Shown: in pieces, positions 1 through 64,000 of the stretch
How the letters are laid out: every line of letters begins with the position of its first letter
Position numbering within the stretch: the stretch's first letter is position 1
Assembly: GCF_026339935.1 (NCBI RefSeq)
Contig: NZ_JAPEPX010000001.1
Span: 3,052,001-3,116,000 of the forward strand
DNA length: 64,000 bases
Reading direction: 5' to 3'
DNA from: Streptomyces sp. NBC_01551
GTDB taxonomy: Bacteria > Actinomycetota > Actinomycetes > Streptomycetales > Streptomycetaceae
Notes under the pieces: generated by a model
Databases searched by the model: none
What the model was told of the DNA's origin: nothing
What the model saw: only the letters and a program-made list of their open reading frames with translations
Position numbers and translations under genes: made by a program

Positions 1-690
1 CAGCAGCCAGCGGGCCACGTTGTTCTGACCGTGGACGGGCTTGCGGGCGGCGCTGACCTTGCCGCCGCCGTCGGACCAGACGGTGACCTCGGGGGCGAGC
101 AGTTCCATGACGGCGTTCAGGTCCCCGCCCGCGCAGGCGCTCATGAACCGGGCGGTGATCTCCTCGCGCCGTTCGCGGTCGGTGTCGAAGCGGGGGCGGC
201 GGGCCTGGACGTGGTTGCGGGCGCGGTGGGCGATCTGCCGGACCGAGGCCTCGGAGCGGTCGAGGGCGTCGGCGATCTCGGCGTGGGAGTAGCCGAAGAC
301 CTCGCGCAGGACGAAGACGGCGCGTTCCAGGGGGGTCAGGGTTTCCAGGACGACCAGCATGGCGGTCGAGACGCTTTCTGCCAGTTCTCTTTCCTCCGCG
401 ATGTCGGGTGAGGTCAGCAGGGGCTCGGGCAGCCACGGACCGACGTACTCCTCGCGCGTGGCCCGGGCGGAGGTGAGGCGGTTCAGGGACAGGTTCGTCA
501 CGGTGCGCACGAGGTAGGCCCGGGGGTTGCGGACCTCGGAGCGGTCCGCCTTGTGCCAGGCCAGCCAGGCGTCCTGGACGATGTCCTCGGCGTCGGTGAC
601 CGTGCCCAGCATCCGGTAGGCGGTGGCGAACAGGAGCCGGCGGTGCTCCGTGAAGGGGTCGTCCTGCGCTGCGGACTCGCTCGTGATCAT
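1..690 (-). CDS. ECF sigma factor with SnoaL-like C-terminal domain (SigJ/ECF41-like), 3' end outside window
   Basis: I translated this leftward frame from the ATG at 690; it stays open to the window edge, giving 230 residues with no stop. Sigma region 2 is at about residues 12-75 (YRMLGTVTDAEDIVQDAWL, with RNPRAYLVRTVTNLSLNRL). Region 4 is at about 105-160 (LERAVFVLREVFGYSHAEIA, SEASVRQIAHRARNHV). From about residue 175 a SnoaL-like segment begins (ITARFMSACAGGDLNAVMELLAPEV). That architecture is typical of SigJ/ECF41 sigma factors, where the C-terminal domain modulates activity instead of a classical anti-sigma factor. The start overlaps the stop of the small upstream ORF as ATGA, with GGAG 11 bases before it. 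The C-terminus is not visible. Confidence 0.85.
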   Translation of the reverse strand, partial: MITSESAAQDDPFTEHRRLLFATAYRMLGTVTDAEDIVQDAWLAWHKADRSEVRNPRAYLVRTVTNLSLNRLTSARATREEYVGPWLPEPLLTSPDIAEERELAESVSTAMLVVLETLTPLERAVFVLREVFGYSHAEIADALDRSEASVRQIAHRARNHVQARRPRFDTDRERREEITARFMSACAGGDLNAVMELLAPEVTVWSDGGGKVSAARKPVHGQNNVARWLL

Positions 691-827
691 CGACGTATCG
701 TCTCCAGGGGTTGAGGGGCGGGCAAGGCTCCCCCGCCACCACGGGCAGGGTGCGCGGCGCACGGCATGCCGGTATACGGCATGCCGGTGTACCCGGCTTC
801 CGGGACTGCGGCGTGGTGCTCGCTCAT
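687..827 (-). CDS. 46-aa ORF translationally coupled to the ECF sigma factor
   Basis: Unrecognised small protein read leftward from the ATG at 827. A very good ribosome-binding site (AAGGGAG, 7-base spacing) precedes it. Its TGA at 687-689 overlaps the sigma-factor ATG as ATGA, a classic coupling arrangement. The protein contains a direct repeat (YTGMPYTGMP), one Cys, and a Gly/Pro/Ala-rich tail; no known domain or membrane segment is visible. It could be a real small regulator or simply a translated leader that sets sigma-factor expression. Genes beside ECF41 sigma factors usually encode carboxymuconolactone-decarboxylase-type proteins, and this is not one. Confidence 0.5.
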   Translation of the reverse strand: MSEHHAAVPEAGYTGMPYTGMPCAAHPARGGGGALPAPQPLETIRR

Positions 828-1040
828 GACTTCGCTCCCTTGACCGGCGACGACCGGCGACGACCGGCCGCCGGTGCGCGACACCGCCGGCTCGCGGTGT
901 CGTCCACGGGACAATCGGGCAGCCCGGGACGTGACATCCCGGCCCGGTCGGACCCGATCCGACCCCTTGCCACGCGCCGCGCGGCTCCAGTTGAATGCCC
1001 CGACACCCGGGTGATCCGTACGTCTGAGGGGGAAACGACG

Positions 1041-1742
1041 ATGTCCACGGGAGCCGGTTTACCGCCGATGCCGCCCCAGCCGCCGGCGGGCCCGCCGGCG
1101 GCGCCCGCGCCCCCGGCCAGGGGGCGCAGCGCGGAGACGGCGGCCCTCGTCACCGCCGCGACCGGCGTCGTCGGGCTGCTGCTCGGCTTCTTCGGGATCC
1201 CGTCGTTCGTCGCGCCTCCCACCGCGCCCAGCGCGACCAGGACGGTCACCGCGACGGCCACGGCCACGGCCACGGTCACCGCCACCGTGACCGCCGCCCC
1301 GGCGAGCGGCGGCGCCCCGAGCCCCGGCGCCGGCGCCAGTCCCGGGGCCGGCCCCGGCGCCGGCGCCACCGCCAATGAGGTGCCGCTCGGGGACCTCCGG
1401 CCCTACCTGGGCGCCATGGAGCCCGGTTCCGTCGTGATGGGCGGCAAGCGGTTCGACAACGCGCTGCACACGACCTGCCACGACGCCCAATACAGCATCA
1501 ACGAGCGCTACAAGCGCCTCACGGTCACCGTCGGCCTGGACGACGACGCGGTGGCGCACAAGCCGTCCGTGGTCTTCACGGGCGACGGCAAGGGCCTCAA
1601 GACCGTGGCCGCCGAGATCAACCGGCCCCGGGAAGTGACGATCGACGTCACCGGGGTGGCGATCCTGCGGATCTCGATGGAGGGCGTCAACTGCCTCGAC
1701 GGCCACGTCTCGCTCGGCGATCCCGTCCTGCACCGCGACTAG
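1041..1742 (+). CDS. Membrane-anchored NPCBM/NEW2-like domain protein
   Basis: 233-aa protein. I start it at the ATG at 1041, preceded by GAGGGGGAAACGACG, rather than at the far upstream GTG at 711. A Pro/Ala-rich N-terminus precedes one hydrophobic segment (about residues 34-58, TAALVTAATGVVGLLLGFFG). A low-complexity Thr/Ala then Gly/Ala/Pro linker follows (about 65-110). The C-terminal ~120 residues have the pattern of the NPCBM/NEW2 domain: the YSINERYKRLTVTVGLDDDA, VVFTGDGKGL and VTIDVTGVAILRISME motifs. The domain is associated with carbohydrate binding, so a cell-surface sugar-binding role is an inference. It stands alone, divergent from the sigma-factor pair. Confidence 0.7.
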   Translation: MSTGAGLPPMPPQPPAGPPAAPAPPARGRSAETAALVTAATGVVGLLLGFFGIPSFVAPPTAPSATRTVTATATATATVTATVTAAPASGGAPSPGAGASPGAGPGAGATANEVPLGDLRPYLGAMEPGSVVMGGKRFDNALHTTCHDAQYSINERYKRLTVTVGLDDDAVAHKPSVVFTGDGKGLKTVAAEINRPREVTIDVTGVAILRISMEGVNCLDGHVSLGDPVLHRD

Positions 1743-1780
1743 CGGCAACCGGCGCGGGGAGGTCCGCGGAAGGCGACCGC

Positions 1781-1786
1781 TAGGCT
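1781..1786 (+). promoter_or_regulatory. -10 element (TAGGCT) for a leaderless transcript
   Basis: TAGGCT matches the actinobacterial TANNNT -10 consensus and lies six bases before the GTG at 1793. No Shine-Dalgarno sequence sits in front of that codon. This spacing puts the transcription start at or next to the initiation codon. Confidence 0.5.
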
Positions 1787-1792
1787 GCGCGC

Positions 1793-2191
1793 GTGCCCTC
1801 GTACTCGATCGGGCAGGCCGCGGGCCTGCTGGGCGTGAGCCCCGAAACCGTCCGCCGCTGGGCCGATGCCGGGCGGCTGCCCGCACGGCGCGTCGCCGAC
1901 GGGGCCCGGGCCGTGGACGGCGTGGCCCTCGCCGCCTTCGCCAAGGAGCGCGCGGCGGGGCTGCACCCGGTCCCGGACACCGCCGCCGCCACCTCGGTAC
2001 GCAACGCCTTCGCCGGGATCGTCACCTCGGTCCGGCTCGACGAGGTGGCCGCGCAGGTGGAGATCCAGTCGGGGCCGCACCGCGTGGTGTCGGTGGTGAC
2101 GCGGGAGTCGGTGGAGGAACTCGGCATCGCGGTCGGCGTCAGCGTCACGGCCCGCGTGAAGTCCACGGAAGTCCACATCGACGTCCCGTGA
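1793..2191 (+). CDS. HTH (MerR/ModE-like) + TOBE molybdate-binding protein
   Basis: 132-aa protein. The N-terminal ~50 residues form a MerR/excisionase-like winged helix (SIGQAAGLLGVSPETVRRWA). The C-terminal ~70 residues form a single TOBE/Mop fold (RNAFAGIVTSVRLDEVAAQV ... ESVEELGIAVGVSVTARVKS, ending STEV). TOBE/Mop domains bind molybdate or tungstate, so this is probably a small Mo-responsive DNA-binding or storage protein. Its neighbours, a xanthine-dehydrogenase-type molybdoenzyme and a tandem Mop protein, support that. The GTG start has a TAGGCT -10 six bases upstream and looks leaderless. Which genes it controls cannot be seen. Confidence 0.8.
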   Translation: MPSYSIGQAAGLLGVSPETVRRWADAGRLPARRVADGARAVDGVALAAFAKERAAGLHPVPDTAAATSVRNAFAGIVTSVRLDEVAAQVEIQSGPHRVVSVVTRESVEELGIAVGVSVTARVKSTEVHIDVP

Positions 2192-2242
2192 CCCCGGCTC
2201 CCGTTAGGTCCGCCTGCCAGGCGGCCGGCCGCCTGGCAGGGC

Positions 2243-3691
2243 CTAGAGGCAGCGCAGTGCCGCGTACAGGTCCAGCTTGTGTTCCAGGCGGGACAGGTCG
2301 CGGCCCGTGAGGGTCTCCACCCGCTCGATCCGGTAGTGCACGGTGTTCACGTGCAGGTGCAGCGCCTCCGCCGTGCGCGTCCACGAGCAGTTGTGGGCGA
2401 GGAAGACCTCAAGCGTCTCCCGCAGCATCCCGTCCCCGAGCGCGCCCAGCGTCCGCGTCCCGAAGACCGACCGGACCTCCGTCGGCACCCCCGCCAGCAG
2501 CTCCGCGAGGGTGTCCAGCTGCTCGACCCCGCGCACCGGAACCTCGGGGTCCGTCGCCGTCAGGGCGAACCTGGCCTGGGTGAGCGACGCGCGTAGCCCG
2601 TCGAGCCCGGACGCCGGCGAGCCCACGCCCAGCCGCGGTGCGGCGTCCGGGTCGCACGCCTGGAGCAGCGGCCACACCGCGCGCAGCCGGCCCGTCACGT
2701 CGCTCTGCGCGGCCGGGTCCTCGTACAGCAGGGCGGCCGCGTCCCCGACCGCGCACGGCACCTCTCCCAGGTGCCCCAGCGCCTCCGCCAGGGCGTCGCC
2801 CGAGGTGGCGACCAGCAGCCGGTACGGCCCGCCCGACGGCAGCCCGGCCGCGCCGAGGGCCTCCTCCAGCGCTCCCGGATCCGCCGGGCCCTCCCCCGAC
2901 AGCATCCCGATCAGCTCCTGCCCCGCCGCCCGGGCGGCGGCCACCCGGCGCGCCTGCCCGTCGCGGTACTGGGCGAACACCTCGGCGATCTCGTGGAGCA
3001 CCCGCGGCGGCGCCGCGTCCGCGTCCGGAACGTGCAGGTGCCAGGCGTCGTACGGCGAGCTCTCGGCCTCGATGCGCAGCGAGACCCCGCCCCGCACCGA
3101 GCCGGCCCGCTGCGCCGGGATGACCGGCGCGGAGGGCGTACGGGCCACCGTGCGGCCGCTCGCGGTGAGCAGGTAGCACGCCACCCGGCCCAGGTGCGCG
3201 CAGGCGCGGTCCAGCAGCTCGGCCGGGCCCGCCCCGCCCTCCAGGAGCCGGCTCAGCTCGCCGCGCACGTTCTCGGGGAGGGCGAACAGCCGGGTCGGGC
3301 GGCGGATCAGGTCGCCCCACTGGCGCAGGTACACCGCCTCGGTGACGGCGCGGAAGCTGGTCCGCGCGGGCACGGCCACCAGCGGCACCCGGTAGGCGCG
3401 GCAGGCCGCCACCAGCTCGTCGGGGACCTTGCCATGGGTCTCCTCGCCGGCCAGCAGCGCGGTGGCCCCGGCCTGGGCGAGCGCGGAGACGAAACGGTCC
3501 GCCTTCGCGCGGTCGCCGTCCGCCCACCACACCAGGCCGCTCAGGACGAGCTCCCCGGGGCCCAGGAACCGGCCCGGCTCCTCCAGGTCGGTGGCCGTGA
3601 CGCCGTTGACCTCCTGGCCGAGAAGGTCCTCATCGCCCCAGAGCAGGGTGAGGCCGAGGTTGTCGGACTGGAGCAGGTCGAGGACATGCAT
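2243..3691 (-). CDS. PucR-family transcriptional regulator (purine catabolism type)
   Basis: 482 aa from the ATG at 3691, preceded by AAGGAG; the frame stays open further upstream but without conservation-like signals. The N-terminal ~125 residues match the PucR ligand domain (LLQSDNLGLTLLWGDEDLLG, LVLSGLVWW, VPLVAVPARTSFRAVTEAVY). The C-terminal HTH_30 at about 425-480 contains CSWTRTAEALHLHVNTVHYR. PucR regulators activate or repress purine degradation. It is divergent from the xanthine-dehydrogenase-type genes at 3917-7524, and the 225-bp intergenic region probably holds the shared control sites. Control of that operon is inferred from position. Confidence 0.88.
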   Translation of the reverse strand: MHVLDLLQSDNLGLTLLWGDEDLLGQEVNGVTATDLEEPGRFLGPGELVLSGLVWWADGDRAKADRFVSALAQAGATALLAGEETHGKVPDELVAACRAYRVPLVAVPARTSFRAVTEAVYLRQWGDLIRRPTRLFALPENVRGELSRLLEGGAGPAELLDRACAHLGRVACYLLTASGRTVARTPSAPVIPAQRAGSVRGGVSLRIEAESSPYDAWHLHVPDADAAPPRVLHEIAEVFAQYRDGQARRVAAARAAGQELIGMLSGEGPADPGALEEALGAAGLPSGGPYRLLVATSGDALAEALGHLGEVPCAVGDAAALLYEDPAAQSDVTGRLRAVWPLLQACDPDAAPRLGVGSPASGLDGLRASLTQARFALTATDPEVPVRGVEQLDTLAELLAGVPTEVRSVFGTRTLGALGDGMLRETLEVFLAHNCSWTRTAEALHLHVNTVHYRIERVETLTGRDLSRLEHKLDLYAALRCL

Positions 3692-3916
3692 GGCAGGGAC
3701 TCCTTGCGGTGGGTGACAACCCACATTCGCCAGGTGAATACGAGAAGACCCATCGTAAATGCAAGGGCAAGGGCGGACATGGGGCCTTGGTCGATCGTCC
3801 AGGGAGGACCCTCCGGAAGCCGCTTCTTTCCGTGTCCGGCAACAGTCGTCCCGGCCCCGGCCCCGTTGCTTCACTGGTTGAAACGGTCGGCCCACAGGAC
3901 GGGAAGGTGGCGTGAA

Positions 3917-4744
3917 TTGGATCTCAACACGGTGCTCGACGTACGCGACGCGCGCCGCCGCGAACCCTGGCGTCCCGGCGACGCCTGGCTCGGCGGCGGC
4001 ACGTACCTCTTCTCCGAGCCGCAGCCGCACATCCGCCGCCTGATCGACCTGTCCGGGATGGGCTGGCCGCCGCTGGCCTGGCAGCCCGACGGCTCCCTCG
4101 ACATCGCCGCCACCTGCACCATCACCGAGCTGTCCCGGTTCGGCCGGAAGCTGCCCGCCACCGCGGCCCCGCTCATCGAGCAGTGCTGCCGGGCCTTCCT
4201 GGCCAGCTTCAAGATCTGGAACATGGCGACCGTCGGCGGCAACCTCTGCAACGGCCTCCCCGCCGGCCCGATGGTCTCCCTCACCGCCGCTCTGGACGGC
4301 ACCTGCCTGCTCCAGGGCCAGGACGGCTCCACCCGCCGCCTGCCCGTCACCGACTTCGTCCTCGGCGCGGGCGTCAAGGACCTGCGCGAGGGCGACCTGC
4401 TGCGCTCCGTCCGCATCCCCGCCCGCGCCCTGGCCTGCCGTACGGCCTTCCGGCAGGCCTCGCTCTACGGACTCGGGCGCTCCGGCGCGCTGATCATCGG
4501 CGCCTGCGATCCCCAGGACGGCTCCTTCGCGCTGACCGTCTCCGCCGCCACGACCCGCCCCTTCCGCTTCTGGTTCGCCCTGCCGCCCACCGCCGCCGAG
4601 CTGCGCGCGGTGATCGACGACACCGTCCGGCCCGGCGAGTGGTACGACGACATCCACGGACTGCCCGCCTGGCGGCGCCACATGGCCCTGCTCCTGGCTG
4701 AGGAGATCCGCCGCGAACTCACGCTGGAGGAGGTTGCCCGATGA
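3917..4744 (+). CDS. FAD-binding subunit of xanthine dehydrogenase-type molybdoenzyme
   Basis: 275 aa. I choose the TTG at 3917 ([18 protein letters not shown]), with AAGGTGG seven bases upstream. The protein has the CO-dehydrogenase-flavoprotein fold. The FAD-binding motifs are [11 protein letters not shown] (PP-loop) and [20 protein letters not shown] (the T-G-G-N loop), followed by the C-terminal CODH_FAD_C domain (about 175-270). It passes electrons from the Fe-S clusters to NAD+ or O2. The stop overlaps the next ATG as ATGA, so the two subunits are translationally coupled. This chain holds only the flavin domain; the other two cofactor domains are fused in the next gene. Confidence 0.88.
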
Positions 4745-7524
4745 GCTACGAGATCGAGATCAACAAGGAGCGTTTCGACACCGAGCCCCGGGCCGGCCAG
4801 TGCCTGCGCACCTACCTGCGCGAGCGCGGCTGGTTCGGTGTGAAGAAGGGCTGCGACCAGGGCGACTGCGGGGCCTGCACCGTCCACGTCGACGGGCAGC
4901 CGGTGCACAGCTGCCTCTACCCCGCCGTCCGCGCCGAGGGCCGCTCCGTCACCACCGTCGAGGGCCTCGCCAAGGAGGGCGGCGAACTCCACCCCGCCCA
5001 GCAGCAGTTCCTCGACGCCCAGGGCTTCCAGTGCGGATTCTGCACGGCCGGGTTCCTGATGACCACCGCCGCGCTCCAGGCGGAGCGGGGCACCGCCCAC
5101 GACGACGGCAAGCTCGACGACCTCCCGCGCGCCTTCAAGGGCAACATCTGCCGCTGTACGGGCTACCGCGCCATCGAGGACGCCGTCCGCGGGGTCAAGC
5201 ACACCGAGCGCCCCGAGGCCGGCCAGGCCGTCGGCAAGTCGCTCGGCGCCCCCGCCGGGCCCCTCGTCGTCACCGGCACCGCCCGCTACACCTTCGACGT
5301 CGAGGTGCCCGGGCTCCTCCACATGAAGCTGCTTCGCTCCCCGCACCCGCACGCCCGCATCGTCGACATCGACACCAGGGACGCGCTCCAGGTCCCGGGC
5401 GTGCACGCCGTCCTCACCCACCACGACGCCCCCGACCGGCTGTACTCGTCCGCCCGCCACGAGCACCCCACCGAGGACCCGATGGACACCCGTGTCCTGG
5501 ACGACGTGGTCCGCTTCGTCGGCCAGCGCGTGGCGGCCGTCGTCGCCGACAGCGAGCAGGCGGCCGAGGAGGGCTGCCGCCGCGTGGTGGTCACGTACGA
5601 GGAACTCCCGTACGTCATCGACCCGGAGGAGGCGATGCTGCCGGGCGCGCCCGTCCTCCACCCCAAGGGCCCCGAGTCGGGCATCTTCCGCGCCGAGAAC
5701 AACGTGTGCGGCGAGGTGCACGGCACGATCGGCGACATGGAGCAGGGCTACGCGCAGGCGGACGTCGTCTACGAGGAGACCTTCCAGACCCAGCGCGTGC
5801 AGCACGCCAGCCTGGAGACCCACGGCAGCGTCGCGTACTTCGAACCCAAGGAGGAGGGCGAGGGCGAGCGCGTCACCGTCCGCTCCTCCACCCAGGCCCC
5901 GTTCCTGACCCGGCGGGCGCTGTGCGCGCTCTACGACCTGAACGAGGACGAGGTCCGCGTCGTCGCGGGCCGCGTGGGCGGCGGGTTCGGCGGCAAGCAG
6001 GAGATGCTGACCGAGGACATCGTGGTCCTCGCCGCCCTGAAGCTGCGGCGCCCGGTGAAACTCGAATTCACCCGGGCCGAGCAGTTCTACGGTGCCACCA
6101 CCCGCCACCCGTTCAAGATCACGATCAAGGTCGGCGCCAAGGCCGACGGCACCCTCACCGCGCTGCGCATCCGCGTGCTCTCCAATACCGGCGCCTACGG
6201 CAACCACGGCCCGGCGGTCATGTTCCACAGCGTCGGCGAGTCCTTCGCCGTCTACAAAGCGCCGAACAAGGAGGTCGAGGCGTACTCGGTCTACACCAAC
6301 GGCGTGCCGGCCGGCGCCTTCCGCGGCTACGGCCTCGGCCAGGTCCTCTTCGCCCTCGAATCGGTGATGGACGAGCTCGCCGTCAAGCTCGGCATGGACC
6401 CGCTCGTGCTGCGCGAGAAGAACGTCATCGGCGCTGGCGACCACATGGTGACCCCGATCGGCCACGAGGAGGACCTGTTCATCGCCTCGTACGGGATGAA
6501 GCAGTGCATGGACGTCGTCCGCAAGGCCATCGCAGAGGACCGCAGCCACGAGGACGTTCCCGAGGGCTGGCTCACCGGGACGGGATCGGCCGTCGCCATG
6601 ATCGCGACCGGCCCGCCGGGCGGCCACTTCGCCGACGCCCGGGTCAGCCTGCTGCGCGACGGCACGTACGACATCGCGGTCGGCACGGCGGAGTTCGGCA
6701 ACGGCACCACCACCGTCCACAAACAGATCACCGCAGGCGCGCTGAACACCACGGTCGACCGGATCGCGGTCCGCCAGTCGGACACCGACGTCGTCCGCCA
6801 CGACACCGGCGCCTTCGGCTCCGCCGGCACGGTGGTGGCGGGCAAGGCGGTGCTGCTGGCGGCCAACTCGCTCGCCGAGCGCCTGCAGACCTTCGCCGCC
6901 CGGCACACGGGCGTCGCCCGGCACCTGTGCAAGCTGGAGGCCGAGTCCTTCGACTGCGCGGGCCGGATCGTCACCCTGAAGGAGCTGTACGAGGCCGCGT
7001 ACGACAAGGGCAAGCCGGAGGAGCTGGCGGCGGACGGCCACTGGGGCGGTTCACCGCGCTCGGTCGCCTTCAACGCCCAGTGGTTCCGGCTGGCGGTCGA
7101 CCCGGACACGGGCGAGATGAGGATCCTGCGCAGCGTGCACGCGGCTGACGCGGGCAAGGTCATGAACCCGATGCAGTGCCGGGGCCAGGTGGAGGGCGGC
7201 GTGGCCCAGGCGCTGGGCGCGACCCTGTTCGAGACGGTACGGGTGGACGAGCGCGGCGAAGTGACCACGGCGGCCTTCCGGCGCTACCGGCTGCCGCAGT
7301 ACGCGGACGTCCCGCGTACGGAGGTCCACTTCATGGAGACCTCGGACGCGATCGGGCCGCTCGGCGCCAAGTCCATGAGCGAGAGCCCCTTCAATCCGGT
7401 GGCGCCGGCCTTCGCCAATGCCCTGCGGGACGCGACGGGGGTCCGGTTCACGCAGATGCCGGTGACACGCGACGTGGTGTGGCAGAAGATCTCGCAGAAT
7501 CTGCCAGGCGCGAGCACCACTTAG
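4741..7524 (+). CDS. Xanthine dehydrogenase-type subunit: fused [2Fe-2S] and molybdopterin domains
   Basis: 927 aa. Residues 1-165 form the ferredoxin part. The plant-type cluster Cys are C38, C43, C46 and C58 ([16 protein letters not shown]); the second cluster is CGFC near residue 98 and NICRCTGYR near 136. From about 170 the Mo-bis-domain follows: [34 protein letters not shown] and [10 protein letters not shown]. Enzymes of this family hydroxylate purines or aldehydes using Mo-pterin, Fe-S and FAD. The usual three-subunit arrangement is reduced to two chains. The divergent PucR gene makes xanthine or hypoxanthine the likeliest substrate, though sequence alone does not exclude an aldehyde or N-heterocycle substrate. 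Confidence 0.85.
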
Positions 7525-7577
7525 AGACACAGTTGCGGCTCACATCAAGCCATCGACCTTGCAGATGAGGTTCCGGA

Positions 7578-8051
7578 ATGCGCAGTCCCGGGCATGACTT
7601 CCCCATGGCCAAACTCATGCTGCACGGAGACCTGGACCACCCGGCGACCCTGAGCGTCGCGGATCTGCGGGAATGGGCACAGCACCGGGCCGAGGTCACG
7701 TTCGACTGCGCGACGAACGGCCCGCAGCACCACGTGTTCGAGGGCCCGTTGCTCCGCGACGTCGTCGCGCACGCGGGCCCGGCCTTCGACCCGCGGCGCC
7801 GCAAGGACCGCAGCCGGTTCCTGATCGCGGTCAGCGGCGGGGACGGGCACCACACGGTGATCTCCTGGGCCGAGCTGGACGCCGACTTCGGCGACAGCCC
7901 GGTGCTGCTGGCGACCCGCCTCGACGGGGAGGACCTCGACGAGGCGGGCAGCCAGCTGGTGGTCCCCTCGGACCGGTGCGGGGCGCGCTACGTCAGCGCG
8001 GTCACGCACGTGTGGTTCGGCGCGCTGTCCCCGCCGAGCCTGGGCCTGTAG
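7578..8051 (+). CDS. Small sulfite-oxidase-type Moco-domain protein
   Basis: 157 aa with the oxidoreductase molybdopterin-binding fold of the sulfite-oxidase family, minimal version. Visible features are LMLHGDLDHPATLSVADLRE, VTFDCATNGPQHHVFEGPLL and a final YVSAVTHVWFG. A Cys lies in the FDCATNG motif, the place where the family's Mo-ligating Cys is found. The ATG at 7578 has GAGG seven bases upstream; the ATG at 7605 (MAKLMLHGDL) is an alternative with no obvious ribosome-binding site. It follows the molybdoenzyme by 53 bp and could be co-transcribed. Its substrate is unknown. Confidence 0.75.
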   Translation: MRSPGHDFPMAKLMLHGDLDHPATLSVADLREWAQHRAEVTFDCATNGPQHHVFEGPLLRDVVAHAGPAFDPRRRKDRSRFLIAVSGGDGHHTVISWAELDADFGDSPVLLATRLDGEDLDEAGSQLVVPSDRCGARYVSAVTHVWFGALSPPSLGL

Positions 8052-8110
8052 CCGGGGCTGCCCTGTGCCGGGGCTGCCTTGTGGCCGGGGCTGGCCTGTG
8101 GCCGGGGCCC
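8051..8110. repeat. 17-bp tandem repeat (GCCGGGGCTGCCTTGTG-like), about 3.5 copies
   Basis: Units start at 8051, 8067, 8084 and 8101 with small variations (GCCGGGGCTGSCYTGTG). The array fills the gap between the convergent Moco-domain gene and the Mop gene. No function is evident. Confidence 0.8.
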
Positions 8111-8530
8111 TCACACGGTCGCGAGCGACACCTCGGTCGACTTGATCAGCGCGACGACGGAGGAGCCGGCGGCCAGGCCGAGCGCCTCGACGGCGTCGTT
8201 GGTGATGGCGGCGGTCAGCCCGCCGCCGTTCACGTCGACCTTGACGGACGCCATGGCGCCGCCGGAGGCGATGTCGGCGACGGTGCCGGCGATCTGGTTG
8301 CGGATGCTGATCCCGTCGACGGCGGTGGTGGCGAGGGCCACCTCGGTGGCCTTGACCAGCGCCTTGACCGCAGTGCCCTCGGTGATGCCGAGGTCCTTGA
8401 CGGCGTCGGTGGTGATGGCGGCGATGATGTCCTGGCCGCCCTCCAGCCGGACCTTGACCGTCGTCATCGCCTCACCGCTGGTGACGGCGGTGACGGTGCC
8501 GGCGATCTGGTTGCGGATGCTCAGGCTCAT
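8111..8530 (-). CDS. Tandem Mop (TOBE) molybdate-binding protein, molbindin-like
   Basis: 139 aa made of two nearly identical Mop domains (about 1-68 and 72-139). Each runs SIRNQIAGTV ... TTDAVKDLGI or TNDAVEALGL, then VKALVKATEVALAT or VVALIKSTEVSLAT. No HTH or ATPase is attached. Stand-alone Mop proteins bind and store molybdate or tungstate oxyanions in the cytoplasm, so a metal-buffer role next to molybdoenzymes is reasonable. It is convergent with the Moco-domain gene. Confidence 0.88.
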   Translation of the reverse strand: MSLSIRNQIAGTVTAVTSGEAMTTVKVRLEGGQDIIAAITTDAVKDLGITEGTAVKALVKATEVALATTAVDGISIRNQIAGTVADIASGGAMASVKVDVNGGGLTAAITNDAVEALGLAAGSSVVALIKSTEVSLATV

Positions 8531-9007
8531 GAGTGGTTCGACCTCTTACCTAGGCGCGTGGTCCGGTCCGGAGGGACCGCACAAGATCGACCGCAAACAC
8601 CCCCGCGCCGCCGCGCGTTCGCCCCCTCGCATCCGCCATCCGAATCCACCCGACCGGCTCGCCCCTGCGGTGGAACCGGGCCAACGCCCCGCTGCCGCGT
8701 ACGCCACGAAGCCCGCCCGGGCCCGGGTCGTGCGTCAGGGGGTCCCGGCGAAGGGGGACCCCCTCGGGTTAGACCCTTCTTTTTGCTTCGCAGTACCGGG
8801 AGAAACAACCCGCCCTACCCCTCCAGCCTCCCCCGGCGGCGCGGCGAGGGGCTGGTCACTCACACGGGCAACTGCCCCAACTCGACTGGATTTCGGGATG
8901 GTTGCCGGGCATATGCTCGCCGCGACATCTCCAGAAACAGGACGGCCCCCGGCCGGGACAGCGAATCCCGATCGAGGGCCTGACCACGAGAAGGCAACAA
9001 CTTCCCG
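8531..9007. other. 477-bp gene-poor leader upstream of the HTH gene
   Basis: I see no convincing gene here. It holds a hairpin (GGGGGTCCC, 8738-8746, pairing with 8755-8763). A short GGGTtagACCC hairpin followed by TTCTTTTT (8767-8784) resembles an intrinsic terminator inside a long leader. It also carries TTAGAC (8769-8774) followed by CTTCGCAGTACCGG (8786-8799), a pair that recurs at 20407-20434. Confidence 0.5.
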
Positions 9008-9899
9008 ATGGCTTCCCAGAACCCTAGCGCGCCCCCGCGCGCGGTGTACGGCGTTCAGCACGTCAACACCCGCCACACCCGCAACTTCACGGTGATCAGC
9101 AACGACCTGATCAGGCACCCGCACCTCTCGGCGAACGCCCGGATGCTCGGCGCGTACATCCAGTCGCTGCGCCCCGGCGCCCCGGTGGGCATCAAAGCCC
9201 TGGCCAAGCAGGTTCCGCTGGGGGAGAAGGCGATCAGCCGGGCCCTGCGGGACCTGGAGGCGCACGGCTACCTGAAGCGGGTGGTGGAGCAGCTCCCGAA
9301 CGGACAGTTCGAATCAAGGGTCGGCCTCCGTTCCGGAGGCGGCCCGCGAGCCGGAGTCCGCGCCGGAGCCGGAGTTGGGGCCGCCGGCCTCCGAGCCCGG
9401 CCCGCATCCGGAATCCGGCCCCGGGACCTCTCCGTCACCCACAGCGGCAGCGGCGTCGGCATCGGTGCCGGTACCCCGCAACCGCGACAACCCCGCCCGC
9501 CGCGCGCTCGCCACCGAGATCCTCTCGGAACTCCGCCTCGCCGACCCCCGCCTCCTCCTCGGAGAACGGGACGTCCAACGCCTCGTCGGCGGCGTCGAGG
9601 CCTGGCTCGAACGCGGGGCCGCCCATCAGGCGGTGACCGGCGCGCTCTGCGGCAACCTCCCCGAGCCCCTGCGCAATCCGGCCGGTCTGCTCGCCCACCG
9701 CCTGTCGGCCCAGCTCCCGCCCGCCCTGGCGGCGCCGCACAGACGCCCGGCGTTCGTCCCGCCGGACCCGTTGCAGAACTGCCCGAAGTGCGACCGCGCC
9801 TTCCGCAGCCCCACCCCCGGCACCTGCACCGGCTGCACTACGCGACCCGGAGACGCCTCCGCTCGGCCGGCCGGTCCCCACCGTGGTCCGGGCACGTGA
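9008..9899 (+). pseudogene. Winged-helix replication/regulator-type protein, frameshifted
   Basis: The frame from the ATG at 9008 encodes a winged-helix domain (NTRHTRNFTVISNDLIRHPH, GIKALAKQVP, KAISRALRDLEAHGYLKRVV). It continues to about codon 100 and then loses Streptomyces-like composition. The sensible continuation is in the next frame from about 9315 to 9899: an EPESAPEPELGPP linker, LATEILSELRLADPRLLLGE, and a Cys cluster CPKCDRAF ... GTCTGC that looks like a zinc ribbon. One extra G in the GGG run at about 9318-9320 would explain the break, giving an intact protein of about 296 aa. It may be a true pseudogene, a sequencing error or programmed frameshifting. Exact function unknown. Confidence 0.65.
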
Positions 9900-9971
9900 C
9901 CACGAGATCGAGTGGTTACGCGCAGGGCCCCGGCGGGGCCACCGCAGGCGGCCGCACCGGGGCGCCCCCGG

Positions 9972-10796
9972 CTACGCGTCCTTCATCTGCGGCATCTCGC
10001 CCGATGTCGTCGACATGTCGATCACCGCGAACGCCGCGCCCTGCTGGTCCGTCAGCGCGGCGAACCGGCCGAAGGGGCTGTCCATCGGGCCGAAGTGGAG
10101 CTGGCCGCCCCGCTTCTGGGCCTTGGAGACCGCCTCGTCGCAGTCCGGGACGCCGAAGTAGACCTGGATGTACGGAGGGATCTCCGGCGGGAACTCCGGA
10201 CCCATGTCCATCCGGCCCAGCACCGCGTTCTCCGGGCTCTTGCCGCCGAGGCTGAAGATCTTGAAGTCCATGTTGGCGCCCTCGGGGCTGTCGCCCATGT
10301 CCATCTGCTGCGCCTCGTACGGGAAGACCTTCGGAAGAAAGCCGTCCGCCTTCGCCACGTCCCGGGTGAAGAGCTCGGCCCACGCGAAGGCGCCCGGCTC
10401 GCCGACCTTCTCGAAGCCCTTGTGCTCGCCCGGCTGCCAGACGCCGAAGACCGCGCCGCTCGGCTCCTTCGCGATCACCATCGTGCCGAAGGTACCGACC
10501 TGCATCGGCTCCATCATCAGCTCGCCGCCCGCCGACTTGATCTTCTCGGCGGTGGCCGCCGCGTCGGGCGAGGCGAAGTACAGACACCACTGCGACGGGG
10601 CGTCGCCGCCCGGCATCGGCGGGACCACGGCCGCGACCGCCTTGCCGTCGGAGTAGGCCTGCGTGTAGTTGCCGTACTCGCTGGACGCCTCGCCGAAGGT
10701 CCAGCCCAGTACGTCCGCGTAGAAGCTCTTCGCGGCCTCCACATCGGCGAACATCGCGTCCGCCCAGCACGGGGCGCCTTCCGGGTACTCGGTCAT
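9972..10796 (-). CDS. VOC-family protein with two glyoxalase-like domains
   Basis: 274 aa containing two beta-alpha-beta-beta-beta VOC modules: residues ~8-125 (WADAMFADVEAAKSFYADVL, GWTFGE, GAVFGVWQPGEHKG) and ~138-262 (WAELFTRDVAKADGFL, GPMDSPFGRFAALTDQQGAA). This two-domain form resembles actinobacterial hydroxylase-like or CFP30B-type proteins. Metal-dependent glyoxalase/dioxygenase chemistry is typical of the superfamily, but substrate and metal ligands are not clear. It diverges from the DNA glycosylase gene. Confidence 0.85.
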   Translation of the reverse strand: MTEYPEGAPCWADAMFADVEAAKSFYADVLGWTFGEASSEYGNYTQAYSDGKAVAAVVPPMPGGDAPSQWCLYFASPDAAATAEKIKSAGGELMMEPMQVGTFGTMVIAKEPSGAVFGVWQPGEHKGFEKVGEPGAFAWAELFTRDVAKADGFLPKVFPYEAQQMDMGDSPEGANMDFKIFSLGGKSPENAVLGRMDMGPEFPPEIPPYIQVYFGVPDCDEAVSKAQKRGGQLHFGPMDSPFGRFAALTDQQGAAFAVIDMSTTSGEMPQMKDA

Positions 10797-10899
10797 GGTC
10801 GATCGACTCCTGTGTCGGGTCCGACGGCGTACCCGTCACACGCTAGGCGCGCGGTGCGCCGACCGCGCGCGGAACGCGCCCGCGCGAGAGGCTGGAGCC

Positions 10900-11496
10900 A
10901 TGGACAAGGACATCACGATGCGGCTGGCGCAGCAGCCGGAGGCGGACGCGCTGCTGGCCCGCAGCCCGCTCGCGGCCCTCGTCGGCATGCTGCTCGACCA
11001 GCAGGTCCCGATGGAGTGGGCGTTCTCGGGGCCGTACACCATCGCCGAGCGGCTCGGGGCCGACGACCTCGACGCGCACGCGATCGCCGCCTACGACCCG
11101 GAGGCGTTCGCCGCGCTGCTCTCGCAGAAGCCGGCCGTGCACCGCTACCCCGGCTCGATGGCGAAGCGGATCCAGCAGCTGTGCGCGTACCTGGTGGAGC
11201 ACTACGACGGCGACGCCGAGGCCGTCTGGAACGGCGTCGACACCGGCGCCGAACTGCTGCGGCGGCTCAAGGAGCTGCCCGGCTACGGGGAGCAGAAGGC
11301 GCAGATCTTCCTGGCCCTGCTCGGCAAGCGGTTCGGCGTCCGCCCCAAGGGCTGGCGGGAGGCCGCCGGGGGCTACGGCCCGGCCGACGTGTACCGCTCG
11401 GCAGCCGACATCACGGGGCCGGAATCCCTGGCCAAGGTGCGGGCGTACAAGCAGGAGCAGAAGGCCGCCGCAAAAGCGAAGACCACCTCCGGTTGA
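10900..11496 (+). CDS. HhH-GPD family base-excision DNA glycosylase
   Basis: 198 aa. Core motifs of the HhH-GPD superfamily are visible: ALVGMLLDQQVPMEWAFSGP near the N-terminus, then the helix-hairpin-helix LKELPGYGEQKAQIFLALLG (about 124-144). These are followed by VRPKGWREAAGGYGPADVY with a downstream Asp in the usual catalytic region. No Cys cluster for a [4Fe-4S] centre follows, which separates it from endonuclease III and MutY. It probably removes damaged bases; substrate unknown. The start has GGAG a few bases upstream. Confidence 0.82.
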   Translation: MDKDITMRLAQQPEADALLARSPLAALVGMLLDQQVPMEWAFSGPYTIAERLGADDLDAHAIAAYDPEAFAALLSQKPAVHRYPGSMAKRIQQLCAYLVEHYDGDAEAVWNGVDTGAELLRRLKELPGYGEQKAQIFLALLGKRFGVRPKGWREAAGGYGPADVYRSAADITGPESLAKVRAYKQEQKAAAKAKTTSG

Positions 11497-11558
11497 GCTG
11501 CGCCAAAGGCGAATTGACGGACCGTCGGACGCCATCGCCCATTGTCAGTGGGTGCGTC

Positions 11559-11564
11559 TAGGAT
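11559..11564 (+). promoter_or_regulatory. -10 element (TAGGAT) for a leaderless cupin transcript
   Basis: TAGGAT ends seven bases before the ATG at 11572, and no ribosome-binding site separates them. This matches the TANNNT rule for leaderless actinobacterial genes. Confidence 0.45.
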
Positions 11565-11571
11565 CAAGATC

Positions 11572-12069
11572 ATGAACGAGAACCTGGCTGGGAACCCCAC
11601 CGAGAACCTCACCCGCGCGGCCACCGCCGAAGCCATCACCGACGGCCCGGGCAGCCTCATCACACTGCTCACCGACACCCCCGAACTCACCTGCAACACC
11701 GCGAGCTTCGAGATCGGCGCGGCGGGCGCCCCGGTGCACTTCCACACCAAGGCGACCGAGTTCTTCCACGTCACGGACGGGCAGCTCGACGTGCTCGTCG
11801 GGGACGAGATACACACCCTGTCCAAGGGCGACTTCATCACCGTCCCGCCGGGCGTCAAGCACGCCTTCGCGCCGGCGGCGGGCCACACCGCCGAGGTGTT
11901 CGTCGGGTTCACCCCGGGCATGGCCCGCTTCGACTACTACCGGCTCCTCGGCCGCGTCGCGGCGGGCGAGGGCACCGTCCAGGACATCATCGACAGCCAG
12001 CCCACCTACGACAACCACTACGCCGAGAGCGAGGCCTGGGCCGGGCGCCCGCGCAGCGCCGACGCGTAG
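11572..12069 (+). CDS. Cupin-domain protein
   Basis: 165 aa, single cupin barrel. Motif 1 contains APVHFHTKATEFFHVTDGQL (His and Glu metal ligands); motif 2 contains TVPPGVKHAFAP with the third His. The C-terminal helix carries FDYYRLLGRVAAGEG. It resembles quercetin-2,3-dioxygenase-like or storage cupins; the reaction is unknown. The last 52 bp overlap the 3' end of the convergent opcA-like gene, an unusually deep tail-to-tail overlap. Confidence 0.82.
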   Translation: MNENLAGNPTENLTRAATAEAITDGPGSLITLLTDTPELTCNTASFEIGAAGAPVHFHTKATEFFHVTDGQLDVLVGDEIHTLSKGDFITVPPGVKHAFAPAAGHTAEVFVGFTPGMARFDYYRLLGRVAAGEGTVQDIIDSQPTYDNHYAESEAWAGRPRSADA

Positions 12070-12950
12070 CTCAGGTCCGCGTCCAGCCGCCGCAGCTCCT
12101 CAGCGAGCAGCTCGGCGGTGCTGCGGATCTTCAGCGCCACCGTACGGTCAGGGGCGCCCGGCAGGATCAGCGTGGCCAGGGCCCCGTCCGGGCGGTCCAC
12201 CCGGATCTCCCCGGCCGTCGTGTCCAGCCGGACCCCGGTGATCACCGGGCCGTCGGTGGGCACCCGGTCGACCGGGACCGCGAGCCGGTCCTCCAGCCAG
12301 CGCGCCAGCAGCTCGGCGCTCGGGTTGCCGGCCTCGCTCTCCACACCGCCACCCGTCGGCGGGACGGGCTTCTGGTCCAGGGCGGCGGCCAGCAGCGCCC
12401 GCCACGGCGTCAGCCGGGTCCAGGCCAGGTCGGTGTCCCCGGGGGCGTAGGAGGCGGCCCGCTCGCCCAGCGCCGCGAGCGGGTCCACCGCGGCGTCGGC
12501 GTCCGTGATCCGGCGCTGCGCCAGCGCGCCCAGCGGGTCCCGCGCCGGGTCGGCGGGGGCGTCGGCCGGCCACCAGGCCACCACCGGGGCGTCCGGCACC
12601 AGCAGCGGGAGGACCACGGAACCGGCGTGCCCCGTGAGCTCCCCGTACAGGCGCAGCACCACGATCTCGCCGGAGCCGGCGTCGGAGCCGACGCGCAGCT
12701 CGGCGTCGAGCCGGTTGTGGCGGAGCTTGTGCGGGCCGCGCGAGCTGCGCTTGATCACCACGATGATCCGGCAGGGGTGCTCGCGGGAGGCCTCGGAGGC
12801 CGCGCGTACGGCGTCGTACGCGTTCTCCTCGTCGGTGGCGATGACCAGGGTCAGCACCAGCCCCATGGTGGGGCTGCCGACGGCCCGTCGGGCGGCGAGC
12901 AGCGCCCGGTCGATCTTGCTGGACGTGGTGTCGGTGAGTTCGGTCCGCAT
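12018..12950 (-). CDS. opcA: OpcA-like glucose-6-phosphate dehydrogenase assembly protein
   Basis: 310 aa matching actinobacterial OpcA throughout: LTDTTSSKIDRALLAARRAV, IATDEENAYDAVRAASEASR, ELRVGSDAGSGEIVVLRLYG, DLAWTRLTPWRALLAAALDQ. OpcA promotes assembly or activity of glucose-6-phosphate dehydrogenase in the oxidative pentose-phosphate pathway. The usual neighbours (zwf, pgl, tal) are absent, so this is probably a second, orphan copy. The ATG at 12950 is the first plausible start. Confidence 0.85.
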   Translation of the reverse strand: MRTELTDTTSSKIDRALLAARRAVGSPTMGLVLTLVIATDEENAYDAVRAASEASREHPCRIIVVIKRSSRGPHKLRHNRLDAELRVGSDAGSGEIVVLRLYGELTGHAGSVVLPLLVPDAPVVAWWPADAPADPARDPLGALAQRRITDADAAVDPLAALGERAASYAPGDTDLAWTRLTPWRALLAAALDQKPVPPTGGGVESEAGNPSAELLARWLEDRLAVPVDRVPTDGPVITGVRLDTTAGEIRVDRPDGALATLILPGAPDRTVALKIRSTAELLAEELRRLDADLSYASALRGRPAQASLSA

Positions 12951-13036
12951 ACCCCGAGTCTGTCAGCGTCTGCCCGGGAACGGGCACCCGGAGCGGAATA
13001 CTCCGTCACACCCGGGCGGCCGCCCCGCCCCCGGCG

Positions 13037-14617
13037 TCACCGGCGCCGCTTCGCCGTCCCGAAGATCGAGCGCGAGATCTCCCGCCCCAGCTGCGTCCCG
13101 ACGGACCTGGCCAGCGAGCGGAACAGCCCGCTGCCCACCACCTGCTGCGCCAGCGAGGGATCCGGCTTCGGGGCGCTCTTGGCGGCCTTCTCCGCCGCCT
13201 TGGCCTGCTTCTCGGCCTCCGCGGCGGCCGCCGCCGCCTCGGCCTGCGTCTCCGCGGCCGCCTGCTCGGCGCTGATCTTCTCGTACGCCGACTCCCGGTC
13301 GACCGGCTCGGCGTAACGCGAGTAGAGCAGCGAGGACTTCACGGCCTGCTCCAACGCCGTCGCCTCGATCGGCCCCATCAGCGACTGCGGGGCCCGCAGC
13401 CGGGTCGCCGCGACCGGGGTCGGGGCGCCGTTCTCGCTGAGTACGGTGATCACCGCCTCGCCCGTGCCCAGGCCGGTCAGCAGCTCCTCCAGGTCGTACG
13501 GGGAGTTCGGGAAGGTCTTCACCGTCGCCTTGAGCGCCTTCGCGTCGTCCGGGGTGAAGGCCCGCAGCGCGTGCTGCACCCGGTTGCCGAGCTGGGCCAG
13601 CACGTCCGCCGGTACGTCCTTCGGGACCTGGGTCACGAAGAAGATCCCCACCGCCTTGGAACGGATCAGCCGCACGATCTGCGTGATGGACTCCAGGAAC
13701 GCCTTCGAGGCGCCGTTGAACAGCAGGTGCGCCTCGTCGAAGAAGAAGACCAGCTTCGGCCGCTCCACGTCGCCGACCTCAGGCAGGTCCGCGTACAGAT
13801 CGGCCAGCAGCCACATCAGGAACGTGGAGAACAGCTGCGGCTTGTCCTGCACGGCCGGGAGTTCCAGTACGGAGACCAGCCCGCGCCCGTCCGCCGCCGT
13901 CCGCAGGAACTCGCTCGTGTCGAACTCGGGCTCCCCGAAGAACTCCCCGGCGCCCTGCTGTTCGAACGCCGTCAGCGCCCGCAGGATCACCCCGGCCGTC
14001 ACCGTGGACAGCCCGCCGATGCCCCTGAGCTCGGCTTTGCCCTGGTCGGAGACGAGGAAGGCGACGACCGCCCGGAGGTCCTTGAGGTCGATGAGCTCCA
14101 GGCCCTTGGAATCGGCGTAGTGGAAGATCAGGCCCAGCGACTGCTCCTGCGTCTGGTTGAGCTGGAGCACCTTCGACATCAGCACCGGGCCGAAACTCGT
14201 CACGGTGGCCCGCACCGGGATTCCGGTGCCGATCCCGCCCAGTGCGTAGAACTCGCTGGGACAGCCGGTGGCTTCCCAGTCCTGGGCCACCTCCCCGGCC
14301 CGCTGGGTGACCTTCTCGTTCGCCACGCCCGGCGCGCAGATCCCGGAGACGTCGCCCTTGACGTCCGCGAGGAAGACGGGGACGCCGGCCGCCGACAGCT
14401 GCTCGGCGATGAGCTGGAGGGTCTTGGTCTTGCCGGTGCCGGTGGCGCCCGCGACGAGGCCGTGGCGGTTGAGCATCGACAGCGGGATCCGGATCTGCAG
14501 ATCGGGCCGGCAGGCGCCGTCCCAGAGCAGAGCGCCCAAGTCGAGGGCCGGTCCTGTGAAGGCGTACCCGGCGGCGATCTGGCCGGCCGGAGACGCGGGG
14601 TCGGTGCTCTCGCTCAT
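13037..14617 (-). CDS. HerA-like/DUF853 ATPase
   Basis: 526 aa. Walker A is GATGTGKTKT (about residues 51-60) and Walker B is KLVFFFDEAHLLF; an arginine-rich sensor region follows (IVRLIRSKAVGIFFVTQVPK). This is the DUF853 group of HerA/FtsK-superfamily ATPases, thought to act on DNA or other polymers. The C-terminal ~100 residues contain a long Ala/Glu/Lys coiled coil (about 440-490) and a basic tail. GGGAG precedes the ATG at 14617. Confidence 0.85.
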   Translation of the reverse strand: MSESTDPASPAGQIAAGYAFTGPALDLGALLWDGACRPDLQIRIPLSMLNRHGLVAGATGTGKTKTLQLIAEQLSAAGVPVFLADVKGDVSGICAPGVANEKVTQRAGEVAQDWEATGCPSEFYALGGIGTGIPVRATVTSFGPVLMSKVLQLNQTQEQSLGLIFHYADSKGLELIDLKDLRAVVAFLVSDQGKAELRGIGGLSTVTAGVILRALTAFEQQGAGEFFGEPEFDTSEFLRTAADGRGLVSVLELPAVQDKPQLFSTFLMWLLADLYADLPEVGDVERPKLVFFFDEAHLLFNGASKAFLESITQIVRLIRSKAVGIFFVTQVPKDVPADVLAQLGNRVQHALRAFTPDDAKALKATVKTFPNSPYDLEELLTGLGTGEAVITVLSENGAPTPVAATRLRAPQSLMGPIEATALEQAVKSSLLYSRYAEPVDRESAYEKISAEQAAAETQAEAAAAAAEAEKQAKAAEKAAKSAPKPDPSLAQQVVGSGLFRSLARSVGTQLGREISRSIFGTAKRRR

Positions 14618-14692
14618 GATCACTCCCGAATTAGCACTCCTTGTCACTTTTGCACCACCGGTGCGAGGCTGCGCCCGCGGGCACCGGCCCGG

Positions 14693-14698
14693 TAGGCT
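14693..14698 (+). promoter_or_regulatory. -10 element (TAGGCT) for a leaderless transcript
   Basis: TAGGCT is followed by six bases and then the GTG at 14705, with no Shine-Dalgarno motif. It is the same hexamer and spacing as at 1781. Confidence 0.45.
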
Positions 14699-14704
14699 TT
14701 CCGT

Positions 14705-15004
14705 GTGATCTTCAAGCGCATCGGAAGCGGGCGGCCGTACCCCGACCACGGCAGGGAAACCACCCGGCAGTGGGCGGACGTAGCCCCGCGCCCGGTCCGG
14801 CTCGACCAGCTCGTGACGACCAAGGGCCAGCTGGACCTGGAGACGCTCCTCGCCGAGGACTCGACCTTCTACGGCGACCTCTTCGCGCACGTCGTGAAGT
14901 GGCAGGGCGACCTCTACCTGGAGGACGGGCTGCACCGCGCCGTGCGCGCCGCGCTGCAACAGCGCCAGGTGCTGCACGCACGTGTCCTGGAGATGGACTA
15001 CTGA
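14705..15004 (+). CDS. Conserved actinobacterial 99-aa protein (often annotated VapB-like)
   Basis: 99 aa beginning MIFKRIGSGRPYPDHGRETT. Later segments are RPVRLDQLVTTKGQLDLETL and FYGDLFAHVVKWQGDLYLED, ending HARVLEMDY. I recall near-identical Streptomyces proteins annotated as VapB-family antitoxins, but no toxin gene is adjacent and no ribbon-helix-helix is obvious. The middle looks like a ParB/Srx-type fold (LVEDGLHR-like pattern). The antitoxin name should be treated as doubtful. Confidence 0.7.
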   Translation: MIFKRIGSGRPYPDHGRETTRQWADVAPRPVRLDQLVTTKGQLDLETLLAEDSTFYGDLFAHVVKWQGDLYLEDGLHRAVRAALQQRQVLHARVLEMDY

Positions 15005-15071
15005 TTGCGCCTTTCGGGTCTGCCTTACCCGATCAACAGATCATTTAGTAGGCATCGTTCCGGTACGGCAC

Positions 15072-15077
15072 TACGCT
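15072..15077 (+). promoter_or_regulatory. -10 element (TACGCT) for a leaderless transcript
   Basis: TACGCT fits TANNNT and lies six bases before the ATG at 15084. No ribosome-binding site is visible. Confidence 0.45.
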
Positions 15078-15083
15078 GCGCCC

Positions 15084-15758
15084 ATGAGCATGCTCACTCC
15101 CCCCGGCATGGGCGGAAAGTACCGCGTAACGGGAGCCGCCTACCCCCGCATGAGCCGTCCGCGGCGTCGCCGCCGGATCGTGCTCGCCCTGCTCGGATCG
15201 GTCCTCGCGCTCGCCCTGCTCGGTTACGGGGCACTGCAGCTCATCGACGTGTTCCGCGGCGACACCGCCAAGCGGAACACGGCCGCGGGCACCAAGGACT
15301 GTCCGACCAAGGCCGCCACCCCCAAGGCCGGCGCGGCGGCCGCGGCGAACGCGGCGGCGTCCGCGTCCCCCAGACCCGCGGTGGCGCTTCCCCAGCCCGC
15401 CCAGATCACGGTCAACGTCTACAACGCCACCCCGCGCGCGGGCCTCGCCAAGGCCGTCGGCGACGAACTCCGCAAACGCGGCTTCACCGTCGGCAACGTC
15501 GGCAACGCCCCCGCCGACTTCGACAAGAAGGTCCCCGGCACCGGGATACTGCTGGGCTCCCCGAAGACCGACAAGGCCGCCTTCTCGGTCCTCGGCACGC
15601 AGCTCGCGGGCACCACGCAGCAGACCGACACGCGCGAGACCGAGGACATCGACCTGATCCTCGGCGACTCCTTCAAGGAGCTCACCGCCAAGGCGGAGGC
15701 GGACAAGGCGCTGGCCCTGCTGGCCAACCCCGCGCCCGCGGCCGTCAAGAAGTGCTGA
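15084..15758 (+). CDS. LytR C-terminal-domain membrane protein
   Basis: 224 aa. A short basic cytoplasmic stretch (MSRPRRRRR) is followed by one membrane helix (about residues 31-52, IVLALLGSVLALALLGYGAL). An Ala-rich linker leads to a LytR_C domain (about 112-215: ITVNVYNATPRAGLAKAVGD, LRKRGFTVGNVGNAP). This domain accompanies LCP cell-wall ligases but here occurs alone, suggesting an accessory role in envelope assembly. The translation start fits a leaderless promoter. Confidence 0.82.
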   Translation: MSMLTPPGMGGKYRVTGAAYPRMSRPRRRRRIVLALLGSVLALALLGYGALQLIDVFRGDTAKRNTAAGTKDCPTKAATPKAGAAAAANAAASASPRPAVALPQPAQITVNVYNATPRAGLAKAVGDELRKRGFTVGNVGNAPADFDKKVPGTGILLGSPKTDKAAFSVLGTQLAGTTQQTDTRETEDIDLILGDSFKELTAKAEADKALALLANPAPAAVKKC

Positions 15759-15774
15759 CCGGTCCGTGAAGTCC

Positions 15775-15812
15775 GCGGACGGGTACGCGCCCAAGACCGC
15801 GTACCCGTCCGC
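15775..15812. terminator. Strong bidirectional hairpin
   Basis: A perfect 15-bp stem (15775-15789 with 15798-15812) and 8-base loop lie between the convergent LytR_C gene and upp. Confidence 0.7.
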
Positions 15813-15857
15813 CGAACGTGCCCGGGAAGTGCCCGGGGAGGTACCCCGGGACGCGTC

Positions 15858-16493
15858 CTATTCGGCCGAGCCGTACATGCGGTCGCCCGCGTCGCCCAGG
15901 CCCGGCACGATGTAGCCGTGCTCGTTGAGCCGCTCGTCCACGGCTGCCGTCACCACCGTCACCGGGGTGCCCGCCAGCTCGCGCTCCATGACCTCGACGC
16001 CCTCGGGCGCGGCCAGCAGCACCACGGCCGTGACGTCGTCGGCGCCGCGCTTGATGAGCTCGCGGATCGCCGCGACCAGCGTGCCGCCGGTGGCGAGCAT
16101 CGGGTCGACCACGTACACCTGACGCCCGGAGAGGTCCTCCGGCATGCGCGTCGCGTACGTGGAGGCCTCCAGGGTCTCCTCGTTGCGGACCATGCCCAGG
16201 AAGCCCACCTCGGCGGTCGGCAGCAGCCGCACCATGCCGTCCAGCATGCCGAGACCGGCGCGCAGGATCGGCACGACGAGCGGGCGCGGGTGCGACAGCT
16301 TCACGCCCGTGGTCGGGCCGACCGGCGTGTCGATGTCGGCCTGCTCGGTGCGCACGTCACGGGTGGCCTCGTAGGCGAGCAGGGTCACCAGCTCGTCGGC
16401 GAGCCGACGGAAGGTGGGGGAGTCGGTGCGCTTGTCGCGCAGGGTGGTCAGTTTGTGCGCCACCAACGGGTGATCGACGACCTGCAAACGCAC
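15858..16493 (-). CDS. upp: Uracil phosphoribosyltransferase
   Basis: 211 aa; converts uracil and PRPP to UMP in pyrimidine salvage. The family signature is present: [20 protein letters not shown], the PRPP-binding loop [16 protein letters not shown], and the C-terminal uracil-binding [16 protein letters not shown] prefer the GTG at 16493 ([15 protein letters not shown]), with GGAGG seven bases upstream, over the TTG at 16505 that includes that ribosome-binding site. Length and start match Streptomyces homologues as I remember them. Confidence 0.95.
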
Positions 16494-16610
16494 AACATCC
16501 TCCAAGACTCAAAGCTTCGGGTTTTCCACCTGCGACCTGCGCAAACGGCCGCAACACGCGACCCACGCCCAAAAGGCTACGCGGTGGCCGGACCCAAAGC
16601 GTCCGCACGG

Positions 16611-16676
16611 GTGGACGCGCCGGTGGACGCGCCGGCCGCCGCGCCGGGCGACGCGCCGGGCGACGCGCCGGTGGGC
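16611..16676. repeat. Imperfect GACGCGCCGG repeats
   Basis: About six copies of GACGCGCCGG or close variants fill the region upstream of the universal stress protein gene. In frame they would encode an Asp-Ala-Pro repeat if translation began at the GTG at 16583. Confidence 0.6.
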
Positions 16677-16742
16677 ATACCGCGGGACGCGCCCCGGGCC
16701 GCCTGGGATGCGACCCCGCCCGATGGCCAGCACGCTGGATGG

Positions 16743-17675
16743 GTGAGCAACGGACTGGTGATCGCCGCCGTCGACGGATCCGAGCACAGCCTCCGGGCCC
16801 TGGAATGGGCCCGGGCCGCCGCACTGCGGCACGGAACGGGCCTGATGGTCGCCCATGTGCTCTCCGACAGCTCCCAGTTGTACGCGGGCCGCCGCTCCTC
16901 CCTGCACGACCCCTCCGAACCGGACGAATTCGCCGATCCGGTGTCCGACCATCTGCGGGCCCTCCTCGCGCGGGCCCCCGAACTGCCCGCGGACGTGCGC
17001 TACGAGTCCCTGGAGGGCTCCGTCCCCGAGGCGCTCCGGGTCATCGGCACCGAGGCCCGGATGCTGGTGATGGGCTCGCGGGGGCGCGGCGGGTTCGCCA
17101 CGCTGCTGCTGGGCTCGAACAGCCGGGCCGTGGCCACCAGCGCGCCGTGCCCGGTGGTGGTGGTCCCGCACGAGGCGCGCAGCGCGGGGGCGTCCGAGGA
17201 GGCTTCGGCCGGGCGGGTGGTGCTCGGGCTGCACGCGGCCGAGACGCCCGACGACGTGCCGGTCTTCGCCTTCGAGGAAGCCGCCGCGCGGGGGACCGCT
17301 GTCCAGGTGGTCTCGGCGTACGCGATCCCGCCCTCGCCGGTGGCGCTGATCGACTCGCCCTTCGCCGTGATCACCCCGGAGGGGCTGGCGGACGGCGGGG
17401 AGGGGGTACCGGCCGAGCGGGAGATGCTGCGGTCCCAGACGGAGCGGCTGGCGCCGCTTCGGGCCAGGTTCCCGGACGTGCCGGTCGAGCAGGTCGCCGT
17501 ACCGGGGGACGCGGCCGGGCGGCTCGTGGACGCGTCGCGGTCGGCGGCGCTGGTCGTGGTGGGCCGCCACCATCCGCGGGTGCGGTCCCTGCTGATCGGG
17601 TCGGTGGCGAACGCGGTGCTCCAGCACGCGCACGGCCCGGTGGCGGTCGTACCGCCGCTGAGCGATGACGACTGA
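16743..17675 (+). CDS. Universal stress protein, two UspA domains
   Basis: 310 aa with two tandem UspA folds (about 5-140 and 158-305). Domain 1 has VIAAVDGSEHSLRALEWA and the ATP-binding GSRGRGGFATLLLGS. Domain 2 has the weaker GRHHPRVRSLLIGSVANAV. I use the GTG at 16743. An in-frame GTG at 16583, with AAAAGG six bases before it, would add a 53-residue Asp/Ala/Pro-rich extension encoded by the local repeats; both starts are possible. Family members bind ATP and help survive starvation or oxidative stress. Confidence 0.85.
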   Translation: MSNGLVIAAVDGSEHSLRALEWARAAALRHGTGLMVAHVLSDSSQLYAGRRSSLHDPSEPDEFADPVSDHLRALLARAPELPADVRYESLEGSVPEALRVIGTEARMLVMGSRGRGGFATLLLGSNSRAVATSAPCPVVVVPHEARSAGASEEASAGRVVLGLHAAETPDDVPVFAFEEAAARGTAVQVVSAYAIPPSPVALIDSPFAVITPEGLADGGEGVPAEREMLRSQTERLAPLRARFPDVPVEQVAVPGDAAGRLVDASRSAALVVVGRHHPRVRSLLIGSVANAVLQHAHGPVAVVPPLSDDD

Positions 17676-17738
17676 CCCGGGCGACGGGTCTGACCTGCGA
17701 CGGGGTGGCATCAATCGCCCCATCGGGGGGAAGGTGGG

Positions 17739-17996
17739 GTGAGGGGGGACTGCTTCGCGCCGGCGGAGGAGGACGACCGGACCAGCCCGGGGTGGTGGCC
17801 GATGCCCGACGTGCACCCGACCGACGACAGCGAGGAACACCAGGCGCCGGAGACCCCGGCGCAGCGCAGGGCGCGGCGCGCGCAGTTCCTGCGGGACCTG
17901 ATGGAGGCGCGCGAGCTCCGCGACCGCGTCCAGCCCCGGCGCGCCCGCGCGGCCCGGATGCGCCAGCAGATGCGCATGCGCACCTTCCGCTGGTAG
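17739..17996 (+). CDS. Conserved Streptomyces 85-aa protein
   Basis: Small charged protein from the GTG at 17739, with GGGGGAAGG upstream. It has an acidic N-terminal half (PDVHPTDDSEEHQAPETP) and a strongly basic helical C-terminal half (RRARRAQFLRDLMEARELRD, RARMRQQMRMRTFRW). No domain is recognised. I remember nearly identical proteins at this position in other Streptomyces. The basic helix may bind nucleic acid, but that is only a guess. Confidence 0.7.
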   Translation: MRGDCFAPAEEDDRTSPGWWPMPDVHPTDDSEEHQAPETPAQRRARRAQFLRDLMEARELRDRVQPRRARAARMRQQMRMRTFRW

Positions 17997-18344
17997 CGGG
18001 TGCAACCGCCGCGCACAGCCCGCCCGGGGCGGCGCCGCGCCCCGCCGGGTGACCCTCGTACCGCCACACGCAGCAACCGGCACGCCGGGCGCCGAACCGG
18101 GTCCCGAGGGGCCGCGTCGACGGCGCGGCGGGGGCGTCCCGGGCCCGGCGGAGCAGGCCCCGCACGACCCGCGGAGCACACGGCACGGAACGACGCAGCG
18201 CGGAAGACCTCTCGCAAAGCCGCTGTTTCTGCCACGATGCCGATTGGGCGGGGCATGAACGGTGAGCACGACGGCCGTTCCACCCCCAACCTCCGGCCGG
18301 GGGGACCTCCAACCGGCACGCCTATGACCAGTGGGAGAGTCACG
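17997..18344. other. 348-bp region without a confident gene
   Basis: This is GC-rich leader DNA before the tadA-associated gene. An in-frame ATG at 18255 could give that protein 30 extra residues, but the ribosome-binding site at 18333-18337 argues against it. Confidence 0.45.
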
Positions 18345-18893
18345 GTGTATTTCGCCGCACTGCTCGCGCGCACCGAAGACGGGTGGGAAGCGAGCGACAT
18401 GGAACTCGACGATGTCGAGTCTCTGAGTGATCTGATCGATCTCGCCCGGTCCGCCGCTGTCGACGACGACACGGTGGTCGCCCTCATCGAGCAGGAGGAC
18501 GCCTGGTTCGGCGTCGTCCGCGTGGACGGCGAGGAGGACCCGCGGTACTTCGTTTCGAACGCCTCGGCGGCCTCCCGCAGCTCCTACGGCTCGATGCTGA
18601 CCGACGAGCTGCTGGGCAGCGACGAGGAGGACGACGAACTCGACGAGCTGGACCTGGACGGCACCGAGGACGGCGAGGAAGACACCATCGCCGCGTTCAC
18701 GGACGAGGACGACGATGCGGACGGGGAGGTGGGGACCGGCGCCGAGCCGGTGCCGGCCGGTCCGCTCGGCGATCCCCGGCTGCTGGACGACCTCGGGGTG
18801 AGCCACAAACAACTGATGACCCTCGACGGGGACGCCCTCTCGGAGATCGCCGACTCGCTCGGCGCCACCGAGGTGCTGGAGGCCGTCCGCTAG
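18345..18893 (+). CDS. tRNA adenosine deaminase-associated acidic protein
   Basis: 182 aa from the GTG at 18345, with GGGAG seven bases upstream. The N-terminal domain (about 1-85) starts YFAALLARTEDGWEAS and contains LIEQEDAWFGVVRVDG. A very acidic stretch follows (about 90-130; GSDEEDDELDELDLDG, DEDDDADGE), then a short helical C-terminus (LLDDLGVSHKQLMTLDGDAL). It is conserved next to tadA in actinobacteria and named for that position. The stop TAG shares its G with the tadA GTG, so the two are translationally coupled. Biochemical role unknown. Confidence 0.85.
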   Translation: MYFAALLARTEDGWEASDMELDDVESLSDLIDLARSAAVDDDTVVALIEQEDAWFGVVRVDGEEDPRYFVSNASAASRSSYGSMLTDELLGSDEEDDELDELDLDGTEDGEEDTIAAFTDEDDDADGEVGTGAEPVPAGPLGDPRLLDDLGVSHKQLMTLDGDALSEIADSLGATEVLEAVR

Positions 18894-19435
18894 TGACCGA
18901 CCCGTACGCCCCCTCTACGCACGACCCCGGTCCCGAACCCGGCCGGGATCCCGCACGCGACCCCGGTGGCGTCGGCGATCCCGTCCGGGACCCGTGGCGG
19001 TCCTCCATGCGCCTGGCGCTCCGGGAGGCCGCCCGGGCGGTACCGGCCGGCGACGTGCCGGTCGGCGCCGTCGTGCTCGGCCCGGACGGGGAGCTCCTCG
19101 CCACCGGGTACAACGAGCGGGAGGCCTCCGGCGATCCCACGGCGCACGCCGAGGTGCTGGCGCTGCGCCGGGCGGCCGCCAAGCTCGGGGAATGGCGGCT
19201 TCCGGGGTGCACCCTGGTGGTCACCCTGGAGCCGTGCGTGATGTGCGCGGGCGCGCTCGTGCAGTCGCGGGTGGCCCGTGTCGTCTACGGGGCGGGGGAC
19301 GAGAAGGCGGGCGCGGCGGGGTCACTGTGGGACCTCGTACGGGACCGCAGGCTCAACCACCGGCCCGAGGTGATCCGCGGGGTGCTCGCCGAGGAGTGCG
19401 CGCGGCAGCTCACGGACTTCTTCCGCGACCTCTGA
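18893..19435 (+). CDS. tadA: tRNA-specific adenosine deaminase
   Basis: 180 aa. Converts A34 to inosine in tRNA-Arg(ACG); that tRNA is itself encoded at 37311-37383. The cytidine-deaminase-fold zinc motifs are HAEVLAL and PCVMCAGAL, with the catalytic Glu in HAE and two zinc Cys. The N-terminal ~35 residues form a Pro/Asp-rich extension (DPGPEPGRDPARDPGG) not needed for the fold; a start near MRLALREAARAVPAG is conceivable. Translation starts on the G of the previous stop codon. Confidence 0.92.
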   Translation: MTDPYAPSTHDPGPEPGRDPARDPGGVGDPVRDPWRSSMRLALREAARAVPAGDVPVGAVVLGPDGELLATGYNEREASGDPTAHAEVLALRRAAAKLGEWRLPGCTLVVTLEPCVMCAGALVQSRVARVVYGAGDEKAGAAGSLWDLVRDRRLNHRPEVIRGVLAEECARQLTDFFRDL

Positions 19436-19492
19436 CGCGGCTCGGGGACACCGATTTCATTTGATGCCGATCCTTAGGCTAGGATCCATCTC

Positions 19493-19577
19493 GGTAGTGT
19501 GTCCGAGCGGCCGAAGGAGCTCGCCTCGAAAGCGAGTATGGGGCAACCCATCGGGGGTTCAAATCCCTCCACTACCG
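19493..19577 (+). tRNA. tRNA-Ser(CGA)
   Basis: 85-nt class II tRNA: acceptor GGTAGTG pairs with CACTACC, the anticodon loop is CTCGAAA (anticodon CGA), and there is a long variable arm and a GGTTCAAATCC T-loop. CCA is not encoded. Confidence 0.93.
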
Positions 19578-19585
19578 CCCTGATC

Positions 19586-19617
19586 GAGAGCCCCGCCCCG
19601 CAAGGGTCGGGGCTCTC
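19586..19617 (+). terminator. Hairpin after tRNA-Ser(CGA)
   Basis: GAGAGCCCCG (19586-19595) pairs with CGGGGCTCTC (19608-19617), just downstream of the tRNA. Confidence 0.7.
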
Positions 19618-19755
19618 GGCGTTTGTCGGGACCCTCGGGGCCGTCGGCGTTCCCCGCCGCGCGCCGTCGGTGTTCCCCCGCCGCGTTCCCCCGCCGCGCG
19701 CCAACGGCGCCGGGGCGCGCCCGGCCTCCCTCAGGGGCATCCGGAGGACATCCGC

Positions 19756-20076
19756 GTGACCGGCCGCCCGCTCGGCCGTTGTCACGGCATGACCAAGACC
19801 CAGCGCATGCTCGCCGCCATCGCCCTCGCGGGGGCCGCCGCGGGCCTCGCCGCACCGGCCGCCTCCGCCGCCCCGATCGCCCCCCTCACCTTGCCGGACC
19901 TGCCGACGGCAGCGCCCGGCATGCCGAAGGGAGCGAGCCCGGGGTCGGTCCCGGAGATCGGCGCCAAGCTCAACGAGCTGAACCAGCTCAACCAGCTGAT
20001 GGAGCTGCCGGACAAGCTGGAGCCCGTGATCGCCCCCGTCCAGCCGATCACGGACCTGGCCGGCGCCATCCAGTAG
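19756..20076 (+). CDS. Small secreted protein, unknown
   Basis: 106 aa from the GTG at 19756, which has GGAGG eight bases upstream; the ATG at 19789 is an alternative with no ribosome-binding site. A clear Sec signal follows (MLAAIALAGAAAGLAAPAAS, with Ala-X-Ala before APIAPL). The mature part is short, Pro-rich and then amphipathic (KLNELNQLNQLMELPDKLEP, with N-Q-L repeats). No domain is recognised. A strong terminator follows. Confidence 0.72.
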   Translation: MTGRPLGRCHGMTKTQRMLAAIALAGAAAGLAAPAASAAPIAPLTLPDLPTAAPGMPKGASPGSVPEIGAKLNELNQLNQLMELPDKLEPVIAPVQPITDLAGAIQ

Positions 20077-20116
20077 CGGCCGCCACCAGAGCGGCAGCCG
20101 CCCGCAGGACACGAAG

Positions 20117-20142
20117 AAGGCCCCGATCACGATCGGGGCCTT
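20117..20142 (+). terminator. Terminator of the small secreted-protein gene
   Basis: AAGGCCCCGAT (20117-20127) pairs with ATCGGGGCCTT (20132-20142) across a CACG loop. Confidence 0.75.
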
Positions 20143-20406
20143 CGACGTACGGGACGGGGGAAGTGGCATCGGGGGGACAAGCCACTTCCCCCGACGAGGA
20201 CGGACCTGCCGGCCAGGGCCGCAGTCAGGGGAAGCCGGCGACCCGGACCCCGCAGTGAGGCCCTTCCCTCACCCACCGGTTTCCTGCCAGAACCGGTGGG
20301 CTCGCCTCAATCCTGCGCTCCCCGCGCCTCCGGGCGGACCGGCAAAGGACCCGGACCGCCGGGCCCTTGGTCCTTAAAGACCTGGTGAGTGTCCAAACCC
20401 GACCGG

Positions 20407-20434
20407 TTAGACTCACCCGACTTCGCAGTACCGG
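20407..20434 (+). promoter_or_regulatory. Shared leader motif TTAGAC + CTTCGCAGTACCGG
   Basis: TTAGAC (part of TAGACT, a possible -10) is followed eight bases later by CTTCGCAGTACCGG, 21 bp before the ATG at 20456. The same two blocks occur at 8769-8799. Confidence 0.4.
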
Positions 20435-20455
20435 TTGGGGAGGCCGTCACCGCTC

Positions 20456-20617
20456 ATGGAGACCAAGAAGCTTGTCACGGGCGCGCTCGTCGTGTTCGTG
20501 CTCTTCGTGATCATCACGCAGCCGGTGAAGGCGGCCGACCTCGTCCTCATCGGCTTCCAGGGCATCTCGGACGCCGCCTCCGCGATCGGCGAGTTCATGA
20601 CCGAACTGGTGCGCTGA
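20456..20617 (+). CDS. 53-aa single-pass membrane protein
   Basis: Starts METKKLVTGALVVFVLFVII. One membrane helix (about 6-22) or uncleaved signal is followed by an amphipathic helix (DLVLIGFQGISDAASAIGEF). No family is recognised. I use the ATG at 20456, with GGGGAGG 12 bases upstream; the in-frame TTG at 20435 would put that sequence inside the gene. The isolated, terminated transcription unit suggests an independently regulated small gene. Confidence 0.7.
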   Translation: METKKLVTGALVVFVLFVIITQPVKAADLVLIGFQGISDAASAIGEFMTELVR

Positions 20618-20651
20618 ACCCGTACGCTGAATCGGTTCTTCACGCCTGCCG

Positions 20652-20681
20652 GCCCCCCACTCCCGCGCGTGGGGGGCTTTT
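20652..20681 (+). terminator. Intrinsic terminator
   Basis: GCCCCCCAC (20652-20660) pairs with GTGGGGGGC (20669-20677) and is followed by TTTT. Confidence 0.85.
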
Positions 20682-20784
20682 CGTGTTCCGGTGCGGTCCG
20701 GCGCCAGGTCCGGGGCCCTGCACGGCGATAGCCTGCATGCCCCAATATGCCCAACTTGCCCTCAACACGGCGATATACGGTGCT

Positions 20785-20797
20785 TGCACACTGTGCA
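20785..20797. promoter_or_regulatory. Palindrome TGCACACTGTGCA upstream of sigF
   Basis: Perfect 13-bp palindrome 55 bp before the sigF start codon, in the probable promoter region. It could be a repressor or activator site; the protein is unknown. Confidence 0.35.
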
Positions 20798-20851
20798 CAT
20801 GTCTTGTGATGCTATGACCGCTTTTGACGGATAGTTGACTGAAGGGGTGGC

Positions 20852-21817
20852 GTGACCGTGCCGGCCAGTACAGCGCCTCAGGTGCCACCCCAGCAGGACC
20901 CCTCCCAGGACGACCCGCAGGGCCCGCGGCACGACGTCGCCGACCACGCCCGCACCGAGACCCGGCAGGACACCCGCGACGCCCCGCACGACTCCCAGGT
21001 CCCGACCCAGCACGACCCCCCCGAGGAGCCCCCGCCCGCCCCGAGACCGCAGAGCCGGGGCGCGGACACCCGGGCCCTCACCCAGGTCCTGTTCGGGCAG
21101 CTGAAGGGCCTCCAGCCGGGCACCAGCGAGCACAACCGGGTGCGCGGCGCCCTGATCGAGGCCAACCTCCCGCTCGTCCGGTACGCGGCCGCCCGCTTCC
21201 GCAGCCGCAACGAGCCCATGGAGGACGTGGTCCAGGTCGGCACCATCGGCCTGATCAACGCCATCGACCGGTTCGACCCGGACCGCGGGGTGCAGTTCCC
21301 GACCTTCGCGATGCCGACCGTCGTCGGCGAGATCAAGCGGTACTTCCGCGACAACGTCCGCACCGTCCACGTGCCGCGCCGGCTCCACGAGCTCTGGGTC
21401 CAGGTCAACGCGGCCACCGAGGACCTCACCACGCTCCACGGCCGCACCCCGACCACGCCCGAGATCGCCGAGCGGCTGCGGATCACCGAGGAGGAGGTGC
21501 TCTCCTGCATCGAGGCCGGGCGGAGCTACCACGCGACCTCGCTCGAAGCCGCCCAGGAGGGCGACGGGCTGCCCGGGCTGCTCGACCGGCTCGGCTACGA
21601 GGACCCGGAGCTGGCCGGAGTCGAGCACCGCGACCTCGTCCGCCACCTCCTCGTACAGCTGCCCGAGCGCGAACAGCGGATCCTGCTCCTGCGGTACTAC
21701 AACAATCTGACGCAGTCGCAGATCAGTGCCGAGCTGGGCGTCTCCCAGATGCACGTCTCCCGGCTGCTCGCCCGGAGCTTCGCCCGACTGAGATCCGCAA
21801 ACAGGATCGAGGCGTAA
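20852..21817 (+). CDS. sigF: RNA polymerase sigma factor, SigB/SigF family
   Basis: 321 aa. A disordered Pro/Gln/Asp-rich N-terminus (~70 residues) precedes region 2 ([40 protein letters not shown]). Region 3 follows ([17 protein letters not shown]). Region 4 is [20 protein letters not shown] plus [18 protein letters not shown]. The sequence closely resembles Streptomyces SigF, the late-sporulation sigma factor acting in developing spores. GAAGGGG precedes the GTG at 20852. The name rests on remembered similarity and on the sigN-like neighbour. Confidence 0.85.
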
Positions 21818-22037
21818 CCGGTTCGAGTGTAGATCGCTCCGCGATTCCGGCAGAACGGGCTCATTCCGGTCTGTCGCTGGAACTACATGTCGACATGGCG
21901 CTACAGCGTGTTGCCGACATGTGACATTCTGCTTGAACCGCGTTTGCCGCAGCCCCGCCTCCGGTATTCAGGTGGAGGCTGCGTTCCTCCGACGGGCGCG
22001 CAGAGAACGCGACCGTCCGCGACCTCAAGGGGGTGGC

Positions 22038-22877
22038 ATGTCCGTAGACCAGGGCAGCTCCAAGGTGCTCACGCTCGTCAAGCGTGAGCTGCCGGCAGTG
22101 TCCAACCGCTCGGAAGCCATCGACACCCGCACCCTCTCCCGCTCCCTCTTCCAGCGACTGGCCGCCCTGGACGCGGACAGCCCCGAACGGGCCTACGTAC
22201 GCGACACCCTGATCGAGCTGAACCTGCCGCTGGTGCGGTACGCGGCCGCCAGGTTCCGCAGCCGCAACGAGCCGATGGAAGACATCGTCCAGGTCGGCAC
22301 GATCGGCCTGATCAAGGCGATCGACCGGTTCGACTGCGAACGCGGCGTGGAGTTCCCGACGTTCGCGATGCCGACCGTCGTGGGCGAGATCAAACGATTC
22401 TTTAGGGACACCTCCTGGTCGGTGCGCGTCCCGCGCCGCCTCCAGGAGCTCCGCCTCGCCCTCACCAAGGCCAGTGACGAGCTCGCCCAGAAGCTCGACC
22501 GCTCCCCGACGGTGCCGGAACTCGCCGCCGTGCTCGGGGTCTCGGAGGAGGAGGTCGTCGACGGCCTCGCCGTCGGGAACGCGTACACGGCCTCCTCGCT
22601 CGACTCGCCCTCCCCCGAGGACGAGGGCGGCGAGGGCTCGCTCGCGGACCGCCTCGGATACGAGGACACCGCGCTCGAAGGCGTCGAGTACCGCGAGTCG
22701 CTGAAGCCGCTGCTGGCCAAACTCCCGCCCCGGGAACGGCAGATCATCATGCTGCGATTCTTCGCCAACATGACGCAGTCGCAGATCGGCGAGGAGGTCG
22801 GCATCTCCCAGATGCACGTCTCCCGGCTGCTCACCCGCACGCTCGCGCAGCTGCGCGTGGGCCTGATCGGCGAGTAA
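22038..22877 (+). CDS. sigN: RNA polymerase sigma factor, SigB/SigF family (SigN-like)
   Basis: 279 aa, a paralogue of the preceding sigma factor (identical [11 protein letters not shown] core). Region 2 is [20 protein letters not shown], region 3 LQELRLALTKASDELAQKLD, and region 4 LPPRERQIIMLRFFANMTQS plus [17 protein letters not shown]. The ATG at 22038 follows AAGGGGGTGG. In S. coelicolor sigN lies beside sigF and acts in aerial hyphae; the name is inferred from this order and the sequence. The 220-bp gap after sigF allows its own promoter. Confidence 0.8.
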   Translation: MSVDQGSSKVLTLVKRELPAVSNRSEAIDTRTLSRSLFQRLAALDADSPERAYVRDTLIELNLPLVRYAAARFRSRNEPMEDIVQVGTIGLIKAIDRFDCERGVEFPTFAMPTVVGEIKRFFRDTSWSVRVPRRLQELRLALTKASDELAQKLDRSPTVPELAAVLGVSEEEVVDGLAVGNAYTASSLDSPSPEDEGGEGSLADRLGYEDTALEGVEYRESLKPLLAKLPPRERQIIMLRFFANMTQSQIGEEVGISQMHVSRLLTRTLAQLRVGLIGE

Positions 22878-22943
22878 CCCGGCCGCGCACCTGGCGCGAA
22901 CCGACCGCGACCGACCGCGACCCCTCGCGCCCGGGTTCCCATT

Positions 22944-22956
22944 TGACGGTGCGTCA
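22944..22956. promoter_or_regulatory. Operator-like palindrome TGACGGTGCGTCA
   Basis: 13 bp with perfect 5-bp arms, 14 bp before the lipoprotein start codon. It resembles TetR-family sites and the palindrome at 49942-49954. Confidence 0.45.
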
Positions 22957-22970
22957 GTAAAACTGGCGCG

Positions 22971-23783
22971 ATGCGAAAGGGATCCCGAGCACCACGAGGC
23001 ACGTTCGCCTTGCTCGCCCTGTGCTGCACGGCCGCCGCCACCCTCACGGGCTGCGGCGGCCCGGCGCCGGACGGCTATGTGGCCGTGGGCGCGGCCGCCC
23101 CGGGCCCCGAACGCGGCGCGGGGGAGAACGTGGCACCCCGCGACGGGGTCGAGTTCCAGCCACTCTCCACGCCGGACGCGTCGGCCGGCTCGTCCGCCTC
23201 GTCGAGTACGTCGGCCGACGCGCCGGGGTCCGAGACCTCGGCGGGTTCCACCCCGGGCGGAGGCCCGCCCGCCGCGCCCGGCGACTTCGCGACGCCGCCC
23301 GGCACCTCACCCGCCCCGGGCCGCCCCACCACCCCGGGCGGCGCCCCGGCCACCCCCGGAGCCCCTTCCACGGGGCCCGGAGCGACGAAACCGGGAACAC
23401 CGAAACCGGGAACGCCAGAACCGGGAACGCCGAAACCCGGAACCACCCCGCCCGGGACCACTCCCGGTCCGGCGACCCCGGCCAAGCTGACGCTGAGCCC
23501 GCCGGCCCGCGCGGCGGCGTCCGACCGGTGGTGCGAGCGGGTCACGGTCACGTTCACCAACACCGGCACGACGGCGGCCCGTTCGGGCACGGTCACGTTC
23601 GCGACGCACGTCATCGGGGCCCTGGGCATCGACTGGGCCACGATCGCCACGACCCAGCCCCTGCCGGCCCCGATCCCCGGCGGCGCGGCCAAGACCGGGA
23701 CCTACACGGTCTGCCTGGAGGCCTGGCGCGTCCCGCTGGGCATGCACGTGGAGACCCGGAAGGTCACCGCCACCTGGAACTGA
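22971..23783 (+). CDS. Secreted lipoprotein with Pro/Gly/Thr-rich stalk
   Basis: 270 aa. Lipoprotein signal peptide with lipobox LTGC (Cys at about 27). A long low-complexity stalk follows (about 45-165), including repeats of the type TPKPGTPEPGTPKPGT. The C-terminal ~95-residue beta-rich domain has two Cys (DRWCERVTVTFTNTGTTAA ... TYTVCLEAWRVPLGMHVETR), suggesting an Ig-like or CARDB-type fold with a disulfide. Likely an extracellular anchored protein; binding partner unknown. A TGACGGTGCGTCA palindrome lies just upstream. Confidence 0.78.
   Translation: MRKGSRAPRGTFALLALCCTAAATLTGCGGPAPDGYVAVGAAAPGPERGAGENVAPRDGVEFQPLSTPDASAGSSASSSTSADAPGSETSAGSTPGGGPPAAPGDFATPPGTSPAPGRPTTPGGAPATPGAPSTGPGATKPGTPKPGTPEPGTPKPGTTPPGTTPGPATPAKLTLSPPARAAASDRWCERVTVTFTNTGTTAARSGTVTFATHVIGALGIDWATIATTQPLPAPIPGGAAKTGTYTVCLEAWRVPLGMHVETRKVTATWN
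23388..23440. repeat. 15-bp-type repeats (CCGAAACCGGGAACG) in the lipoprotein stalk
   Basis: About four near-identical copies encode the Lys/Glu-Pro-Gly-Thr-Pro stalk repeats. Confidence 0.6.
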
Positions 23784-23823
23784 GCGGGCGCAGACGCCTC
23801 GCCGCGCCCCGGCCGGGCCCGAC

Positions 23824-24060
23824 CTAGCTCAGCGCAAGCCAGGCGACCGCGCCGATCACGAGCAGCAGGGCGACCGCCAGCCCGAGCCGTACGGCCGTCG
23901 ACGACCCGGAGCTCTGCCGGGCCGCGCGCTGCTGCATCCGCGACCCCGGCGTGGTGGGCGCGGTCGGCGCGGCCTCCTCGACGAACGCGCGGAACATCTG
24001 GGTGCTGCCCGCGGGGTCGTAGTTGCCCTCGGGGCCCTGTGAGTTGTGGTTGTCAGCCAT
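23824..24060 (-). CDS. 78-aa tail-anchored membrane protein
   Basis: Starts at the ATG at 24060 (MADNHNSQGPEGNYDPAGST). A hydrophilic ~57-residue N-terminus is followed by one C-terminal membrane helix (RLGLAVALLLVIGAVAWLAL). Conserved-looking but not recognised. Divergent from the MarR/MFS unit, so the 120-bp gap holds both promoters and the MarR operators may affect this gene too. Confidence 0.72.
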   Translation of the reverse strand: MADNHNSQGPEGNYDPAGSTQMFRAFVEEAAPTAPTTPGSRMQQRAARQSSGSSTAVRLGLAVALLLVIGAVAWLALS

Positions 24061-24116
24061 GGAGCAGGACCCTAGCGGGTTTTCCGATTCCTTTACCGCC
24101 CCACCCCCGGGATTCA

Positions 24117-24131
24117 TTTGCCTGTAGCAAC
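24117..24131. promoter_or_regulatory. MarR operator 1 (TTGC-N5-GCAA)
   Basis: TTTGCCTGTAGCAAC overlaps the proposed -35 (TTGCCT, 24118-24123) of the marR-efflux transcript. It matches the second site downstream. Confidence 0.65.
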
Positions 24132-24147
24132 CATCCGCTTCTATGGT
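24118..24147 (+). promoter_or_regulatory. Promoter of the MarR/MFS unit
   Basis: -35 TTGCCT (24118-24123), 18-bp spacer, -10 TATGGT (24142-24147). It is flanked and overlapped by the two operator copies. Confidence 0.55.
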
Positions 24148-24160
24148 TGCTCTAAGCAAC
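24146..24160. promoter_or_regulatory. MarR operator 2 (GTTGCTCTAAGCAAC)
   Basis: Palindrome with 6-bp arms overlapping the -10 and probable start of transcription, 29 bp centre-to-centre from operator 1 (nearly three helical turns). Confidence 0.65.
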
Positions 24161-24180
24161 GAGATGGGGGGGGCAGCCCG

Positions 24181-24618
24181 GTGACGATCCAGGCCGTACG
24201 GACGACGCGAGCCGCGTACGCGGAGCTGGCCCGCCAGCTCACCGGGATCGGCGCGGTCAGGCGCGACCTCGGGCGGCACCTCCCCCCGGACTGCCCGCCC
24301 GGCGCGGCCGCCGTCCTCACCGTGCTCGACCGGCACGGCGAGATGCGGCTCAGCCGGCTCGCCGAGCTGATGGCCGTCGACATCTCGGTGACCAGCCGCC
24401 ACGTCACGTACGTCGCGGATCACGGCTGGATCGACCGCGAGACCGACCCGGGCGACGCCCGCTGCCGGATCCTGCGCCTCACCCCGGCCGGCCGGGCCCT
24501 GCTCGTCGAGCTGGGCGCCCGCTACACCGGCGCGCTCGAAAGAGCCCTGGCCGACTGGCCGGCCGAAGACATCGACGTACTGAACACCCTGCTGGCCCGA
24601 CTCCGATCGAGCTTCTAG
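24181..24618 (+). CDS. MarR-family transcriptional regulator
   Basis: 145 aa from the GTG at 24181, with GGGGGGG upstream. Winged-helix features: AAAVLTVLDRHGEMRLSRLA, ELMAVDISVTSRHVTYVADH and the wing ETDPGDARCRILRLTPAG. Family members bind palindromes as dimers and release them on binding aromatic or drug ligands. Two such palindromes sit on its own promoter. It lies 14 bp upstream of an MFS exporter and very probably represses both. Confidence 0.9.
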   Translation: MTIQAVRTTRAAYAELARQLTGIGAVRRDLGRHLPPDCPPGAAAVLTVLDRHGEMRLSRLAELMAVDISVTSRHVTYVADHGWIDRETDPGDARCRILRLTPAGRALLVELGARYTGALERALADWPAEDIDVLNTLLARLRSSF

Positions 24619-24632
24619 ACCAAAGGAAACGC

Positions 24633-26285
24633 ATGGCTACGACCACACCCAGCGGTGTGCGGGGAGGCGGCCGGTCGGAGACCACGTCCGACGGCGCGCC
24701 CATGACCCATCCGCAGATCATGAAGGCGCTGTCCGGGCTGATGCTCGGCATGTTCGTGGCGATCCTGTCCTCCACGATCGTCTCGAACGCACTGCCGCAG
24801 ATCATCAGCGACCTCGGCGGCACCCAGTCCTCCTACACCTGGGTGGTCACGGCCGCCCTGCTGTCGATGACGGCCGCGACCCCGCTCTGGGGCAAGCTGT
24901 CCGACCTCTTCAGCAAGAAGCTGCTGGTCCAGATATCCCTGGTCATCTACGTGCTCGGCTCGGTCGTGGCCGGCATGTCCCAGAACACCGGCATGCTCAT
25001 CGCCTGCCGCGTGGTCCAGGGCATCGGCGTCGGCGGCCTGTCCGCCCTCGCGCAGATCGTGATGGCGGCGATGATCTCCCCGCGCGAGCGCGGCCGGTAC
25101 AGCGGCTACCTCGGCGCGGTCTTCGCCGTCGCCACCGTCGGCGGCCCGCTGCTCGGCGGTGTCATCACCGACACCTCGTGGCTCGGCTGGCGCTGGTGCT
25201 TCTACGTCGGTGTGCCCTTCGCGATCATCGCCCTGATCGTCCTCCAGCGGACCCTGCACCTCCCGGTCGTCCGCCGCGACGTCAAGGTCGACTGGCTCGG
25301 CGCCTTCCTGATCAGCGGGGCCGTGTCCCTGCTGCTGATCTGGGTCACCCAGGCCGGCGACTCCTACGAGTGGATCTCCTGGCAGACCTGGGCCATGACC
25401 GGCGGCGCGGTGGCGCTCGGCCTGCTGTTCGTCCTCGTCGAATCCCGGGCGAGCGACCCGATCATCCCGCTGCGGCTGTTCCGCAACAAGACGATCAGCC
25501 TGGCCTCGGCGGCTTCGCTGTTCGTGGGCATCGCGATGTTCTCGGGCACCGTGTTTTTCAGCCAGTTCTTCCAGCTGGCCCGCGACGAGTCCCCCACGAT
25601 GTCCGGAATCCTCACGATTCCGATGATCGGCGGGCTCTTCGTCTCCTCCACCCTTTCCGGTCAGGTGATCACCAAGACCGGTAAGTGGAAGGCCTGGCTC
25701 GTCTCCGGCGGCGTCCTCCTGACGGCGGGCCTGGGCCTGCTGGGCACCCTGCGGTACGACACCCCGTACTGGCACATCGCGATCTACATGGCTCTGACCG
25801 GGCTCGGCCTCGGCATGATGATGCAGAACCTGGTGCTCGCCACGCAGAACCAGGTCGCCACCGAGGACCTCGGCGCGGCCAGCTCGGTCGTCACCTTCTT
25901 CCGCTCGCTCGGCGGCGCCGTGGGCGTCTCGGCGCTCGGCGCGGTCATGGCCAACCGGGTCACGCACTACGTCCAGGACGGCCTGACCGCACTCGGCCCG
26001 AAGGCCGCGGCCATGGGCCACGGCGGCACCGCCGGGGGCGGGATCCCCGACCTCGACAAGCTGCCCGCGCCGTTCCGCGAGGTCATCGAGTCCGCGTACG
26101 GGCACGGCGTCGGCGACGTGTTCCTCTACGCGGCCCCGTTCGCGCTGCTCTCGCTGGTGCTGGTGCTGTTCATCAAGGAGGTCGCCCTGAAGTCGAAGCC
26201 GGCGGCCCACGCCCCGGCCGCGGCCGGTTCCGCGCAGGCGGACGCGGCGGCCCCGGCTCCCGCGCAGGCACAGGCGCAGGCCTGA
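24633..26285 (+). CDS. MFS drug exporter, DHA2 (EmrB/QacA) family, 14 TMS
   Basis: 550 aa. Fourteen hydrophobic segments are predicted by eye between residues ~28 and 525. The family motifs are TPLWGKLSDLFSKK (motif A), RVVQGIGVGGLSALAQIVMA (motif C-like) and RERGRYSGYLGAVFAVATVG. Uses the proton gradient to export drugs or toxic metabolites. The C-terminus ends in an Ala/Gln/Pro-rich cytosolic tail. Co-transcribed with the MarR gene; substrate unknown. Confidence 0.92.
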   Translation: MATTTPSGVRGGGRSETTSDGAPMTHPQIMKALSGLMLGMFVAILSSTIVSNALPQIISDLGGTQSSYTWVVTAALLSMTAATPLWGKLSDLFSKKLLVQISLVIYVLGSVVAGMSQNTGMLIACRVVQGIGVGGLSALAQIVMAAMISPRERGRYSGYLGAVFAVATVGGPLLGGVITDTSWLGWRWCFYVGVPFAIIALIVLQRTLHLPVVRRDVKVDWLGAFLISGAVSLLLIWVTQAGDSYEWISWQTWAMTGGAVALGLLFVLVESRASDPIIPLRLFRNKTISLASAASLFVGIAMFSGTVFFSQFFQLARDESPTMSGILTIPMIGGLFVSSTLSGQVITKTGKWKAWLVSGGVLLTAGLGLLGTLRYDTPYWHIAIYMALTGLGLGMMMQNLVLATQNQVATEDLGAASSVVTFFRSLGGAVGVSALGAVMANRVTHYVQDGLTALGPKAAAMGHGGTAGGGIPDLDKLPAPFREVIESAYGHGVGDVFLYAAPFALLSLVLVLFIKEVALKSKPAAHAPAAAGSAQADAAAPAPAQAQAQA

Positions 26286-26335
26286 CGGCCGGAGAGCCTG
26301 ACGGCCTGACGGCCGGACAGCCGGCCCGACAAGAA

Positions 26336-26371
26336 CCGCGGGGCCGGGGCCTGATGGCCCCGGCCCCGCGG
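26336..26371. terminator. Very stable bidirectional hairpin
   Basis: Perfect 16-bp GC-only stem (26336-26351 with 26356-26371) and TGAT loop between the convergent MFS and TetR genes. Confidence 0.85.
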
Positions 26372-26390
26372 CGTTCGCCCGGTCACGGCG

Positions 26391-27083
26391 CTAGGCGGTC
26401 TTGGCCTCGATCCCCGCGATCAGGACGTCGAGCGCGAGGCGGAAGTCCCCCTCGGGCGCCCGCCGCGCCGAACCCCCGCAGCCGTGCAGGAAGTGTGAGA
26501 CGGCCAGGTGGGCGCCGGTCCGGCCGGCGTCCGCCAGACCCGTCGCGTCGAGCAGCCGCTGCAGTGCGGCGTCGAAGGCCCGGGCGTGCGGCCCGATGTT
26601 CGGGTACGCGGCGGTGAGCGGGGCCACCCACGGGTGGACCGCCAGCAGCTCCCGGTATCCGCAGGCCAGCGCCCGCAGCCGGGCGGGCCAGGCCGCCGCC
26701 CGCGACTCGCGTTCGGACTCCGGCCGGGACTCCGGATCGGGCTCCCGCTCCCGCTCCGGCTCCGGGTCGGGCTCCCGCTCCGGCTCCGGCGTGGCCGGCA
26801 GCGAAAGCTCCCCCAGCGCCCGGTCCAGGGCGAGTTCGAGCAGATCGTGCTTGGTGTCCACGTACCAGTACAGGGACATCGCGGTGACCCCCAGAGCGGC
26901 CGCCAGCCGCCGCATCGAGAACCGGCCCAGCCCCTCCGCGTCGAGCAGCCGGACCGTCGCCGCGGTGATCCGCTCCCGGTCGAGGCCGGACGGTGCCTCG
27001 CTGCGGCGTCTGGCCGGGGCCGCGGGCCTGGCGGTCAGCCAGACGCTGGTCCGGGTCTCCTCGGGATCGGCCGCGGTCACCAC
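26391..27083 (-). CDS. TetR-family regulator with charged repeat linker
   Basis: 230 aa from the GTG at 27083. The HTH is at about 38-85 (TVRLLDAEGLGRFSMRRLAA, ALGVTAMSLYWYVDTKHDLL), which is typical of the TetR_C_1 subgroup. Between it and the ligand-binding domain sits a stretch of about 35 residues of Pro/Glu/Arg/Asp repeats (PEPEREPDPEPEREREPDPE) that is not part of the family fold. The C-terminal domain (about 130-225) contains HPWVAPLTAAYPNIGPHARA. Target unknown; the divergent or neighbouring membrane transport genes are candidates. Confidence 0.85.
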   Translation of the reverse strand: MVTAADPEETRTSVWLTARPAAPARRRSEAPSGLDRERITAATVRLLDAEGLGRFSMRRLAAALGVTAMSLYWYVDTKHDLLELALDRALGELSLPATPEPEREPDPEPEREREPDPESRPESERESRAAAWPARLRALACGYRELLAVHPWVAPLTAAYPNIGPHARAFDAALQRLLDATGLADAGRTGAHLAVSHFLHGCGGSARRAPEGDFRLALDVLIAGIEAKTA

Positions 27084-27221
27084 GGAGGCACCCTCCTCAC
27101 GACAGGTGGATCAGCCCGGAATGCCCGGTCCGCCCTCTTGATGCTCCTCTCGATGCTAGGGGGTGCGTCTCGTATTCCGGTCGGATCAGGACGTGCCGGA
27201 CGCCGGCGCCGTCTACGCCGT

Positions 27222-29423
27222 CTACGCCGTCGGTGCCGTGAGGTCGTAGAAGGTGGCCCCGCCGACCGTGGTGGCCTTGAAGTTGGCCCGCACCCACTCC
27301 GAGATGGCGCTGCTGGTGCCGCCGCCCGGGCCGCCGCCGGGGCCGCCGCGCATGCCCGGGCCGCCTTCTGCGCCGGAGGCACCGTCGTTCTGCCCTATGA
27401 AGTAGTGGATCTTCCCCTCCTTGACGTATTCCTGGAACTTCGCGAGCGTCGGCGAGGGGTCACTGCCGTTGAACCCGCCGATCGGCATCACCGGCTCGCC
27501 CGAGGCCAGTTGGTAGCTCGCCGCGTTCTGCGCGCCGATCGCGGCCGCCGCCCAGGTGTACGTGCCCGCGTCCGCGCGCAGCGCGGCCTTCGCCTCCTCG
27601 CTGGTCTTCGTACCGTTCAGGAGGCCGCCGGGACCGCCTTGGCCACCGCCCGTGCGGGGGCCGCGCCCCTGGCCGCCGCCGGCTCCGCCGGGGCCGCCCT
27701 GGCCGCCGGGCGCCATCCGGACCGTTCCGCCCTGGGGCGCGCCGCCCTGCGGCCCGCCCTGCTGGGTGCCTTGCGGGCCGCCCTGGGTTCCGGCCTGCGG
27801 GCCGCCCGGGAAGCCTCCGTCGCCCGCCCGGGAGAACCGCATGCCACCGGGTCCGCCGCCCGCCACCGCGGGCCCGGCCGTCACGATCGAGCCGCTGCGC
27901 GCCGAGTCCACCGTGGTCAGGCAGTACGCGAGCGGTCCGGCCAGGGCCGCGCCCACGCCCAGTGCCGCCGCGCCCAGCAGGAGCCGGCCGGCCGTCCGGG
28001 AGCCCGGACGCCACCGCGAGCCGAGGAGCAGTCCGGCGGCCGCGAGGAGCCCGGCGGCCAGCACGGTCCAGCGCAGCCACGGCAGGTAGCCGGAGGCGCG
28101 GCCGAGCAGGACGTACGACCAGGAGGCGGTCAGCGCGAGGGTTCCGGCGAGGGTGAGGGAGGCGGCCGGGCTGCCCCGCTCCTCCCACAGCACGGCGACG
28201 CCCATGCCGACCAGCGCGGCCACGAACGGCGCCAGCGCGACGGTGTAGTACTCGTGGAAGATGCCCTGCATGTAGCTGAAGATCAGTGCGGTGATCAGCA
28301 GGCATCCGCCCCAGGCCAGGAAGGCCGCCCGGGCCATGCTCTCCACGGAGTCGGTGGCCCGACGGGCACGCCAGGTGATCACCAGACCGGCCACGAGCAT
28401 GACCAGGGCCGCCGGCAGCAGCCAGGAGATCTGACCGCCGATGTTGGCCGAGAAGAGCCGGTCGATCCCGGTCTCTCCCCAGCCTCCGCCACCGCCACCG
28501 CCACCGCCCTGACGGCCTCCGCCTCCGACGCTGCCGACCTCGTTGCCGTTGATCCGGCCGAGGCCGTTGTAGCCGAGGGTCAGTTCCAGGAAGGAGTTGT
28601 TCTGCGAGCCACCGATGTACGGGCGCGAGCCGGCCGGCCAGAGCTCGACGATCGCCACCCACCAGCCGCCGGCCACCACCATGGCGAGCCCGGCGAGCAG
28701 CAGCTGACCGAGCCTGCGGCGCAGCCGGGTCGGCGCGCAGACGGCGTAGAGGAGGGCGAGCGGCGGCAGGATGACGAACGCCTGGAGGGTCTTGGTCAGG
28801 AACGCGAAGCCGATCGCGACGCCCGCCCAGACGAGCCACTTGGTGTGCGCGCCGTCCAGGGCCCGCAGCACGCAGTACACGGTGACGGTGAGCAGCAGGG
28901 TCAGCAGCGCGTCGGGGTTGTTGAAGCGGAACATCAGCGCGGCGACGGGCGTCAGCGCGAAGGCCGCGCCGCTCAGCAGCGCGGCCACGGGGCCGAACTG
29001 GCGGCGTACGGCGGCGTGGAGGACGGCGGTCGTCCCGACGCCCATCAGCGCCTGCGGGACGAGGATCTGCCAGGAGCCGAGCCCGAACAGCCGGACCGAC
29101 AGCGCCATCGGCCACAGGGCGGCCGGGGGCTTGTCGACGGTGATGGAGTTGCCGGCGTCGGAGGAGCCGAAGAAGAAGGCCTTCCAGCTCTCGCTGCCCG
29201 CCTGGACGGCGGCGGAGTAGAAGGAGTTGGCGTACCCGGAGGCGCTCAGGTTCCACAGCAGCAGCGCGGCGGTGCCGATCAGCAGCGCGAGGTACGCGGG
29301 GCGCTCCCAGCGGGGCCGCGCCGCGCGGGCCGTCGTGGCCGGGGGCACGGACGGCGTGGCCGGTGCCGGGGTCGGGCCCCGTTCCGGGAAGGGTGAGTCC
29401 AGGGGCGGTACGGCCGTGGTCAT
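27222..29423 (-). CDS. GT39/ArnT-like membrane glycosyltransferase (YkcB type)
   Basis: 733 aa. About twelve membrane helices. The N-terminal periplasmic loop motif SGYANSFYSAAVQAGSESWK and then SDAGNSITVDKPPAALWPMA carry the conserved Asp/Glu of the polyprenyl-phosphate-sugar-dependent GT-C fold. Two very Gly-rich insertions are present: one near residues 300-320, the other a ~100-residue Gly/Pro/Gln tract around 500-600. A C-terminal soluble domain follows. B. subtilis YkcB/YkcC-type pairs combine such a protein with a GT2 enzyme, as here (ATGA overlap with the preceding gene). It likely transfers a sugar to an exported acceptor. Confidence 0.85.
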   Translation of the reverse strand: MTTAVPPLDSPFPERGPTPAPATPSVPPATTARAARPRWERPAYLALLIGTAALLLWNLSASGYANSFYSAAVQAGSESWKAFFFGSSDAGNSITVDKPPAALWPMALSVRLFGLGSWQILVPQALMGVGTTAVLHAAVRRQFGPVAALLSGAAFALTPVAALMFRFNNPDALLTLLLTVTVYCVLRALDGAHTKWLVWAGVAIGFAFLTKTLQAFVILPPLALLYAVCAPTRLRRRLGQLLLAGLAMVVAGGWWVAIVELWPAGSRPYIGGSQNNSFLELTLGYNGLGRINGNEVGSVGGGGRQGGGGGGGGGWGETGIDRLFSANIGGQISWLLPAALVMLVAGLVITWRARRATDSVESMARAAFLAWGGCLLITALIFSYMQGIFHEYYTVALAPFVAALVGMGVAVLWEERGSPAASLTLAGTLALTASWSYVLLGRASGYLPWLRWTVLAAGLLAAAGLLLGSRWRPGSRTAGRLLLGAAALGVGAALAGPLAYCLTTVDSARSGSIVTAGPAVAGGGPGGMRFSRAGDGGFPGGPQAGTQGGPQGTQQGGPQGGAPQGGTVRMAPGGQGGPGGAGGGQGRGPRTGGGQGGPGGLLNGTKTSEEAKAALRADAGTYTWAAAAIGAQNAASYQLASGEPVMPIGGFNGSDPSPTLAKFQEYVKEGKIHYFIGQNDGASGAEGGPGMRGGPGGGPGGGTSSAISEWVRANFKATTVGGATFYDLTAPTA

Positions 29424-30697
29424 CGGTTGTCGTCCTTCGCGGGAGTGGCGCGCCGTTCGGGGAAGACCCAGGCGCGGAAGAGCAGGAAGCGCAGCACGGT
29501 GGCGGCGAGGTTGGCGGTGATCAGGACGGCCAGTTCGGTGCCGTGGGCGGCCCGCGCGGGTACGGCCGCGTCGAGGGCGGCCAGCGAGCCGCTGGTCAGC
29601 GCCAGTCCGATGCCGAACACCAGCAGGCCCTGGGCCTGGTGGCGTACGGCCCGGTCCCGGCCGCGGACGCCGAAGGTGAGCCGGCGGTTCGCGGCGGTGT
29701 TGGCGACGGCGGAGAGCAGCAGCGCGGCGGCGTTGGCGGCCTGCGGCCCGGTCCCGGACCGGAAGGCGGAGTACAGCAGCAGGTAGAGCAGGGTGCTCAG
29801 CAGTCCCACGGCGCAGAAGCCGAGCAGCTGGCGGGCCAGCCCGCGCGGGACGCCGGGCAGTGCGGTGCGGTCGCGCGGGTCGTCACCGAAGGGTCGGGCG
29901 AGCCGGTCGAGCGGGAGCGCGCCGACGGCCAGGGCCCGGCCCACCCGCCAGACGCCCTTGAGGTCCTCGGTGGCGGTGCGGACGATGTGGACGGTGGAGT
30001 CGGGGTCGTCCACCCAGTCGACCGGCACCTCGTGGATCCGCAGCCCGGCCCGCTCGGCGAGGACCAGCAGCTCGGTGTCGAAGAACCAGCCGGAGTCCTC
30101 GACCAGCGGCAGGAGCCGCTCGGCGACCTCCCGCCGGATGGCTTTGAACCCGCACTGGGCGTCGCTGAAGCGGGCGGCGAGGGAGGAGCGCAGCAGCAGG
30201 TTGTAGGCGCGGGACACGAACTCCCGCTTCGCGCCCCGCACCACGCGCGAGGAGCGGGCCAGGCGGGTGCCGATGGCGAGGTCGGAGTGGCCGGAGATGA
30301 GCGGGGCGACCAGCGGCAGCAGCGCGTTGAGGTCGGTGGAGAGGTCCACGTCCATGTACGCGAGGACGGGCGCCTCCGACCGGGACCAGACGGTGCGCAG
30401 GGCGCGGCCGCGGCCCTTCTCCTCCAGCCGGGTGCTGCGGACGCCTTCGACGTCGGCGGCGAGGGCGGCCGCGACCTCGGGGGTGCGGTCGGTGCTCGCG
30501 TTGTCGGCGATGGTGATGCGGAACGGGTACGGGAAGGTGCGGGTGAGGTGCTCGTGCAGCCGGCGCACACACGGCCCGAGGTCCTTTTCCTCGTTGAACA
30601 CCGGGATCACCACGTCGAGTACGGGGATCCCCGGCACGGGCGCGAGCGGCGCCCGTGCCGGAAGGGCACCGGGTCGCGGAGAGGTGTCGGTTGGCAT
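29420..30697 (-). CDS. GT2 glycosyltransferase fused to a GtrA domain (YkcC-like)
   Basis: 425 aa from the ATG at 30697. Residues ~25-265 form a dolichol-phosphate-mannose-synthase-type GT2: VVIPVFNEEKDLGPCVRRLH, ADNASTDRT, AYMDVDLSTDLNAL (catalytic DXD-like MDVD), and SDAQCGFKAIRREVAERLLP. The C-terminal ~125 residues are a four-helix GtrA flippase-like domain (LGFCAVGLLSTLLYLLLYSA ... ANTAANRRLTFGVRGRDRAV). It probably makes and flips a polyprenyl-phosphate sugar used by the downstream GT39 enzyme. Confidence 0.88.
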   Translation of the reverse strand: MPTDTSPRPGALPARAPLAPVPGIPVLDVVIPVFNEEKDLGPCVRRLHEHLTRTFPYPFRITIADNASTDRTPEVAAALAADVEGVRSTRLEEKGRGRALRTVWSRSEAPVLAYMDVDLSTDLNALLPLVAPLISGHSDLAIGTRLARSSRVVRGAKREFVSRAYNLLLRSSLAARFSDAQCGFKAIRREVAERLLPLVEDSGWFFDTELLVLAERAGLRIHEVPVDWVDDPDSTVHIVRTATEDLKGVWRVGRALAVGALPLDRLARPFGDDPRDRTALPGVPRGLARQLLGFCAVGLLSTLLYLLLYSAFRSGTGPQAANAAALLLSAVANTAANRRLTFGVRGRDRAVRHQAQGLLVFGIGLALTSGSLAALDAAVPARAAHGTELAVLITANLAATVLRFLLFRAWVFPERRATPAKDDNR

Positions 30698-30722
30698 GTA
30701 CCGACACTCGCCGGGCGGGCTG

Positions 30723-32441
30723 TCACCGCTGTGTGGTGAGCCTGTGGCCTGTCTGTGAGTTCGCCGCGACCGAGGCCGGATCGCGGTCGCGGTCGCGGTC
30801 GCCTTCGCGGTCGCGGTCATTGCGGTCGCCATCGCCATCGCCATCGCCATCGCCGCCGCCGTCACCGTCGCCGAGGGGGAGCAGGACCTCGAAGCGGGTG
30901 CGTCCCGGCTCGCTCGCCACGTCGACGCGCCCGCCGTGCGCCGAGACGACGGCCGCGACGATGGCGAGCCCGAGGCCCGTGGAGCCCGCGGCGCGGGACC
31001 GGGAGGCGTCGCCGCGGGCGAAGCGCTCGAAGACGTGGGGGAGCAGTGCGGGCGGGATGCCGGGCCCGTCGTCCTCGATCCGCAGCCGGACGGCGGATGT
31101 TTCACGTGAAACACGGGCGGTCACGGTGGTGCCGGGCGGGGTGTGGGTGCGGGCGTTGGCGAGGAGGTTCACCAGGACCTGCTGGATCCGGGCCGGGTCG
31201 GCGCGGATGGGCGCGGGCCCGTCGGGGAGTTCCAGACGCCAGTGGTGTGCGGGTCCGGCGGCGCGGGCGTCACTGACGGCGTCCACGACCAGCGGGGCGA
31301 GGTCGGTGTCGGTACGGGAGAGCGGGCGGCCCGCGTCGAGGCGGGCCAGCAGCAGCAGGTCCTCGACCAGGCCGGTCATCCGGGTGGCCTCGGACTCGAT
31401 CCGGCCGAGGGCGTGCCGGGTGTCGGGCCCGGGCTCCTCGCGGCCCCGTCGGGTGAGTTCGGCGTAGCCGCGGATGGAGGCCAGCGGAGTGCGTAGCTCG
31501 TGGCTGGCGTCGGCGACGAACTGCCGGACCCGAGTCTCGCTCTGCTGGCGGGCGGTGAGGGCCGAGGAGACGTGGCCCAGCATCCGGTTGAGGGCGGCGC
31601 CGACTTGACCGACCTCGGTGCGCGGGTCGGCTTCGGCGTCGGGAACCCGCTCGTGCAGGGCGGGTTCGCCGCTGTGCAGGGGCAGTTCGGAGACCCGGGT
31701 CGCGGTGGCCGCGACGCGGCGCAGCGGGCGCAGGGCCACTCCGACGAGGGCTTGTCCGGCGAGGGAGGCGGCGATGAGTCCGGCCAGGGTGACGAAGACC
31801 TCGACCGCGACCAGGGTGTGCACGGTGGAGTCCACGTCACCGAGCGGGAAGCCGAGCACCAGGCTTCCGTCGGGTGCGGTCAGCACCCGGTAGCTGCCGA
31901 GGTCCGGGAGCTCCAGGTCGACGGGACCGGAGCGGCCCCGTGCCGCGGCCGTGCGGGCGGCCTGGGTGAGGGCTGCCGTCTGGGCGGCGGTGAGGGGCTG
32001 GCGGTGGTCCAGCGCGGGCCCGCCGACGGCGTCGCTGCGGGCGGTGCCGAGGACCTTGCCGTCGGAGTCGAGCCGGATCCCTGCCGTGCCCAGCGGGGTG
32101 CCGGGGGCCATGACGAAGCCGAGGCCGCTCTCGTGTTCCGGTTTGGCGCCCGGGCCGCGCGTGGCCATGCCCACGGAGGTGCGCAGCTGGTCGTCGAGCT
32201 TGTCGACGAGGTACGAGCGCAGGGAGAGGGTGGTGACGGCTCCGATGGCCGCTCCGACTACGGCGATCAGCGCGACGGCGGAGACGACCAGCCGGGTCCG
32301 CAGGGACCACGGCCGCCGTGGCCGCCGGGCCTTGGTCCGCGCGGCTCCGGCCCGTTCGGCTCCGGCCCGTTCGGCCCCGGCCCGTTCGGCCCCGGTCCGG
32401 CGCGGTTCCCGCCCGGGTCCGCGTGAGGATCCGAGCGCCAC
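30723..32441 (-). CDS. Sensor histidine kinase (HAMP, HisKA, HATPase)
   Basis: 572 aa. The N-terminus has a GAERAGAERAGAERAGAA repeat. Two membrane helices (about 46-70 and 212-235) flank an extracellular sensor region. After HAMP come the H-box FVADASHELRTPLASIRGYA, the N-box NLLANARTHTPPG, and GPGIPPALLPHVFERF and GSTGLGLAIVAAV. The C-terminal tail is an odd Asp/Gly/Arg repeat (DGDGDGDGDRNDRDREGDRD). A perfect parS palindrome is embedded in the catalytic-domain coding sequence (VSRETSAV). GTG start shares its G with the response-regulator stop. Confidence 0.9.
   Translation of the reverse strand: MALGSSRGPGREPRRTGAERAGAERAGAERAGAARTKARRPRRPWSLRTRLVVSAVALIAVVGAAIGAVTTLSLRSYLVDKLDDQLRTSVGMATRGPGAKPEHESGLGFVMAPGTPLGTAGIRLDSDGKVLGTARSDAVGGPALDHRQPLTAAQTAALTQAARTAAARGRSGPVDLELPDLGSYRVLTAPDGSLVLGFPLGDVDSTVHTLVAVEVFVTLAGLIAASLAGQALVGVALRPLRRVAATATRVSELPLHSGEPALHERVPDAEADPRTEVGQVGAALNRMLGHVSSALTARQQSETRVRQFVADASHELRTPLASIRGYAELTRRGREEPGPDTRHALGRIESEATRMTGLVEDLLLLARLDAGRPLSRTDTDLAPLVVDAVSDARAAGPAHHWRLELPDGPAPIRADPARIQQVLVNLLANARTHTPPGTTVTARVSRETSAVRLRIEDDGPGIPPALLPHVFERFARGDASRSRAAGSTGLGLAIVAAVVSAHGGRVDVASEPGRTRFEVLLPLGDGDGGGDGDGDGDGDRNDRDREGDRDRDRDPASVAANSQTGHRLTTQR
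31098..31113. other. parS: parS site (ParB-binding), intragenic
   Basis: TGTTTCACGTGAAACA, a perfect match to the Streptomyces parS palindrome used by ParB for chromosome segregation. It lies inside the histidine-kinase coding sequence. Confidence 0.88.
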
Positions 32442-33208
32442 TACTCGGCCGGCTTGATCAGGTAGCCGGCGCCGCGCCGGGTGTGGATCATCGGCGGCCG
32501 CCCGGTACCCGTCTCCAGCTTCCGCCGCAGGTAGGAGATGTACAGCTCGACCACGTTGGCCTGGCCGCCGAAGTCGTACGACCAGACCCGGTCGAGGATC
32601 TGCGCCTTGCTCAGCACCCGCCGCGGGTTGCGCATCAGGTAGCGCAGCAGCTCGAACTCGGTCGCCGTCAGGTGGACCTCCTGGCCGCCCCGGGAAACCT
32701 CGTGGCTGTCCTCGTCCATCCGCAGGTCCCCGACGGCCAGGACGGACCCGCCGCGCGCCGCCTGGGCCGCGCCCGAACGGCGCACCAGTCCGCGCAGCCG
32801 GGCCACGACCTCCTCCAGGCTGAACGGCTTGGTGACGTAGTCGTCGCCGCCCGCCGTCAGGCCCGCGATGCGGTCCTCGACGGAGTCCTTGGCGGTCAGG
32901 AACAGCACCGGGACCTGCGGGATCTCCCGGCGCAGCCGTCCGAGGACGGCCAGCCCGTCCATGTCGGGGAGCATCACGTCGAGGACCACGACGTCCGGCC
33001 GGAACTCCCGGGCCGCCCGCACCGCACCCGCCCCGTCGCCCGCGCTGCGGACCTCGCAGCCCTCGTAGCGCAGGGCCATGGAGAGCAGTTCGGAGAGCGA
33101 GATCTCGTCGTCGACGACGAGCACCCGGCAGGGGCCGCCGTCTGGCCGGACGAGGGCCGTGGGATTGCCGGGGGACGTGGACGCGTGAGAAGTGGTCGTC
33201 GCTGTCAT
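32441..33208 (-). CDS. OmpR-family response regulator
   Basis: 255 aa. The receiver (about 26-142) has VLVVDDE, phospho-Asp in VVVLDVMLPDMDGLAV, Thr in PVLFLTAKD and Lys in YVTKPFSL. The winged-helix effector (about 160-252) includes LTATEFELLRYLMRNPRRVL and the wing YISYLRRKLE ... HTRRGAGYLI. It starts the RR - kinase - GT2/GtrA - GT39 unit, so it may control cell-surface glycosylation. A ~25-residue leader precedes the receiver; a later start is possible. Confidence 0.92.
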   Translation of the reverse strand: MTATTTSHASTSPGNPTALVRPDGGPCRVLVVDDEISLSELLSMALRYEGCEVRSAGDGAGAVRAAREFRPDVVVLDVMLPDMDGLAVLGRLRREIPQVPVLFLTAKDSVEDRIAGLTAGGDDYVTKPFSLEEVVARLRGLVRRSGAAQAARGGSVLAVGDLRMDEDSHEVSRGGQEVHLTATEFELLRYLMRNPRRVLSKAQILDRVWSYDFGGQANVVELYISYLRRKLETGTGRPPMIHTRRGAGYLIKPAE

Positions 33209-33284
33209 GGGGCCACGCTGACCGGCGGCTCTGAGAGCGTTCTTGGCCCTTCCTGTGAATTTCCTGAGAAACGGCGGCGGCCGC

Positions 33285-34166
33285 TCAGCCGAGCCCGAAG
33301 AGCCGGGCCCCGTTGTCGTGGCAGACGGCGCGCAGCCAGTGGTCGCCCAGCCCCAGGCGGTCGAGGGCGTCGAGCTGGTGCTCGTAGGGATAGGGGATGT
33401 TCGGGAAGTCGGTGCCGAGCAGGATCCGGTCCCCGAGGTCGGCGAGCCGGTCCCGCTCGCCCGGTGGGAAGCCGCAGAGCCGTTCGGAGAAGTCGGTGAA
33501 GGCCATGGTGGTGTCGAGCCGGACCTCGCCGTACCGGTCGGCCAGGTCGAGGAAGTCGGTGTACTCGGGCATGCCCATGTGCGCGATCACCAGGGGCAGC
33601 CTCGGGTGCCGGGACAGCAGCCGGGCGATCGGCTCGGGACCGGTGTGCTTGCCCGGGGCGGGCCCCGACCCGCAGTGGATCACGATGGGGACGCCGGCCT
33701 CGGCGAGCAGCCCCCAGACGGGGTCGAGGCGGTCGTCGTTCGGGTCGTAGCCGCCGACCTGGAGGTGCGCCTTGAAGATCCGGGCGCCCGCCTCCAGGGC
33801 CTGTCGTACGTACGCGCTCACGCCCTCCTCCGGGAAGAAGGTCGCGGTGTGCAGGCAGTCGGGGGTCCGCGCGGCGAAGTCGGCGGACCAGGAGTTGAGC
33901 CAGGCGGCCATCGCGGGCTTGTGCGGGTACAGCATCGCGGTGAAGGCCCGGACGCCGAACTCCCGCAGCAGCGCGACCCGCCGCTCCTCCTCGTGCCGGT
34001 AGGTGATGGGCCACGCGACGCCGGTCAGCGGGCCGACCGCGTCGAAGTAGTCCCAGACCTTCTCCAGGACCCGCTCGGGCATGAAGTGGGTGTGGACGTC
34101 CACCAGTCCGGGCAGTCCCAGCCGCTCCCGGAAGGCGCGGATCGCCTCAGCCGTCGTCGCGGACAA
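33285..34166 (-). CDS. Amidohydrolase-family (TIM-barrel) protein
   Basis: 293 aa of the amidohydrolase-2 / ACMSD-like group: the VDVHTHFMPERVLEKVWDYF metal motif, VIHCGSG, LVIAHMGMPEYTDFLDLADR and the final LLGTDFPNIPYPYEHQLDAL with the conserved Asp. Translation appears to start at the TTG at 34166, overlapping the upstream monooxygenase gene by 20 bp. Members decarboxylate or hydrolyse small ring compounds; the substrate cannot be read from sequence. Confidence 0.85.
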   Translation of the reverse strand: MSATTAEAIRAFRERLGLPGLVDVHTHFMPERVLEKVWDYFDAVGPLTGVAWPITYRHEEERRVALLREFGVRAFTAMLYPHKPAMAAWLNSWSADFAARTPDCLHTATFFPEEGVSAYVRQALEAGARIFKAHLQVGGYDPNDDRLDPVWGLLAEAGVPIVIHCGSGPAPGKHTGPEPIARLLSRHPRLPLVIAHMGMPEYTDFLDLADRYGEVRLDTTMAFTDFSERLCGFPPGERDRLADLGDRILLGTDFPNIPYPYEHQLDALDRLGLGDHWLRAVCHDNGARLFGLG

Positions 34167-34488
34167 AGCCGTGGCTCCGCTCGACGGTCCCGACGTGCAG
34201 GGTGTAGCTCTCGTACCAGTGGGCGCGGCCCTGCTTCATGGCCGCCTGGTGCTCCAGGTCCTCGCGCCAGGCGGCCAGCGACGCGTGGTCGCGGAAGTAG
34301 GCGACGGTGATGCCGAGGCCGCCGGGGGTGCGCGCGAACTCGTAGCCGAGGAATCCCGGGTTGGCGCGGACGATCTCGTTCATCCGGGCGTTCGTCTCCG
34401 GGTAGCCGGTCTCGTCCGGGGTGCGCACATTGGTGAAGACGGCCATCAGGTAAGGCGGTTCGAATGCCTGTACGGGCTGGATGCTCAT
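34147..34488 (-). CDS. Antibiotic biosynthesis monooxygenase (ABM)-like protein
   Basis: 113 aa from the ATG at 34488, with GGAGGG before it. Single dimeric alpha/beta-barrel domain (MAVFTNVRTPDETGYPETNA, NPGFLGYEFARTPGGLGITV, YFRDHASLAAWREDLEHQAA). Cofactor-free monooxygenase or small-molecule-binding functions are known in the family. Its 3' end overlaps the amidohydrolase start by 20 bp, so the two probably work on the same compound. Confidence 0.82.
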   Translation of the reverse strand: MSIQPVQAFEPPYLMAVFTNVRTPDETGYPETNARMNEIVRANPGFLGYEFARTPGGLGITVAYFRDHASLAAWREDLEHQAAMKQGRAHWYESYTLHVGTVERSHGFVRDDG

Positions 34489-34580
34489 GCCCTCCACCCT
34501 CGGCGGCGGCCCCCGGCGTGTCCACCGGAAAGCGGCCCCCGGGGCCAAAGGGATCCAAGTTTTGACCTTGTGGCCCAGGT

Positions 34581-35477
34581 TCAGAACAACCCGTCCTGCT
34601 CGGCCGCCGGCCCGGCGACCGCGATCTCCGCCACGGGCACGTCGGTGCCGGGGCCCGCCTCCGCGCCGTCCGCCGCGGGAGCCACCAGCTCCCAGCCGGC
34701 CAGCAGCCGGGTGTCCACCACGAGCCCGTCCGCGAAGTGCAGGTCCGGCCCGGCCGCGCCCGCCAGCCGGCCCGCCACGGTCCCGCCCGGCACCAGCTCC
34801 GTGACCACCCGCGCCGCTCCCGGCAGCCCGGCCGTCCCGAACGCCTCGGCGTGGTCGACGACTTCGCAGCCCACCCGCTCCAGCGACTCCGGCCAGCCCG
34901 GCAGCGCCGCCGCCCGGGCGTACAGCTCGGCGACCTCCCCGGCCCGCTCGGCGGCCGGCGGCAAGTGGGCCCGTACGGCGCGCTTACGGGCGTACGCGAT
35001 CCGGTCGGGCACGCCCAGCGCCGCCCGCAGCAGCTCCTCGGTCCGGCGGGTCGCCATCAACGGCCCCCGCCCCAGCCAGCTCCAGGTCACCGCGCCCTGC
35101 TCCAGCAGCCGGACCGCGCCCCGCTCCTCGGCGGTGATGCCGACCTTGACCATCCCGGGCCCGAACCACGCCAGGTACACCCGGTACGTGCGCGGATCGG
35201 CGGCGTTGGTGTCGGCGGCCACCGAGAACGAGCGGTCCAGCCGGGCGCACTCGGGGCACTGGGCGCTCCCGGACCGCCCCGGCACGACCCGGTCCGTCGG
35301 GCACGCGGTCCGCTTCCCCGCCCGCCACACGCCGAGGCAGTGCCGTTCGCCCCGCGCGGCGAACGCGAGGGGCTGTCCGTACGCGAGCGGGCTGCTCCGC
35401 TCGCCGCGCCCCTCCCCGTACCAGCCGATGGCCGGGCTCCCGCCGCTCCACCGGATGCCGGTGCACCGCCAGGTCAC
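34581..35477 (-). CDS. DUF2797 protein, zinc-ribbon plus GIY-YIG-like core
   Basis: 298 aa. The visible parts are HCLGVWRAGKRTACPTDR and CPECARLDRSF (Cys/His positions that could bind zinc). A central TYRVYLAWFGPGMVKVGITA ... RLLEQGA resembles the core of GIY-YIG nucleases (Y-x-Y plus V-K-V-G-I-T). Function uncharacterised; the nuclease resemblance is my reading. The GTG at 35477 overlaps the stop of the AsnC gene as GTGA. Confidence 0.75.
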   Translation of the reverse strand: MTWRCTGIRWSGGSPAIGWYGEGRGERSSPLAYGQPLAFAARGERHCLGVWRAGKRTACPTDRVVPGRSGSAQCPECARLDRSFSVAADTNAADPRTYRVYLAWFGPGMVKVGITAEERGAVRLLEQGAVTWSWLGRGPLMATRRTEELLRAALGVPDRIAYARKRAVRAHLPPAAERAGEVAELYARAAALPGWPESLERVGCEVVDHAEAFGTAGLPGAARVVTELVPGGTVAGRLAGAAGPDLHFADGLVVDTRLLAGWELVAPAADGAEAGPGTDVPVAEIAVAGPAAEQDGLF

Positions 35478-35908
35478 AGCGGGAGCGGGCGCTCGAAGAA
35501 GGTGTCCAGGACCACGGTCGCGTGCGTGCCGCTGACGCCGTCGATGGCGTAGAGGCGGCGCAGCACGTCCTGCAACTGCTCGGTCGACGCCGTGCGCACC
35601 TTCACCAGCACGGAGGCGCTGCCCGCGATGACGTGCGCCTCCTGGATCTCGGCGATCCCTTCGAACGCGGCTCCCGAGTCCCCCATCCAGGCGTTGGAGT
35701 CGACCATCACGTAGGCCAGCACCCCGCTCCCGACGGCGGCCGGGTCCACGTCGACGGTCGTCCGCCGAATCACCCCGCGCTCGCGCAGTTTGCGCACCCG
35801 TTCGTGGGTGGCCCCGGCCGACAGCCCGACGGCCGCGCCGAGCGCGGCGTAGGACTGGCCCGCGTCCTGCTGGAGGCTCTGGACGAGCGCCCGGTCGATG
35901 TCGTCCAC
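35474..35908 (-). CDS. Lrp/AsnC-family transcriptional regulator
   Basis: 144 aa from the GTG at 35908, with GGAGGA seven bases upstream; this trims a 19-residue upstream extension. The N-terminal HTH (DDIDRALVQSLQQDAGQSYA, GAAVGLSAGATHERVRKLRE) is followed by an RAM ligand-binding domain (VIAGSASVLVKVRTASTEQL, LYAIDGVSGTHATVVLDTFF). Family members sense amino acids as multimers. Translationally coupled to the DUF2797 gene. Confidence 0.9.
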   Translation of the reverse strand: MDDIDRALVQSLQQDAGQSYAALGAAVGLSAGATHERVRKLRERGVIRRTTVDVDPAAVGSGVLAYVMVDSNAWMGDSGAAFEGIAEIQEAHVIAGSASVLVKVRTASTEQLQDVLRRLYAIDGVSGTHATVVLDTFFERPLPL

Positions 35909-36089
35909 GCGATCTTCCTCCCATTGGCCCGCCGACTCTTGCGAAGACGGTACCTGATCCTGCAATCACACCATCGCACCGAACAAAATTCGGAATCGTG
36001 ATGACCGGGAGGAATCACGTCATCCACTGCCGACCCGGTGACCGACTGACGGGCCACCGGGGCTTCGCCGGGTCCCGCTTCGCGGCTGC

Positions 36090-36317
36090 TCACTCGTGAT
36101 GTCGGTGACGGGCCTCCTGCGCGTTCTGTGACCCCAGCCCCTCACCGTCCCCGAGCCTGCGCCCGCCCCCTTCCACCTCCCCGCGCCAGGCTCGCCGAAC
36201 CCGGCGCCACGAGGCGAACAGCTCGGGCAGCCGGTCCAGGATGTCCTTCAGCGCGAAGATCGCCATGGCCACGACGCCGGCGGCGCCCAGGATGGTGACG
36301 ATGAGTGTGTCGCCCAA
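36090..36317 (-). CDS. Possible 75-aa membrane protein
   Basis: Candidate from the TTG at 36317, with GGAGAG eight bases upstream. One hydrophobic segment (TLIVTILGAAGVVAMAIFAL) is followed by an amphipathic basic helix (ELFASWRRVRRAWRGEVEGG) and a His-rich end. Codon use fits a real gene only moderately. A longer reading from 36416 is also open. No family recognised. Confidence 0.38.
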   Translation of the reverse strand: MGDTLIVTILGAAGVVAMAIFALKDILDRLPELFASWRRVRRAWRGEVEGGGRRLGDGEGLGSQNAQEARHRHHE

Positions 36318-36730
36318 CGCTTCGATCTCTCCGTGAGGGTGGTCGAAGCGCGGCCCTTCGGCGGGAAGCAGCTCGACCACGTTCGCAACATGGCCGAACC
36401 GACCTTCCGCCGGCACAGAAACTCAGTTCAGGGCACGAGGCCCTGTCGTACGGGTACAGCTGGGCACTGCACATGCGGTACGAAGCCCCGCACGGGGCGC
36501 CAACAGATCAAGCGGACGAGGATGCCGGTCCCCTGCCCGTCTGAAATCTGTCCTTCCTGGCACCCCAGCACGAAGCCGGGCCGCCCAGGGCGCGGACAGG
36601 CGCGTTAGCCTCGCGCCTGAGATTGGTCCCAACCCTAAGGCGAACGCCCGCCGCTCCAGGCCGCCCGACCGATGTTGACCACCCGGCGACCGGCCCCGAC
36701 CGAAGCGGGCCGCTCATGGCCGGGGTCCGA
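36318..36730. other. 413-bp region with no supported gene
   Basis: Short ORFs in several frames (for example 36305-36544 on the plus strand) lack ribosome-binding sites or recognisable content. I see no RNA gene or repeat. Confidence 0.4.
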
Positions 36731-37096
36731 CTACCGCGCGACGAACTGCGTGAGGATCGCCTGCACCTCGTAGATGTTCACTCCCTTGGTGAACGTCTTC
36801 TCGATCGGCGCCGCCGTGCCCGAGATCCAGATCTTGAGCTCGGCGTCGAGGTCGAAGTGGCCGGCGGTCTCCACGGAGAAGTGCGTGATGCTCCGGTACG
36901 GGATGGAGTGGTACTCCACCTTCTTCCCGGTGAGCCCCTGCTTGTCGACGAGCACCAGCCGCCGGTCGGTGAACAGGATCGTGTCGCGGATCAGCACGTA
37001 CGCGGCGTGTACCTGCTCCCCCTGGCCGAGCAGCCGCGCGTAGTCGCGCTGCGCCGTCGTCGGATCGGTGGAGTGCGCGTTCCCGAACAAGCCCAT
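36731..37096 (-). CDS. Bacterial PH-domain protein
   Basis: 121 aa, single bPH fold: GQGEQVHAAYVLIRDTILFT, DRRLVLVDKQGLTGKKVEYH, SIPYRSITHFSVETAGHFDL, DAELKIWISGT and a closing C-terminal helix (GVNIYEVQAILTQFVAR). The family occurs widely in actinobacteria and Bacillus (YvbH-like); function unknown, perhaps scaffold at the membrane. The ATG at 37096 is preceded by GGGGGG. Confidence 0.85.
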   Translation of the reverse strand: MGLFGNAHSTDPTTAQRDYARLLGQGEQVHAAYVLIRDTILFTDRRLVLVDKQGLTGKKVEYHSIPYRSITHFSVETAGHFDLDAELKIWISGTAAPIEKTFTKGVNIYEVQAILTQFVAR

Positions 37097-37272
37097 GAGG
37101 GTCCCCCCTTTTACCGGTGCCGGAACCGGCTTCGGAACCCGTTCCGGACGTTCTGCCCGAAACCGTATCCAGGGCCCCCACGCTCCGGCGTCCCCCGCCG
37201 GACCGACCCCGACCCGGAGGCTCCCCCGAGTCCGCCCTCCCCACAGGGGAGGAGACGGACGGCGGACAACGC

Positions 37273-37304
37273 AAGAGGCCCCCCGGCGAACCGGGGGGCC
37301 TCTT
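37273..37304 (-). terminator. Terminator after tRNA-Arg(ACG)
   Basis: A perfect 14-bp stem (37273-37286 with 37291-37304) and CGAA tetraloop, directly downstream of the leftward tRNA. Confidence 0.8.
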
Positions 37305-37310
37305 CGGCTG

Positions 37311-37383
37311 TGCACTCGGCAGGATTCGAACCTGCAACCTTCTGATCCGTAGTCAGATGCTCTATCCGTTAAGCTACGAGTGC
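37311..37383 (-). tRNA. tRNA-Arg(ACG)
   Basis: 73 nt: acceptor GCACTCG pairs with CGAGTGC, anticodon loop CTACGGA (anticodon ACG, the substrate of TadA), T-loop GGTTCGAATCC. CCA not encoded. Confidence 0.93.
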
Positions 37384-37602
37384 TTGGGCTTCCCGGGGTT
37401 TTGCGCCCCGTTGGCCTTGCGAGAACAACAATACATGGACCTCGGCGGGACGCGAAATCCATTAGGCGAACCGCACCTGACCTGCGGAAACACGCGGATT
37501 GAAGATCATCCGCAGCGCGGCTGGGGCGGGGGGCGGACCGTCGAGTTCCGGGCAGCGGGGGCGGCGGGGCCGCACTCGCGCGGGGTAGAGCCGGAACGCA
37601 CG

Positions 37603-37632
37603 GGAGCCCCGGTCCATGAGGACCGGGGCTCC
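37603..37632 (-). terminator. Terminator after tRNA-Ser(GCT)
   Basis: GGAGCCCCGGTCC (37603-37615) pairs with GGACCGGGGCTCC (37620-37632). Confidence 0.75.
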
Positions 37633-37640
37633 GTAAGGTG

Positions 37641-37731
37641 CGGAGGCGGAGGGATTTGAACCCTCGATGGGGGGTAAGCCCCAAACCGCATTAGCAGTGC
37701 GGCGCCATAGACCGGACTAGGCGACGCCTCC
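37641..37731 (-). tRNA. tRNA-Ser(GCT)
   Basis: 91-nt class II tRNA: acceptor GGAGGCG pairs with CGCCTCC, anticodon loop CTGCTAA (GCT), long variable arm, T-loop GGTTCAAATCC. CCA not encoded. Confidence 0.93.
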
Positions 37732-37938
37732 AGCACACCCCCGCATACGAGGGTGCGTGCAGATGATGACACAGGCCAGGGGCCGGTCACCAATCCGCTC
37801 CCACGGTACAAGGAGCGGAGGCCACAGGGCAAAGCCTTTCGACGGGCGGCGGGGAAGGTCGGGGCGACCGGGTTCGCAACGTCGGGGCGCGCACGTCGTT
37901 GGTCAGGCGTACGACGTACGGACGACCTGGAGTGCCTC

Positions 37939-38376
37939 ATGCTGCGTCTCGCCGCCTTCGCCGTCACCTCGGCCCTGGCCACCACGGCCCTCGGCCCACT
38001 GCCACCGCTGCCGACGCTGCCCGTGGGCCGGCTGCTGGGCGCCGGGCCCGACCGGCTCACCATCACCGTCTCCGGCACCGGCAACCGCCGGGCCGACGGC
38101 GAGTACCGGCTGGAGTGCAACCCGGTCGGCGGAAACCACCCCGAGGCCCAGCAGGCCTGCGCCCGCCTCGACGAGTTCGCGAAAGCGGGCAAAGACCCCT
38201 TCGTGCCCGACCCGAAGCGGCAGCTGTGCACGATGCAGGACGGCGGACCGGCCACCGCCCGCGTCACCGGAACCTGGCAGGGGCACAAAGTGGACACCAC
38301 GTTCCGGCGGAAGAACGGTTGTGAGATCAGCCGTTGGAAGGATTTGGAACCCGTGCTTCCGCCCGCGCGTGGCTGA
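37939..38376 (+). CDS. Subtilisin inhibitor-like (SSI family) secreted protein
   Basis: 145 aa from the ATG at 37939, with GGAG upstream. Signal-like N-terminus (MLRLAAFAVTSALATTALGP). The SSI fold is recognisable by its Cys pattern and motifs: RLECNPVGGNHPEAQQACAR, the reactive loop LCTMQDGGPATARVTGTWQG and TTFRRKNGCEISRWK. By alignment with SSI the P1 residue is the Met after C-T. Proline replacements usual around the loop differ (QDGGP instead of YDPV), so inhibitor strength is uncertain. SSI proteins control extracellular proteases in Streptomyces. Confidence 0.85.
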   Translation: MLRLAAFAVTSALATTALGPLPPLPTLPVGRLLGAGPDRLTITVSGTGNRRADGEYRLECNPVGGNHPEAQQACARLDEFAKAGKDPFVPDPKRQLCTMQDGGPATARVTGTWQGHKVDTTFRRKNGCEISRWKDLEPVLPPARG

Positions 38377-38494
38377 CCAGCGAGGATGCCGGGATCCGCG
38401 CGATCCACCCCGCATCCGCCACCCCGCCGCGGGGCTGTGCCCTTAGACTCCTCCCGTGACATGCCGGTAGTTGTGGTCAGGGAGGAAGCTCGTC

Positions 38495-41400
38495 GTGAGC
38501 AGCAGGCCATCCCGAGGCGCTGCTCGCCTCGCAGCAATACTCGACGCTCTTCCGGACGCGCTTTTGCTCGTCAACGCCAACGGCACGGTCGTCAACGCGA
38601 ATTCGATCGCCCTTGAGGTCATGGAGAGCCCCGGCACCGGGCTCGTCGGCCGCGGTGTGCTCGACCTCCTGCCCGAGTTCGACTCCAAGCTGATCCCCGG
38701 CTCCATGCGCCGGCCCGGCGAGGACGAGGGCGGCCGCGCCAGGCCGAAGCGCATGATCGCGCGCCGCACCGACGGCTCCGAGTTCCCCGTAGAGGTCACC
38801 AGCGCCCATCTCGACGGCCGCGACGCCTACCGCGAGCCCCAGCCCTCGTACACCGGCGACGAGCTGCTGATGCTCGTCGTACGGGACCTCTCCGAAACCG
38901 TGGACACCGAGGCCGAGCTGGCCCGCTCGCAGCGGCAGACCGAGATGATCCTGCGGGCCGCCGCCGAGGGCGTCGTGGGCACCGACACGGACGGCCGGGT
39001 CGTCCTGGTCAATCCGGCCGCCGCGCAGATCCTCGGCTACCGCGCCACCGATCTCGGCAACCGCGAGCTGCACGGGCTGATCCAGCACTCGCGCGCCGAC
39101 GGCTCGCCGTTCCCCTTCGAGGAATCCCCGCTCGCCGACACCCTGCGCAGCGGCCGCAAGCACCGGGTCCGCGGCCAGGTGCTGTGGAACAAGTCCGGAC
39201 AGCCGGTCGCCGTGGACCTGACGACCTCGCCCGTACGGGACGGGGAACTGCTCGTCGGCGCCGTGATGACCTTCACCGACCGGCGCCGCTACGACGCGCT
39301 CGCGGCGCGCCACGCCCAGCTGCTGGCCGTCCTCGGGGACTCCCTGCGCGGTCCGCTGGACGAACTGCGCGGCGAACTGGCGACGCTGGCCGCCGATGAC
39401 GCGGGCCAGCTGTGGCCGGAGGCCAACCAGCTGCTGCACCACCTGGCCGCCGGGTACTCCCGGATGACCACGCTGGTGGACAACGTGCTCGGCTTCCAGC
39501 GCCTGGACGCCGGCACCGACAAGCTCGCCAAGAAGAAGGTCCTGATCAACACGGTCGTCGCGGCCGGTGTCGACGGGGCCGTCGAGCTGATCGGCCCCGG
39601 GCGGGCGCAGTTCGCGATCCACGCGCCGACCATCGAGGCCGAGGTGGACGCGGAGCGGATCTCGACCGCGCTCGCGCACCTGGTCGCGGACGTCGCCGGG
39701 GTCGACGCCACCGGCAAGACGCCCCAGGGCAGCGGGTACATGGACTCCACGATCGTGGTGGCCGCCGCGCAGCGGGGTGATGTCGTACGGATCGAGGTGC
39801 GCGGGCCGTACGAGGGCGGCAACCCGGTGCACGAGCCGATCGTGCGGGGCATCGTGGCCGCGCACGACGGGGTGCTCCAGACCGTCGAGGTCCCGGGCGC
39901 TCCGGGCGGCGCCTACGTGCTGGAGCTGCCGCTGGGTGCGGGAGCCGGGACGGTGACGCTGCCCGAGCCGGCGCAGGAGCCGGAGAGCGGCAAGGGCGCC
40001 GAGGACGGCTCGGACGACCGGGACGGGGCCAAGGCGGGCGCCGCCGCCGCTCCCGGCGGGCGGCGTGCCCGGCGCGGTGTGGACGCCTTCCTGGAGGACG
40101 AGGCGGCCGAGGCCGCCGGAGCGGCCTCCGCCAAGGCCGCCAAGGCCGTCGAGGGCCGCGAGGGTCGCGAGGGCGGGGGCGCGCTGGCGCTGCCGTCCGG
40201 GCGGCGGCGCGGCGGCGAGGACGGCGCCCCCGACGCGGGGCCCGAGCTCGCGCAGTCCCCGGTGAATCCGGCGGGCCTGGGCACCGGGCGCCGTCGCGGC
40301 CGGGACGGCGACGGCAGCGGTGACGGCGGCCAGGGCGGCCCCGGGCGGCCCGTGCCCCCGCAGGGCACCGCCATGCCCGCGCTGCCGCCGGTGCCGGTGC
40401 CCCCGATCCCGGTGACCGAGCATCCGGCGGGGCGCCGCCGGGCGCTGGGTCCGGCCGGTCCCGCGGCCCGGCCCGGCGGTCCGGTGCCGGCGACGGGGCT
40501 CGCCTCTCCTGCTGCCGCTCCGGCCCCGGCCTCGGCCCGGCCGATCGCTCCCGAGGGCGGTTTCGCGCTGCCCGCCGGGCCGACCCCGGCCGCCGCGCCG
40601 GTTCCGGATGCCGCGCCGGTTCCGGATGCCGCGCCGGTTCCGGATGCCGCGCCGGTGGCTCCGGTGCCTCCGGCTCCGGCCGCGCCTTCCGTACCGCAGG
40701 CCCACGCCATGGCCGGTGCCGTGCCCGCTCCCGCCGGGGCCGACGCCGACGGTGAGACCCCGGGCGGACGGCGGGCCCGCCGGACGCTGAGCGCCCCCGC
40801 CGCGCAGCCCGAGACCCCCGACACGCAGGCCGCCGAGGCCGCGCCGGACTCCGGGGGACCGGTGCCCCCGACCGGGCGGCGCCGCGCGCTGCCCGCGACC
40901 CCCGCGTGGCCCGTACCGGCCGCTCGGACCCCCGATGACGACGAGGCCGCCGCCGGGCCGGTGTCCGTACCCGGTGCCCGTCGGCCGCAGGAGGCCCCGG
41001 CGGAGTCCGGGCAGCCCATCAGCGTCCGCGCGCTCGGCACCCTGGGCCAGGGCATCTCGGTCGACGCCTCCGGCTCCGGCCGCCGTCGCCGGCTCGCCGA
41101 GCCCGCGCCCCAGGGACGGGCGTTCGCCATAGGAGCCCCCGAGGCGGGCTCCGCCGAGGGTCCCGAGCCGCTGGACGGCCCGGGGGGCGCCGTCGAGGTG
41201 GTCAACCGGCCCGTACCGCTGCCCGTGGACGACGAGCTGCCGCCGGAGCCGCTGGACAACCCGCGCCGGCTGCTGGTGTGGCCCGCGCCCGACGCGCAGA
41301 CCCAGCAGGCGCTCAGCGACCGCGGCTACCGCCCGGTGATCGTGCACTCCCGTGAGGAGGTGGACGCGCAGATCGCCGCGTTCCCCGCCGCGCTGTTCGT

Positions 41401-41962
41401 GGACCCGCTCACAGGGCCCATCACCCGGACCGCTCTGCAGTCCCTGCGCCAGGCCGCGGTGGCCGCCGAGGTTCCCGTGCTGGTAACGGCCGGGCTGGGG
41501 CACGCCACCCGCGAGGCGGCGTACGGCGCGGATCCCGCCGTTCTCCTCAAGGCGCTCGCGCCCCGGGACAGCGAACAGCACCCCTCCCGCGTGCTGCTGA
41601 TCGAGGAGCACGACGAGATCGCGACCGCGCTGACGGCCGCGCTGGAGCGGCGCGGCCTCCAAGTCGCCCGGGCCGGAGCCGACACCGACGCGGTGGAGCC
41701 GGCGACCCGGATGCGGCCCAACCTGGTGGTCATGGACCTGATGCAGGTCCGTCGGCGGCGAGCCGGGATCGTGGACTGGCTGCGCGCCAACGGGCAGTTG
41801 AACCGGACGCCGCTGGTCGTCTACACGACGGACGGGATCGATCCCGCCGAACTGCCGCGGCTGGCCTCCGGCGAGAGCGTGCTCTTCCTCGCCGAGCGGG
41901 CCACCACGGCGGACGTACAGGGCCGAATCGTGGACCTGCTGGCCAAGATCGGAACCAACTAG
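38495..41962 (+). CDS. Large PAS/degenerate histidine kinase/receiver-like protein
   Basis: 1155 aa from the GTG at 38495, with GGGAGG upstream. Two PAS domains (about 8-125 and 145-265; VVNANSIALEVMESPG, VLVNPAAAQILGYRATDLGN) are followed by a DHp-like region (LLAVLGDSLRGPLDELRGEL) in which the H-box His is Asp. An ATPase-like domain follows, without the N-box Asn or the GTGLGL motif. About 420 disordered Pro/Ala/Arg-rich residues follow, including PVPDAAPVPDAAPVPDAAPV. Then come two receiver-like domains, the last with IEEHDE in place of the acidic pair. It may be a scaffold or sensor without kinase activity. Confidence 0.75.
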   Translation: MSSRPSRGAARLAAILDALPDALLLVNANGTVVNANSIALEVMESPGTGLVGRGVLDLLPEFDSKLIPGSMRRPGEDEGGRARPKRMIARRTDGSEFPVEVTSAHLDGRDAYREPQPSYTGDELLMLVVRDLSETVDTEAELARSQRQTEMILRAAAEGVVGTDTDGRVVLVNPAAAQILGYRATDLGNRELHGLIQHSRADGSPFPFEESPLADTLRSGRKHRVRGQVLWNKSGQPVAVDLTTSPVRDGELLVGAVMTFTDRRRYDALAARHAQLLAVLGDSLRGPLDELRGELATLAADDAGQLWPEANQLLHHLAAGYSRMTTLVDNVLGFQRLDAGTDKLAKKKVLINTVVAAGVDGAVELIGPGRAQFAIHAPTIEAEVDAERISTALAHLVADVAGVDATGKTPQGSGYMDSTIVVAAAQRGDVVRIEVRGPYEGGNPVHEPIVRGIVAAHDGVLQTVEVPGAPGGAYVLELPLGAGAGTVTLPEPAQEPESGKGAEDGSDDRDGAKAGAAAAPGGRRARRGVDAFLEDEAAEAAGAASAKAAKAVEGREGREGGGALALPSGRRRGGEDGAPDAGPELAQSPVNPAGLGTGRRRGRDGDGSGDGGQGGPGRPVPPQGTAMPALPPVPVPPIPVTEHPAGRRRALGPAGPAARPGGPVPATGLASPAAAPAPASARPIAPEGGFALPAGPTPAAAPVPDAAPVPDAAPVPDAAPVAPVPPAPAAPSVPQAHAMAGAVPAPAGADADGETPGGRRARRTLSAPAAQPETPDTQAAEAAPDSGGPVPPTGRRRALPATPAWPVPAARTPDDDEAAAGPVSVPGARRPQEAPAESGQPISVRALGTLGQGISVDASGSGRRRRLAEPAPQGRAFAIGAPEAGSAEGPEPLDGPGGAVEVVNRPVPLPVDDELPPEPLDNPRRLLVWPAPDAQTQQALSDRGYRPVIVHSREEVDAQIAAFPAALFVDPLTGPITRTALQSLRQAAVAAEVPVLVTAGLGHATREAAYGADPAVLLKALAPRDSEQHPSRVLLIEEHDEIATALTAALERRGLQVARAGADTDAVEPATRMRPNLVVMDLMQVRRRRAGIVDWLRANGQLNRTPLVVYTTDGIDPAELPRLASGESVLFLAERATTADVQGRIVDLLAKIGTN
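40600..40658. repeat. 21-bp tandem repeat coding PVPDAA
   Basis: Three near-perfect copies of GCGCCGGTTCCGGATGCC (18-21 bp) in the disordered linker of the PAS protein. Confidence 0.7.
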
Positions 41963-41975
41963 TCATCCTGGCCGC

Positions 41976-42548
41976 ATGGCCATCATCGACGCGTCCGAAC
42001 ACACCGTCCCCGCCGACAACGGGGAGGTCAACCTGCTCATCGCCCGCCAGGTGGAGCCGGGCCACGAGGAGACGTTCGAGGCCTGGGCCCACGGGATCCT
42101 GGAGACCGCGGCGACCTTCCCGGACCACCTCGGGTACGGGCTGTTCCGCCCGGCGACGCAGGGAGGCCCCTGGTTCCTGGTGCACCGCTTCCGCAACGAG
42201 GCCGCGTTCCAGCGGTGGCAGGACTCCGCCGAGCGCGCCCAGTGGTTCTCGAACTGCCTCGGGCACCACCACACCGAGATAGCCCGGCGGGAACTGCACG
42301 GCATGGAGACCTGGTTCGCCAAGCCGGGTACGACCCGGCCCGCGCCGCCGCGCTGGAAGATGGCGGTCAGCTCGGGGCTGGCCATCTTCCCGATCTCGCT
42401 CGCGGGCAACGCGGTGCTCGGGCCGTACCTGGTGGACCTGCACTTCGTACTGCGGACGGCCGCCTTCGCGGTCGTCTTCAGCACCCTGATGACCTATCTG
42501 GCGATGCCGGCCGTCAGCAGGCTGCTGCGTCCCTGGCTGACGAAGTGA
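41976..42548 (+). CDS. ABM-domain membrane protein
   Basis: 190 aa. The N-terminal ABM-like domain (about 18-115: NLLIARQVEPGHEETFEAWA, PGGPWFLVHRF-type strand, FQRWQDSAERAQWFSNCLGH) is followed by two C-terminal membrane helices (about 132-152 and 160-180). This is the two-domain form found in actinobacteria, role unknown. It lies 14 bp after the PAS protein gene and may be read with it. Confidence 0.8.
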   Translation: MAIIDASEHTVPADNGEVNLLIARQVEPGHEETFEAWAHGILETAATFPDHLGYGLFRPATQGGPWFLVHRFRNEAAFQRWQDSAERAQWFSNCLGHHHTEIARRELHGMETWFAKPGTTRPAPPRWKMAVSSGLAIFPISLAGNAVLGPYLVDLHFVLRTAAFAVVFSTLMTYLAMPAVSRLLRPWLTK

Positions 42549-42574
42549 GCCAGGGACGGTAGACCCCGGCCGGG

Positions 42575-44224
42575 CTAGTCCAGCCTGGTGACGTCCAGCT
42601 CGCCGTCCGCGTACTGCCTGCGGATCACCTTCTTGTCGAACTTGCCGACGCTGGTCTTCGGGACGGCCTCGATGAGCGTCCAACGCTCGGGCAGCTGCCA
42701 CTTGGCGATCGACTGGCCGAGGAACGCGCGCAGCCCGGTGTAGTCGACGGTCGCGCCCTCCTTGAGGACGACGGTGGCCAGCGGGCGCTCGCCCCACTTC
42801 TCGTCGGGGACGGCGACGACCGCCGCCTCGGCGACCTCGGGGTGGGCCATCAGGGCGTTCTCCAGCTCCTGGCTGGAGATCCACTCACCGCCGGACTTGA
42901 TGACGTCCTTGGCCCGGTCGGTCAGGGTGAGGAACCCGTCCGGGCTGATCACGCCGACGTCGCCGGTCTTGAGCCAGCCGTCCGCGCTGAACTTGTCCTC
43001 GGGGCGGAAGGGCTCGCCGGCCGCGCCGCCGTAGTAGGCGCCCGCGATCCAGGCTCCGCGTACCTCCAGCTCGCCCGCCGACTCGCCGTCCCAGGGCAGG
43101 AAGTCGCCGCCGGGGCCGACCAGGCGCGCCTCGACGCCCGCCGGGAAGCGGCCCTGGGTGATCCGGTACGGCCACTCCTCCTCGGCGCTCAGGCCGCCCG
43201 GCGGGTGCGCCATGGTGCCCAGCGGGGAGGTCTCCGTCATGCCCCAGGCGTGGCAGAGCCGGACACCCAGCTTGTCGTAGGCCTCCATCAGCGAGGGCGG
43301 GCAGGCCGCGCCGCCGATGGTGACCTGCTTCATCGAGGTCAGGTCGCGGGGGTTGGCGGTGACCTCCGCCAGCAGCCCCTGCCAGATGGTGGGGACGGCC
43401 GCGGCGTGGGAGGGCTTCTCCCGCTCGATCATCTCGGCGAGCGGGGCCGGCTGCAGGAACCGGTCCGGCATCAGCAGGTTGATGCCGGTCATGAACGTCG
43501 CGTGCGGCAGGCCCCAGGCATTGACGTGGAACTGCGGGACGACGACAAGGGAGGTGTCCTTGTCGGTCAGCCCCATCGACTGGGCCATGTTGACCTGCAT
43601 GGAGTGCAGGTAGATCGAGCGGTGCGAGTAGACGACGCCCTTGGGGTCCCCGGTGGTGCCGGAGGTGTAGCACATGGCGGCGGCCTGGCGCTCGTCCAGT
43701 TCGGGCCAGGGGTAGGTGTCGGGGCGGCCCTCGATGAGCTCCTCGTACTCGTGCACGCGCACGTCGAGGCCTTCGAGCACGGAGCGGTCGCCGACGCCCG
43801 CGACCACGACGTGGTCGACGGTGGGCAGGTGTGGCAGCAGCGGCGCGAGCAGCGGCAGCAGGGTGCCGTTGACCAGCACGACGCGGTCCACGGCGTGATT
43901 GACGATGAAGATCAACTGCTCAGGAGGCAGCCGGAGGTTGAGCGTGTGCAGCACCGCCCCCATGGAGGGGATCGCGAAGTACGCCTCGACGTGCTCGGCG
44001 TTGTTCCACATCAAGGTGGCGACGCGGTCGTCCTGCTGGACACCGAGCTCATCGCGCAACGCGTTGGCCAGGCGGGTGGCTCGGGCACCGATCTCGGCGA
44101 AGCTGCGGCGATGCGGCTCTGCCTCCCCGGTCCAGGTCGTGACCTGGGATTTACCGTGGATCGTCATCCCGTGTTGGAGTATGCGGGTGACGAGGAGCGG
44201 TACGTCCTGCATGGTGCTCAGCAA
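42575..44224 (-). CDS. Long-chain fatty acid--CoA ligase (FadD type)
   Basis: 549 aa of the adenylate-forming superfamily. The A3 motif is [55 protein letters not shown] and the catalytic-Lys region [13 protein letters not shown] follow. It activates fatty acids as acyl-CoA for degradation or lipid synthesis. The TTG at 44224, with GGGAGG six bases upstream, is the likeliest start. Its neighbours (the igr-like operon, separated by an ECF sigma gene) suggest lipid or steroid catabolism. Two parS sites lie in its upstream region. Confidence 0.92.
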
Positions 44225-44358
44225 AGCGTCCTCCCGGTGGGCGCTGCGGCGCTGCGGCGGCTACGGATGCTGCCGATTCTGCGCACGTACCGGTCGGCAT
44301 GTCACTACCCGAGGGTACAAACGCGTCGGGTAATCGCTGTGTGAGGACGCCGGAGCGA

Positions 44359-44374
44359 TGTTTCACGTGAAACA
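44359..44374. other. parS: parS site
   Basis: TGTTTCACGTGAAACA, perfect palindrome, first of a closely spaced pair in the intergenic region of the fadD and ECF genes. Confidence 0.9.
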
Positions 44375-44384
44375 CGGGCGTGCG

Positions 44385-44400
44385 TGTTTCACGTGAAACA
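44385..44400. other. parS: parS site
   Basis: Second perfect parS copy, 10 bp after the first (26 bp centre-to-centre), eight bases from the 3' end of the ECF sigma gene. Confidence 0.9.
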
Positions 44401-44408
44401 TCGCCCGA

Positions 44409-44942
44409 TCAGCGGACCGGGGTGAGTTCCGGGTCCTCACGGAGCTTGACCAGGGCGCGGGAGACGGCGCTCTTGACGGTGCCGACCGAGACCCCGAGCA
44501 ACTCGGCGGTCTGCACCTCGGTCATGTCCTCGTAGTAGCGCAGGACGACCATGGCCCGCTGCCGGTCGGGCAGCCGGGTGACCGCGCGCCACATGGCGTC
44601 GCGCAGCGCCTGGGCCTCGGCGGGGTCGGCGGCCGGGGCCTCTTCGATCTCGGGGAGCTCGTCGCAGGCGAACTCGTCCACCTTGCGCTTGCGCCACTGG
44701 GAGGTGCGGGTGTTGACCAGGGCCCGCCGGACGTAGCCGTCCAGGGCGCGATGGTCCTCGATCCTGTCCCAGGCGACGTACGTCTTCGTGAGGGCCGTCT
44801 GGAGCAGGTCCTCGGCGTCGCACGGGTTGGCGGTGAGCGAGCGGGCGGTGCGCATGAGGACGGTGCCGCGGGTCCTTACGTACGCCGAGAACGACGGGTA
44901 CGGCGTCGGATTCGAGGCGAGCGTGCACACAGGCGTGGTCAT
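44409..44942 (-). CDS. SigE-family ECF RNA polymerase sigma factor
   Basis: 177 aa. Region 2 (PSFSAYVRTRGTVLMRTARS, AEDLLQTALTKTYVAWDRIE, LVNTRTSQWRKRK) and region 4 (RLPDRQRAMVVLRYYEDMTE, LGVSVGTVKSAVSRAL) are complete. It belongs to the large actinobacterial SigE-like group, usually transcribed with a membrane anti-sigma protein. No such gene is adjacent here: the next leftward gene is fadD, past the parS pair. Regulation and regulon unknown. Confidence 0.9.
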   Translation of the reverse strand: MTTPVCTLASNPTPYPSFSAYVRTRGTVLMRTARSLTANPCDAEDLLQTALTKTYVAWDRIEDHRALDGYVRRALVNTRTSQWRKRKVDEFACDELPEIEEAPAADPAEAQALRDAMWRAVTRLPDRQRAMVVLRYYEDMTEVQTAELLGVSVGTVKSAVSRALVKLREDPELTPVR

Positions 44943-45100
44943 GCCTCCACGCTATGAGCGCGCTCCTCTTCTGGGATCGGCCGCAGGTGCCGAAGCGGGA
45001 TCCGTCTCAGGTTGTAGGGGCGGGGCCCGCCCCACCTCCTGAAGGTGGAGGGAACGGGGTCCCCCGGTACCGGTTCGCGGCCGGGCGTCCCGGCCGGGAT

Positions 45101-46267
45101 TCAGCCGTCCGCGCCGAGGATCAGGCCGGAGGTCGGCACCCCGGTGCCGGCCGTGACCAGGGCGTGCGCCGCGCCCGCGACCTGGTTGACGGAGCTGCCG
45201 CGCAACTGGCGCACGGCCTCGGCGATGCCGTTCATGCCGTGCAGGTACGCCTCTCCGAGCTGGCCGCCGTGGGTGTTGACCGGGAGCGCGTCGGCGGCCA
45301 TGAAAGCGGCCGCCTCCCCGGGCGCGCAGAAGCCGAACTCCTCCAGCTGCATCAGCACGAACGGCGTGAAGTGGTCGTAGAGGATGCCGACGTCGATGTC
45401 CGACGGGCGCAGGCCGCTGGTCCGCCACAGCTGGCGGGCCACGACGTCCATCTCCGGCAGCCCGGTCAGGTCGTCGCGGTAGAAGGAGGTCATGGCCTCC
45501 TGACGGCGACCGGCGCCCTGCGCGGCCGCGGTGATCACAGCGGGGGCGCGGCGCAGGTCCCTGGCCCGTTCGGTGCTGGTGACGACGAGCGCCTGACCGC
45601 CGTCCGTCTCCTGGCAGCAGTCGAGGAGCCGCAGCGGCTCGACGATCCACCGGGATGCGGCGTGGTCGGCCAGGGTGATCGGTTTGCCGTGGAAGTACGC
45701 GGCGGGGTTGTTGGCGGCGTGCCTGCGGTCGGTGACCGCGACATGGCCGAAGGCCTCGGGCGTCAGGTTGTACGTGTGCAGGTAGCGCTGGGCGGTCATC
45801 GCCACCCAGGAGGCCGGGGTGAGCAGCCCCCAGGGCAGCGACCAGCCGAGGGAGGCGCCTTCCGCCGACGGCTCGCGCTGCTGCACGCCGGAGCCGAAGC
45901 GGCGGCCGGACCGCTCGTTGAAGGCGCGGTAGCAGACCACGACCTCCGCGACCCCGGTCGCGACGGCGAGGGCGGCCTGCTGGACGGTGGCGCAGGCGGC
46001 GCCGCCGCCGTAGTGGATGCGGGAGAAGAAGGAGAGGTCACCGATGCCGGCCGCCTGGGCCACGGTGATCTCGGGACTGGTGTCCATCGTGAAGGTGACC
46101 ATGCCGTCGACGTCGGCGGGGGTGAGCCCGGCGTCGTCGAGCGCGGCGTGAACGGCCTCGACGGCCAGTTTGAGCTCGCTGCGTCCGGAGTCCTTGGAGA
46201 ACTCGGTCGCTCCGATGCCGGCGATGGCGGCGCGGCCGCCGAGCCCGTCGCGGTTGCGGACGCTCAT
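45101..46267 (-). CDS. Thiolase-like lipid-transfer protein/aldolase (Ltp2-like)
   Basis: 388 aa, thiolase fold: AAIAGIGATEFSKDSGRSEL, GADVDGMVTFTMD-type region, GGGAACATVQQAALAVATGV, and the C-terminal LPVNTHGGQLGEAYLHGMNG. In the M. tuberculosis igr operon Ltp2 partners the DUF35 domain of ChsH2 in retro-aldol cleavage of the steroid side chain. The same genes precede it here. It is last in the operon, overlapping the MaoC gene by four bases (ATGA). Confidence 0.85.
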   Translation of the reverse strand: MSVRNRDGLGGRAAIAGIGATEFSKDSGRSELKLAVEAVHAALDDAGLTPADVDGMVTFTMDTSPEITVAQAAGIGDLSFFSRIHYGGGAACATVQQAALAVATGVAEVVVCYRAFNERSGRRFGSGVQQREPSAEGASLGWSLPWGLLTPASWVAMTAQRYLHTYNLTPEAFGHVAVTDRRHAANNPAAYFHGKPITLADHAASRWIVEPLRLLDCCQETDGGQALVVTSTERARDLRRAPAVITAAAQGAGRRQEAMTSFYRDDLTGLPEMDVVARQLWRTSGLRPSDIDVGILYDHFTPFVLMQLEEFGFCAPGEAAAFMAADALPVNTHGGQLGEAYLHGMNGIAEAVRQLRGSSVNQVAGAAHALVTAGTGVPTSGLILGADG

Positions 46268-46689
46268 GCCGGGCCCTCCTCGGCGCGGGGGGTGCCGAGG
46301 GTGGCCAGGGCGCCGAGGGTGACGGTGACGGTTCCGGTGACGTGGTGGCCGATCCTGTTGGCGCCGGTCACGCGGATCTCGGCGGTGTCCCCGTCCCGGG
46401 CGGTGACGGTTCCGGTCAGGGTCATCGTGTCGCCGGGGTAGTTGGGGGCGCCGAGCCGGATGGCCACCTTGCGCAGGACGGCGGACGGCCCGAGGCGGTC
46501 GGTGATGTACCGGCCGACCAGCCCGTTGGTGGTCAGGATGTTCATGAAGATGTCCGGGGAGCCCTTCGCCCGTGCGAGCTCGGCGTCGTGGTGCACGTCC
46601 TGGTAGTCGCGCGAGGCGATCGCGCCCGCGACGATCAGCGTGCGGGTCACCGGGATCTCCAGCGGCGGCAGTGCGTCGCCGACGTTCAT
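46264..46689 (-). CDS. Single-hotdog MaoC-type enoyl-CoA hydratase subunit (ChsH1-like)
   Basis: 141 aa, one MaoC hotdog: LPPLEIPVTRTLIVAGAIAS, RDYQDVHHDAELARAKGSPD (catalytic Asp/His pair), then FMNILTTNGLVGRYITD and IRLGAPNYPGDTMTLTGTVT. Steroid ChsH1 forms a heterotetramer with ChsH2 to hydrate a short-side-chain enoyl-CoA. The start and stop overlap both neighbours by four bases (ATGA), indicating tight translational coupling. Confidence 0.88.
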   Translation of the reverse strand: MNVGDALPPLEIPVTRTLIVAGAIASRDYQDVHHDAELARAKGSPDIFMNILTTNGLVGRYITDRLGPSAVLRKVAIRLGAPNYPGDTMTLTGTVTARDGDTAEIRVTGANRIGHHVTGTVTVTLGALATLGTPRAEEGPA

Positions 46690-47741
46690 GCGTCGTCCCC
46701 CTCGGGTGCTTCGGAGTCTTCGGCGCAGATGAGCGCGCCCAGCTCGGCCAGCAGCTCGCTGCCGCAGCCCAGGTACGCGTCCAGCTGGCGCCCCCACAGG
46801 AAGTGGCGGTGGACGGGGTGGTCGAGGTCGGCTCCCATCCCGCCGTGCAGGTGCTGGCCCGTGTGCACGACCCGCTTGCCCGCCTCGGAGGCCCACCAGG
46901 CCGCCGTCAGCGCGTGCTCGCGCGCCGGGAGACCCTCGTCGATGCGCCAGGCCGCCTCGTAGGCGGTGACCCGGATCGCCTCGGTGTCCATGTAGGCGTC
47001 GGCCGCGCGCAGCATGACCCCCTGGTTCGTGGACAGCGGCCTGCCGAACTGCTCACGGGTGGAGGTGTACTCGACGGCGCGGGCCAGCGAGCCCGCGCAG
47101 ACCCCCGCCTGGAGCCCGGCGAACGCGGTCCGGGCGGCGGCCAGGACCTGCTCGTAGGCGTCGTCGGCGCCGAGCCGCTCCGCCCGCGCCCCGGTCAGGG
47201 TCAGTCGGCCCGCCGACCACGGGGCCGTGGTCTGCACCAGCTCCGTTCCGACACCGGGCGCGTCCGTCCGTACGAGCCACAGGGCCCGGTCCGCGTCCGG
47301 GACCAGGACGTGCGTGGCCTCGCGCAGCCACGGCACGACGGGTGCGGTGCCGGTGAGCCGTCCGTCCGGCGCGGCGGCGATCGTGCCGCGGGCCGGGAAG
47401 GCGCCGGTGGCGACCGCCTCGCCCGTCCCGAGGGCGGGCAGCAGCCGGGCACGCTGCTCGGGGCTGCCGTGTCCGGCGACGGGCAGGATCCCGTAGGCGC
47501 AGGTGGCGGCGTACGGGACCTGCGCGGTGGTGCGGCCCTGCTCCTCCAGCAGCAGGACCAGGCCGAGCAGTCCGACGTCCTCGACGGCGGCGGTCAGACC
47601 GGCGGCGGTGAGCGCCTTCCACAGTTCGGCGTCGCTGCCGGTGCCTGCGTCGGCGAGGCGATCGTGGGTGGCGAGGTCGCCGAAGATCCGGGCGGCGAGG
47701 CCGGCCGCGGCGGCCTGTTCCTCGGTGGGGTGGAAGTCCAT
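46686..47741 (-). CDS. Acyl-CoA dehydrogenase (FadE28-like)
   Basis: 351 aa, shortened ACAD of the steroid type. Features are [20 protein letters not shown], then LGLVLLLEEQGRTTAQVPYA, and GVCAGSLARAVEYTSTREQF with the FAD-contact GRPLSTNQGVMLRAADAYM. The C-terminal helix bundle includes GQHLHGGMGADLDHPVHRHF. In mycobacteria FadE28 and FadE29 form an alpha2-beta2 enzyme; the partner would be the gene at 48718. The ATG shares its A with the stop of the upstream gene. Confidence 0.85.
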   Translation of the reverse strand: MDFHPTEEQAAAAGLAARIFGDLATHDRLADAGTGSDAELWKALTAAGLTAAVEDVGLLGLVLLLEEQGRTTAQVPYAATCAYGILPVAGHGSPEQRARLLPALGTGEAVATGAFPARGTIAAAPDGRLTGTAPVVPWLREATHVLVPDADRALWLVRTDAPGVGTELVQTTAPWSAGRLTLTGARAERLGADDAYEQVLAAARTAFAGLQAGVCAGSLARAVEYTSTREQFGRPLSTNQGVMLRAADAYMDTEAIRVTAYEAAWRIDEGLPAREHALTAAWWASEAGKRVVHTGQHLHGGMGADLDHPVHRHFLWGRQLDAYLGCGSELLAELGALICAEDSEAPEGDDA

Positions 47742-48721
47742 CAGGCCTCGCTCCCCCGGAAGACGGGCAGTTCCAGCTCTTCGTCCACGCGCAGGAACTC
47801 CAGGTGGACGGGCATGCCGATGCGGACCTTGTCGTACGGGACGCCGGTGATGTTGCTGACCATGCGGACGCCCTCGGCGAGTTCGACGAGCGCGACCGCG
47901 TACGGCGGGTCGAAGGCCGGGAACGGCGGGTGGTGCATGACGACGTAAGAGAAGACCGTGCCGGCTCCGGACGCCTCGACGGTGTCCCAGTCCGGGCTCG
48001 CGCAGGCGTTGCAGCCGGGGAGCCAAGGGAAGCGGAGCGTCGCGCAGGTGGTGCAGCGCTGGATCAGCAGCCGGTGCGCGCGGACGCCGTCCCAGAACCC
48101 CTGGTTGTCGCGGTTGATCACGGGGCGGGGGCGCTGGGCGGCCTTCTCCGCGGCCTTCTCCGCAGCCTTCTTCACGGGCTGCGGCTCTGCGGGCCGCAGC
48201 TTCGCGGGCCGCGCGTTCGTGGCCGCCGGCAGGTACTTGAGGATCCGGAAGCGGTGTGTGCCGGCGAGTTCGCCGTTCGCGTGGACGTCCATGCGGGTGG
48301 TCACGAAGTGGCCGGTGCCCAGCTTGGTCGTCTTGCGCGGCGACACCGACTCGATGACGGCGTCGAAGGTGATCGCGTCGCCGGGGCGCAGCGGCCGCAG
48401 GTACTCCTGCTCGCAGTCGGTGGCGACCACGGAGGTACAGCCCGCGCCGTCGAGGAGCGCGAGGAGTTCGTCGTAGGCGCCGGAGCGGTCGCTGTGGCCG
48501 GAGAGGCCGCCCATCGTCCAGGCCTGGAGCATGGTGGGCGGTGCGATGGCCTCCGGACCGGTGTAGGCGGGGTTGGTGTCGCCCATAGCCTCGCACCAGT
48601 GGCGGATCATCGGCTCGTTGACCGCGTCCTTGGCCCGTCCGGCGGTGGCGGCGGGCAGCCCCTCGAAGGCCTTGAGCAGCTCGTGGAACCGGGCCGCTTC
48701 TTCGTCGGCCGTGGCCGTCAT
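47741..48721 (-). CDS. MaoC hydratase fused to DUF35 zinc-ribbon/OB-fold (ChsH2-like)
   Basis: 326 aa. Residues ~10-165 are a MaoC/FAS1-type hotdog (IRHWCEAMGDTNPAYTGPEA, CEQEYLRPLRPGDAITFDAV). A Lys/Ala/Glu repeat linker (KKAAEKAAEKAAQRPRP) leads to a DUF35 domain with a rubredoxin-like zinc ribbon (CTTCATLRFPWLPGCNAC) and an OB fold (AGTVFSYVVMHHPPFPAFDP). This is exactly the ChsH2 architecture. The OB/DUF35 half is expected to dock with the Ltp2-like protein. Confidence 0.88.
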   Translation of the reverse strand: MTATADEEAARFHELLKAFEGLPAATAGRAKDAVNEPMIRHWCEAMGDTNPAYTGPEAIAPPTMLQAWTMGGLSGHSDRSGAYDELLALLDGAGCTSVVATDCEQEYLRPLRPGDAITFDAVIESVSPRKTTKLGTGHFVTTRMDVHANGELAGTHRFRILKYLPAATNARPAKLRPAEPQPVKKAAEKAAEKAAQRPRPVINRDNQGFWDGVRAHRLLIQRCTTCATLRFPWLPGCNACASPDWDTVEASGAGTVFSYVVMHHPPFPAFDPPYAVALVELAEGVRMVSNITGVPYDKVRIGMPVHLEFLRVDEELELPVFRGSEA

Positions 48722-49905
48722 CTCTTCCTCCCCTTCATGCCGAGCCGCATCATGGCGACGATCTCCCGTTGGACCTCGCTGACCCCGCCACCGAAGGTGT
48801 TGATCTGGGCGGCCCGGTTCATGCGCTCCAGCTCGCCGCCCGCGAAGGCGGCGGGGCCCCTCACGAGGGCTTCCTCGCCCACCACCTCCTGGCACATCCG
48901 GTACACCTCGACGGTGGATTCGGTGCCGAGGAACTTCACGCCGCTGGCGTCGCCGGGGGCGAGGCTGCCGCCGCCCACGTCCTGGACGAGGCGCCAGTTG
49001 AGCAGGCGTAAGGCCGCCAGCCGCGCGTGCGCCTCGGCGAGCCGGGAGCGCACCCATGGCTGGTCGGCCGGGCGCTCGCCGGTCACCGGGTCGGGGGTGC
49101 GGGCATGGCGCAGCGCGCCGTCGTAGAAGTCCTCGGCCTGCATGCCGATGGCGGCGAGGGCGACGCGCTCGTGGTTGAGCTGGTTGGTGATCAGCCCCCA
49201 GCCGCCGTGTTCGGGGCCGACGAGGTTGCCGGCCGGCACGCGGACGCAGTCGTAGTACGTCGCCGTGGTGGTGAGGCCGCCGACCGTCTCGATGGGGGTC
49301 CAGGCGAACCCGGGGGCGTCGGTGGGCACCAAGATGATCGAGATGCCCTTGTGTTTGGGGGCCTGCGGATCGGTGCGGCAGGCGAGCCAGATCCAGTCGG
49401 CGTTCTGGGCGTTGGAGGTGAAGATCTTCTGCCCGTCGACGACCCAGTCGCCGTCGCCGATCCCGTTCCCGTCGTCGGCGTCGGCGTCGGCGTCGCGGAC
49501 GGCCCGGGTGCGCAGCGAGGCGAGGTCGGTGCCGGCCTCGGGCTCGGAGTAGCCGATCGCGAAGACGATCTCCCCCGCCAGGATCCGGGGCAGGAAGTAG
49601 TCCTTCTGCTCCGGCGTCCCGTACTTCATCAGGGTCGGGCCGACGGTGTTGAGGGTGACCATGGAGACGGGCGCCCCGGCCCGGTAGGCCTCGTCGAAGA
49701 ACACGAACTGCTCGTCGGGGCCGCGGCCTTGGCCTCCGTACTCGACGGGCCAGCCGAGGCCGAGCAGCCCGTCGGCACCGATGCGGCGCAGCAGCGCGCG
49801 CTGGGCGGCGGGGTCTTCTGGGACCCCGTCGGGCAGCAGGTCGCGGAAGTACGCCCGCAGTTCGGCGCGGAGCCTCAACTGGCCTTCGGTCGGGGCGAGG
49901 TGCAC
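48718..49905 (-). CDS. Acyl-CoA dehydrogenase (FadE29-like)
   Basis: 395 aa, full ACAD: LGLGWPVEYGGQGRGPDEQF, VFAIGYSEPEAGTDLASLRT (substrate/FAD loop), WVVDGQKIFTSNAQNADWIW, and a C-terminal QINTFGGGVSEVQREIVAM. A short Asp/Ala/Gly-rich insertion lies near residues 138-150. First gene of the five-gene operon; the stop overlaps the next ATG as ATGA. A TGACTGTCCGTCA palindrome about 37 bp upstream is a likely operator. Confidence 0.9.
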   Translation of the reverse strand: MHLAPTEGQLRLRAELRAYFRDLLPDGVPEDPAAQRALLRRIGADGLLGLGWPVEYGGQGRGPDEQFVFFDEAYRAGAPVSMVTLNTVGPTLMKYGTPEQKDYFLPRILAGEIVFAIGYSEPEAGTDLASLRTRAVRDADADADDGNGIGDGDWVVDGQKIFTSNAQNADWIWLACRTDPQAPKHKGISIILVPTDAPGFAWTPIETVGGLTTTATYYDCVRVPAGNLVGPEHGGWGLITNQLNHERVALAAIGMQAEDFYDGALRHARTPDPVTGERPADQPWVRSRLAEAHARLAALRLLNWRLVQDVGGGSLAPGDASGVKFLGTESTVEVYRMCQEVVGEEALVRGPAAFAGGELERMNRAAQINTFGGGVSEVQREIVAMMRLGMKGRKR

Positions 49906-49941
49906 GGCGCGGGCCTCCCAATGACATCGGACGAGTGAACC

Positions 49942-49954
49942 TGACTGTCCGTCA
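49942..49954. promoter_or_regulatory. Operator-like palindrome TGACTGTCCGTCA
   Basis: 13-bp near-palindrome (with the outer C/G the arms are CTGAC and GTCAG) in front of the igr-like operon. It is typical of TetR-family sites and matches the palindrome at 22944-22956. Confidence 0.5.
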
Positions 49955-49987
49955 GATTCCTGGTCGGTGTCAAGGTCGGGAACGCGC

Positions 49988-50039
49988 GAGGGCGCCTGCG
50001 CTACCGGACCCCAGCCGGTCCGGTCACACAGGCGCCCTC
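49988..50039 (-). terminator. Nested hairpin terminator
   Basis: Outer stem 49988-49998 with 50029-50039, enclosing an inner ACCGGACC/GGTCCGGT stem. It lies downstream of the leftward gene at 50066. Confidence 0.75.
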
Positions 50040-50065
50040 AGTGGTCAGAGCAGCTCAGGGAGCAT

Positions 50066-50377
50066 CTACCACCACGGGTGGAAGTTCACCGCGATGTTCT
50101 GGTTCTCCTGGTTGATCGCCGTGAACGCCGAGCCGTTGACCTGCGCGGAGTTGCTCTGGTTGGACGCGCCGGAGCCCGTGGCGACCTGCTGCGAGGTGGA
50201 GGAGTTGCCGTGGTTGCTGCCACCGACGCCGCTGCCGACGATGCCGGCGACGCTCGCATTCGATCCGTCGTTCGCGAGGGCGCCGTTGTCGGCCGAGGCC
50301 ACCCCGCCGAAGACCGCGAGGGCGAGGGGGAGCGAGGCGACAGCAGCGATGACGCGGGCGGTACGGATGCTTGCCAT
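50066..50377 (-). CDS. Small secreted Asn/Ser/Gln-rich protein
   Basis: 103 aa from the ATG at 50377, with GGAGGACAAG before it. Sec signal (TARVIAAVASLPLALAVFGG, cleavage after VASA). The mature ~74 residues are rich in Asn, Ser, Gly and Gln (SNHGNSSTSQQVATGSGASN, QSNSAQVNGSAFTAINQENQ) and end in FHPWW. No Cys. It is not a chaplin or rodlin by sequence but has a similar amyloid-prone composition. A surface-fibre role is speculation. Confidence 0.75.
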   Translation of the reverse strand: MASIRTARVIAAVASLPLALAVFGGVASADNGALANDGSNASVAGIVGSGVGGSNHGNSSTSQQVATGSGASNQSNSAQVNGSAFTAINQENQNIAVNFHPWW

Positions 50378-50982
50378 GTTCTTGTCCTCCAGAAAACCGA
50401 AGTTGGCTTCATTCCAAGGCAGTTGGCCGACTGCCCGGGTCGTTCTGTGCGGTGACGTCGTCGCGAGATCAGAATTGCCCACCGAATCCCCGGCGAACCA
50501 CCCAAGAGACTCCGATTCCCCCTCAAGTATGAGCAACATCGGATAAACCTCATTCGCGCCCCCAACGCCCCAGGTCAGCGCCCTGGAACCCGCCGAAACC
50601 CGGCCCCTGCACGGGTTGAACGTTCCGGCAAAACACCGCACCCCGGGCATGCCGAAAAGGGCCGCTCCGTTCGGGAACCCCGCCGTTTCCCGAGCCTGCG
50701 GCCCTGCGATACCAAGCTGCGCGCCCCCTGCGCGCCCCCGGCGCCCCCCGGGGCGATCACGCGGTGCCCCACTCCGGGGCACGGCACGGCGCGACCCGCG
50801 GTCGTGACCGACCGGGCTCCAGCGCGTGCGTTCGCGTACGTCGTGCGTGAGCTGCGTGAACTACCTGAGCGACCTGGCTGAACCAGCCGAACTACGAGCA
50901 CTACGAGAGCTACGAGGAAGTCGCGGACTACGAGGACTACGCGAGCACCAAACGCACTCGACCGCCTCGGTCATCGACCGGG
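50378..50982. other. 605-bp region without a supported gene
   Basis: Contains the promoter region of the secreted-protein gene and, at 50892-50946, a 9-bp-period repeat based on CTACGAG. ORFs here are short and compositionally odd. Confidence 0.45.
50892..50946. repeat. 9-bp-period repeat (CTACGAGNN)
   Basis: CTACGAG occurs at 50892, 50901, 50910 and 50928, with a variant at 50937; all are on the same 9-bp register. Confidence 0.75.
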
Positions 50983-51387
50983 CTACGCGGCGAGGGCCAG
51001 CCCCTCGCGGGCGGCTCCGGACGGCGCCGCGACCGGTGCTCCGACCCGCGCCCCGGCAGGAGTTCCGACAGGCGTCCCGACCGGCGCTTCGGCGGCGAGG
51101 GCGGCGGCGGTGGTCGAGCGGCGGACGGACGGGGTCTTGCCGTGCGCCTCGGCGCGGATGCGCTGCTTGATGGTCGGCGGGAGCGAACCGCCCCGCATCA
51201 TCGCCCGCCAGGTCCGCCGGGCCATCATCACCGGCCGGCGCACGGCGGCGGTCGCGGGAGCGGCCGAGCCGGTGACATCGGCGGCGGCGGCCGGGGCCGC
51301 CTTCGCGGTGAGCCCGAGGACGGCGAGGAGCGCCACCAGCGCGGCGAGGACGGTGGTCCAGATCGACGTGATGCTGCGGTGAGCCAT
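50983..51387 (-). CDS. Small secreted or membrane-anchored protein, unknown
   Basis: 134 aa from the ATG at 51387 (MAHRSITSIWTTVLAALVAL). The N-terminal helix with an AxA-type end (APAAAADV) suggests a signal peptide. The body contains a basic Trp/Met motif (RRTWRAMMRGGSLPPTIKQR, IRAEAHGKTPS) that I recall from a Streptomyces DUF family, then Ala/Pro/Val repeats (APVGTPVGTPAGARVGAPVA). Function unknown. Confidence 0.7.
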   Translation of the reverse strand: MAHRSITSIWTTVLAALVALLAVLGLTAKAAPAAAADVTGSAAPATAAVRRPVMMARRTWRAMMRGGSLPPTIKQRIRAEAHGKTPSVRRSTTAAALAAEAPVGTPVGTPAGARVGAPVAAPSGAAREGLALAA

Positions 51388-51587
51388 GGCGGGGTGCCTC
51401 ACTTCTCAATAGTCCGACGGACGATGTTCCGACGGGCGGATCTGCATACATTCGTCATGATGTGGCCGCAACCGCAGCGCCCCCACTGCGCGCGCCGATC
51501 TTCCGACAAACACCACTCGGAAGGCCCAAAAGGCGCCCCCGGGCCCCAGGACTCGCGCGCTGCGGCGATCCGCATGACGCTGATTCC

Positions 51588-52058
51588 ATGAGCGAGCCAC
51601 CACCGGGCCTGCCACCGCCTCCCGGCCCGGAGCAGCCCTGGGGGCCGAGGCCACCGGCGCCCCGGCGCCGCAGGCGCTGGCCCTGGGTCCTGCTGGTCCT
51701 CGCCCTCCTGCTGCTCGGCGGCTGCGTCGCCTTCCTCGGCGTCGTCGTCCACGAGGTCTCGGAGGACGCCTCGCGCACCGTGCGGATCACGTACACGGCC
51801 ACGGGCAACACGCGGGACGTGGACATCAGCTACTCCACGTGGCGCGACGGGAACCTGGAAGTGAGCCAGGACAACGACGCGACGCTGCCGTGGACGAAGG
51901 AGCTCCACACGAAGGGCTTCATCAAGGGCGGCTCGCTCACCGTCACCCTCGGCCCCGACGGCGGCACCGCCACCTGCGCGGTAAGGGTGGACGACAACCC
52001 CCCGATCACCGCCACCGCCACCGGCGCCTTCGCCTCGGCCGTCTGCACGGGCTTCTGA
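51588..52058 (+). CDS. MmpS-family membrane accessory protein
   Basis: 156 aa. A Pro-rich N-terminus is followed by one membrane helix (RWPWVLLVLALLLLGGCVAF) and a small extracellular Ig-like beta domain (about 70-155: VRITYTATGNTRDVDISYST, ATLPWTKELHTK). MmpS proteins act with RND/MmpL lipid exporters in mycobacteria. No MmpL gene is adjacent. One Cys falls at the end of the membrane helix, but the context does not make a convincing lipobox. Confidence 0.78.
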   Translation: MSEPPPGLPPPPGPEQPWGPRPPAPRRRRRWPWVLLVLALLLLGGCVAFLGVVVHEVSEDASRTVRITYTATGNTRDVDISYSTWRDGNLEVSQDNDATLPWTKELHTKGFIKGGSLTVTLGPDGGTATCAVRVDDNPPITATATGAFASAVCTGF

Positions 52059-52123
52059 CCGAGCCGGCGCTGACCCGGAAACCCCTTCGCAGGGCAACCC
52101 CGCCACAGCACACAATCCGGGGC

Positions 52124-52735
52124 ATGGGGACAGACATATACGGGTTCATCGAATGCCGCTGGGACCGCTGGCTCGACGAGGACGACCGCAGCTGGGACGC
52201 GGCGATCGACCTCGCGCATCTCTACAACGGGCGTTCCTACGACGCGTTCGGCTGCCTGTTCGGTGTCCGCGACGACACCTTCCGGCCGCTCGCACCCGCT
52301 CGCGGGCTGCCCCCAGACACATCGCCGCATGCCCGCAGCCACTTCGACTGCTGTAGCCGCAGCGCGTCCTGGATCACGTGGGCCGAGCTGCTGACGGCCG
52401 ACTGGGACGAGGTCGCGGCCGAGGTCGACGCATGCGTGCACGAGTACCGCCGCAACCCCGACGGCGTCTGGGAACTGTACGGCCGGAACACCAGCCTGAC
52501 CCGCTTCGCCGAGCTGTCCGGCCTGACCGCACCGCACGACGTGTACCGCGCGGGCCGCACCCAGCCCGAAGGCACCGAGTGGCGCGACGGTGACCGTCTC
52601 TTCCGCGTCGGACGGCTCCGACGGAAGGACGCTGTGCCCGAGAGCGACTGGGGGGCCGTCTGGGCGGTCATGCGCACCCTCGCGAGCCTGCACGGCGACG
52701 ACGGCGTTCGGCTCGTCGTCTGGTTCGACGGCTGA
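52124..52735 (+). CDS. Conserved 203-aa protein of unknown function
   Basis: Starts MGTDIYGFIECRWDRWLDED. It contains LAHLYNGRSYDAFGCLFGVR and FDCCSRSASWITWAELLTAD, with two adjacent Cys. Soluble, acidic, no known domain. The N-terminus GTDIYG recurs in a family of uncharacterised actinobacterial and phage proteins. It is the last chromosomal gene before the element and is followed by a strong terminator. Confidence 0.72.
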   Translation: MGTDIYGFIECRWDRWLDEDDRSWDAAIDLAHLYNGRSYDAFGCLFGVRDDTFRPLAPARGLPPDTSPHARSHFDCCSRSASWITWAELLTADWDEVAAEVDACVHEYRRNPDGVWELYGRNTSLTRFAELSGLTAPHDVYRAGRTQPEGTEWRDGDRLFRVGRLRRKDAVPESDWGAVWAVMRTLASLHGDDGVRLVVWFDG

Positions 52736-52752
52736 TGCGCGAAGAGCGCATG

Positions 52753-52789
52753 CAGAAGGGGTGTCGCCGGTTCGGTGACACCCCTTCTG
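52753..52789 (+). terminator. Terminator at the chromosome/element boundary
   Basis: A 13-bp stem (52753-52765 with 52777-52789) and 11-base loop after the gene ending at 52735. Confidence 0.8.
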
Positions 52790-52812
52790 AGCTGGGCCTC
52801 AGGCCCTGCTGG

Positions 52813-52869
52813 CGGTGGGTGTGGGATTTGAACCCACGGTGACTCGCGCCACGACGGTTTTCAAGACCG
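52813..52869 (-). pseudogene. 3' fragment of tRNA-Ser(TGA): element attachment core
   Basis: Reading leftward this is the last 57 nt of tRNA-Ser(UGA): the anticodon stem from its second pair, loop CTTGAAA (TGA), variable arm TGGCGCGAGTCACC, T-arm GTGGGTTCAAATCCCAC, acceptor ACCCACC and discriminator G. Sequence beyond 52870 cannot form the 5' half: the first anticodon-stem pair is C-T, and no GGTGGGT acceptor or D-arm occurs at the right distance. This is what remains at one end when an integrating element recombines in the 3' half of a tRNA. The functional tRNA should be at the other end. Confidence 0.8.
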
Positions 52870-52979
52870 GCTCCATGAAGGAACCCCTTCGTGGCCTCAC
52901 CTGGGGTTTCTCTCCCACAGACACCCCGTAACGGGCCCACCTGGCCGGAGGTTGGCCACAGCCATGATCAGATACCGGC

Positions 52980-53549
52980 TCAGCCGAAGGGTGCCATGGG
53001 CTTCGGCGCAAGCGCGAGATCTGTAAGCGAGGAGTCCGCCAGACGCGTCGGACGCTGCGCAAGCCACCCAGACACACGGGGGCCGCCGTTGACCGCGCCA
53101 CCTTCCCGCACCGTCCGGACGTGCTCGAACCCGTGGCTGAGGTAGTAGCGCTGAAGCGCCTCATTGGTGGTCCAGGCATCGAGCCGAAGCCATGAAGCGC
53201 CTGCCCGACGGGCGCGATCACCCGCCCAGTCCAAGAGGGTCCCACCGATGTCCTGCCCCGCGTGCGTCCGCGCGACAGTCAGCTTGTTCACGAACATGGA
53301 CGGCTCTTTCAGTTCATCAGCCGTCCAGAGCCCGTCTTCCGCTTCCTCAGTGAGCGTGATCGTGGCGACCGTGGCGCCCTCATCCCTCAGCATGAAGACC
53401 GTCCCGGATTCGATGGTCTTCAGGAGTCGGTCCGCCGGGTACGGCCTGCGCCACTGATCACTGCCCAGCGCGCTCAGCCACGCCGCAGCCTCCTCCCGAA
53501 AAGCGAGCAGCGCGGCGAGGTCATCTGGCGTCGCGTTCTCGATGATCAC
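52980..53549 (-). CDS. GNAT N-acetyltransferase
   Basis: 189 aa from the GTG at 53549, overlapping the GntR stop as GTGA. The acetyl-CoA fold is visible: MFVNKLTVARTHAGQDIGGT, LLDWAGDRARRAGASWLRLD and ALQRYYLSHGFEHVRTV (motif B). Substrate unknown. Co-transcribed with the repressor gene at the element end, so it may modify a repressor ligand or confer a cargo trait; neither can be told from sequence. Confidence 0.85.
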   Translation of the reverse strand: MIIENATPDDLAALLAFREEAAAWLSALGSDQWRRPYPADRLLKTIESGTVFMLRDEGATVATITLTEEAEDGLWTADELKEPSMFVNKLTVARTHAGQDIGGTLLDWAGDRARRAGASWLRLDAWTTNEALQRYYLSHGFEHVRTVREGGAVNGGPRVSGWLAQRPTRLADSSLTDLALAPKPMAPFG

Positions 53550-54319
53550 AGCTGCTCGCCCTCGGCTCGGTCGGGCAGAGTGCCGATCTCATAGTTCATG
53601 CGGTTGAGGTCGCCGCGGAACGTGGTGATCGTGCAGCGGATGATGCGTTCGCCGGCGTACCCGGTTCGGGTCCAGAGCAGCACCGGCACGCCTGCGCCCA
53701 CATCCAGGAGCCGCGCTTCGTCCGGCGTCGGCATGCGTGTGGCGATCTCGTCGAAGTAGCCGACCTGCTCGATCCCCGCTGCGGCGAGGTAGCGGGTCGT
53801 CCCTTCGGCGATGTCGCCCGGTTCGGCCAACCGGGGGGCCTGCTTCACGAGCCAGTCCGGGTAGTACGTCGCCTGGGTCGACCAAGGAACGTCGTCCACG
53901 AAGCGGTGGCAGAACCGAAGCACCGTGGTCGAACCGCCAGCCACCTTGAGGCGTTCGGCAACGTACTCGGTCGCCGGCGTCACCTCGACACGGAAGGTCT
54001 GAGTCGGCCTACGACCGGCATTGGTGACGTCGGTGTTGTAGGCGTCGCCGTTCTGCGGAAACGTCAAGTTCTCAAAGCGTGAGGCGTTCAGCTCGAACAC
54101 CTCATGCTTGCGAACCTCGTAGCCGAGACCCTGGCTAGACGAGATCAGACCCTCGCCGACCAGGGCCTTCAGGCCCGATCGCACGGTGTTCCGCGAAGCG
54201 TCGAAACGAGCCGAGAGGTCACTTTCGGACGGCAGGCGAGTCCCCGGCGGATAGACGCCGCTGTCGATCTCCCGACGGAGGGCGTCAGCCACCTGTAGGT
54301 ACTTCGGCTGCTTGTTCAT
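53546..54319 (-). CDS. GntR/HutC-family transfer repressor (KorSA-like)
   Basis: 257 aa from the ATG at 54319. The winged helix (YLQVADALRREIDSGVYPPG, TRLPSESDLSARFDASRNTV, GLKALVGEGLISSSQGLGYE) is followed by a UTRA ligand-binding domain (about 95-245: RFCHRFVDDVPWSTQATYYP, PVLLWTRTGYAGERIIRCTI). In pSAM2 KorSA represses pra and its own gene to keep the element integrated. Two matching inverted 17-bp sites lie upstream of this gene at 54343-54431. Confidence 0.85.
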   Translation of the reverse strand: MNKQPKYLQVADALRREIDSGVYPPGTRLPSESDLSARFDASRNTVRSGLKALVGEGLISSSQGLGYEVRKHEVFELNASRFENLTFPQNGDAYNTDVTNAGRRPTQTFRVEVTPATEYVAERLKVAGGSTTVLRFCHRFVDDVPWSTQATYYPDWLVKQAPRLAEPGDIAEGTTRYLAAAGIEQVGYFDEIATRMPTPDEARLLDVGAGVPVLLWTRTGYAGERIIRCTITTFRGDLNRMNYEIGTLPDRAEGEQL

Positions 54320-54342
54320 GGCCCCATCATGACGCACTCGGT

Positions 54343-54359
54343 CAACTTGTTGGTACATG
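54343..54359 (+). promoter_or_regulatory. GntR operator copy 1
   Basis: CAACTTGTTGGTACATG, 24 bp upstream of the repressor start codon. Matches the inverted copy at 54414-54431 in 15 of 17 positions. Confidence 0.55.
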
Positions 54360-54413
54360 CGGGCCCCAATCGCTTGACGACTCACCGTCCGTGGGTGCAG
54401 CATCACTACATCA

Positions 54414-54431
54414 GCTTGTACCCACAAGTTG
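54414..54431 (-). promoter_or_regulatory. GntR operator copy 2 (inverted)
   Basis: Reads CAACTTGTGGGTACAAGC on the minus strand. It sits 71 bp from copy 1, on the side of the transfer genes. Confidence 0.55.
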
Positions 54432-55057
54432 AGCAAGCAGTGCAGCAGGCTCAAGTATTCCGGCCTGCCCGCACAGCAGAACCACCGCGTTACAGCCCGG
54501 AGGAAAGCCCGAGAGGGCGAGTACGAAGGCAGCGTCCGTTCATTGAGAACTCAACAGTGTGTCTAAGCAATACGAGACGGGGCGCGATCCCCGCCCCCTG
54601 GCGACGGGCAGTCGCTGGCGGCAACACCTTCTTCTTCCGTGTTCCGGCTCTGGAGAACACCCCGCTTCTCAGGGGGTGCCACCCGGTACAGGCCGCCCTG
54701 CTGGCGTCAGAGCAGCAACGATGACGCGCCCGACTCTCAGGCTCGGGTGGATCGCCGTGGCAACGGGGGTCCAGTGAAGCCTTGCCCCTCCGGTTTGGAG
54801 GCTGCTGTGTTCCACCGACATCCGCGGGCGCCCGCCGTACTGGACCGGTACGGCCGGCCGCGCCCCACGCGTCACCGATCGACCGCCGTGCGAGCGACCC
54901 CCGGGCTTCACCGCCCGACCCCGCTCGCACAGCCCTTCCCTTCCGAGGGCGCCACGGCGCCCCCGGTCGGCTGCCTCCCCCGGCCGTCCGGCGCTTCTGC
55001 GCCGTACGGGCGGGGTTGCAGGGAGCCGAGTACCTCCGCTCCACCCGCAAAGCAGTG

Positions 55058-55089
55058 CAGCCCCCGGCGTGTCCGCGCCGAGGGCTGCT
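55058..55089 (+). promoter_or_regulatory. Leader hairpin before the transfer operon
   Basis: GCAGCCCCCGGCG (55058-55070) pairs with CGCCGAGGGCTGC (55077-55089), 13 bp with one mismatch, 33 bp before the first start codon. It could be an attenuator or mRNA stabiliser. Confidence 0.4.
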
Positions 55090-55122
55090 GAGTCCCGTTC
55101 CTCTCTCGAAGGAGCAAGACCC

Positions 55123-55389
55123 ATGAAGTCCATCGCTGCACTTCAGGACGTTGTTACGCCGTGGTCCGACGGTTTGGAGCCGTCGGACGCGGAGCTGGAC
55201 GCGATCGAGGCCGAGATGCCCGTGATCCTGGCCGAGGTCGAGTTGCTGAACACGCTGATCGTCCTGCTGCACCAGGAGCCGACCCAGATCCACAGTCGGC
55301 GCATCCGGCGGGCACACCGGCGGGTGCTGGCGGCCCGTCGGGACGCGGCCAACCGCGCCACTGCGCAGGTCTCGGGGGACGCGGCATGA
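55123..55389 (+). CDS. DUF6284-like small protein, first transfer-operon gene
   Basis: 88 aa from the ATG at 55123, with GAAGGAG upstream. Central motif LEPSDAELDAIEAEMPVILA and HSRRIRRAHRRVLAARRDAA, matching my memory of the DUF6284 proteins carried by AICEs. All-helical and basic at its C-terminus. Role in transfer unknown. Overlaps the next gene by four bases. Confidence 0.8.
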   Translation: MKSIAALQDVVTPWSDGLEPSDAELDAIEAEMPVILAEVELLNTLIVLLHQEPTQIHSRRIRRAHRRVLAARRDAANRATAQVSGDAA

Positions 55390-55658
55390 ACGAGCGCACC
55401 GAAGCGGCCCACGTCGCGCTGCTGGAAGCGATCGTGGACGCGCTGGACCTGCCGCTGCCCTCGATCGAGGCGGCGGACGAGCGTCTCTACTACCGGCTGC
55501 TGGAGCGCCGGGCCCTCGCCGTGCGGATCATCATCGAATCGAACCGCGCCGTCACCCGAGACCCCCGGCTGGCCGCGGACGCGATCCGCACCCGGACCGC
55601 CGAGGAACCCGTCACCTACACCCCGTACAAGGACGAGAAGAACGGGGAAGTCCGGTGA
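55386..55658 (+). CDS. 90-aa helical element protein
   Basis: Starts MNERTEAAHVALLEAIVDAL; ATGA overlap with the previous stop and GTGA overlap with the next gene. Predicted mostly alpha-helical (LYYRLLERRALAVRIIIESN), no known domain. Position suggests a small accessory transfer protein. Confidence 0.72.
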   Translation: MNERTEAAHVALLEAIVDALDLPLPSIEAADERLYYRLLERRALAVRIIIESNRAVTRDPRLAADAIRTRTAEEPVTYTPYKDEKNGEVR

Positions 55659-56719
55659 CCGGCCGTCCGCTGACGCGAGCCCAGAAGTTCGTCCTCGGCC
55701 TCGCCTTCGTCCCGATGCTCGCCACGGGCGCGGCCGGCGGGTACGGCACCTACTCCAACATCAAGGGCGCCTACAACTCCGGCACCGCCCTCGGCGCCGT
55801 CGCCGCAGGCGAAGGCGCCACCGCCGTCCTCGCCCTCGTGTTGCTGGGGCTGACCATGCTGGGGCAGTCCTCCCCGACAGTGGTCCGCGCCGGCCTGTGG
55901 GCCCTGCCGGCCGCCGCGTCCGCCATGTCCGCCGTCGCCGCCCCGGACGGACCCCGCACCGTCATCTACGCGATCACCCCGCTCGGCATGTCCGTCTCGG
56001 CCGAGGGCATGGCCTTCCTGGCCCGGCGGATCGTGGTCCACGTCGACGGCCGTGACGCCGAGTCCGAAGCGCGGGCGGCGGCCGTGGTCCAGGCCCTGGC
56101 CTACCACCGCGCCCGCGCCGCCAACCACCCCGACAAGAACATCCGCAAGAGGTCGGACCGGGCGTCGTGGCGCCTGGCCCGCAAGGTCGGCAGGTCCGAC
56201 ACACCGCTTGGGGCGCGGCTGCTGGACGTCCAGCGGGAGCGGATCACCACCGGTGCGGACGTCGCCCTCGGCGACATGTTCGCCATCAACGTCACACCTC
56301 TGAGCGAGCCCGTCACGGGTGACCGTGACGCCGTCACGGCGGCCGTGACTCCCGCCCTCCCCCCGGTACCCGAACCGCCCTCCGACGAGGGCCCCGTCAC
56401 GGGTGGGCGTGACGGGGAGGACACGCAGGTCAACGACCCGCCGACCGGCCTGGAGGAGGAGGGCGTCACGCCCGCCGTCACGCCCGTGACGCTCGACGAG
56501 GTCGCCGTCATCGCCGGGGTGCCCACACCGCTGATCGGGGAGCCCCTCACCGACGAACAGATCGTGGTGGTCCTCAGGTTTCTGCGCTACTCCGCCGACC
56601 CGCCCTTGTCCTACCGGCAGACCGCCGCCGCCTTCCGCGAGTTCGGATTCACCGGAGGCGAAGCTCGTATCCGGGGCGCCTGGGCCACCCTCATGGCCCA
56701 GGAGGAGAGCCCCCGGTGA
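55655..56719 (+). CDS. SpdB2/DUF2637-like spreading protein
   Basis: 354 aa from the GTG at 55655. Four N-terminal membrane helices (about 11-31, 46-70, 77-98, 103-125) are followed by a long cytosolic region with Val/Thr/Pro-rich linker. A C-terminal helical segment resembles an HTH (TDEQIVVVLRFLRYSADPPL, SYRQTAAAFREFGFTGGEAR). In Streptomyces plasmids SpdB2-type proteins support intramycelial plasmid spreading through septa with TraB. GTGA and ATGA-type overlaps on both sides. Confidence 0.78.
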   Translation: MTGRPLTRAQKFVLGLAFVPMLATGAAGGYGTYSNIKGAYNSGTALGAVAAGEGATAVLALVLLGLTMLGQSSPTVVRAGLWALPAAASAMSAVAAPDGPRTVIYAITPLGMSVSAEGMAFLARRIVVHVDGRDAESEARAAAVVQALAYHRARAANHPDKNIRKRSDRASWRLARKVGRSDTPLGARLLDVQRERITTGADVALGDMFAINVTPLSEPVTGDRDAVTAAVTPALPPVPEPPSDEGPVTGGRDGEDTQVNDPPTGLEEEGVTPAVTPVTLDEVAVIAGVPTPLIGEPLTDEQIVVVLRFLRYSADPPLSYRQTAAAFREFGFTGGEARIRGAWATLMAQEESPR

Positions 56720-57051
56720 GCACCCTTCCCGTCTACCGGTGGCGCCTCGCCCCGGACGGGCTCGCCACCCGACGCCAACTCCGCGCCCTGGGCCTCAGGC
56801 CGGGCGGACAGGACGTCGTCGCCCAGGTCGAGCGGCCCCGCCGCCGGCGCGGCCCGCTGGTCGCCTACCTGTACCGGATCGATGCGGCCCGGCCCGTCCG
56901 GCCGATGACCGAACGGCGGGCCGCGGCCCTGGCGAAGGCCAACGCCGCCCGCCGCCGCTGCCCCGCCTGCCGACGCGACGCCGGATACGTGATCCCGGCC
57001 TCCCTCGGCACGTGCGTCCCCTGCGCGGACACCCCGCACCTCGCCGCCTGA
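56716..57051 (+). CDS. RRQRL-motif-type zinc-binding element protein
   Basis: 111 aa from the GTG at 56716. The N-terminal motif GLATRRQLRALGLRPGGQDV is the hallmark of the small zinc proteins found in AICEs. The C-terminus has two Cys pairs, CPACRRDAGYVIPASLGTC and VPC, for one zinc ion. The basic central segment (RPRRRRGPLVAYLYRIDAAR) may bind nucleic acid. Function not established. Confidence 0.82.
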   Translation: MSTLPVYRWRLAPDGLATRRQLRALGLRPGGQDVVAQVERPRRRRGPLVAYLYRIDAARPVRPMTERRAAALAKANAARRRCPACRRDAGYVIPASLGTCVPCADTPHLAA

Positions 57052-57076
57052 ACGCCCGACTCTTCAAGGAGTTCCA

Positions 57077-57319
57077 GTGACCACCACGACCTCTTCCGCC
57101 ACCGGCACCCCGACCGCCGCGCAGGGCTCCCACATGTGGGTCATGACCCTGGAGATGCCCGGTCGGGGGATGACCACGCAGTACGGGACGTGGACCCCGC
57201 CCGCCGGCGCCACCCGCTACGACGTGTTCGCCGCGCTCCGGGGCCACATCGTGGCCGAGCACCCGCAGATGGGCTCCGCCAACTGCGTCTTCTTCAGCCT
57301 GGAGCCCAACCGGCTCTGA
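57077..57319 (+). CDS. 80-aa element protein, unknown
   Basis: GTG at 57077 with AAGGAG seven bases upstream. A Thr/Ser-rich start is followed by a compact domain (HMWVMTLEMPGRGMTTQYGT, RYDVFAALRGHIVAEHPQMG, VFFSLEPNRL). The pattern suggests a small alpha/beta fold. Not recognised. Confidence 0.7.
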   Translation: MTTTTSSATGTPTAAQGSHMWVMTLEMPGRGMTTQYGTWTPPAGATRYDVFAALRGHIVAEHPQMGSANCVFFSLEPNRL

Positions 57320-57356
57320 CCGGCACGAACCCGAGCACCGGAAGGAGGGAACCGCC

Positions 57357-57977
57357 ATGTCCAGCATCGACTGGGACGAGGAGTTCACCCGCATCACCCC
57401 CTCGGCCCCGGAGAAGCCCAGCACGTCGTCCAAGTTCTCCGCCACGATCGGCAAGATCGGCGGGGTCCGACGCAACACGGCCGCTCTCGCCGTCTGCGGC
57501 ACTATCGCCGTCCTCGCGGTGTGCGGCACGGTCGTGGCCATCACCGGCATGCAGGGCGAACAGGCCGCCCAGGACCGGGCCAGGGCCAAGGAGCAGGCCG
57601 CGAACACGCTGGTCGAGGCGGAGGCGGACAAGAAGCGGGCCGAGACCGAGGAAGCCGCGGCCAAGGCCCTGTACGAGCGGGAGATGGCCGTCTACCTGGA
57701 GTGCATGAAGATCCGGGCGGCGGCGGTCGCCAAGGCCGCGTCCTACGACGTCGCGAAGATCCCCGCCTGCGCCGCCCCGACCCTCGGCGGCGCGGCCCCC
57801 AAGAAGCAGGAGCCCACCGGCGGTGCCGGCGACGGCATCACGTCCAGCCCCTGGCTGTGGGTGGCGCTCGTCGGCGGCGGCGGCCTCGTCGCCTACAAGA
57901 AGCTCTCCGCACCCTCCGCTTCCGGTGCGGTCACCCCCGCGAACAACAAGGGATTCACCTTCGAGAAGGGTGCGTGA
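57357..57977 (+). CDS. Two-TMS coiled-coil element membrane protein
   Basis: 206 aa, with GAAGGAGG before the ATG. Membrane helices at about 40-63 (NTAALAVCGTIAVLAVCGTV) and 162-177 (SPWLWVALVGGGGLVAYKKL) flank a coiled coil of Ala/Glu/Lys/Arg (about 70-108). Two Cys in CMKIRAAAVAKAASYDVAKI-flanking positions could form a disulfide if the loop is outside. Likely part of the transfer apparatus; not recognised. Confidence 0.75.
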   Translation: MSSIDWDEEFTRITPSAPEKPSTSSKFSATIGKIGGVRRNTAALAVCGTIAVLAVCGTVVAITGMQGEQAAQDRARAKEQAANTLVEAEADKKRAETEEAAAKALYEREMAVYLECMKIRAAAVAKAASYDVAKIPACAAPTLGGAAPKKQEPTGGAGDGITSSPWLWVALVGGGGLVAYKKLSAPSASGAVTPANNKGFTFEKGA

Positions 57978-57978
57978 G

Positions 57979-58194
57979 ATGACGCTCCAGTTCTTCGCCC
58001 TGGCCCTGTTCTGCTGGGCCCTGTTCTTCACCTTCAAGAAGACCAAGGGAAAGCAGCAGATGATCTGCCTACTGCTGATCGTCTCCGGGATCTTCCTGCC
58101 GTACACGCCGTTCAGTGACGAGATCCGCAGCACCCTCGCATCGGTCTTCAACACCGCGAACGACACGGTCAGCGACATCGGCACGTCACGCTGA
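57979..58194 (+). CDS. 71-aa two-helix membrane protein
   Basis: ATG at 57979, one base after the previous stop. Two hydrophobic segments (LQFFALALFCWALFFTF; MICLLLIVSGIFLPYT) joined by a Lys-rich loop, and a Thr/Asn-rich tail. No family recognised. Ends 16 bp before the large inverted repeat. Confidence 0.72.
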   Translation: MTLQFFALALFCWALFFTFKKTKGKQQMICLLLIVSGIFLPYTPFSDEIRSTLASVFNTANDTVSDIGTSR

Positions 58195-58209
58195 GCGAGC
58201 GTCCACATC

Positions 58210-58309
58210 GGTTACCGGTTACCGGTTACAGGCCGAGGACGCCACCCTGTCCCCGCCCTGGGCGGCCCGAACCGTCGCCCGCAGTGCCTGTAACCGGTAA
58301 CCGGTAACC
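58210..58309. repeat. Perfect 24-bp inverted repeat of GGTTACC iterons
   Basis: The left arm (58210-58233) and right arm (58286-58309) are exact reverse complements separated by 52 bp. Each arm is three tandem heptamers, GGTTACC, GGTTACC and GGTTACA, followed by GGC. It lies between two transfer-operon genes. Candidates are a cis-acting transfer locus recognised by TraB, a regulator site or an mRNA structure. Confidence 0.9.
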
Positions 58310-58343
58310 CCCGACAACTACACAGTGTCACGGAAGGAGGCTC

Positions 58344-59312
58344 GTGGAACTCCTCATCCTTCTCGCCATCACCTACCTCGTCGGCGTCGACAACACGCAC
58401 GGCAAATACGAGCAGGCGGGAATCAAGAAACCCCCGCCGAAACCGAAAGCCAAATGGCAGCCGACCCGGGCGCCGGACACTTTCCGAAACGCCTCCTACA
58501 ACGCGGCGGCGAAAGCGCATTACGGGCTCCTCGCGGGTGCTCATTGGGCCGGGGGCCTGCGTGACGGGTGGCGGTCCGCCTACCTGAAGAAGCCGGATGT
58601 TGCGCCTTCCGGTTCGCCTTCCGCCACAGCTCCTCCGGCGCCCTCCGCACCTGCCTCGGGGGCCACCGTGCCGCCGAAGCCCACGACACCCCCGAAGCCC
58701 ACCTCGCCTCCGACGGCCCCGCCACCGCCGCCCACTCCGCCTACTGCGGCGCCTCCTCCGGGTTCGACCATTCCGCCGCCCGGCACCGTTCCCCCTCCTC
58801 CGACCGTCACGCTCCCCGAGCAGATCAGGAAGGACCCTGCGATGCAGCCCAACCCGCCCGTTCCGCACACCGCGACCGTCGACGACAAGGGCGTCCACGT
58901 CACCACCGCCGGCGGGAAGACCCGCACCTACAGCGGCGGTGAGGTCATCACCCTCACGCAGGTCATCGACCTCGCCGAAGGCGCGGCCACCCTGTGCCAA
59001 TCCAGCTCCGAGACCTGCCTGGAGCTCGTGGACGAGTCCGCACAGCTCGCCGCGGACTGCGACGTCCTCATCGCCGAGATCACGGCGAAGGACGTCGGCA
59101 CGAACCTCATCGGCAAGTGCGGGCACCTCAAGGAGCAGCTCGACCTCCAGGCCGCCGCCGCCCAGAAGCTCCACGACCAGATCCAGGGCGGCGAGGAAGC
59201 CTGCCGCACCGCGTCCGCGAACGCCGAGGTCCGCCACGGCCAGATCTTCCGCGCCGTCGCCGACTCCCCGCTCACCAAGCCCGCCGAACGCGACTTCTAC
59301 AACGCCCGATAG
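58344..59312 (+). CDS. Pro-rich membrane-anchored element protein
   Basis: 322 aa from the GTG at 58344, with GGAAGGAGG upstream. A short N-terminal membrane helix (MELLILLAITYLVGV) is followed by a basic stretch (IKKPPPKPKAKWQPTR). A Pro/Thr/Ala tract follows (about 90-165; KPTTPPKPTSPPTAPPPPPT). The C-terminal helical domain has four Cys (ATLCQSSSETCLELVDESAQ, LAADCDVL, LIGKCGHLKEQLDLQ). The layout suggests a wall-spanning or septum-associated transfer protein. Not recognised. Confidence 0.75.
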   Translation: MELLILLAITYLVGVDNTHGKYEQAGIKKPPPKPKAKWQPTRAPDTFRNASYNAAAKAHYGLLAGAHWAGGLRDGWRSAYLKKPDVAPSGSPSATAPPAPSAPASGATVPPKPTTPPKPTSPPTAPPPPPTPPTAAPPPGSTIPPPGTVPPPPTVTLPEQIRKDPAMQPNPPVPHTATVDDKGVHVTTAGGKTRTYSGGEVITLTQVIDLAEGAATLCQSSSETCLELVDESAQLAADCDVLIAEITAKDVGTNLIGKCGHLKEQLDLQAAAAQKLHDQIQGGEEACRTASANAEVRHGQIFRAVADSPLTKPAERDFYNAR

Positions 59313-59323
59313 GAGCAGCCCGC

Positions 59324-59716
59324 ATGACTGCCACCGAAACCCTCAAGGACGCCGCCACGTACGCGGCCCTGCGTACCAAGCTCGCCTGGCTCACCCACCA
59401 GGTCCACGCCCACGCCGACACCGTCAGCCGGCTGGCCTCCGACGTCGACGACACCGCCGAACAGATGCAGGACGCCGCCGAAACGATGAAGGCACTGGCC
59501 GTGGATGCGGCCACCACCGCCGAGTTCGCCGACGCAGCCCTGACCATGACCGGCGCCAAGGACGCGGCCGGCGCCTACACGGCCGCGGCGGACAGTGCGG
59601 CCGCGGCCGCCGACGACGCCAAGACAACCACCGAGTCCGACCACGGGGGCATCGCCGACGCGGTGGACACCTCGCCCGTCGACATGGCCGAAGCCACCTT
59701 CTACACCCAGCAGTAA
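59324..59716 (+). CDS. Helical 130-aa element protein (SpdB-like position)
   Basis: ATG at 59324, with AGGAG upstream. Almost entirely alpha-helical and Ala/Asp/Thr-rich (LASDVDDTAEQMQDAAETMK, ALAVDAATTAEFADAALTMT), as in coiled-coil bundles. No membrane segment. Immediately precedes the translocase gene, so it may be its soluble partner; no family recognised. Confidence 0.75.
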   Translation: MTATETLKDAATYAALRTKLAWLTHQVHAHADTVSRLASDVDDTAEQMQDAAETMKALAVDAATTAEFADAALTMTGAKDAAGAYTAAADSAAAAADDAKTTTESDHGGIADAVDTSPVDMAEATFYTQQ

Positions 59717-59729
59717 GGAGAGCCGGACC

Positions 59730-61886
59730 ATGGGGCCGACCCGAGCACAGTTCATCCAGTACGCGCCCGCCGCCCTCGCCGTGGCATCCGCCGCTGTCGG
59801 CCCCTGGTCCGCCCTCGCCGCCGCAGCGGCCGGTGCGGGGGCGTGGGCCATCAACGCCTCCGCCCCCGCTCTGCGCTCCCTGATCGCCTGCGGGATCACC
59901 ACCAGCGGATGCGGCATCGCCGCCCATCAGATCTTGGCGAGCGGCATGGATCCGCTGTTTGCCCTCGGGCTCGCGGTCCCGGCCGGGGCGGCCGTCCTGG
60001 CCCACCACCGCAACACCGCCGGCGAACTTCCCGCGCTCCCTGTCCCGACCGCGGCGGGGCAGAGCTCGCAGGCGCAGCTCATCACCGCGTGGTGGGCGGA
60101 GTTCATCTCCGGGCCCACCCAGACCGAGGGCCGCAAACTGGTCCAGGCCGGGGCCGTCCTCGCGCACCTGGCCATCGACGCGGGGGACGACCACGTGTCG
60201 TTCACCGGAATCATCACCCTGCCCCAGGGCCAGCAGGTCCGGGTGAAGGCCGCCGACATCGCCGCCGTCTACCAGATCCCTGTCTCCCAGGTCGAGATGG
60301 GCGACCCCAAGCACTACGCGCCCAACGCGCTACCGGTCACCGTGCACCTCACAAAGCCATCGGCGGCACCGGCGATCGCGGCCTGTGCTCCGACGACTCC
60401 TGAGGAGCTGTGGGCCGCGCACGTCGCCATCCCCGAGGGAGCGATGCCCGGCACCACCCTGGCGCTGACTCGCTACGACGGGCCTCTGGACTGGGAGGGG
60501 GTCGCCACGCGCGACCGCAGGGCGATCGGGACGGTCAACCTGCAAGACCTCGCCGGGAACCTCGACCTGTCGAGCATCCAGATCGCTCTGGCTCCCACCG
60601 ACAAGCCCTCGCAGATGGGGGTGCGCGTGATGAAGGAGCACGCGCTGATGCACGGCACGATGCTCTCCACGGTCGTGGACGAACTGGCCATGGACTCCCG
60701 CGGATACGTCCGCCTGGGCACCTACATCGACGCGAGTGCCGCCCTGGTCCCTCTGGCTCAGCCCGGTTCTGGTGCCCGCCACCTCTACCTTGTGGGCGGG
60801 TCCCGCTCGGGGAAGTCCGGGGTGCTGGAACAGGTCCTGCTCTCTGCCCACAAGTCACGCATCGCCGTGATTCTGTCCTCTCCGCAGGCCGGAACCATCG
60901 CCGGCGCGCGTCTGGCCGCCTACTGCGGGGACGGGCTGGACGAGGCGATGGGCGCCCTGCGCCTGGCCTACGCGCTCATGCTCGACCGCGAAGCCCGCTA
61001 CCGCTCCCCGTCCTTCCCCTTCACCGACCCGCTGATCCTGTTCGTCATCGACGAAGCCCACATGCTGCTGTCGGTCTCCTCGCCGTACCACGCGGAGGCC
61101 AAGGCGATCGTCGAGCAGATGACCCGCCGGTCCCTCAAGCGGGGTATCGGCGTGGTTCTGGCCACCCAGACCCCGCTGGCCGAGGACCTCGGCAACTCCT
61201 CGATCATCCGCTCCCAGCTGTTGATCGGCGGCGGCGCGGTGTTCCTGCGCTGCGCCAAGGGCCAAGGCTCCCTGGTCGGGGCGAACGCGGTCCAGGGCGC
61301 TGAGGGCATCGACCTGTCGATGATCCCCGACTCGTGGCCAGGCCAGGCCCAAAGGGTCGCTGACCGGGACATGAGCGGCCTGGACACCACGGCCGTCGCC
61401 AACCCCGAGGACGGCACCTTCGGCCTCGGCTACCTGTTGACCCCCGGATCACAGGCCGTCCAGTTCCGCTCCCTGTACCTGGACGTCCCGCCCGCCTCCC
61501 TGGCCGGAGACCAGCCTCCCGTCACCGTCGAAGACTGCCAGGCCTGGCAGCACAGGGAGGCAATCACGCGCACCCCGATGGTCGACCAGCGAGGCAAGAA
61601 CCTGATCGGCAGCCTCGCCGACCTCCTCACCAAGACCCAGCAGGACCCGCCCGTCCCGCACCAGCGGGCCCAGACCGACCCCGCCGCCCCCGTGGCCGCG
61701 ACGGACGGTTCGGAGCTAATCAAGCCGCGAATCCTCGAACTCCTGCGACAGGAATCGATCTCCATGACCGCCGAGACCATCGCCCGAAAGCTCGGCACCA
61801 CCGCCAAGAACATCAAGCCTCGCCTCTCCGAACTGAAGCGGCGCGACGAGGTCACCAACGAGAACGGACTGTGGAGGGCAGCATGA
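59730..61886 (+). CDS. TraB/FtsK-like conjugative DNA translocase
   Basis: 718 aa. Three or four N-terminal membrane helices lie within residues 9-92. A linker domain follows, then a FtsK/SpoIIIE ATPase with Walker A GGSRSGKSG (about 355) and Walker B LILFVIDEAHML (about 435). A C-terminal winged helix (about 663-718; KPRILELLRQESISMTAETI, GTTAKNIKPRLSELKRRDEV) follows, as in TraB, where it recognises short DNA repeats of the clt locus. TraB proteins move double-stranded DNA between mycelia as a single-protein machine. The GGTTACC repeats 1.4 kb upstream are candidate targets. Confidence 0.85.
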   Translation: MGPTRAQFIQYAPAALAVASAAVGPWSALAAAAAGAGAWAINASAPALRSLIACGITTSGCGIAAHQILASGMDPLFALGLAVPAGAAVLAHHRNTAGELPALPVPTAAGQSSQAQLITAWWAEFISGPTQTEGRKLVQAGAVLAHLAIDAGDDHVSFTGIITLPQGQQVRVKAADIAAVYQIPVSQVEMGDPKHYAPNALPVTVHLTKPSAAPAIAACAPTTPEELWAAHVAIPEGAMPGTTLALTRYDGPLDWEGVATRDRRAIGTVNLQDLAGNLDLSSIQIALAPTDKPSQMGVRVMKEHALMHGTMLSTVVDELAMDSRGYVRLGTYIDASAALVPLAQPGSGARHLYLVGGSRSGKSGVLEQVLLSAHKSRIAVILSSPQAGTIAGARLAAYCGDGLDEAMGALRLAYALMLDREARYRSPSFPFTDPLILFVIDEAHMLLSVSSPYHAEAKAIVEQMTRRSLKRGIGVVLATQTPLAEDLGNSSIIRSQLLIGGGAVFLRCAKGQGSLVGANAVQGAEGIDLSMIPDSWPGQAQRVADRDMSGLDTTAVANPEDGTFGLGYLLTPGSQAVQFRSLYLDVPPASLAGDQPPVTVEDCQAWQHREAITRTPMVDQRGKNLIGSLADLLTKTQQDPPVPHQRAQTDPAAPVAATDGSELIKPRILELLRQESISMTAETIARKLGTTAKNIKPRLSELKRRDEVTNENGLWRAA

Positions 61887-62335
61887 CCACCCGCACCGAA
61901 ACCGGCTTCACCCACGTCGACCAGGACCTGTACGAGCAGGCGTTCCAGCTCCTCGACCCCACCCCGGAACCCACCGCCCCCGCCGCGCCCGCACCGCTCT
62001 CGCTGATCCTCGCCGCGGCCCCGCCCGCGCACCGGGCCGGCCCGGTCGAGAAGACCCTCACCGACGCCCTCGCCTTCCTCGACACCCACGGCTGGGCCAA
62101 GCACCGCCTGATCCACCCCGAGGGCGCCCGCTGCTCCATCGGCGCCCTGCGCGCTGCGGCCGGCGACCGCAACGCCGCCTACCGGGACGCCGGAACCCTC
62201 CTCCTCGATGAGGCCCGCCGGCAGCACGGCAACCAGTGGGAGTCCATCCCCTCCTGGAACGACTCCCACACCGGAGCCCAGGTCCGCAGCGTGTGGGAGG
62301 TCGCCATCCGCCGCGCACACCACCTGAACGTCTGA
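61883..62335 (+). CDS. DUF6197-like element protein
   Basis: 150 aa, ATGA overlap with the translocase stop. C-terminal ~90 residues have the DUF6197 pattern: DALAFLDTHGWAKHRLIHPE, GARCSIGALRAAAGDRNAAY and IPSWNDSHTGAQVRSVWEVA. The N-terminus is Pro/Thr-rich. Common on actinomycete phages and AICEs; function unknown. Confidence 0.8.
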   Translation: MTTRTETGFTHVDQDLYEQAFQLLDPTPEPTAPAAPAPLSLILAAAPPAHRAGPVEKTLTDALAFLDTHGWAKHRLIHPEGARCSIGALRAAAGDRNAAYRDAGTLLLDEARRQHGNQWESIPSWNDSHTGAQVRSVWEVAIRRAHHLNV

Positions 62336-62349
62336 GACCGGAGCTGCCC

Positions 62350-62517
62350 GTGTCGTTCTCGTTCACCGACTCCGAACCGAACAACGAACCGTCCTTCTCC
62401 TTCACCGCGCCGGGGGAGGTGGAGGAGAAGCTGCAGGCGATCGCCGACATGGCACACGAAATCCTGCGCCTCGTCGCCGAAGTACGCAGGCAGACCGGCA
62501 CCCTCCACAACCGCTGA
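62350..62517 (+). CDS. 55-aa element protein
   Basis: GTG at 62350 with GGAG upstream. A short hydrophilic N-terminus (SFSFTDSEPNNEPSFSFTAP) precedes a helix (VEEKLQAIADMAHEILRLVA). No family recognised. Confidence 0.62.
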   Translation: MSFSFTDSEPNNEPSFSFTAPGEVEEKLQAIADMAHEILRLVAEVRRQTGTLHNR

Positions 62518-62528
62518 AAGGGCATTCC

Positions 62529-62702
62529 GTGTGCCGGAACCTCCTGTCGGAGCGGATCTCCGACGCCGCCGTCCTCATCGCCGGCAAGCACACCGTGCTC
62601 TGCCCCTACCCGGCTTGTGACGTCAGCGTCCGCTACCGCCACGTCACCCCCGACGAGGCCAAGCGCCTGATCGAACTCGCCACCGACCACAGCCGCCACT
62701 GA
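62529..62702 (+). CDS. 57-aa element protein with CPYPAC motif
   Basis: Short gene from the GTG at 62529, with AAAGGG upstream. It carries CPYPAC, which could be half of a zinc site with the two His near YRHVTP and TDHSRH. It is the last gene before the operon terminator and follows the previous gene by 11 bp. Not recognised. Confidence 0.58.
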   Translation: MCRNLLSERISDAAVLIAGKHTVLCPYPACDVSVRYRHVTPDEAKRLIELATDHSRH

Positions 62703-62705
62703 AAC

Positions 62706-62748
62706 GACGAGAGCGGCCCCGTCTCGGCAAAGTCGGGCCGCTCTCGTC
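62706..62748 (+). terminator. Terminator of the transfer operon
   Basis: A perfect 14-bp stem (62706-62719 with 62735-62748) with a 15-base loop. Confidence 0.85.
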
Positions 62749-62781
62749 TCCCAGCACTCTCAAGAACTGGAGACATCCAGC

Positions 62782-63834
62782 ATGACTCAACCCACCCTTG
62801 TCCCGCGAGTGGACGGGCCGAGGATCTTGTCCCTGTGCACCGGCTACGGCGGACTCGACCTGGCCGTCACCGCCGGACTTCCGGACGCGACCGTGGTCGC
62901 GCACGCCGAGACCGACCAGGCCGCCGCCCGGATCCTCGCCCACCACCACCCGAGCGTCCCGAATCTCGGCGACATCACGCGCGTGGACTGGGCGGCCGTG
63001 CGGGCCGCGTTCGCGCCGACCGTGATCACCGTCGGGTTCCCCTGCCAGGACATCTCCAACGCCGGTACCCGGGAGGGCATCCGAGGTGAACGCTCCGGAA
63101 TCTGGACCTCCGTCGCCCACGCCGTTCGCGACGTTCGACCCGAGTACGTCTTCCTGGAAAACGTCGCCGCCCTCGTCCGACGCGGCCTCGACGTCGTCGC
63201 AGGCGACCTGGCCACGCTCGGGTACGACCTGTCGTGGACGTGCCTTCGCGCGTCCGACATCGGAGCCCCCCACCGCCGGGACCGCTGGTGGGGACTGGCC
63301 CACCGCGACGATTCCGACCCCGACACGCTCCGACGGGACTGGCGGCCCTGGCAGCAGCCCCCGACGTCGGGGCGGACTCAACCTCCGCACCTGGGTCACC
63401 ACACTCCCGCACCCCCCGCACACCCCGGAGTGAGTCGGGTGCGGATGCTCCCCACCCCGAAGGCCTCCGACGGGCCCAACCAGCGTGACCGGGCCGGGAA
63501 CTACTACCTCCCCGGCCTCGCCCCCCGACTGGACTCCCGCTGGGTCGATCACACCGGCACCGACCACGCTCCCGCCATCCACCGTTGGGCACACGTCCTT
63601 GGCCACCCGGCCCCGGAGCCGACCGAGCCCGCCCAACGTGGTCCGGGACGCCGGTTGGCGCCGGCCTTCGCGGAATGGCTCATGGGGGTCCCCGGCCGCG
63701 TCACCACCGTCCCCGACCTGACCCGCTCCGACCGGCTCCGCGCCATCGGCAACGGCGCCGTCCCCCAACAGGGCCACGCCGGCTACACCCACCTCGTCCA
63801 CGCCCTCGCCGACGGCATGGAGGTGGCCGCATGA
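62782..63834 (+). CDS. DNA (cytosine-5) methyltransferase
   Basis: 350 aa. C5-MTase motifs in order: I (LSLCTGYGGLDLAV), IV with catalytic Cys88 (VGFPCQDISNAG), VI (FLENVAAL), VIII (HRRDRWW) and X (IGNGAVPQQ). The region between VIII and X (target recognition) is short and Pro/His-rich. No endonuclease gene is visible downstream within the window. On a conjugative element such an orphan enzyme may protect incoming DNA from host restriction. ATGA overlap with the next gene. Confidence 0.9.
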   Translation: MTQPTLVPRVDGPRILSLCTGYGGLDLAVTAGLPDATVVAHAETDQAAARILAHHHPSVPNLGDITRVDWAAVRAAFAPTVITVGFPCQDISNAGTREGIRGERSGIWTSVAHAVRDVRPEYVFLENVAALVRRGLDVVAGDLATLGYDLSWTCLRASDIGAPHRRDRWWGLAHRDDSDPDTLRRDWRPWQQPPTSGRTQPPHLGHHTPAPPAHPGVSRVRMLPTPKASDGPNQRDRAGNYYLPGLAPRLDSRWVDHTGTDHAPAIHRWAHVLGHPAPEPTEPAQRGPGRRLAPAFAEWLMGVPGRVTTVPDLTRSDRLRAIGNGAVPQQGHAGYTHLVHALADGMEVAA

Positions 63835-64000
63835 TCCACGCGACCGGCCACCTGCGAACCGCCCTGTGGCTCGCCGAACTCGGACTGCCCGCGATGCCCC
63901 TGAGCCGCGCCAAACGACCGGTGGCCAACTGCCCGGCCTGCAAGGACAACGCCTGCGGGGACCGTCCCAACATGCTCGCCGCCGGCCCCTGCGCCTGCCC
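63831..64000 (+). CDS. Bifunctional primase/polymerase (AICE Rep), 5' part
   Basis: Only 56 codons are visible from the ATG at 63831 (MIHATGHLRTALWLAELGLP). The start AMPLSRAKRPVANCPACKDN matches the N-terminus of prim-pol proteins of actinomycete elements, with a CPAC-type Cys pair. Expected to initiate replication of the excised element. Truncated by the window end. Confidence 0.65.
   Translation, partial: MIHATGHLRTALWLAELGLPAMPLSRAKRPVANCPACKDNACGDRPNMLAAGPCAC

Follow-up and report, generated by a model that had tools for sequence, protein, structure and literature searches.

The stretch of Streptomyces sp. NBC_01551 DNA analysed here (64 kb, referred to as the window) carries a transfer operon in the order orfD, orfE, orfF, orfG, translocase and orfI, with a perfect inverted repeat, hereafter the site, between orfE and orfF (Table 1). 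The operon belongs to an integrated element of about 15.7 kb in total; its tyrosine integrase gene (PF00589, E 1.2e-7) adjoins a tRNA-Ser at C1:3120420-3120509 of the genome, both past the end of the window. A sequence-only reading of this DNA had taken the element for an AICE, and a tyrosine integrase, a duplicated tRNA-Ser att site and a tra gene are indeed all present. A candidate for the element's own replication initiator (618 aa, L086:1296-3152) has no Pfam match, and a C-5 cytosine DNA methylase gene (62782-63834) lies downstream of the transfer operon in the same element. The host genome has two GGTTACC operons, one in the window and one on contig 5, and a third transfer operon of the translocase family, which belongs to another clade and has a TTCC-type site (L093, G000:C1:1378288-1380492).

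Table 1. Features of the transfer operon and of the integrated element, in window coordinates.
Feature	Position	Strand	Remarks
attL, imperfect copy of the tRNA-Ser 3' part	about 52809..52869		
GntR/UTRA regulator of the element	53546..54319	-	no GGTTACC nearby
orfD, 206 aa	57357..57977	+	no Pfam match; distant homologues before the gap in other clades
orfE, 71 aa	57979..58194	+	
Non-coding gap of the operon holding the site, 149 bp	58195..58343		
Left arm	58210..58233	+	GGTTACC, GGTTACC, GGTTACA, GGC
Spacer, 52 bp	58234..58285		asymmetric core GGCCCGAACC
Right arm	58286..58309	-	exact reverse complement of the left arm
orfF, 322 aa	58344..59312	+	proline-rich stretch; start 35 nt past the site
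orfG, 130 aa	59324..59716	+	
Translocase-like ATPase, 718 aa	59730..61886	+	Walker A GGSRSGKSG; C-terminal HTH-like region; proposed site reader
orfI, 150 aa	61883..62335	+	DUF6197

The site spans 58210-58309, and its two 24-nt arms are 100% complementary across 52 nt, so that both the coordinates and the full complementarity read earlier were reproduced. The dense transfer operon described around it was also found, the site lying in a non-coding gap of 149 bp between two operon genes. The six heptamer copies of the earlier reading stand as four exact GGTTACC units, the third unit of each arm being GGTTACA, with one change. All four exact GGTTACC copies in the window fall inside the site, in agreement with the view that the heptamer cluster occurs only there; the count is uninformative by itself because at least four copies were reached in 26 of 100 shuffles (mean 2.55), and it is the arrangement that is unusual. 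Among 16 window segments of 3.8 kb, the one that holds the site has a top inverted-repeat score of 24 and the remaining 15 have 9-14, and 1000 mononucleotide shuffles of the gap gave a maximum score of 12 versus the 24 of the real sequence. In a fixed-threshold scan (inverted-repeat score at least 18, spacer 30-75), the site was the sole inverted repeat over the threshold in the window and in the following stretches of 19.9 and 15.1 kb. The phage collection gave no match to the site, and no description of it was found in the open-access literature searched; subscription papers (on pZL12, TraB of pSVH1 and others) may have one. A known RNA family was rejected, all Rfam matches being below their gathering scores (the best, MIR1883, had 34.6 bits versus the 128 required); a long hairpin may give such matches.

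Translocase homologues at E 1e-20 were found in 58 of 72,556 plasmid records, 16 of them at 76-87% identity and 42 at 27-33%. The site is present in 22 plasmid records, namely in 16 of the 16 with a translocase of at least 76% identity, in none of the 42 with 27-33%, and in six others. Among 392 genomes of the genus, the exact site pattern occurs in 12; the reversed pattern, used as a control, is absent from all of them. The translocase family, searched at E 1e-60 with two candidates scored per genome, is present in 26 of the 392, and the cognate clade in 10, all among the 12 site-bearing genomes (clade translocase with site, 10; translocase alone, 0; site alone, 2; neither, 380); the truncated family members G318 and G385 belong to another clade. 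The sequence-only reading was to fall if the repeats were not conserved with the translocase in related elements; they proved to be present in all 16 plasmids and all 10 genomes that have the cognate translocase. The sample of 37 GGTTACC operon loci is biased, many of them having been found via the site itself. In operon copies with non-identical translocases, the spacer core has the same orientation relative to tra in 26 of 32 cases, the opposite one in 4 and an unclear one in 2, a bias and not a fixed orientation. These results show that the site is conserved as a DNA element of about 100 bp at a fixed place in the operon.

The arms also change together within the GGTTACC clade. In a set of 46 distinct copies (L031 and L038 left out, kinship not corrected), 16 deviations from the consensus are common to both arms, whereas 5000 shuffles gave 1.2 on average and 13 at most. 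Of the 16, nine are a single one-base deletion in both arms of L019; with that copy removed, 7 shared deviations remain versus a mean of 0.99, a number reached in 4 of 5000 shuffles, and the covariation is weaker but stays. Paired changes include GGTTACG in both arms (L028, L079, L082), GGTTACT (L040) and GGTTCTC (L023), and unpaired arm changes occur as well, for example in L025, L033, L044, L048, L051 and L054. The innermost units are spaced 58-62 apart in all but two of 48 copies; the exceptions are L019 (54) and L038 (51).

When the translocase is only about 28-30% identical to that of the window, the gap between the orfD-like and orfF-like genes holds inverted repeats built of other tandem units, the units and the gap limits having been set by eye. 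These units are TTCC (L088, L090, L092, L093), CTTA/TTCC (L106), TACTTAC (L117), CTCA (L095), TTACTCC or GTTACTCC (L096, L097, L099, L119-L122), TTACTCCTC (L110) and CTACTA (L089, L118). Two of the 21 other-clade loci, L094 and L098, are incomplete; in 16 of the 19 tested, the best inverted repeat was reached by at most 2 of 200 dinucleotide shuffles, and in the weaker gaps of L099, L118 and L115 the real score was reached by 6, 9 and 25 of 200. In 10 of these 16 gaps the outer tandem arms form the best repeat; it spans arms and inner stem in L096 and L121, and is the inner stem in L091, L097, L106 and L120, where the outer arms are imperfect. In three more distant loci (L103-L105) no recognisable orfD-orfF gap was found. 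That this gap in other clades mostly holds an inverted repeat with another spelling agrees with the earlier proposal of a site tied to the translocase. The unit types cluster with the translocase clades in a FastTree tree (without support values), and the putative recognition helix of the translocase varies by clade. As whole operons co-diverge, this grouping points to the operon rather than to a single protein, and co-divergence does not distinguish the translocase from orfF/orfG as the binder because these genes travel together.

Searches with other-clade sites gave uneven returns. The TTCC-type search matched 14 records, 11 of which are also among the translocase-bearing plasmids (the gap was read in three, L088, L090 and L092), and the TTACTCC query matched 18; the L122 site found two records and the CTACTA type of L089 its own record only. 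A search of the window's own genome with the L092 TTCC-type site found nothing despite the TTCC-type site in L093, which indicates a low sensitivity.

The GGTTACC site also occurs without a cognate translocase gene, on six plasmids and at several chromosomal loci. The flanks of these orphan copies are mostly unrelated beyond about 100 bp, L016, L018 and L041 being kin. A close translocase was absent from five of five orphan-bearing genomes examined. In genome G269 the orphan L125 lies about 0.9 Mb from a cognate operon, and Kitasatospora purpeofusca NBC_01202 has an orphan plasmid (L017) and a second plasmid with the full operon. TTCC-type orphans are present on three plasmids, pADI95-16d, NZ_CP108470 and NZ_CP109133; that of pADI95-16d (7,012 bp) has 33-nt arms with one mismatch position, and NZ_CP109133 has a GGTTACC operon of its own. 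Copies of the GGTTACC site are near contig ends in two species: at about 1.7 kb from either end of a 7.72-Mb contig in S. diastatochromogenes (L034:1663-1754, L027:590-681), and at about 4.9 kb from the start in two S. filamentosus contigs with 99.97% identity over 6 kb (L031:4895-5014, L049:4946-5065). These contig ends are probably chromosome ends, and both genomes lack the cognate translocase. A telomere site was rejected as a general reading, only part of the copies being near ends.

Several other features recur on the orphan plasmids. A DUF2637 protein is frequent there (L015, L016, L017, L018, L023, L126, by annotation or PF10935, with a match only below cut-off in L015) and many transfer operons, too, have one annotated upstream of the site; the protein may have a role in spreading in the recipient. 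A second short element of about 40-48 bp, with a pairwise identity of 86-89%, is common to several orphan plasmids (L015 about 4054-4100, L017 about 14226-14271, L041:1617-1664, L016 about 4792-4832). The palindrome GCCGTCACWGTGACGGC occurs in three orphan-bearing records (L016:3246-3375, L041:469-547, L126:5249-5307) and comes close to the form of the sps/SpdA motif, with T/A inserted at its centre, that has been described for pSVH1 and pEN2701. At L016:8866-8988 and L041:3019-3133 there are inverted repeats whose arms are similar and contain GACCT; the L016 repeat overlaps a 676-aa gene (no Pfam match) at its 3' end, on a plasmid that has a relaxase, and is perhaps the relaxase system's own site. 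Outside Streptomycetaceae, the pattern matched contigs of Tianweitania (L037) and Aquamicrobium (L043) and viral contigs (L055-L057). We rejected these as the same site, only the arms being alike, and excluded them from all counts; no operon homologue was found in the flanking DNA examined. An 84-bp inverted repeat with GGTTACCGGTTAC arms is shared by two Alphaproteobacteria contigs and a viral one (L037:6034-6117, L043:6797-6880, L055:2845-2928), and its spacer differs from that of the Streptomyces site.

Five records that lack the cognate translocase, L015, L017, L018, L022 and L127, have two to four different sites close together. The 11.4-kb linear plasmid L015, which is among the records matched by the TTACTCC query, carries a GGTTACC site (3183-3284) and a TTACTCC-type site (3468-3581); L018 has GGTTACC and TTCC sites; L017 has the GGTTACC, CACTCACC and GATCTGT types within 2.1 kb; L127 has the CAACACC, TTCC and GGGGC types between convergent genes; and L022 has GGTTACC and three GTCCG-based types. 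The fixed-threshold scan, whose counts include repeats without tandem units and leave the weaker TTCC sites of L127 and L128 below threshold, gave one repeat each, that of the operon, on the conjugative plasmids L019 (50 of 54.3 kb) and L020 (38 kb), three on L015, two on L016, four on L017, seven on L018 (a dimeric plasmid), five on L022, two on L127, and one each on L023, L126 and L128. Among the array types, only the GTCCGC and GGGGC loci were traced. In NZ_CP038146, 33 bp separate the GTCCGC type from the end of a gene with an FtsK/SpoIIIE domain (PF01580, E 1.4e-12). In NZ_CP109332 the GGGGC type occupies an orfE/orfF-like gap; a gene for a Walker-A ATPase lies downstream of it, and a phage terminase gene is nearby. 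The 716-aa ATPase beside this GGGGC site (AAA_22, E 0.039), which the family profile missed, is a putative translocase by position and motif only. Two further L022 types match NZ_CP149797 and NZ_CP108862, and searches with the CAACACC (L127) and GATCTGT (L017) types found no operon partner.

Walker A and B motifs can be read in the sequence of the window translocase. Its only Pfam match is AAA_22, at 20.9 bits versus a cut-off of 27; FtsK_SpoIIIE was not found above the Pfam cut-off, and the PDB gave no sequence match. The distant relative P0140 matches FtsK_SpoIIIE at E 0.061, and FtsK_gamma is above cut-off in two of five family members scanned (P0168 and P0172, which were picked because precomputed annotation already showed this domain). 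Several close relatives are named 'type IV secretory system conjugative DNA transfer family protein' by NCBI, and others 'hypothetical protein'. The last 68 aa match HTH_Mga (E 0.0011) and z-alpha (E 0.0028), both under the curated cut-offs, and the C-terminal winged helix assigned earlier is to this extent only weakly recovered.

The site behaves like a transfer site in that it is spelled per pump clade, is single on two self-transmissible plasmids and occurs without a pump on small plasmids. From these sequence patterns we consider it probable that the site is a transfer locus used in cis by the translocase whose gene begins 1.4 kb downstream, and the earlier reading of a transfer locus of a two-direction type is supported at this predictive level. 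In the mechanism that we propose, the C-terminal winged-helix region of the translocase would read the tandem unit (GGTTACC in the window) and each arm would load one motor ring, the inverted pair with its near-fixed gap positioning two motors, or one of either direction, on double-stranded DNA, which the motors loaded at the site would then export. As the site would act in cis but the pump in trans, every replicon bearing the site, orphan replicons included, might be moved by a pump arriving in its cell.

The TRS arrays of clt run in one direction. In the excerpts of PMC3583192, clt of pWTY27 and pSVH1 is bound by the translocase, and the direct repeats of clt are of 8 bp in pSVH1, 9 bp in pJV1 and 7 bp in pWTY27, with inverted repeats besides. 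Like clt of pIJ101, pJV1, pSVH1 and pWTY27, the site is a non-coding short-repeat locus near tra (that of pWTY27 is partly coding), and its sequence features would place it in a clt-like class and suggest that it works like clt. It differs from clt as described in those excerpts by its two facing tandem arrays with a near-fixed gap, although inverted repeats are also present in clt of pWTY27, and by the position of the tra gene, 1.4 kb off and behind two genes. Statements on TraB of pSVH1 are taken from excerpts of PMC3583192, PMC4170104, PMC9513070 and PMC4487206.

Five other readings were weighed against a transfer locus. The first, a quite improbable one, is a site for replication or copy control, comparable to the inverted iteron array to which RepA binds in pWTY27. 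According to the excerpts of PMC3583192, that iteron combines five 8-bp GTGGGAAC repeats with five 7-bp TTCCCAC repeats and an inverted repeat of about 105 bp (IR2), and the architecture is similar: in both cases an inverted repeat of about 100 bp stands amid 7- or 8-bp repeats, and in pWTY27 a single protein binds IR2. However, IR2 lies by repAB and serves replication, whereas the operon copies of our site lie in the transfer operon and not by a rep gene. Moreover, the site type tracks the translocase across several PLSDB replicon types (1879/1910/40, 1910 twice, 1921, 1975/43, 1974/43 and 249 among the typed plasmids with a GGTTACC operon), and the hosts are linear, circular or integrated.

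An RNA element, that is, a hairpin in the transcript just upstream of orfF acting in processing, attenuation or translation control, is very improbable. The site ends 35 nt before the orfF start, its single-stranded DNA fold is strong (z -6.55; -9.78 for the TTCC type) and the arms are complementary in most clades; yet orphans lie away from the operon, as between the convergent gene ends of L127 or 3' of a gene in L128, differently spelled copies cluster without operon genes, and the tandem unit is kept in the arms, which a mere hairpin would not need. A partition or segregation site is just as improbable. Orphans do lie about 0.7 kb (L015) and about 2 kb (L017) from a parA gene, and the site is, like sps, a palindromic DNA site of Streptomyces plasmids; but the 12-bp sps palindrome CGTCACGTGACG, which in the excerpts of PMC4170104 is bound by SpdA2 of pIJ101 and affects stability and not transfer, is a different motif, and it was not found here, the arms being made of GGTTACC units. 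In L020, moreover, parA and the site are far apart (13.2 and 34.4 kb, respectively), and the tracking of the translocase by the site type also speaks against partition.

Transfer operons in this group are governed by GntR-type repressors, and an operator for the element's GntR or another regulator had been named as an alternative in the sequence-only reading. It is now weakened to a highly improbable one: outside the site, GGTTACC is absent from the window, the gntR gene included, and the GntR proteins of orphan plasmids are distant, with 25-34% identity (L015-L018, L023). A MITE-like small mobile palindrome inserted in the operon by chance would fit the orphan copies in unrelated flanks and the grouped copies, but it is hardly credible with the same gap filled in clades with different repeat units and the site present in every GGTTACC-clade operon examined.

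If the site is a transfer locus, the orphan copies and the differently spelled groups could be docking arrays for several pumps. More tentatively, and as a possibility that we hold at somewhat less than even, there may be a family of lock sites, inverted tandem-unit arrays of about 100 bp with one spelling per FtsK-like pump clade, several of which non-conjugative plasmids, and perhaps some linear chromosome ends, would collect near each other for double-stranded export by the many conjugative elements that enter the cell, a relaxase-free form of oriT mimicry. Known oriT mimics are relaxase nick sites for single-strand transfer. On non-conjugative staphylococcal plasmids they copy the transfer-site subtypes of conjugative relatives, as stated in the excerpts of PMC8136818, and the orphan sites would resemble them as transfer-site copies on plasmids without transfer genes; unlike them, the operon here has no relaxase (some host plasmids have one elsewhere) and the pump looks FtsK-like.

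If this is right, relaxase-free DNA transfer in Streptomyces would have a recognisable sequence signature, and the site of a mobile element could be paired with its pump from sequence alone. The make-up of an array would predict which pumps a plasmid has met, and the spread of plasmids typed as 'non-mobilizable', such as pADI95-16d (7 kb) and the S. althioticus plasmid L015 (11.4 kb), would be explained. The pairs of repeat unit and recognition helix would be natural specificity pairs for studying how pumps read DNA, and the near-end copies in two species would bear on chromosomal gene transfer.
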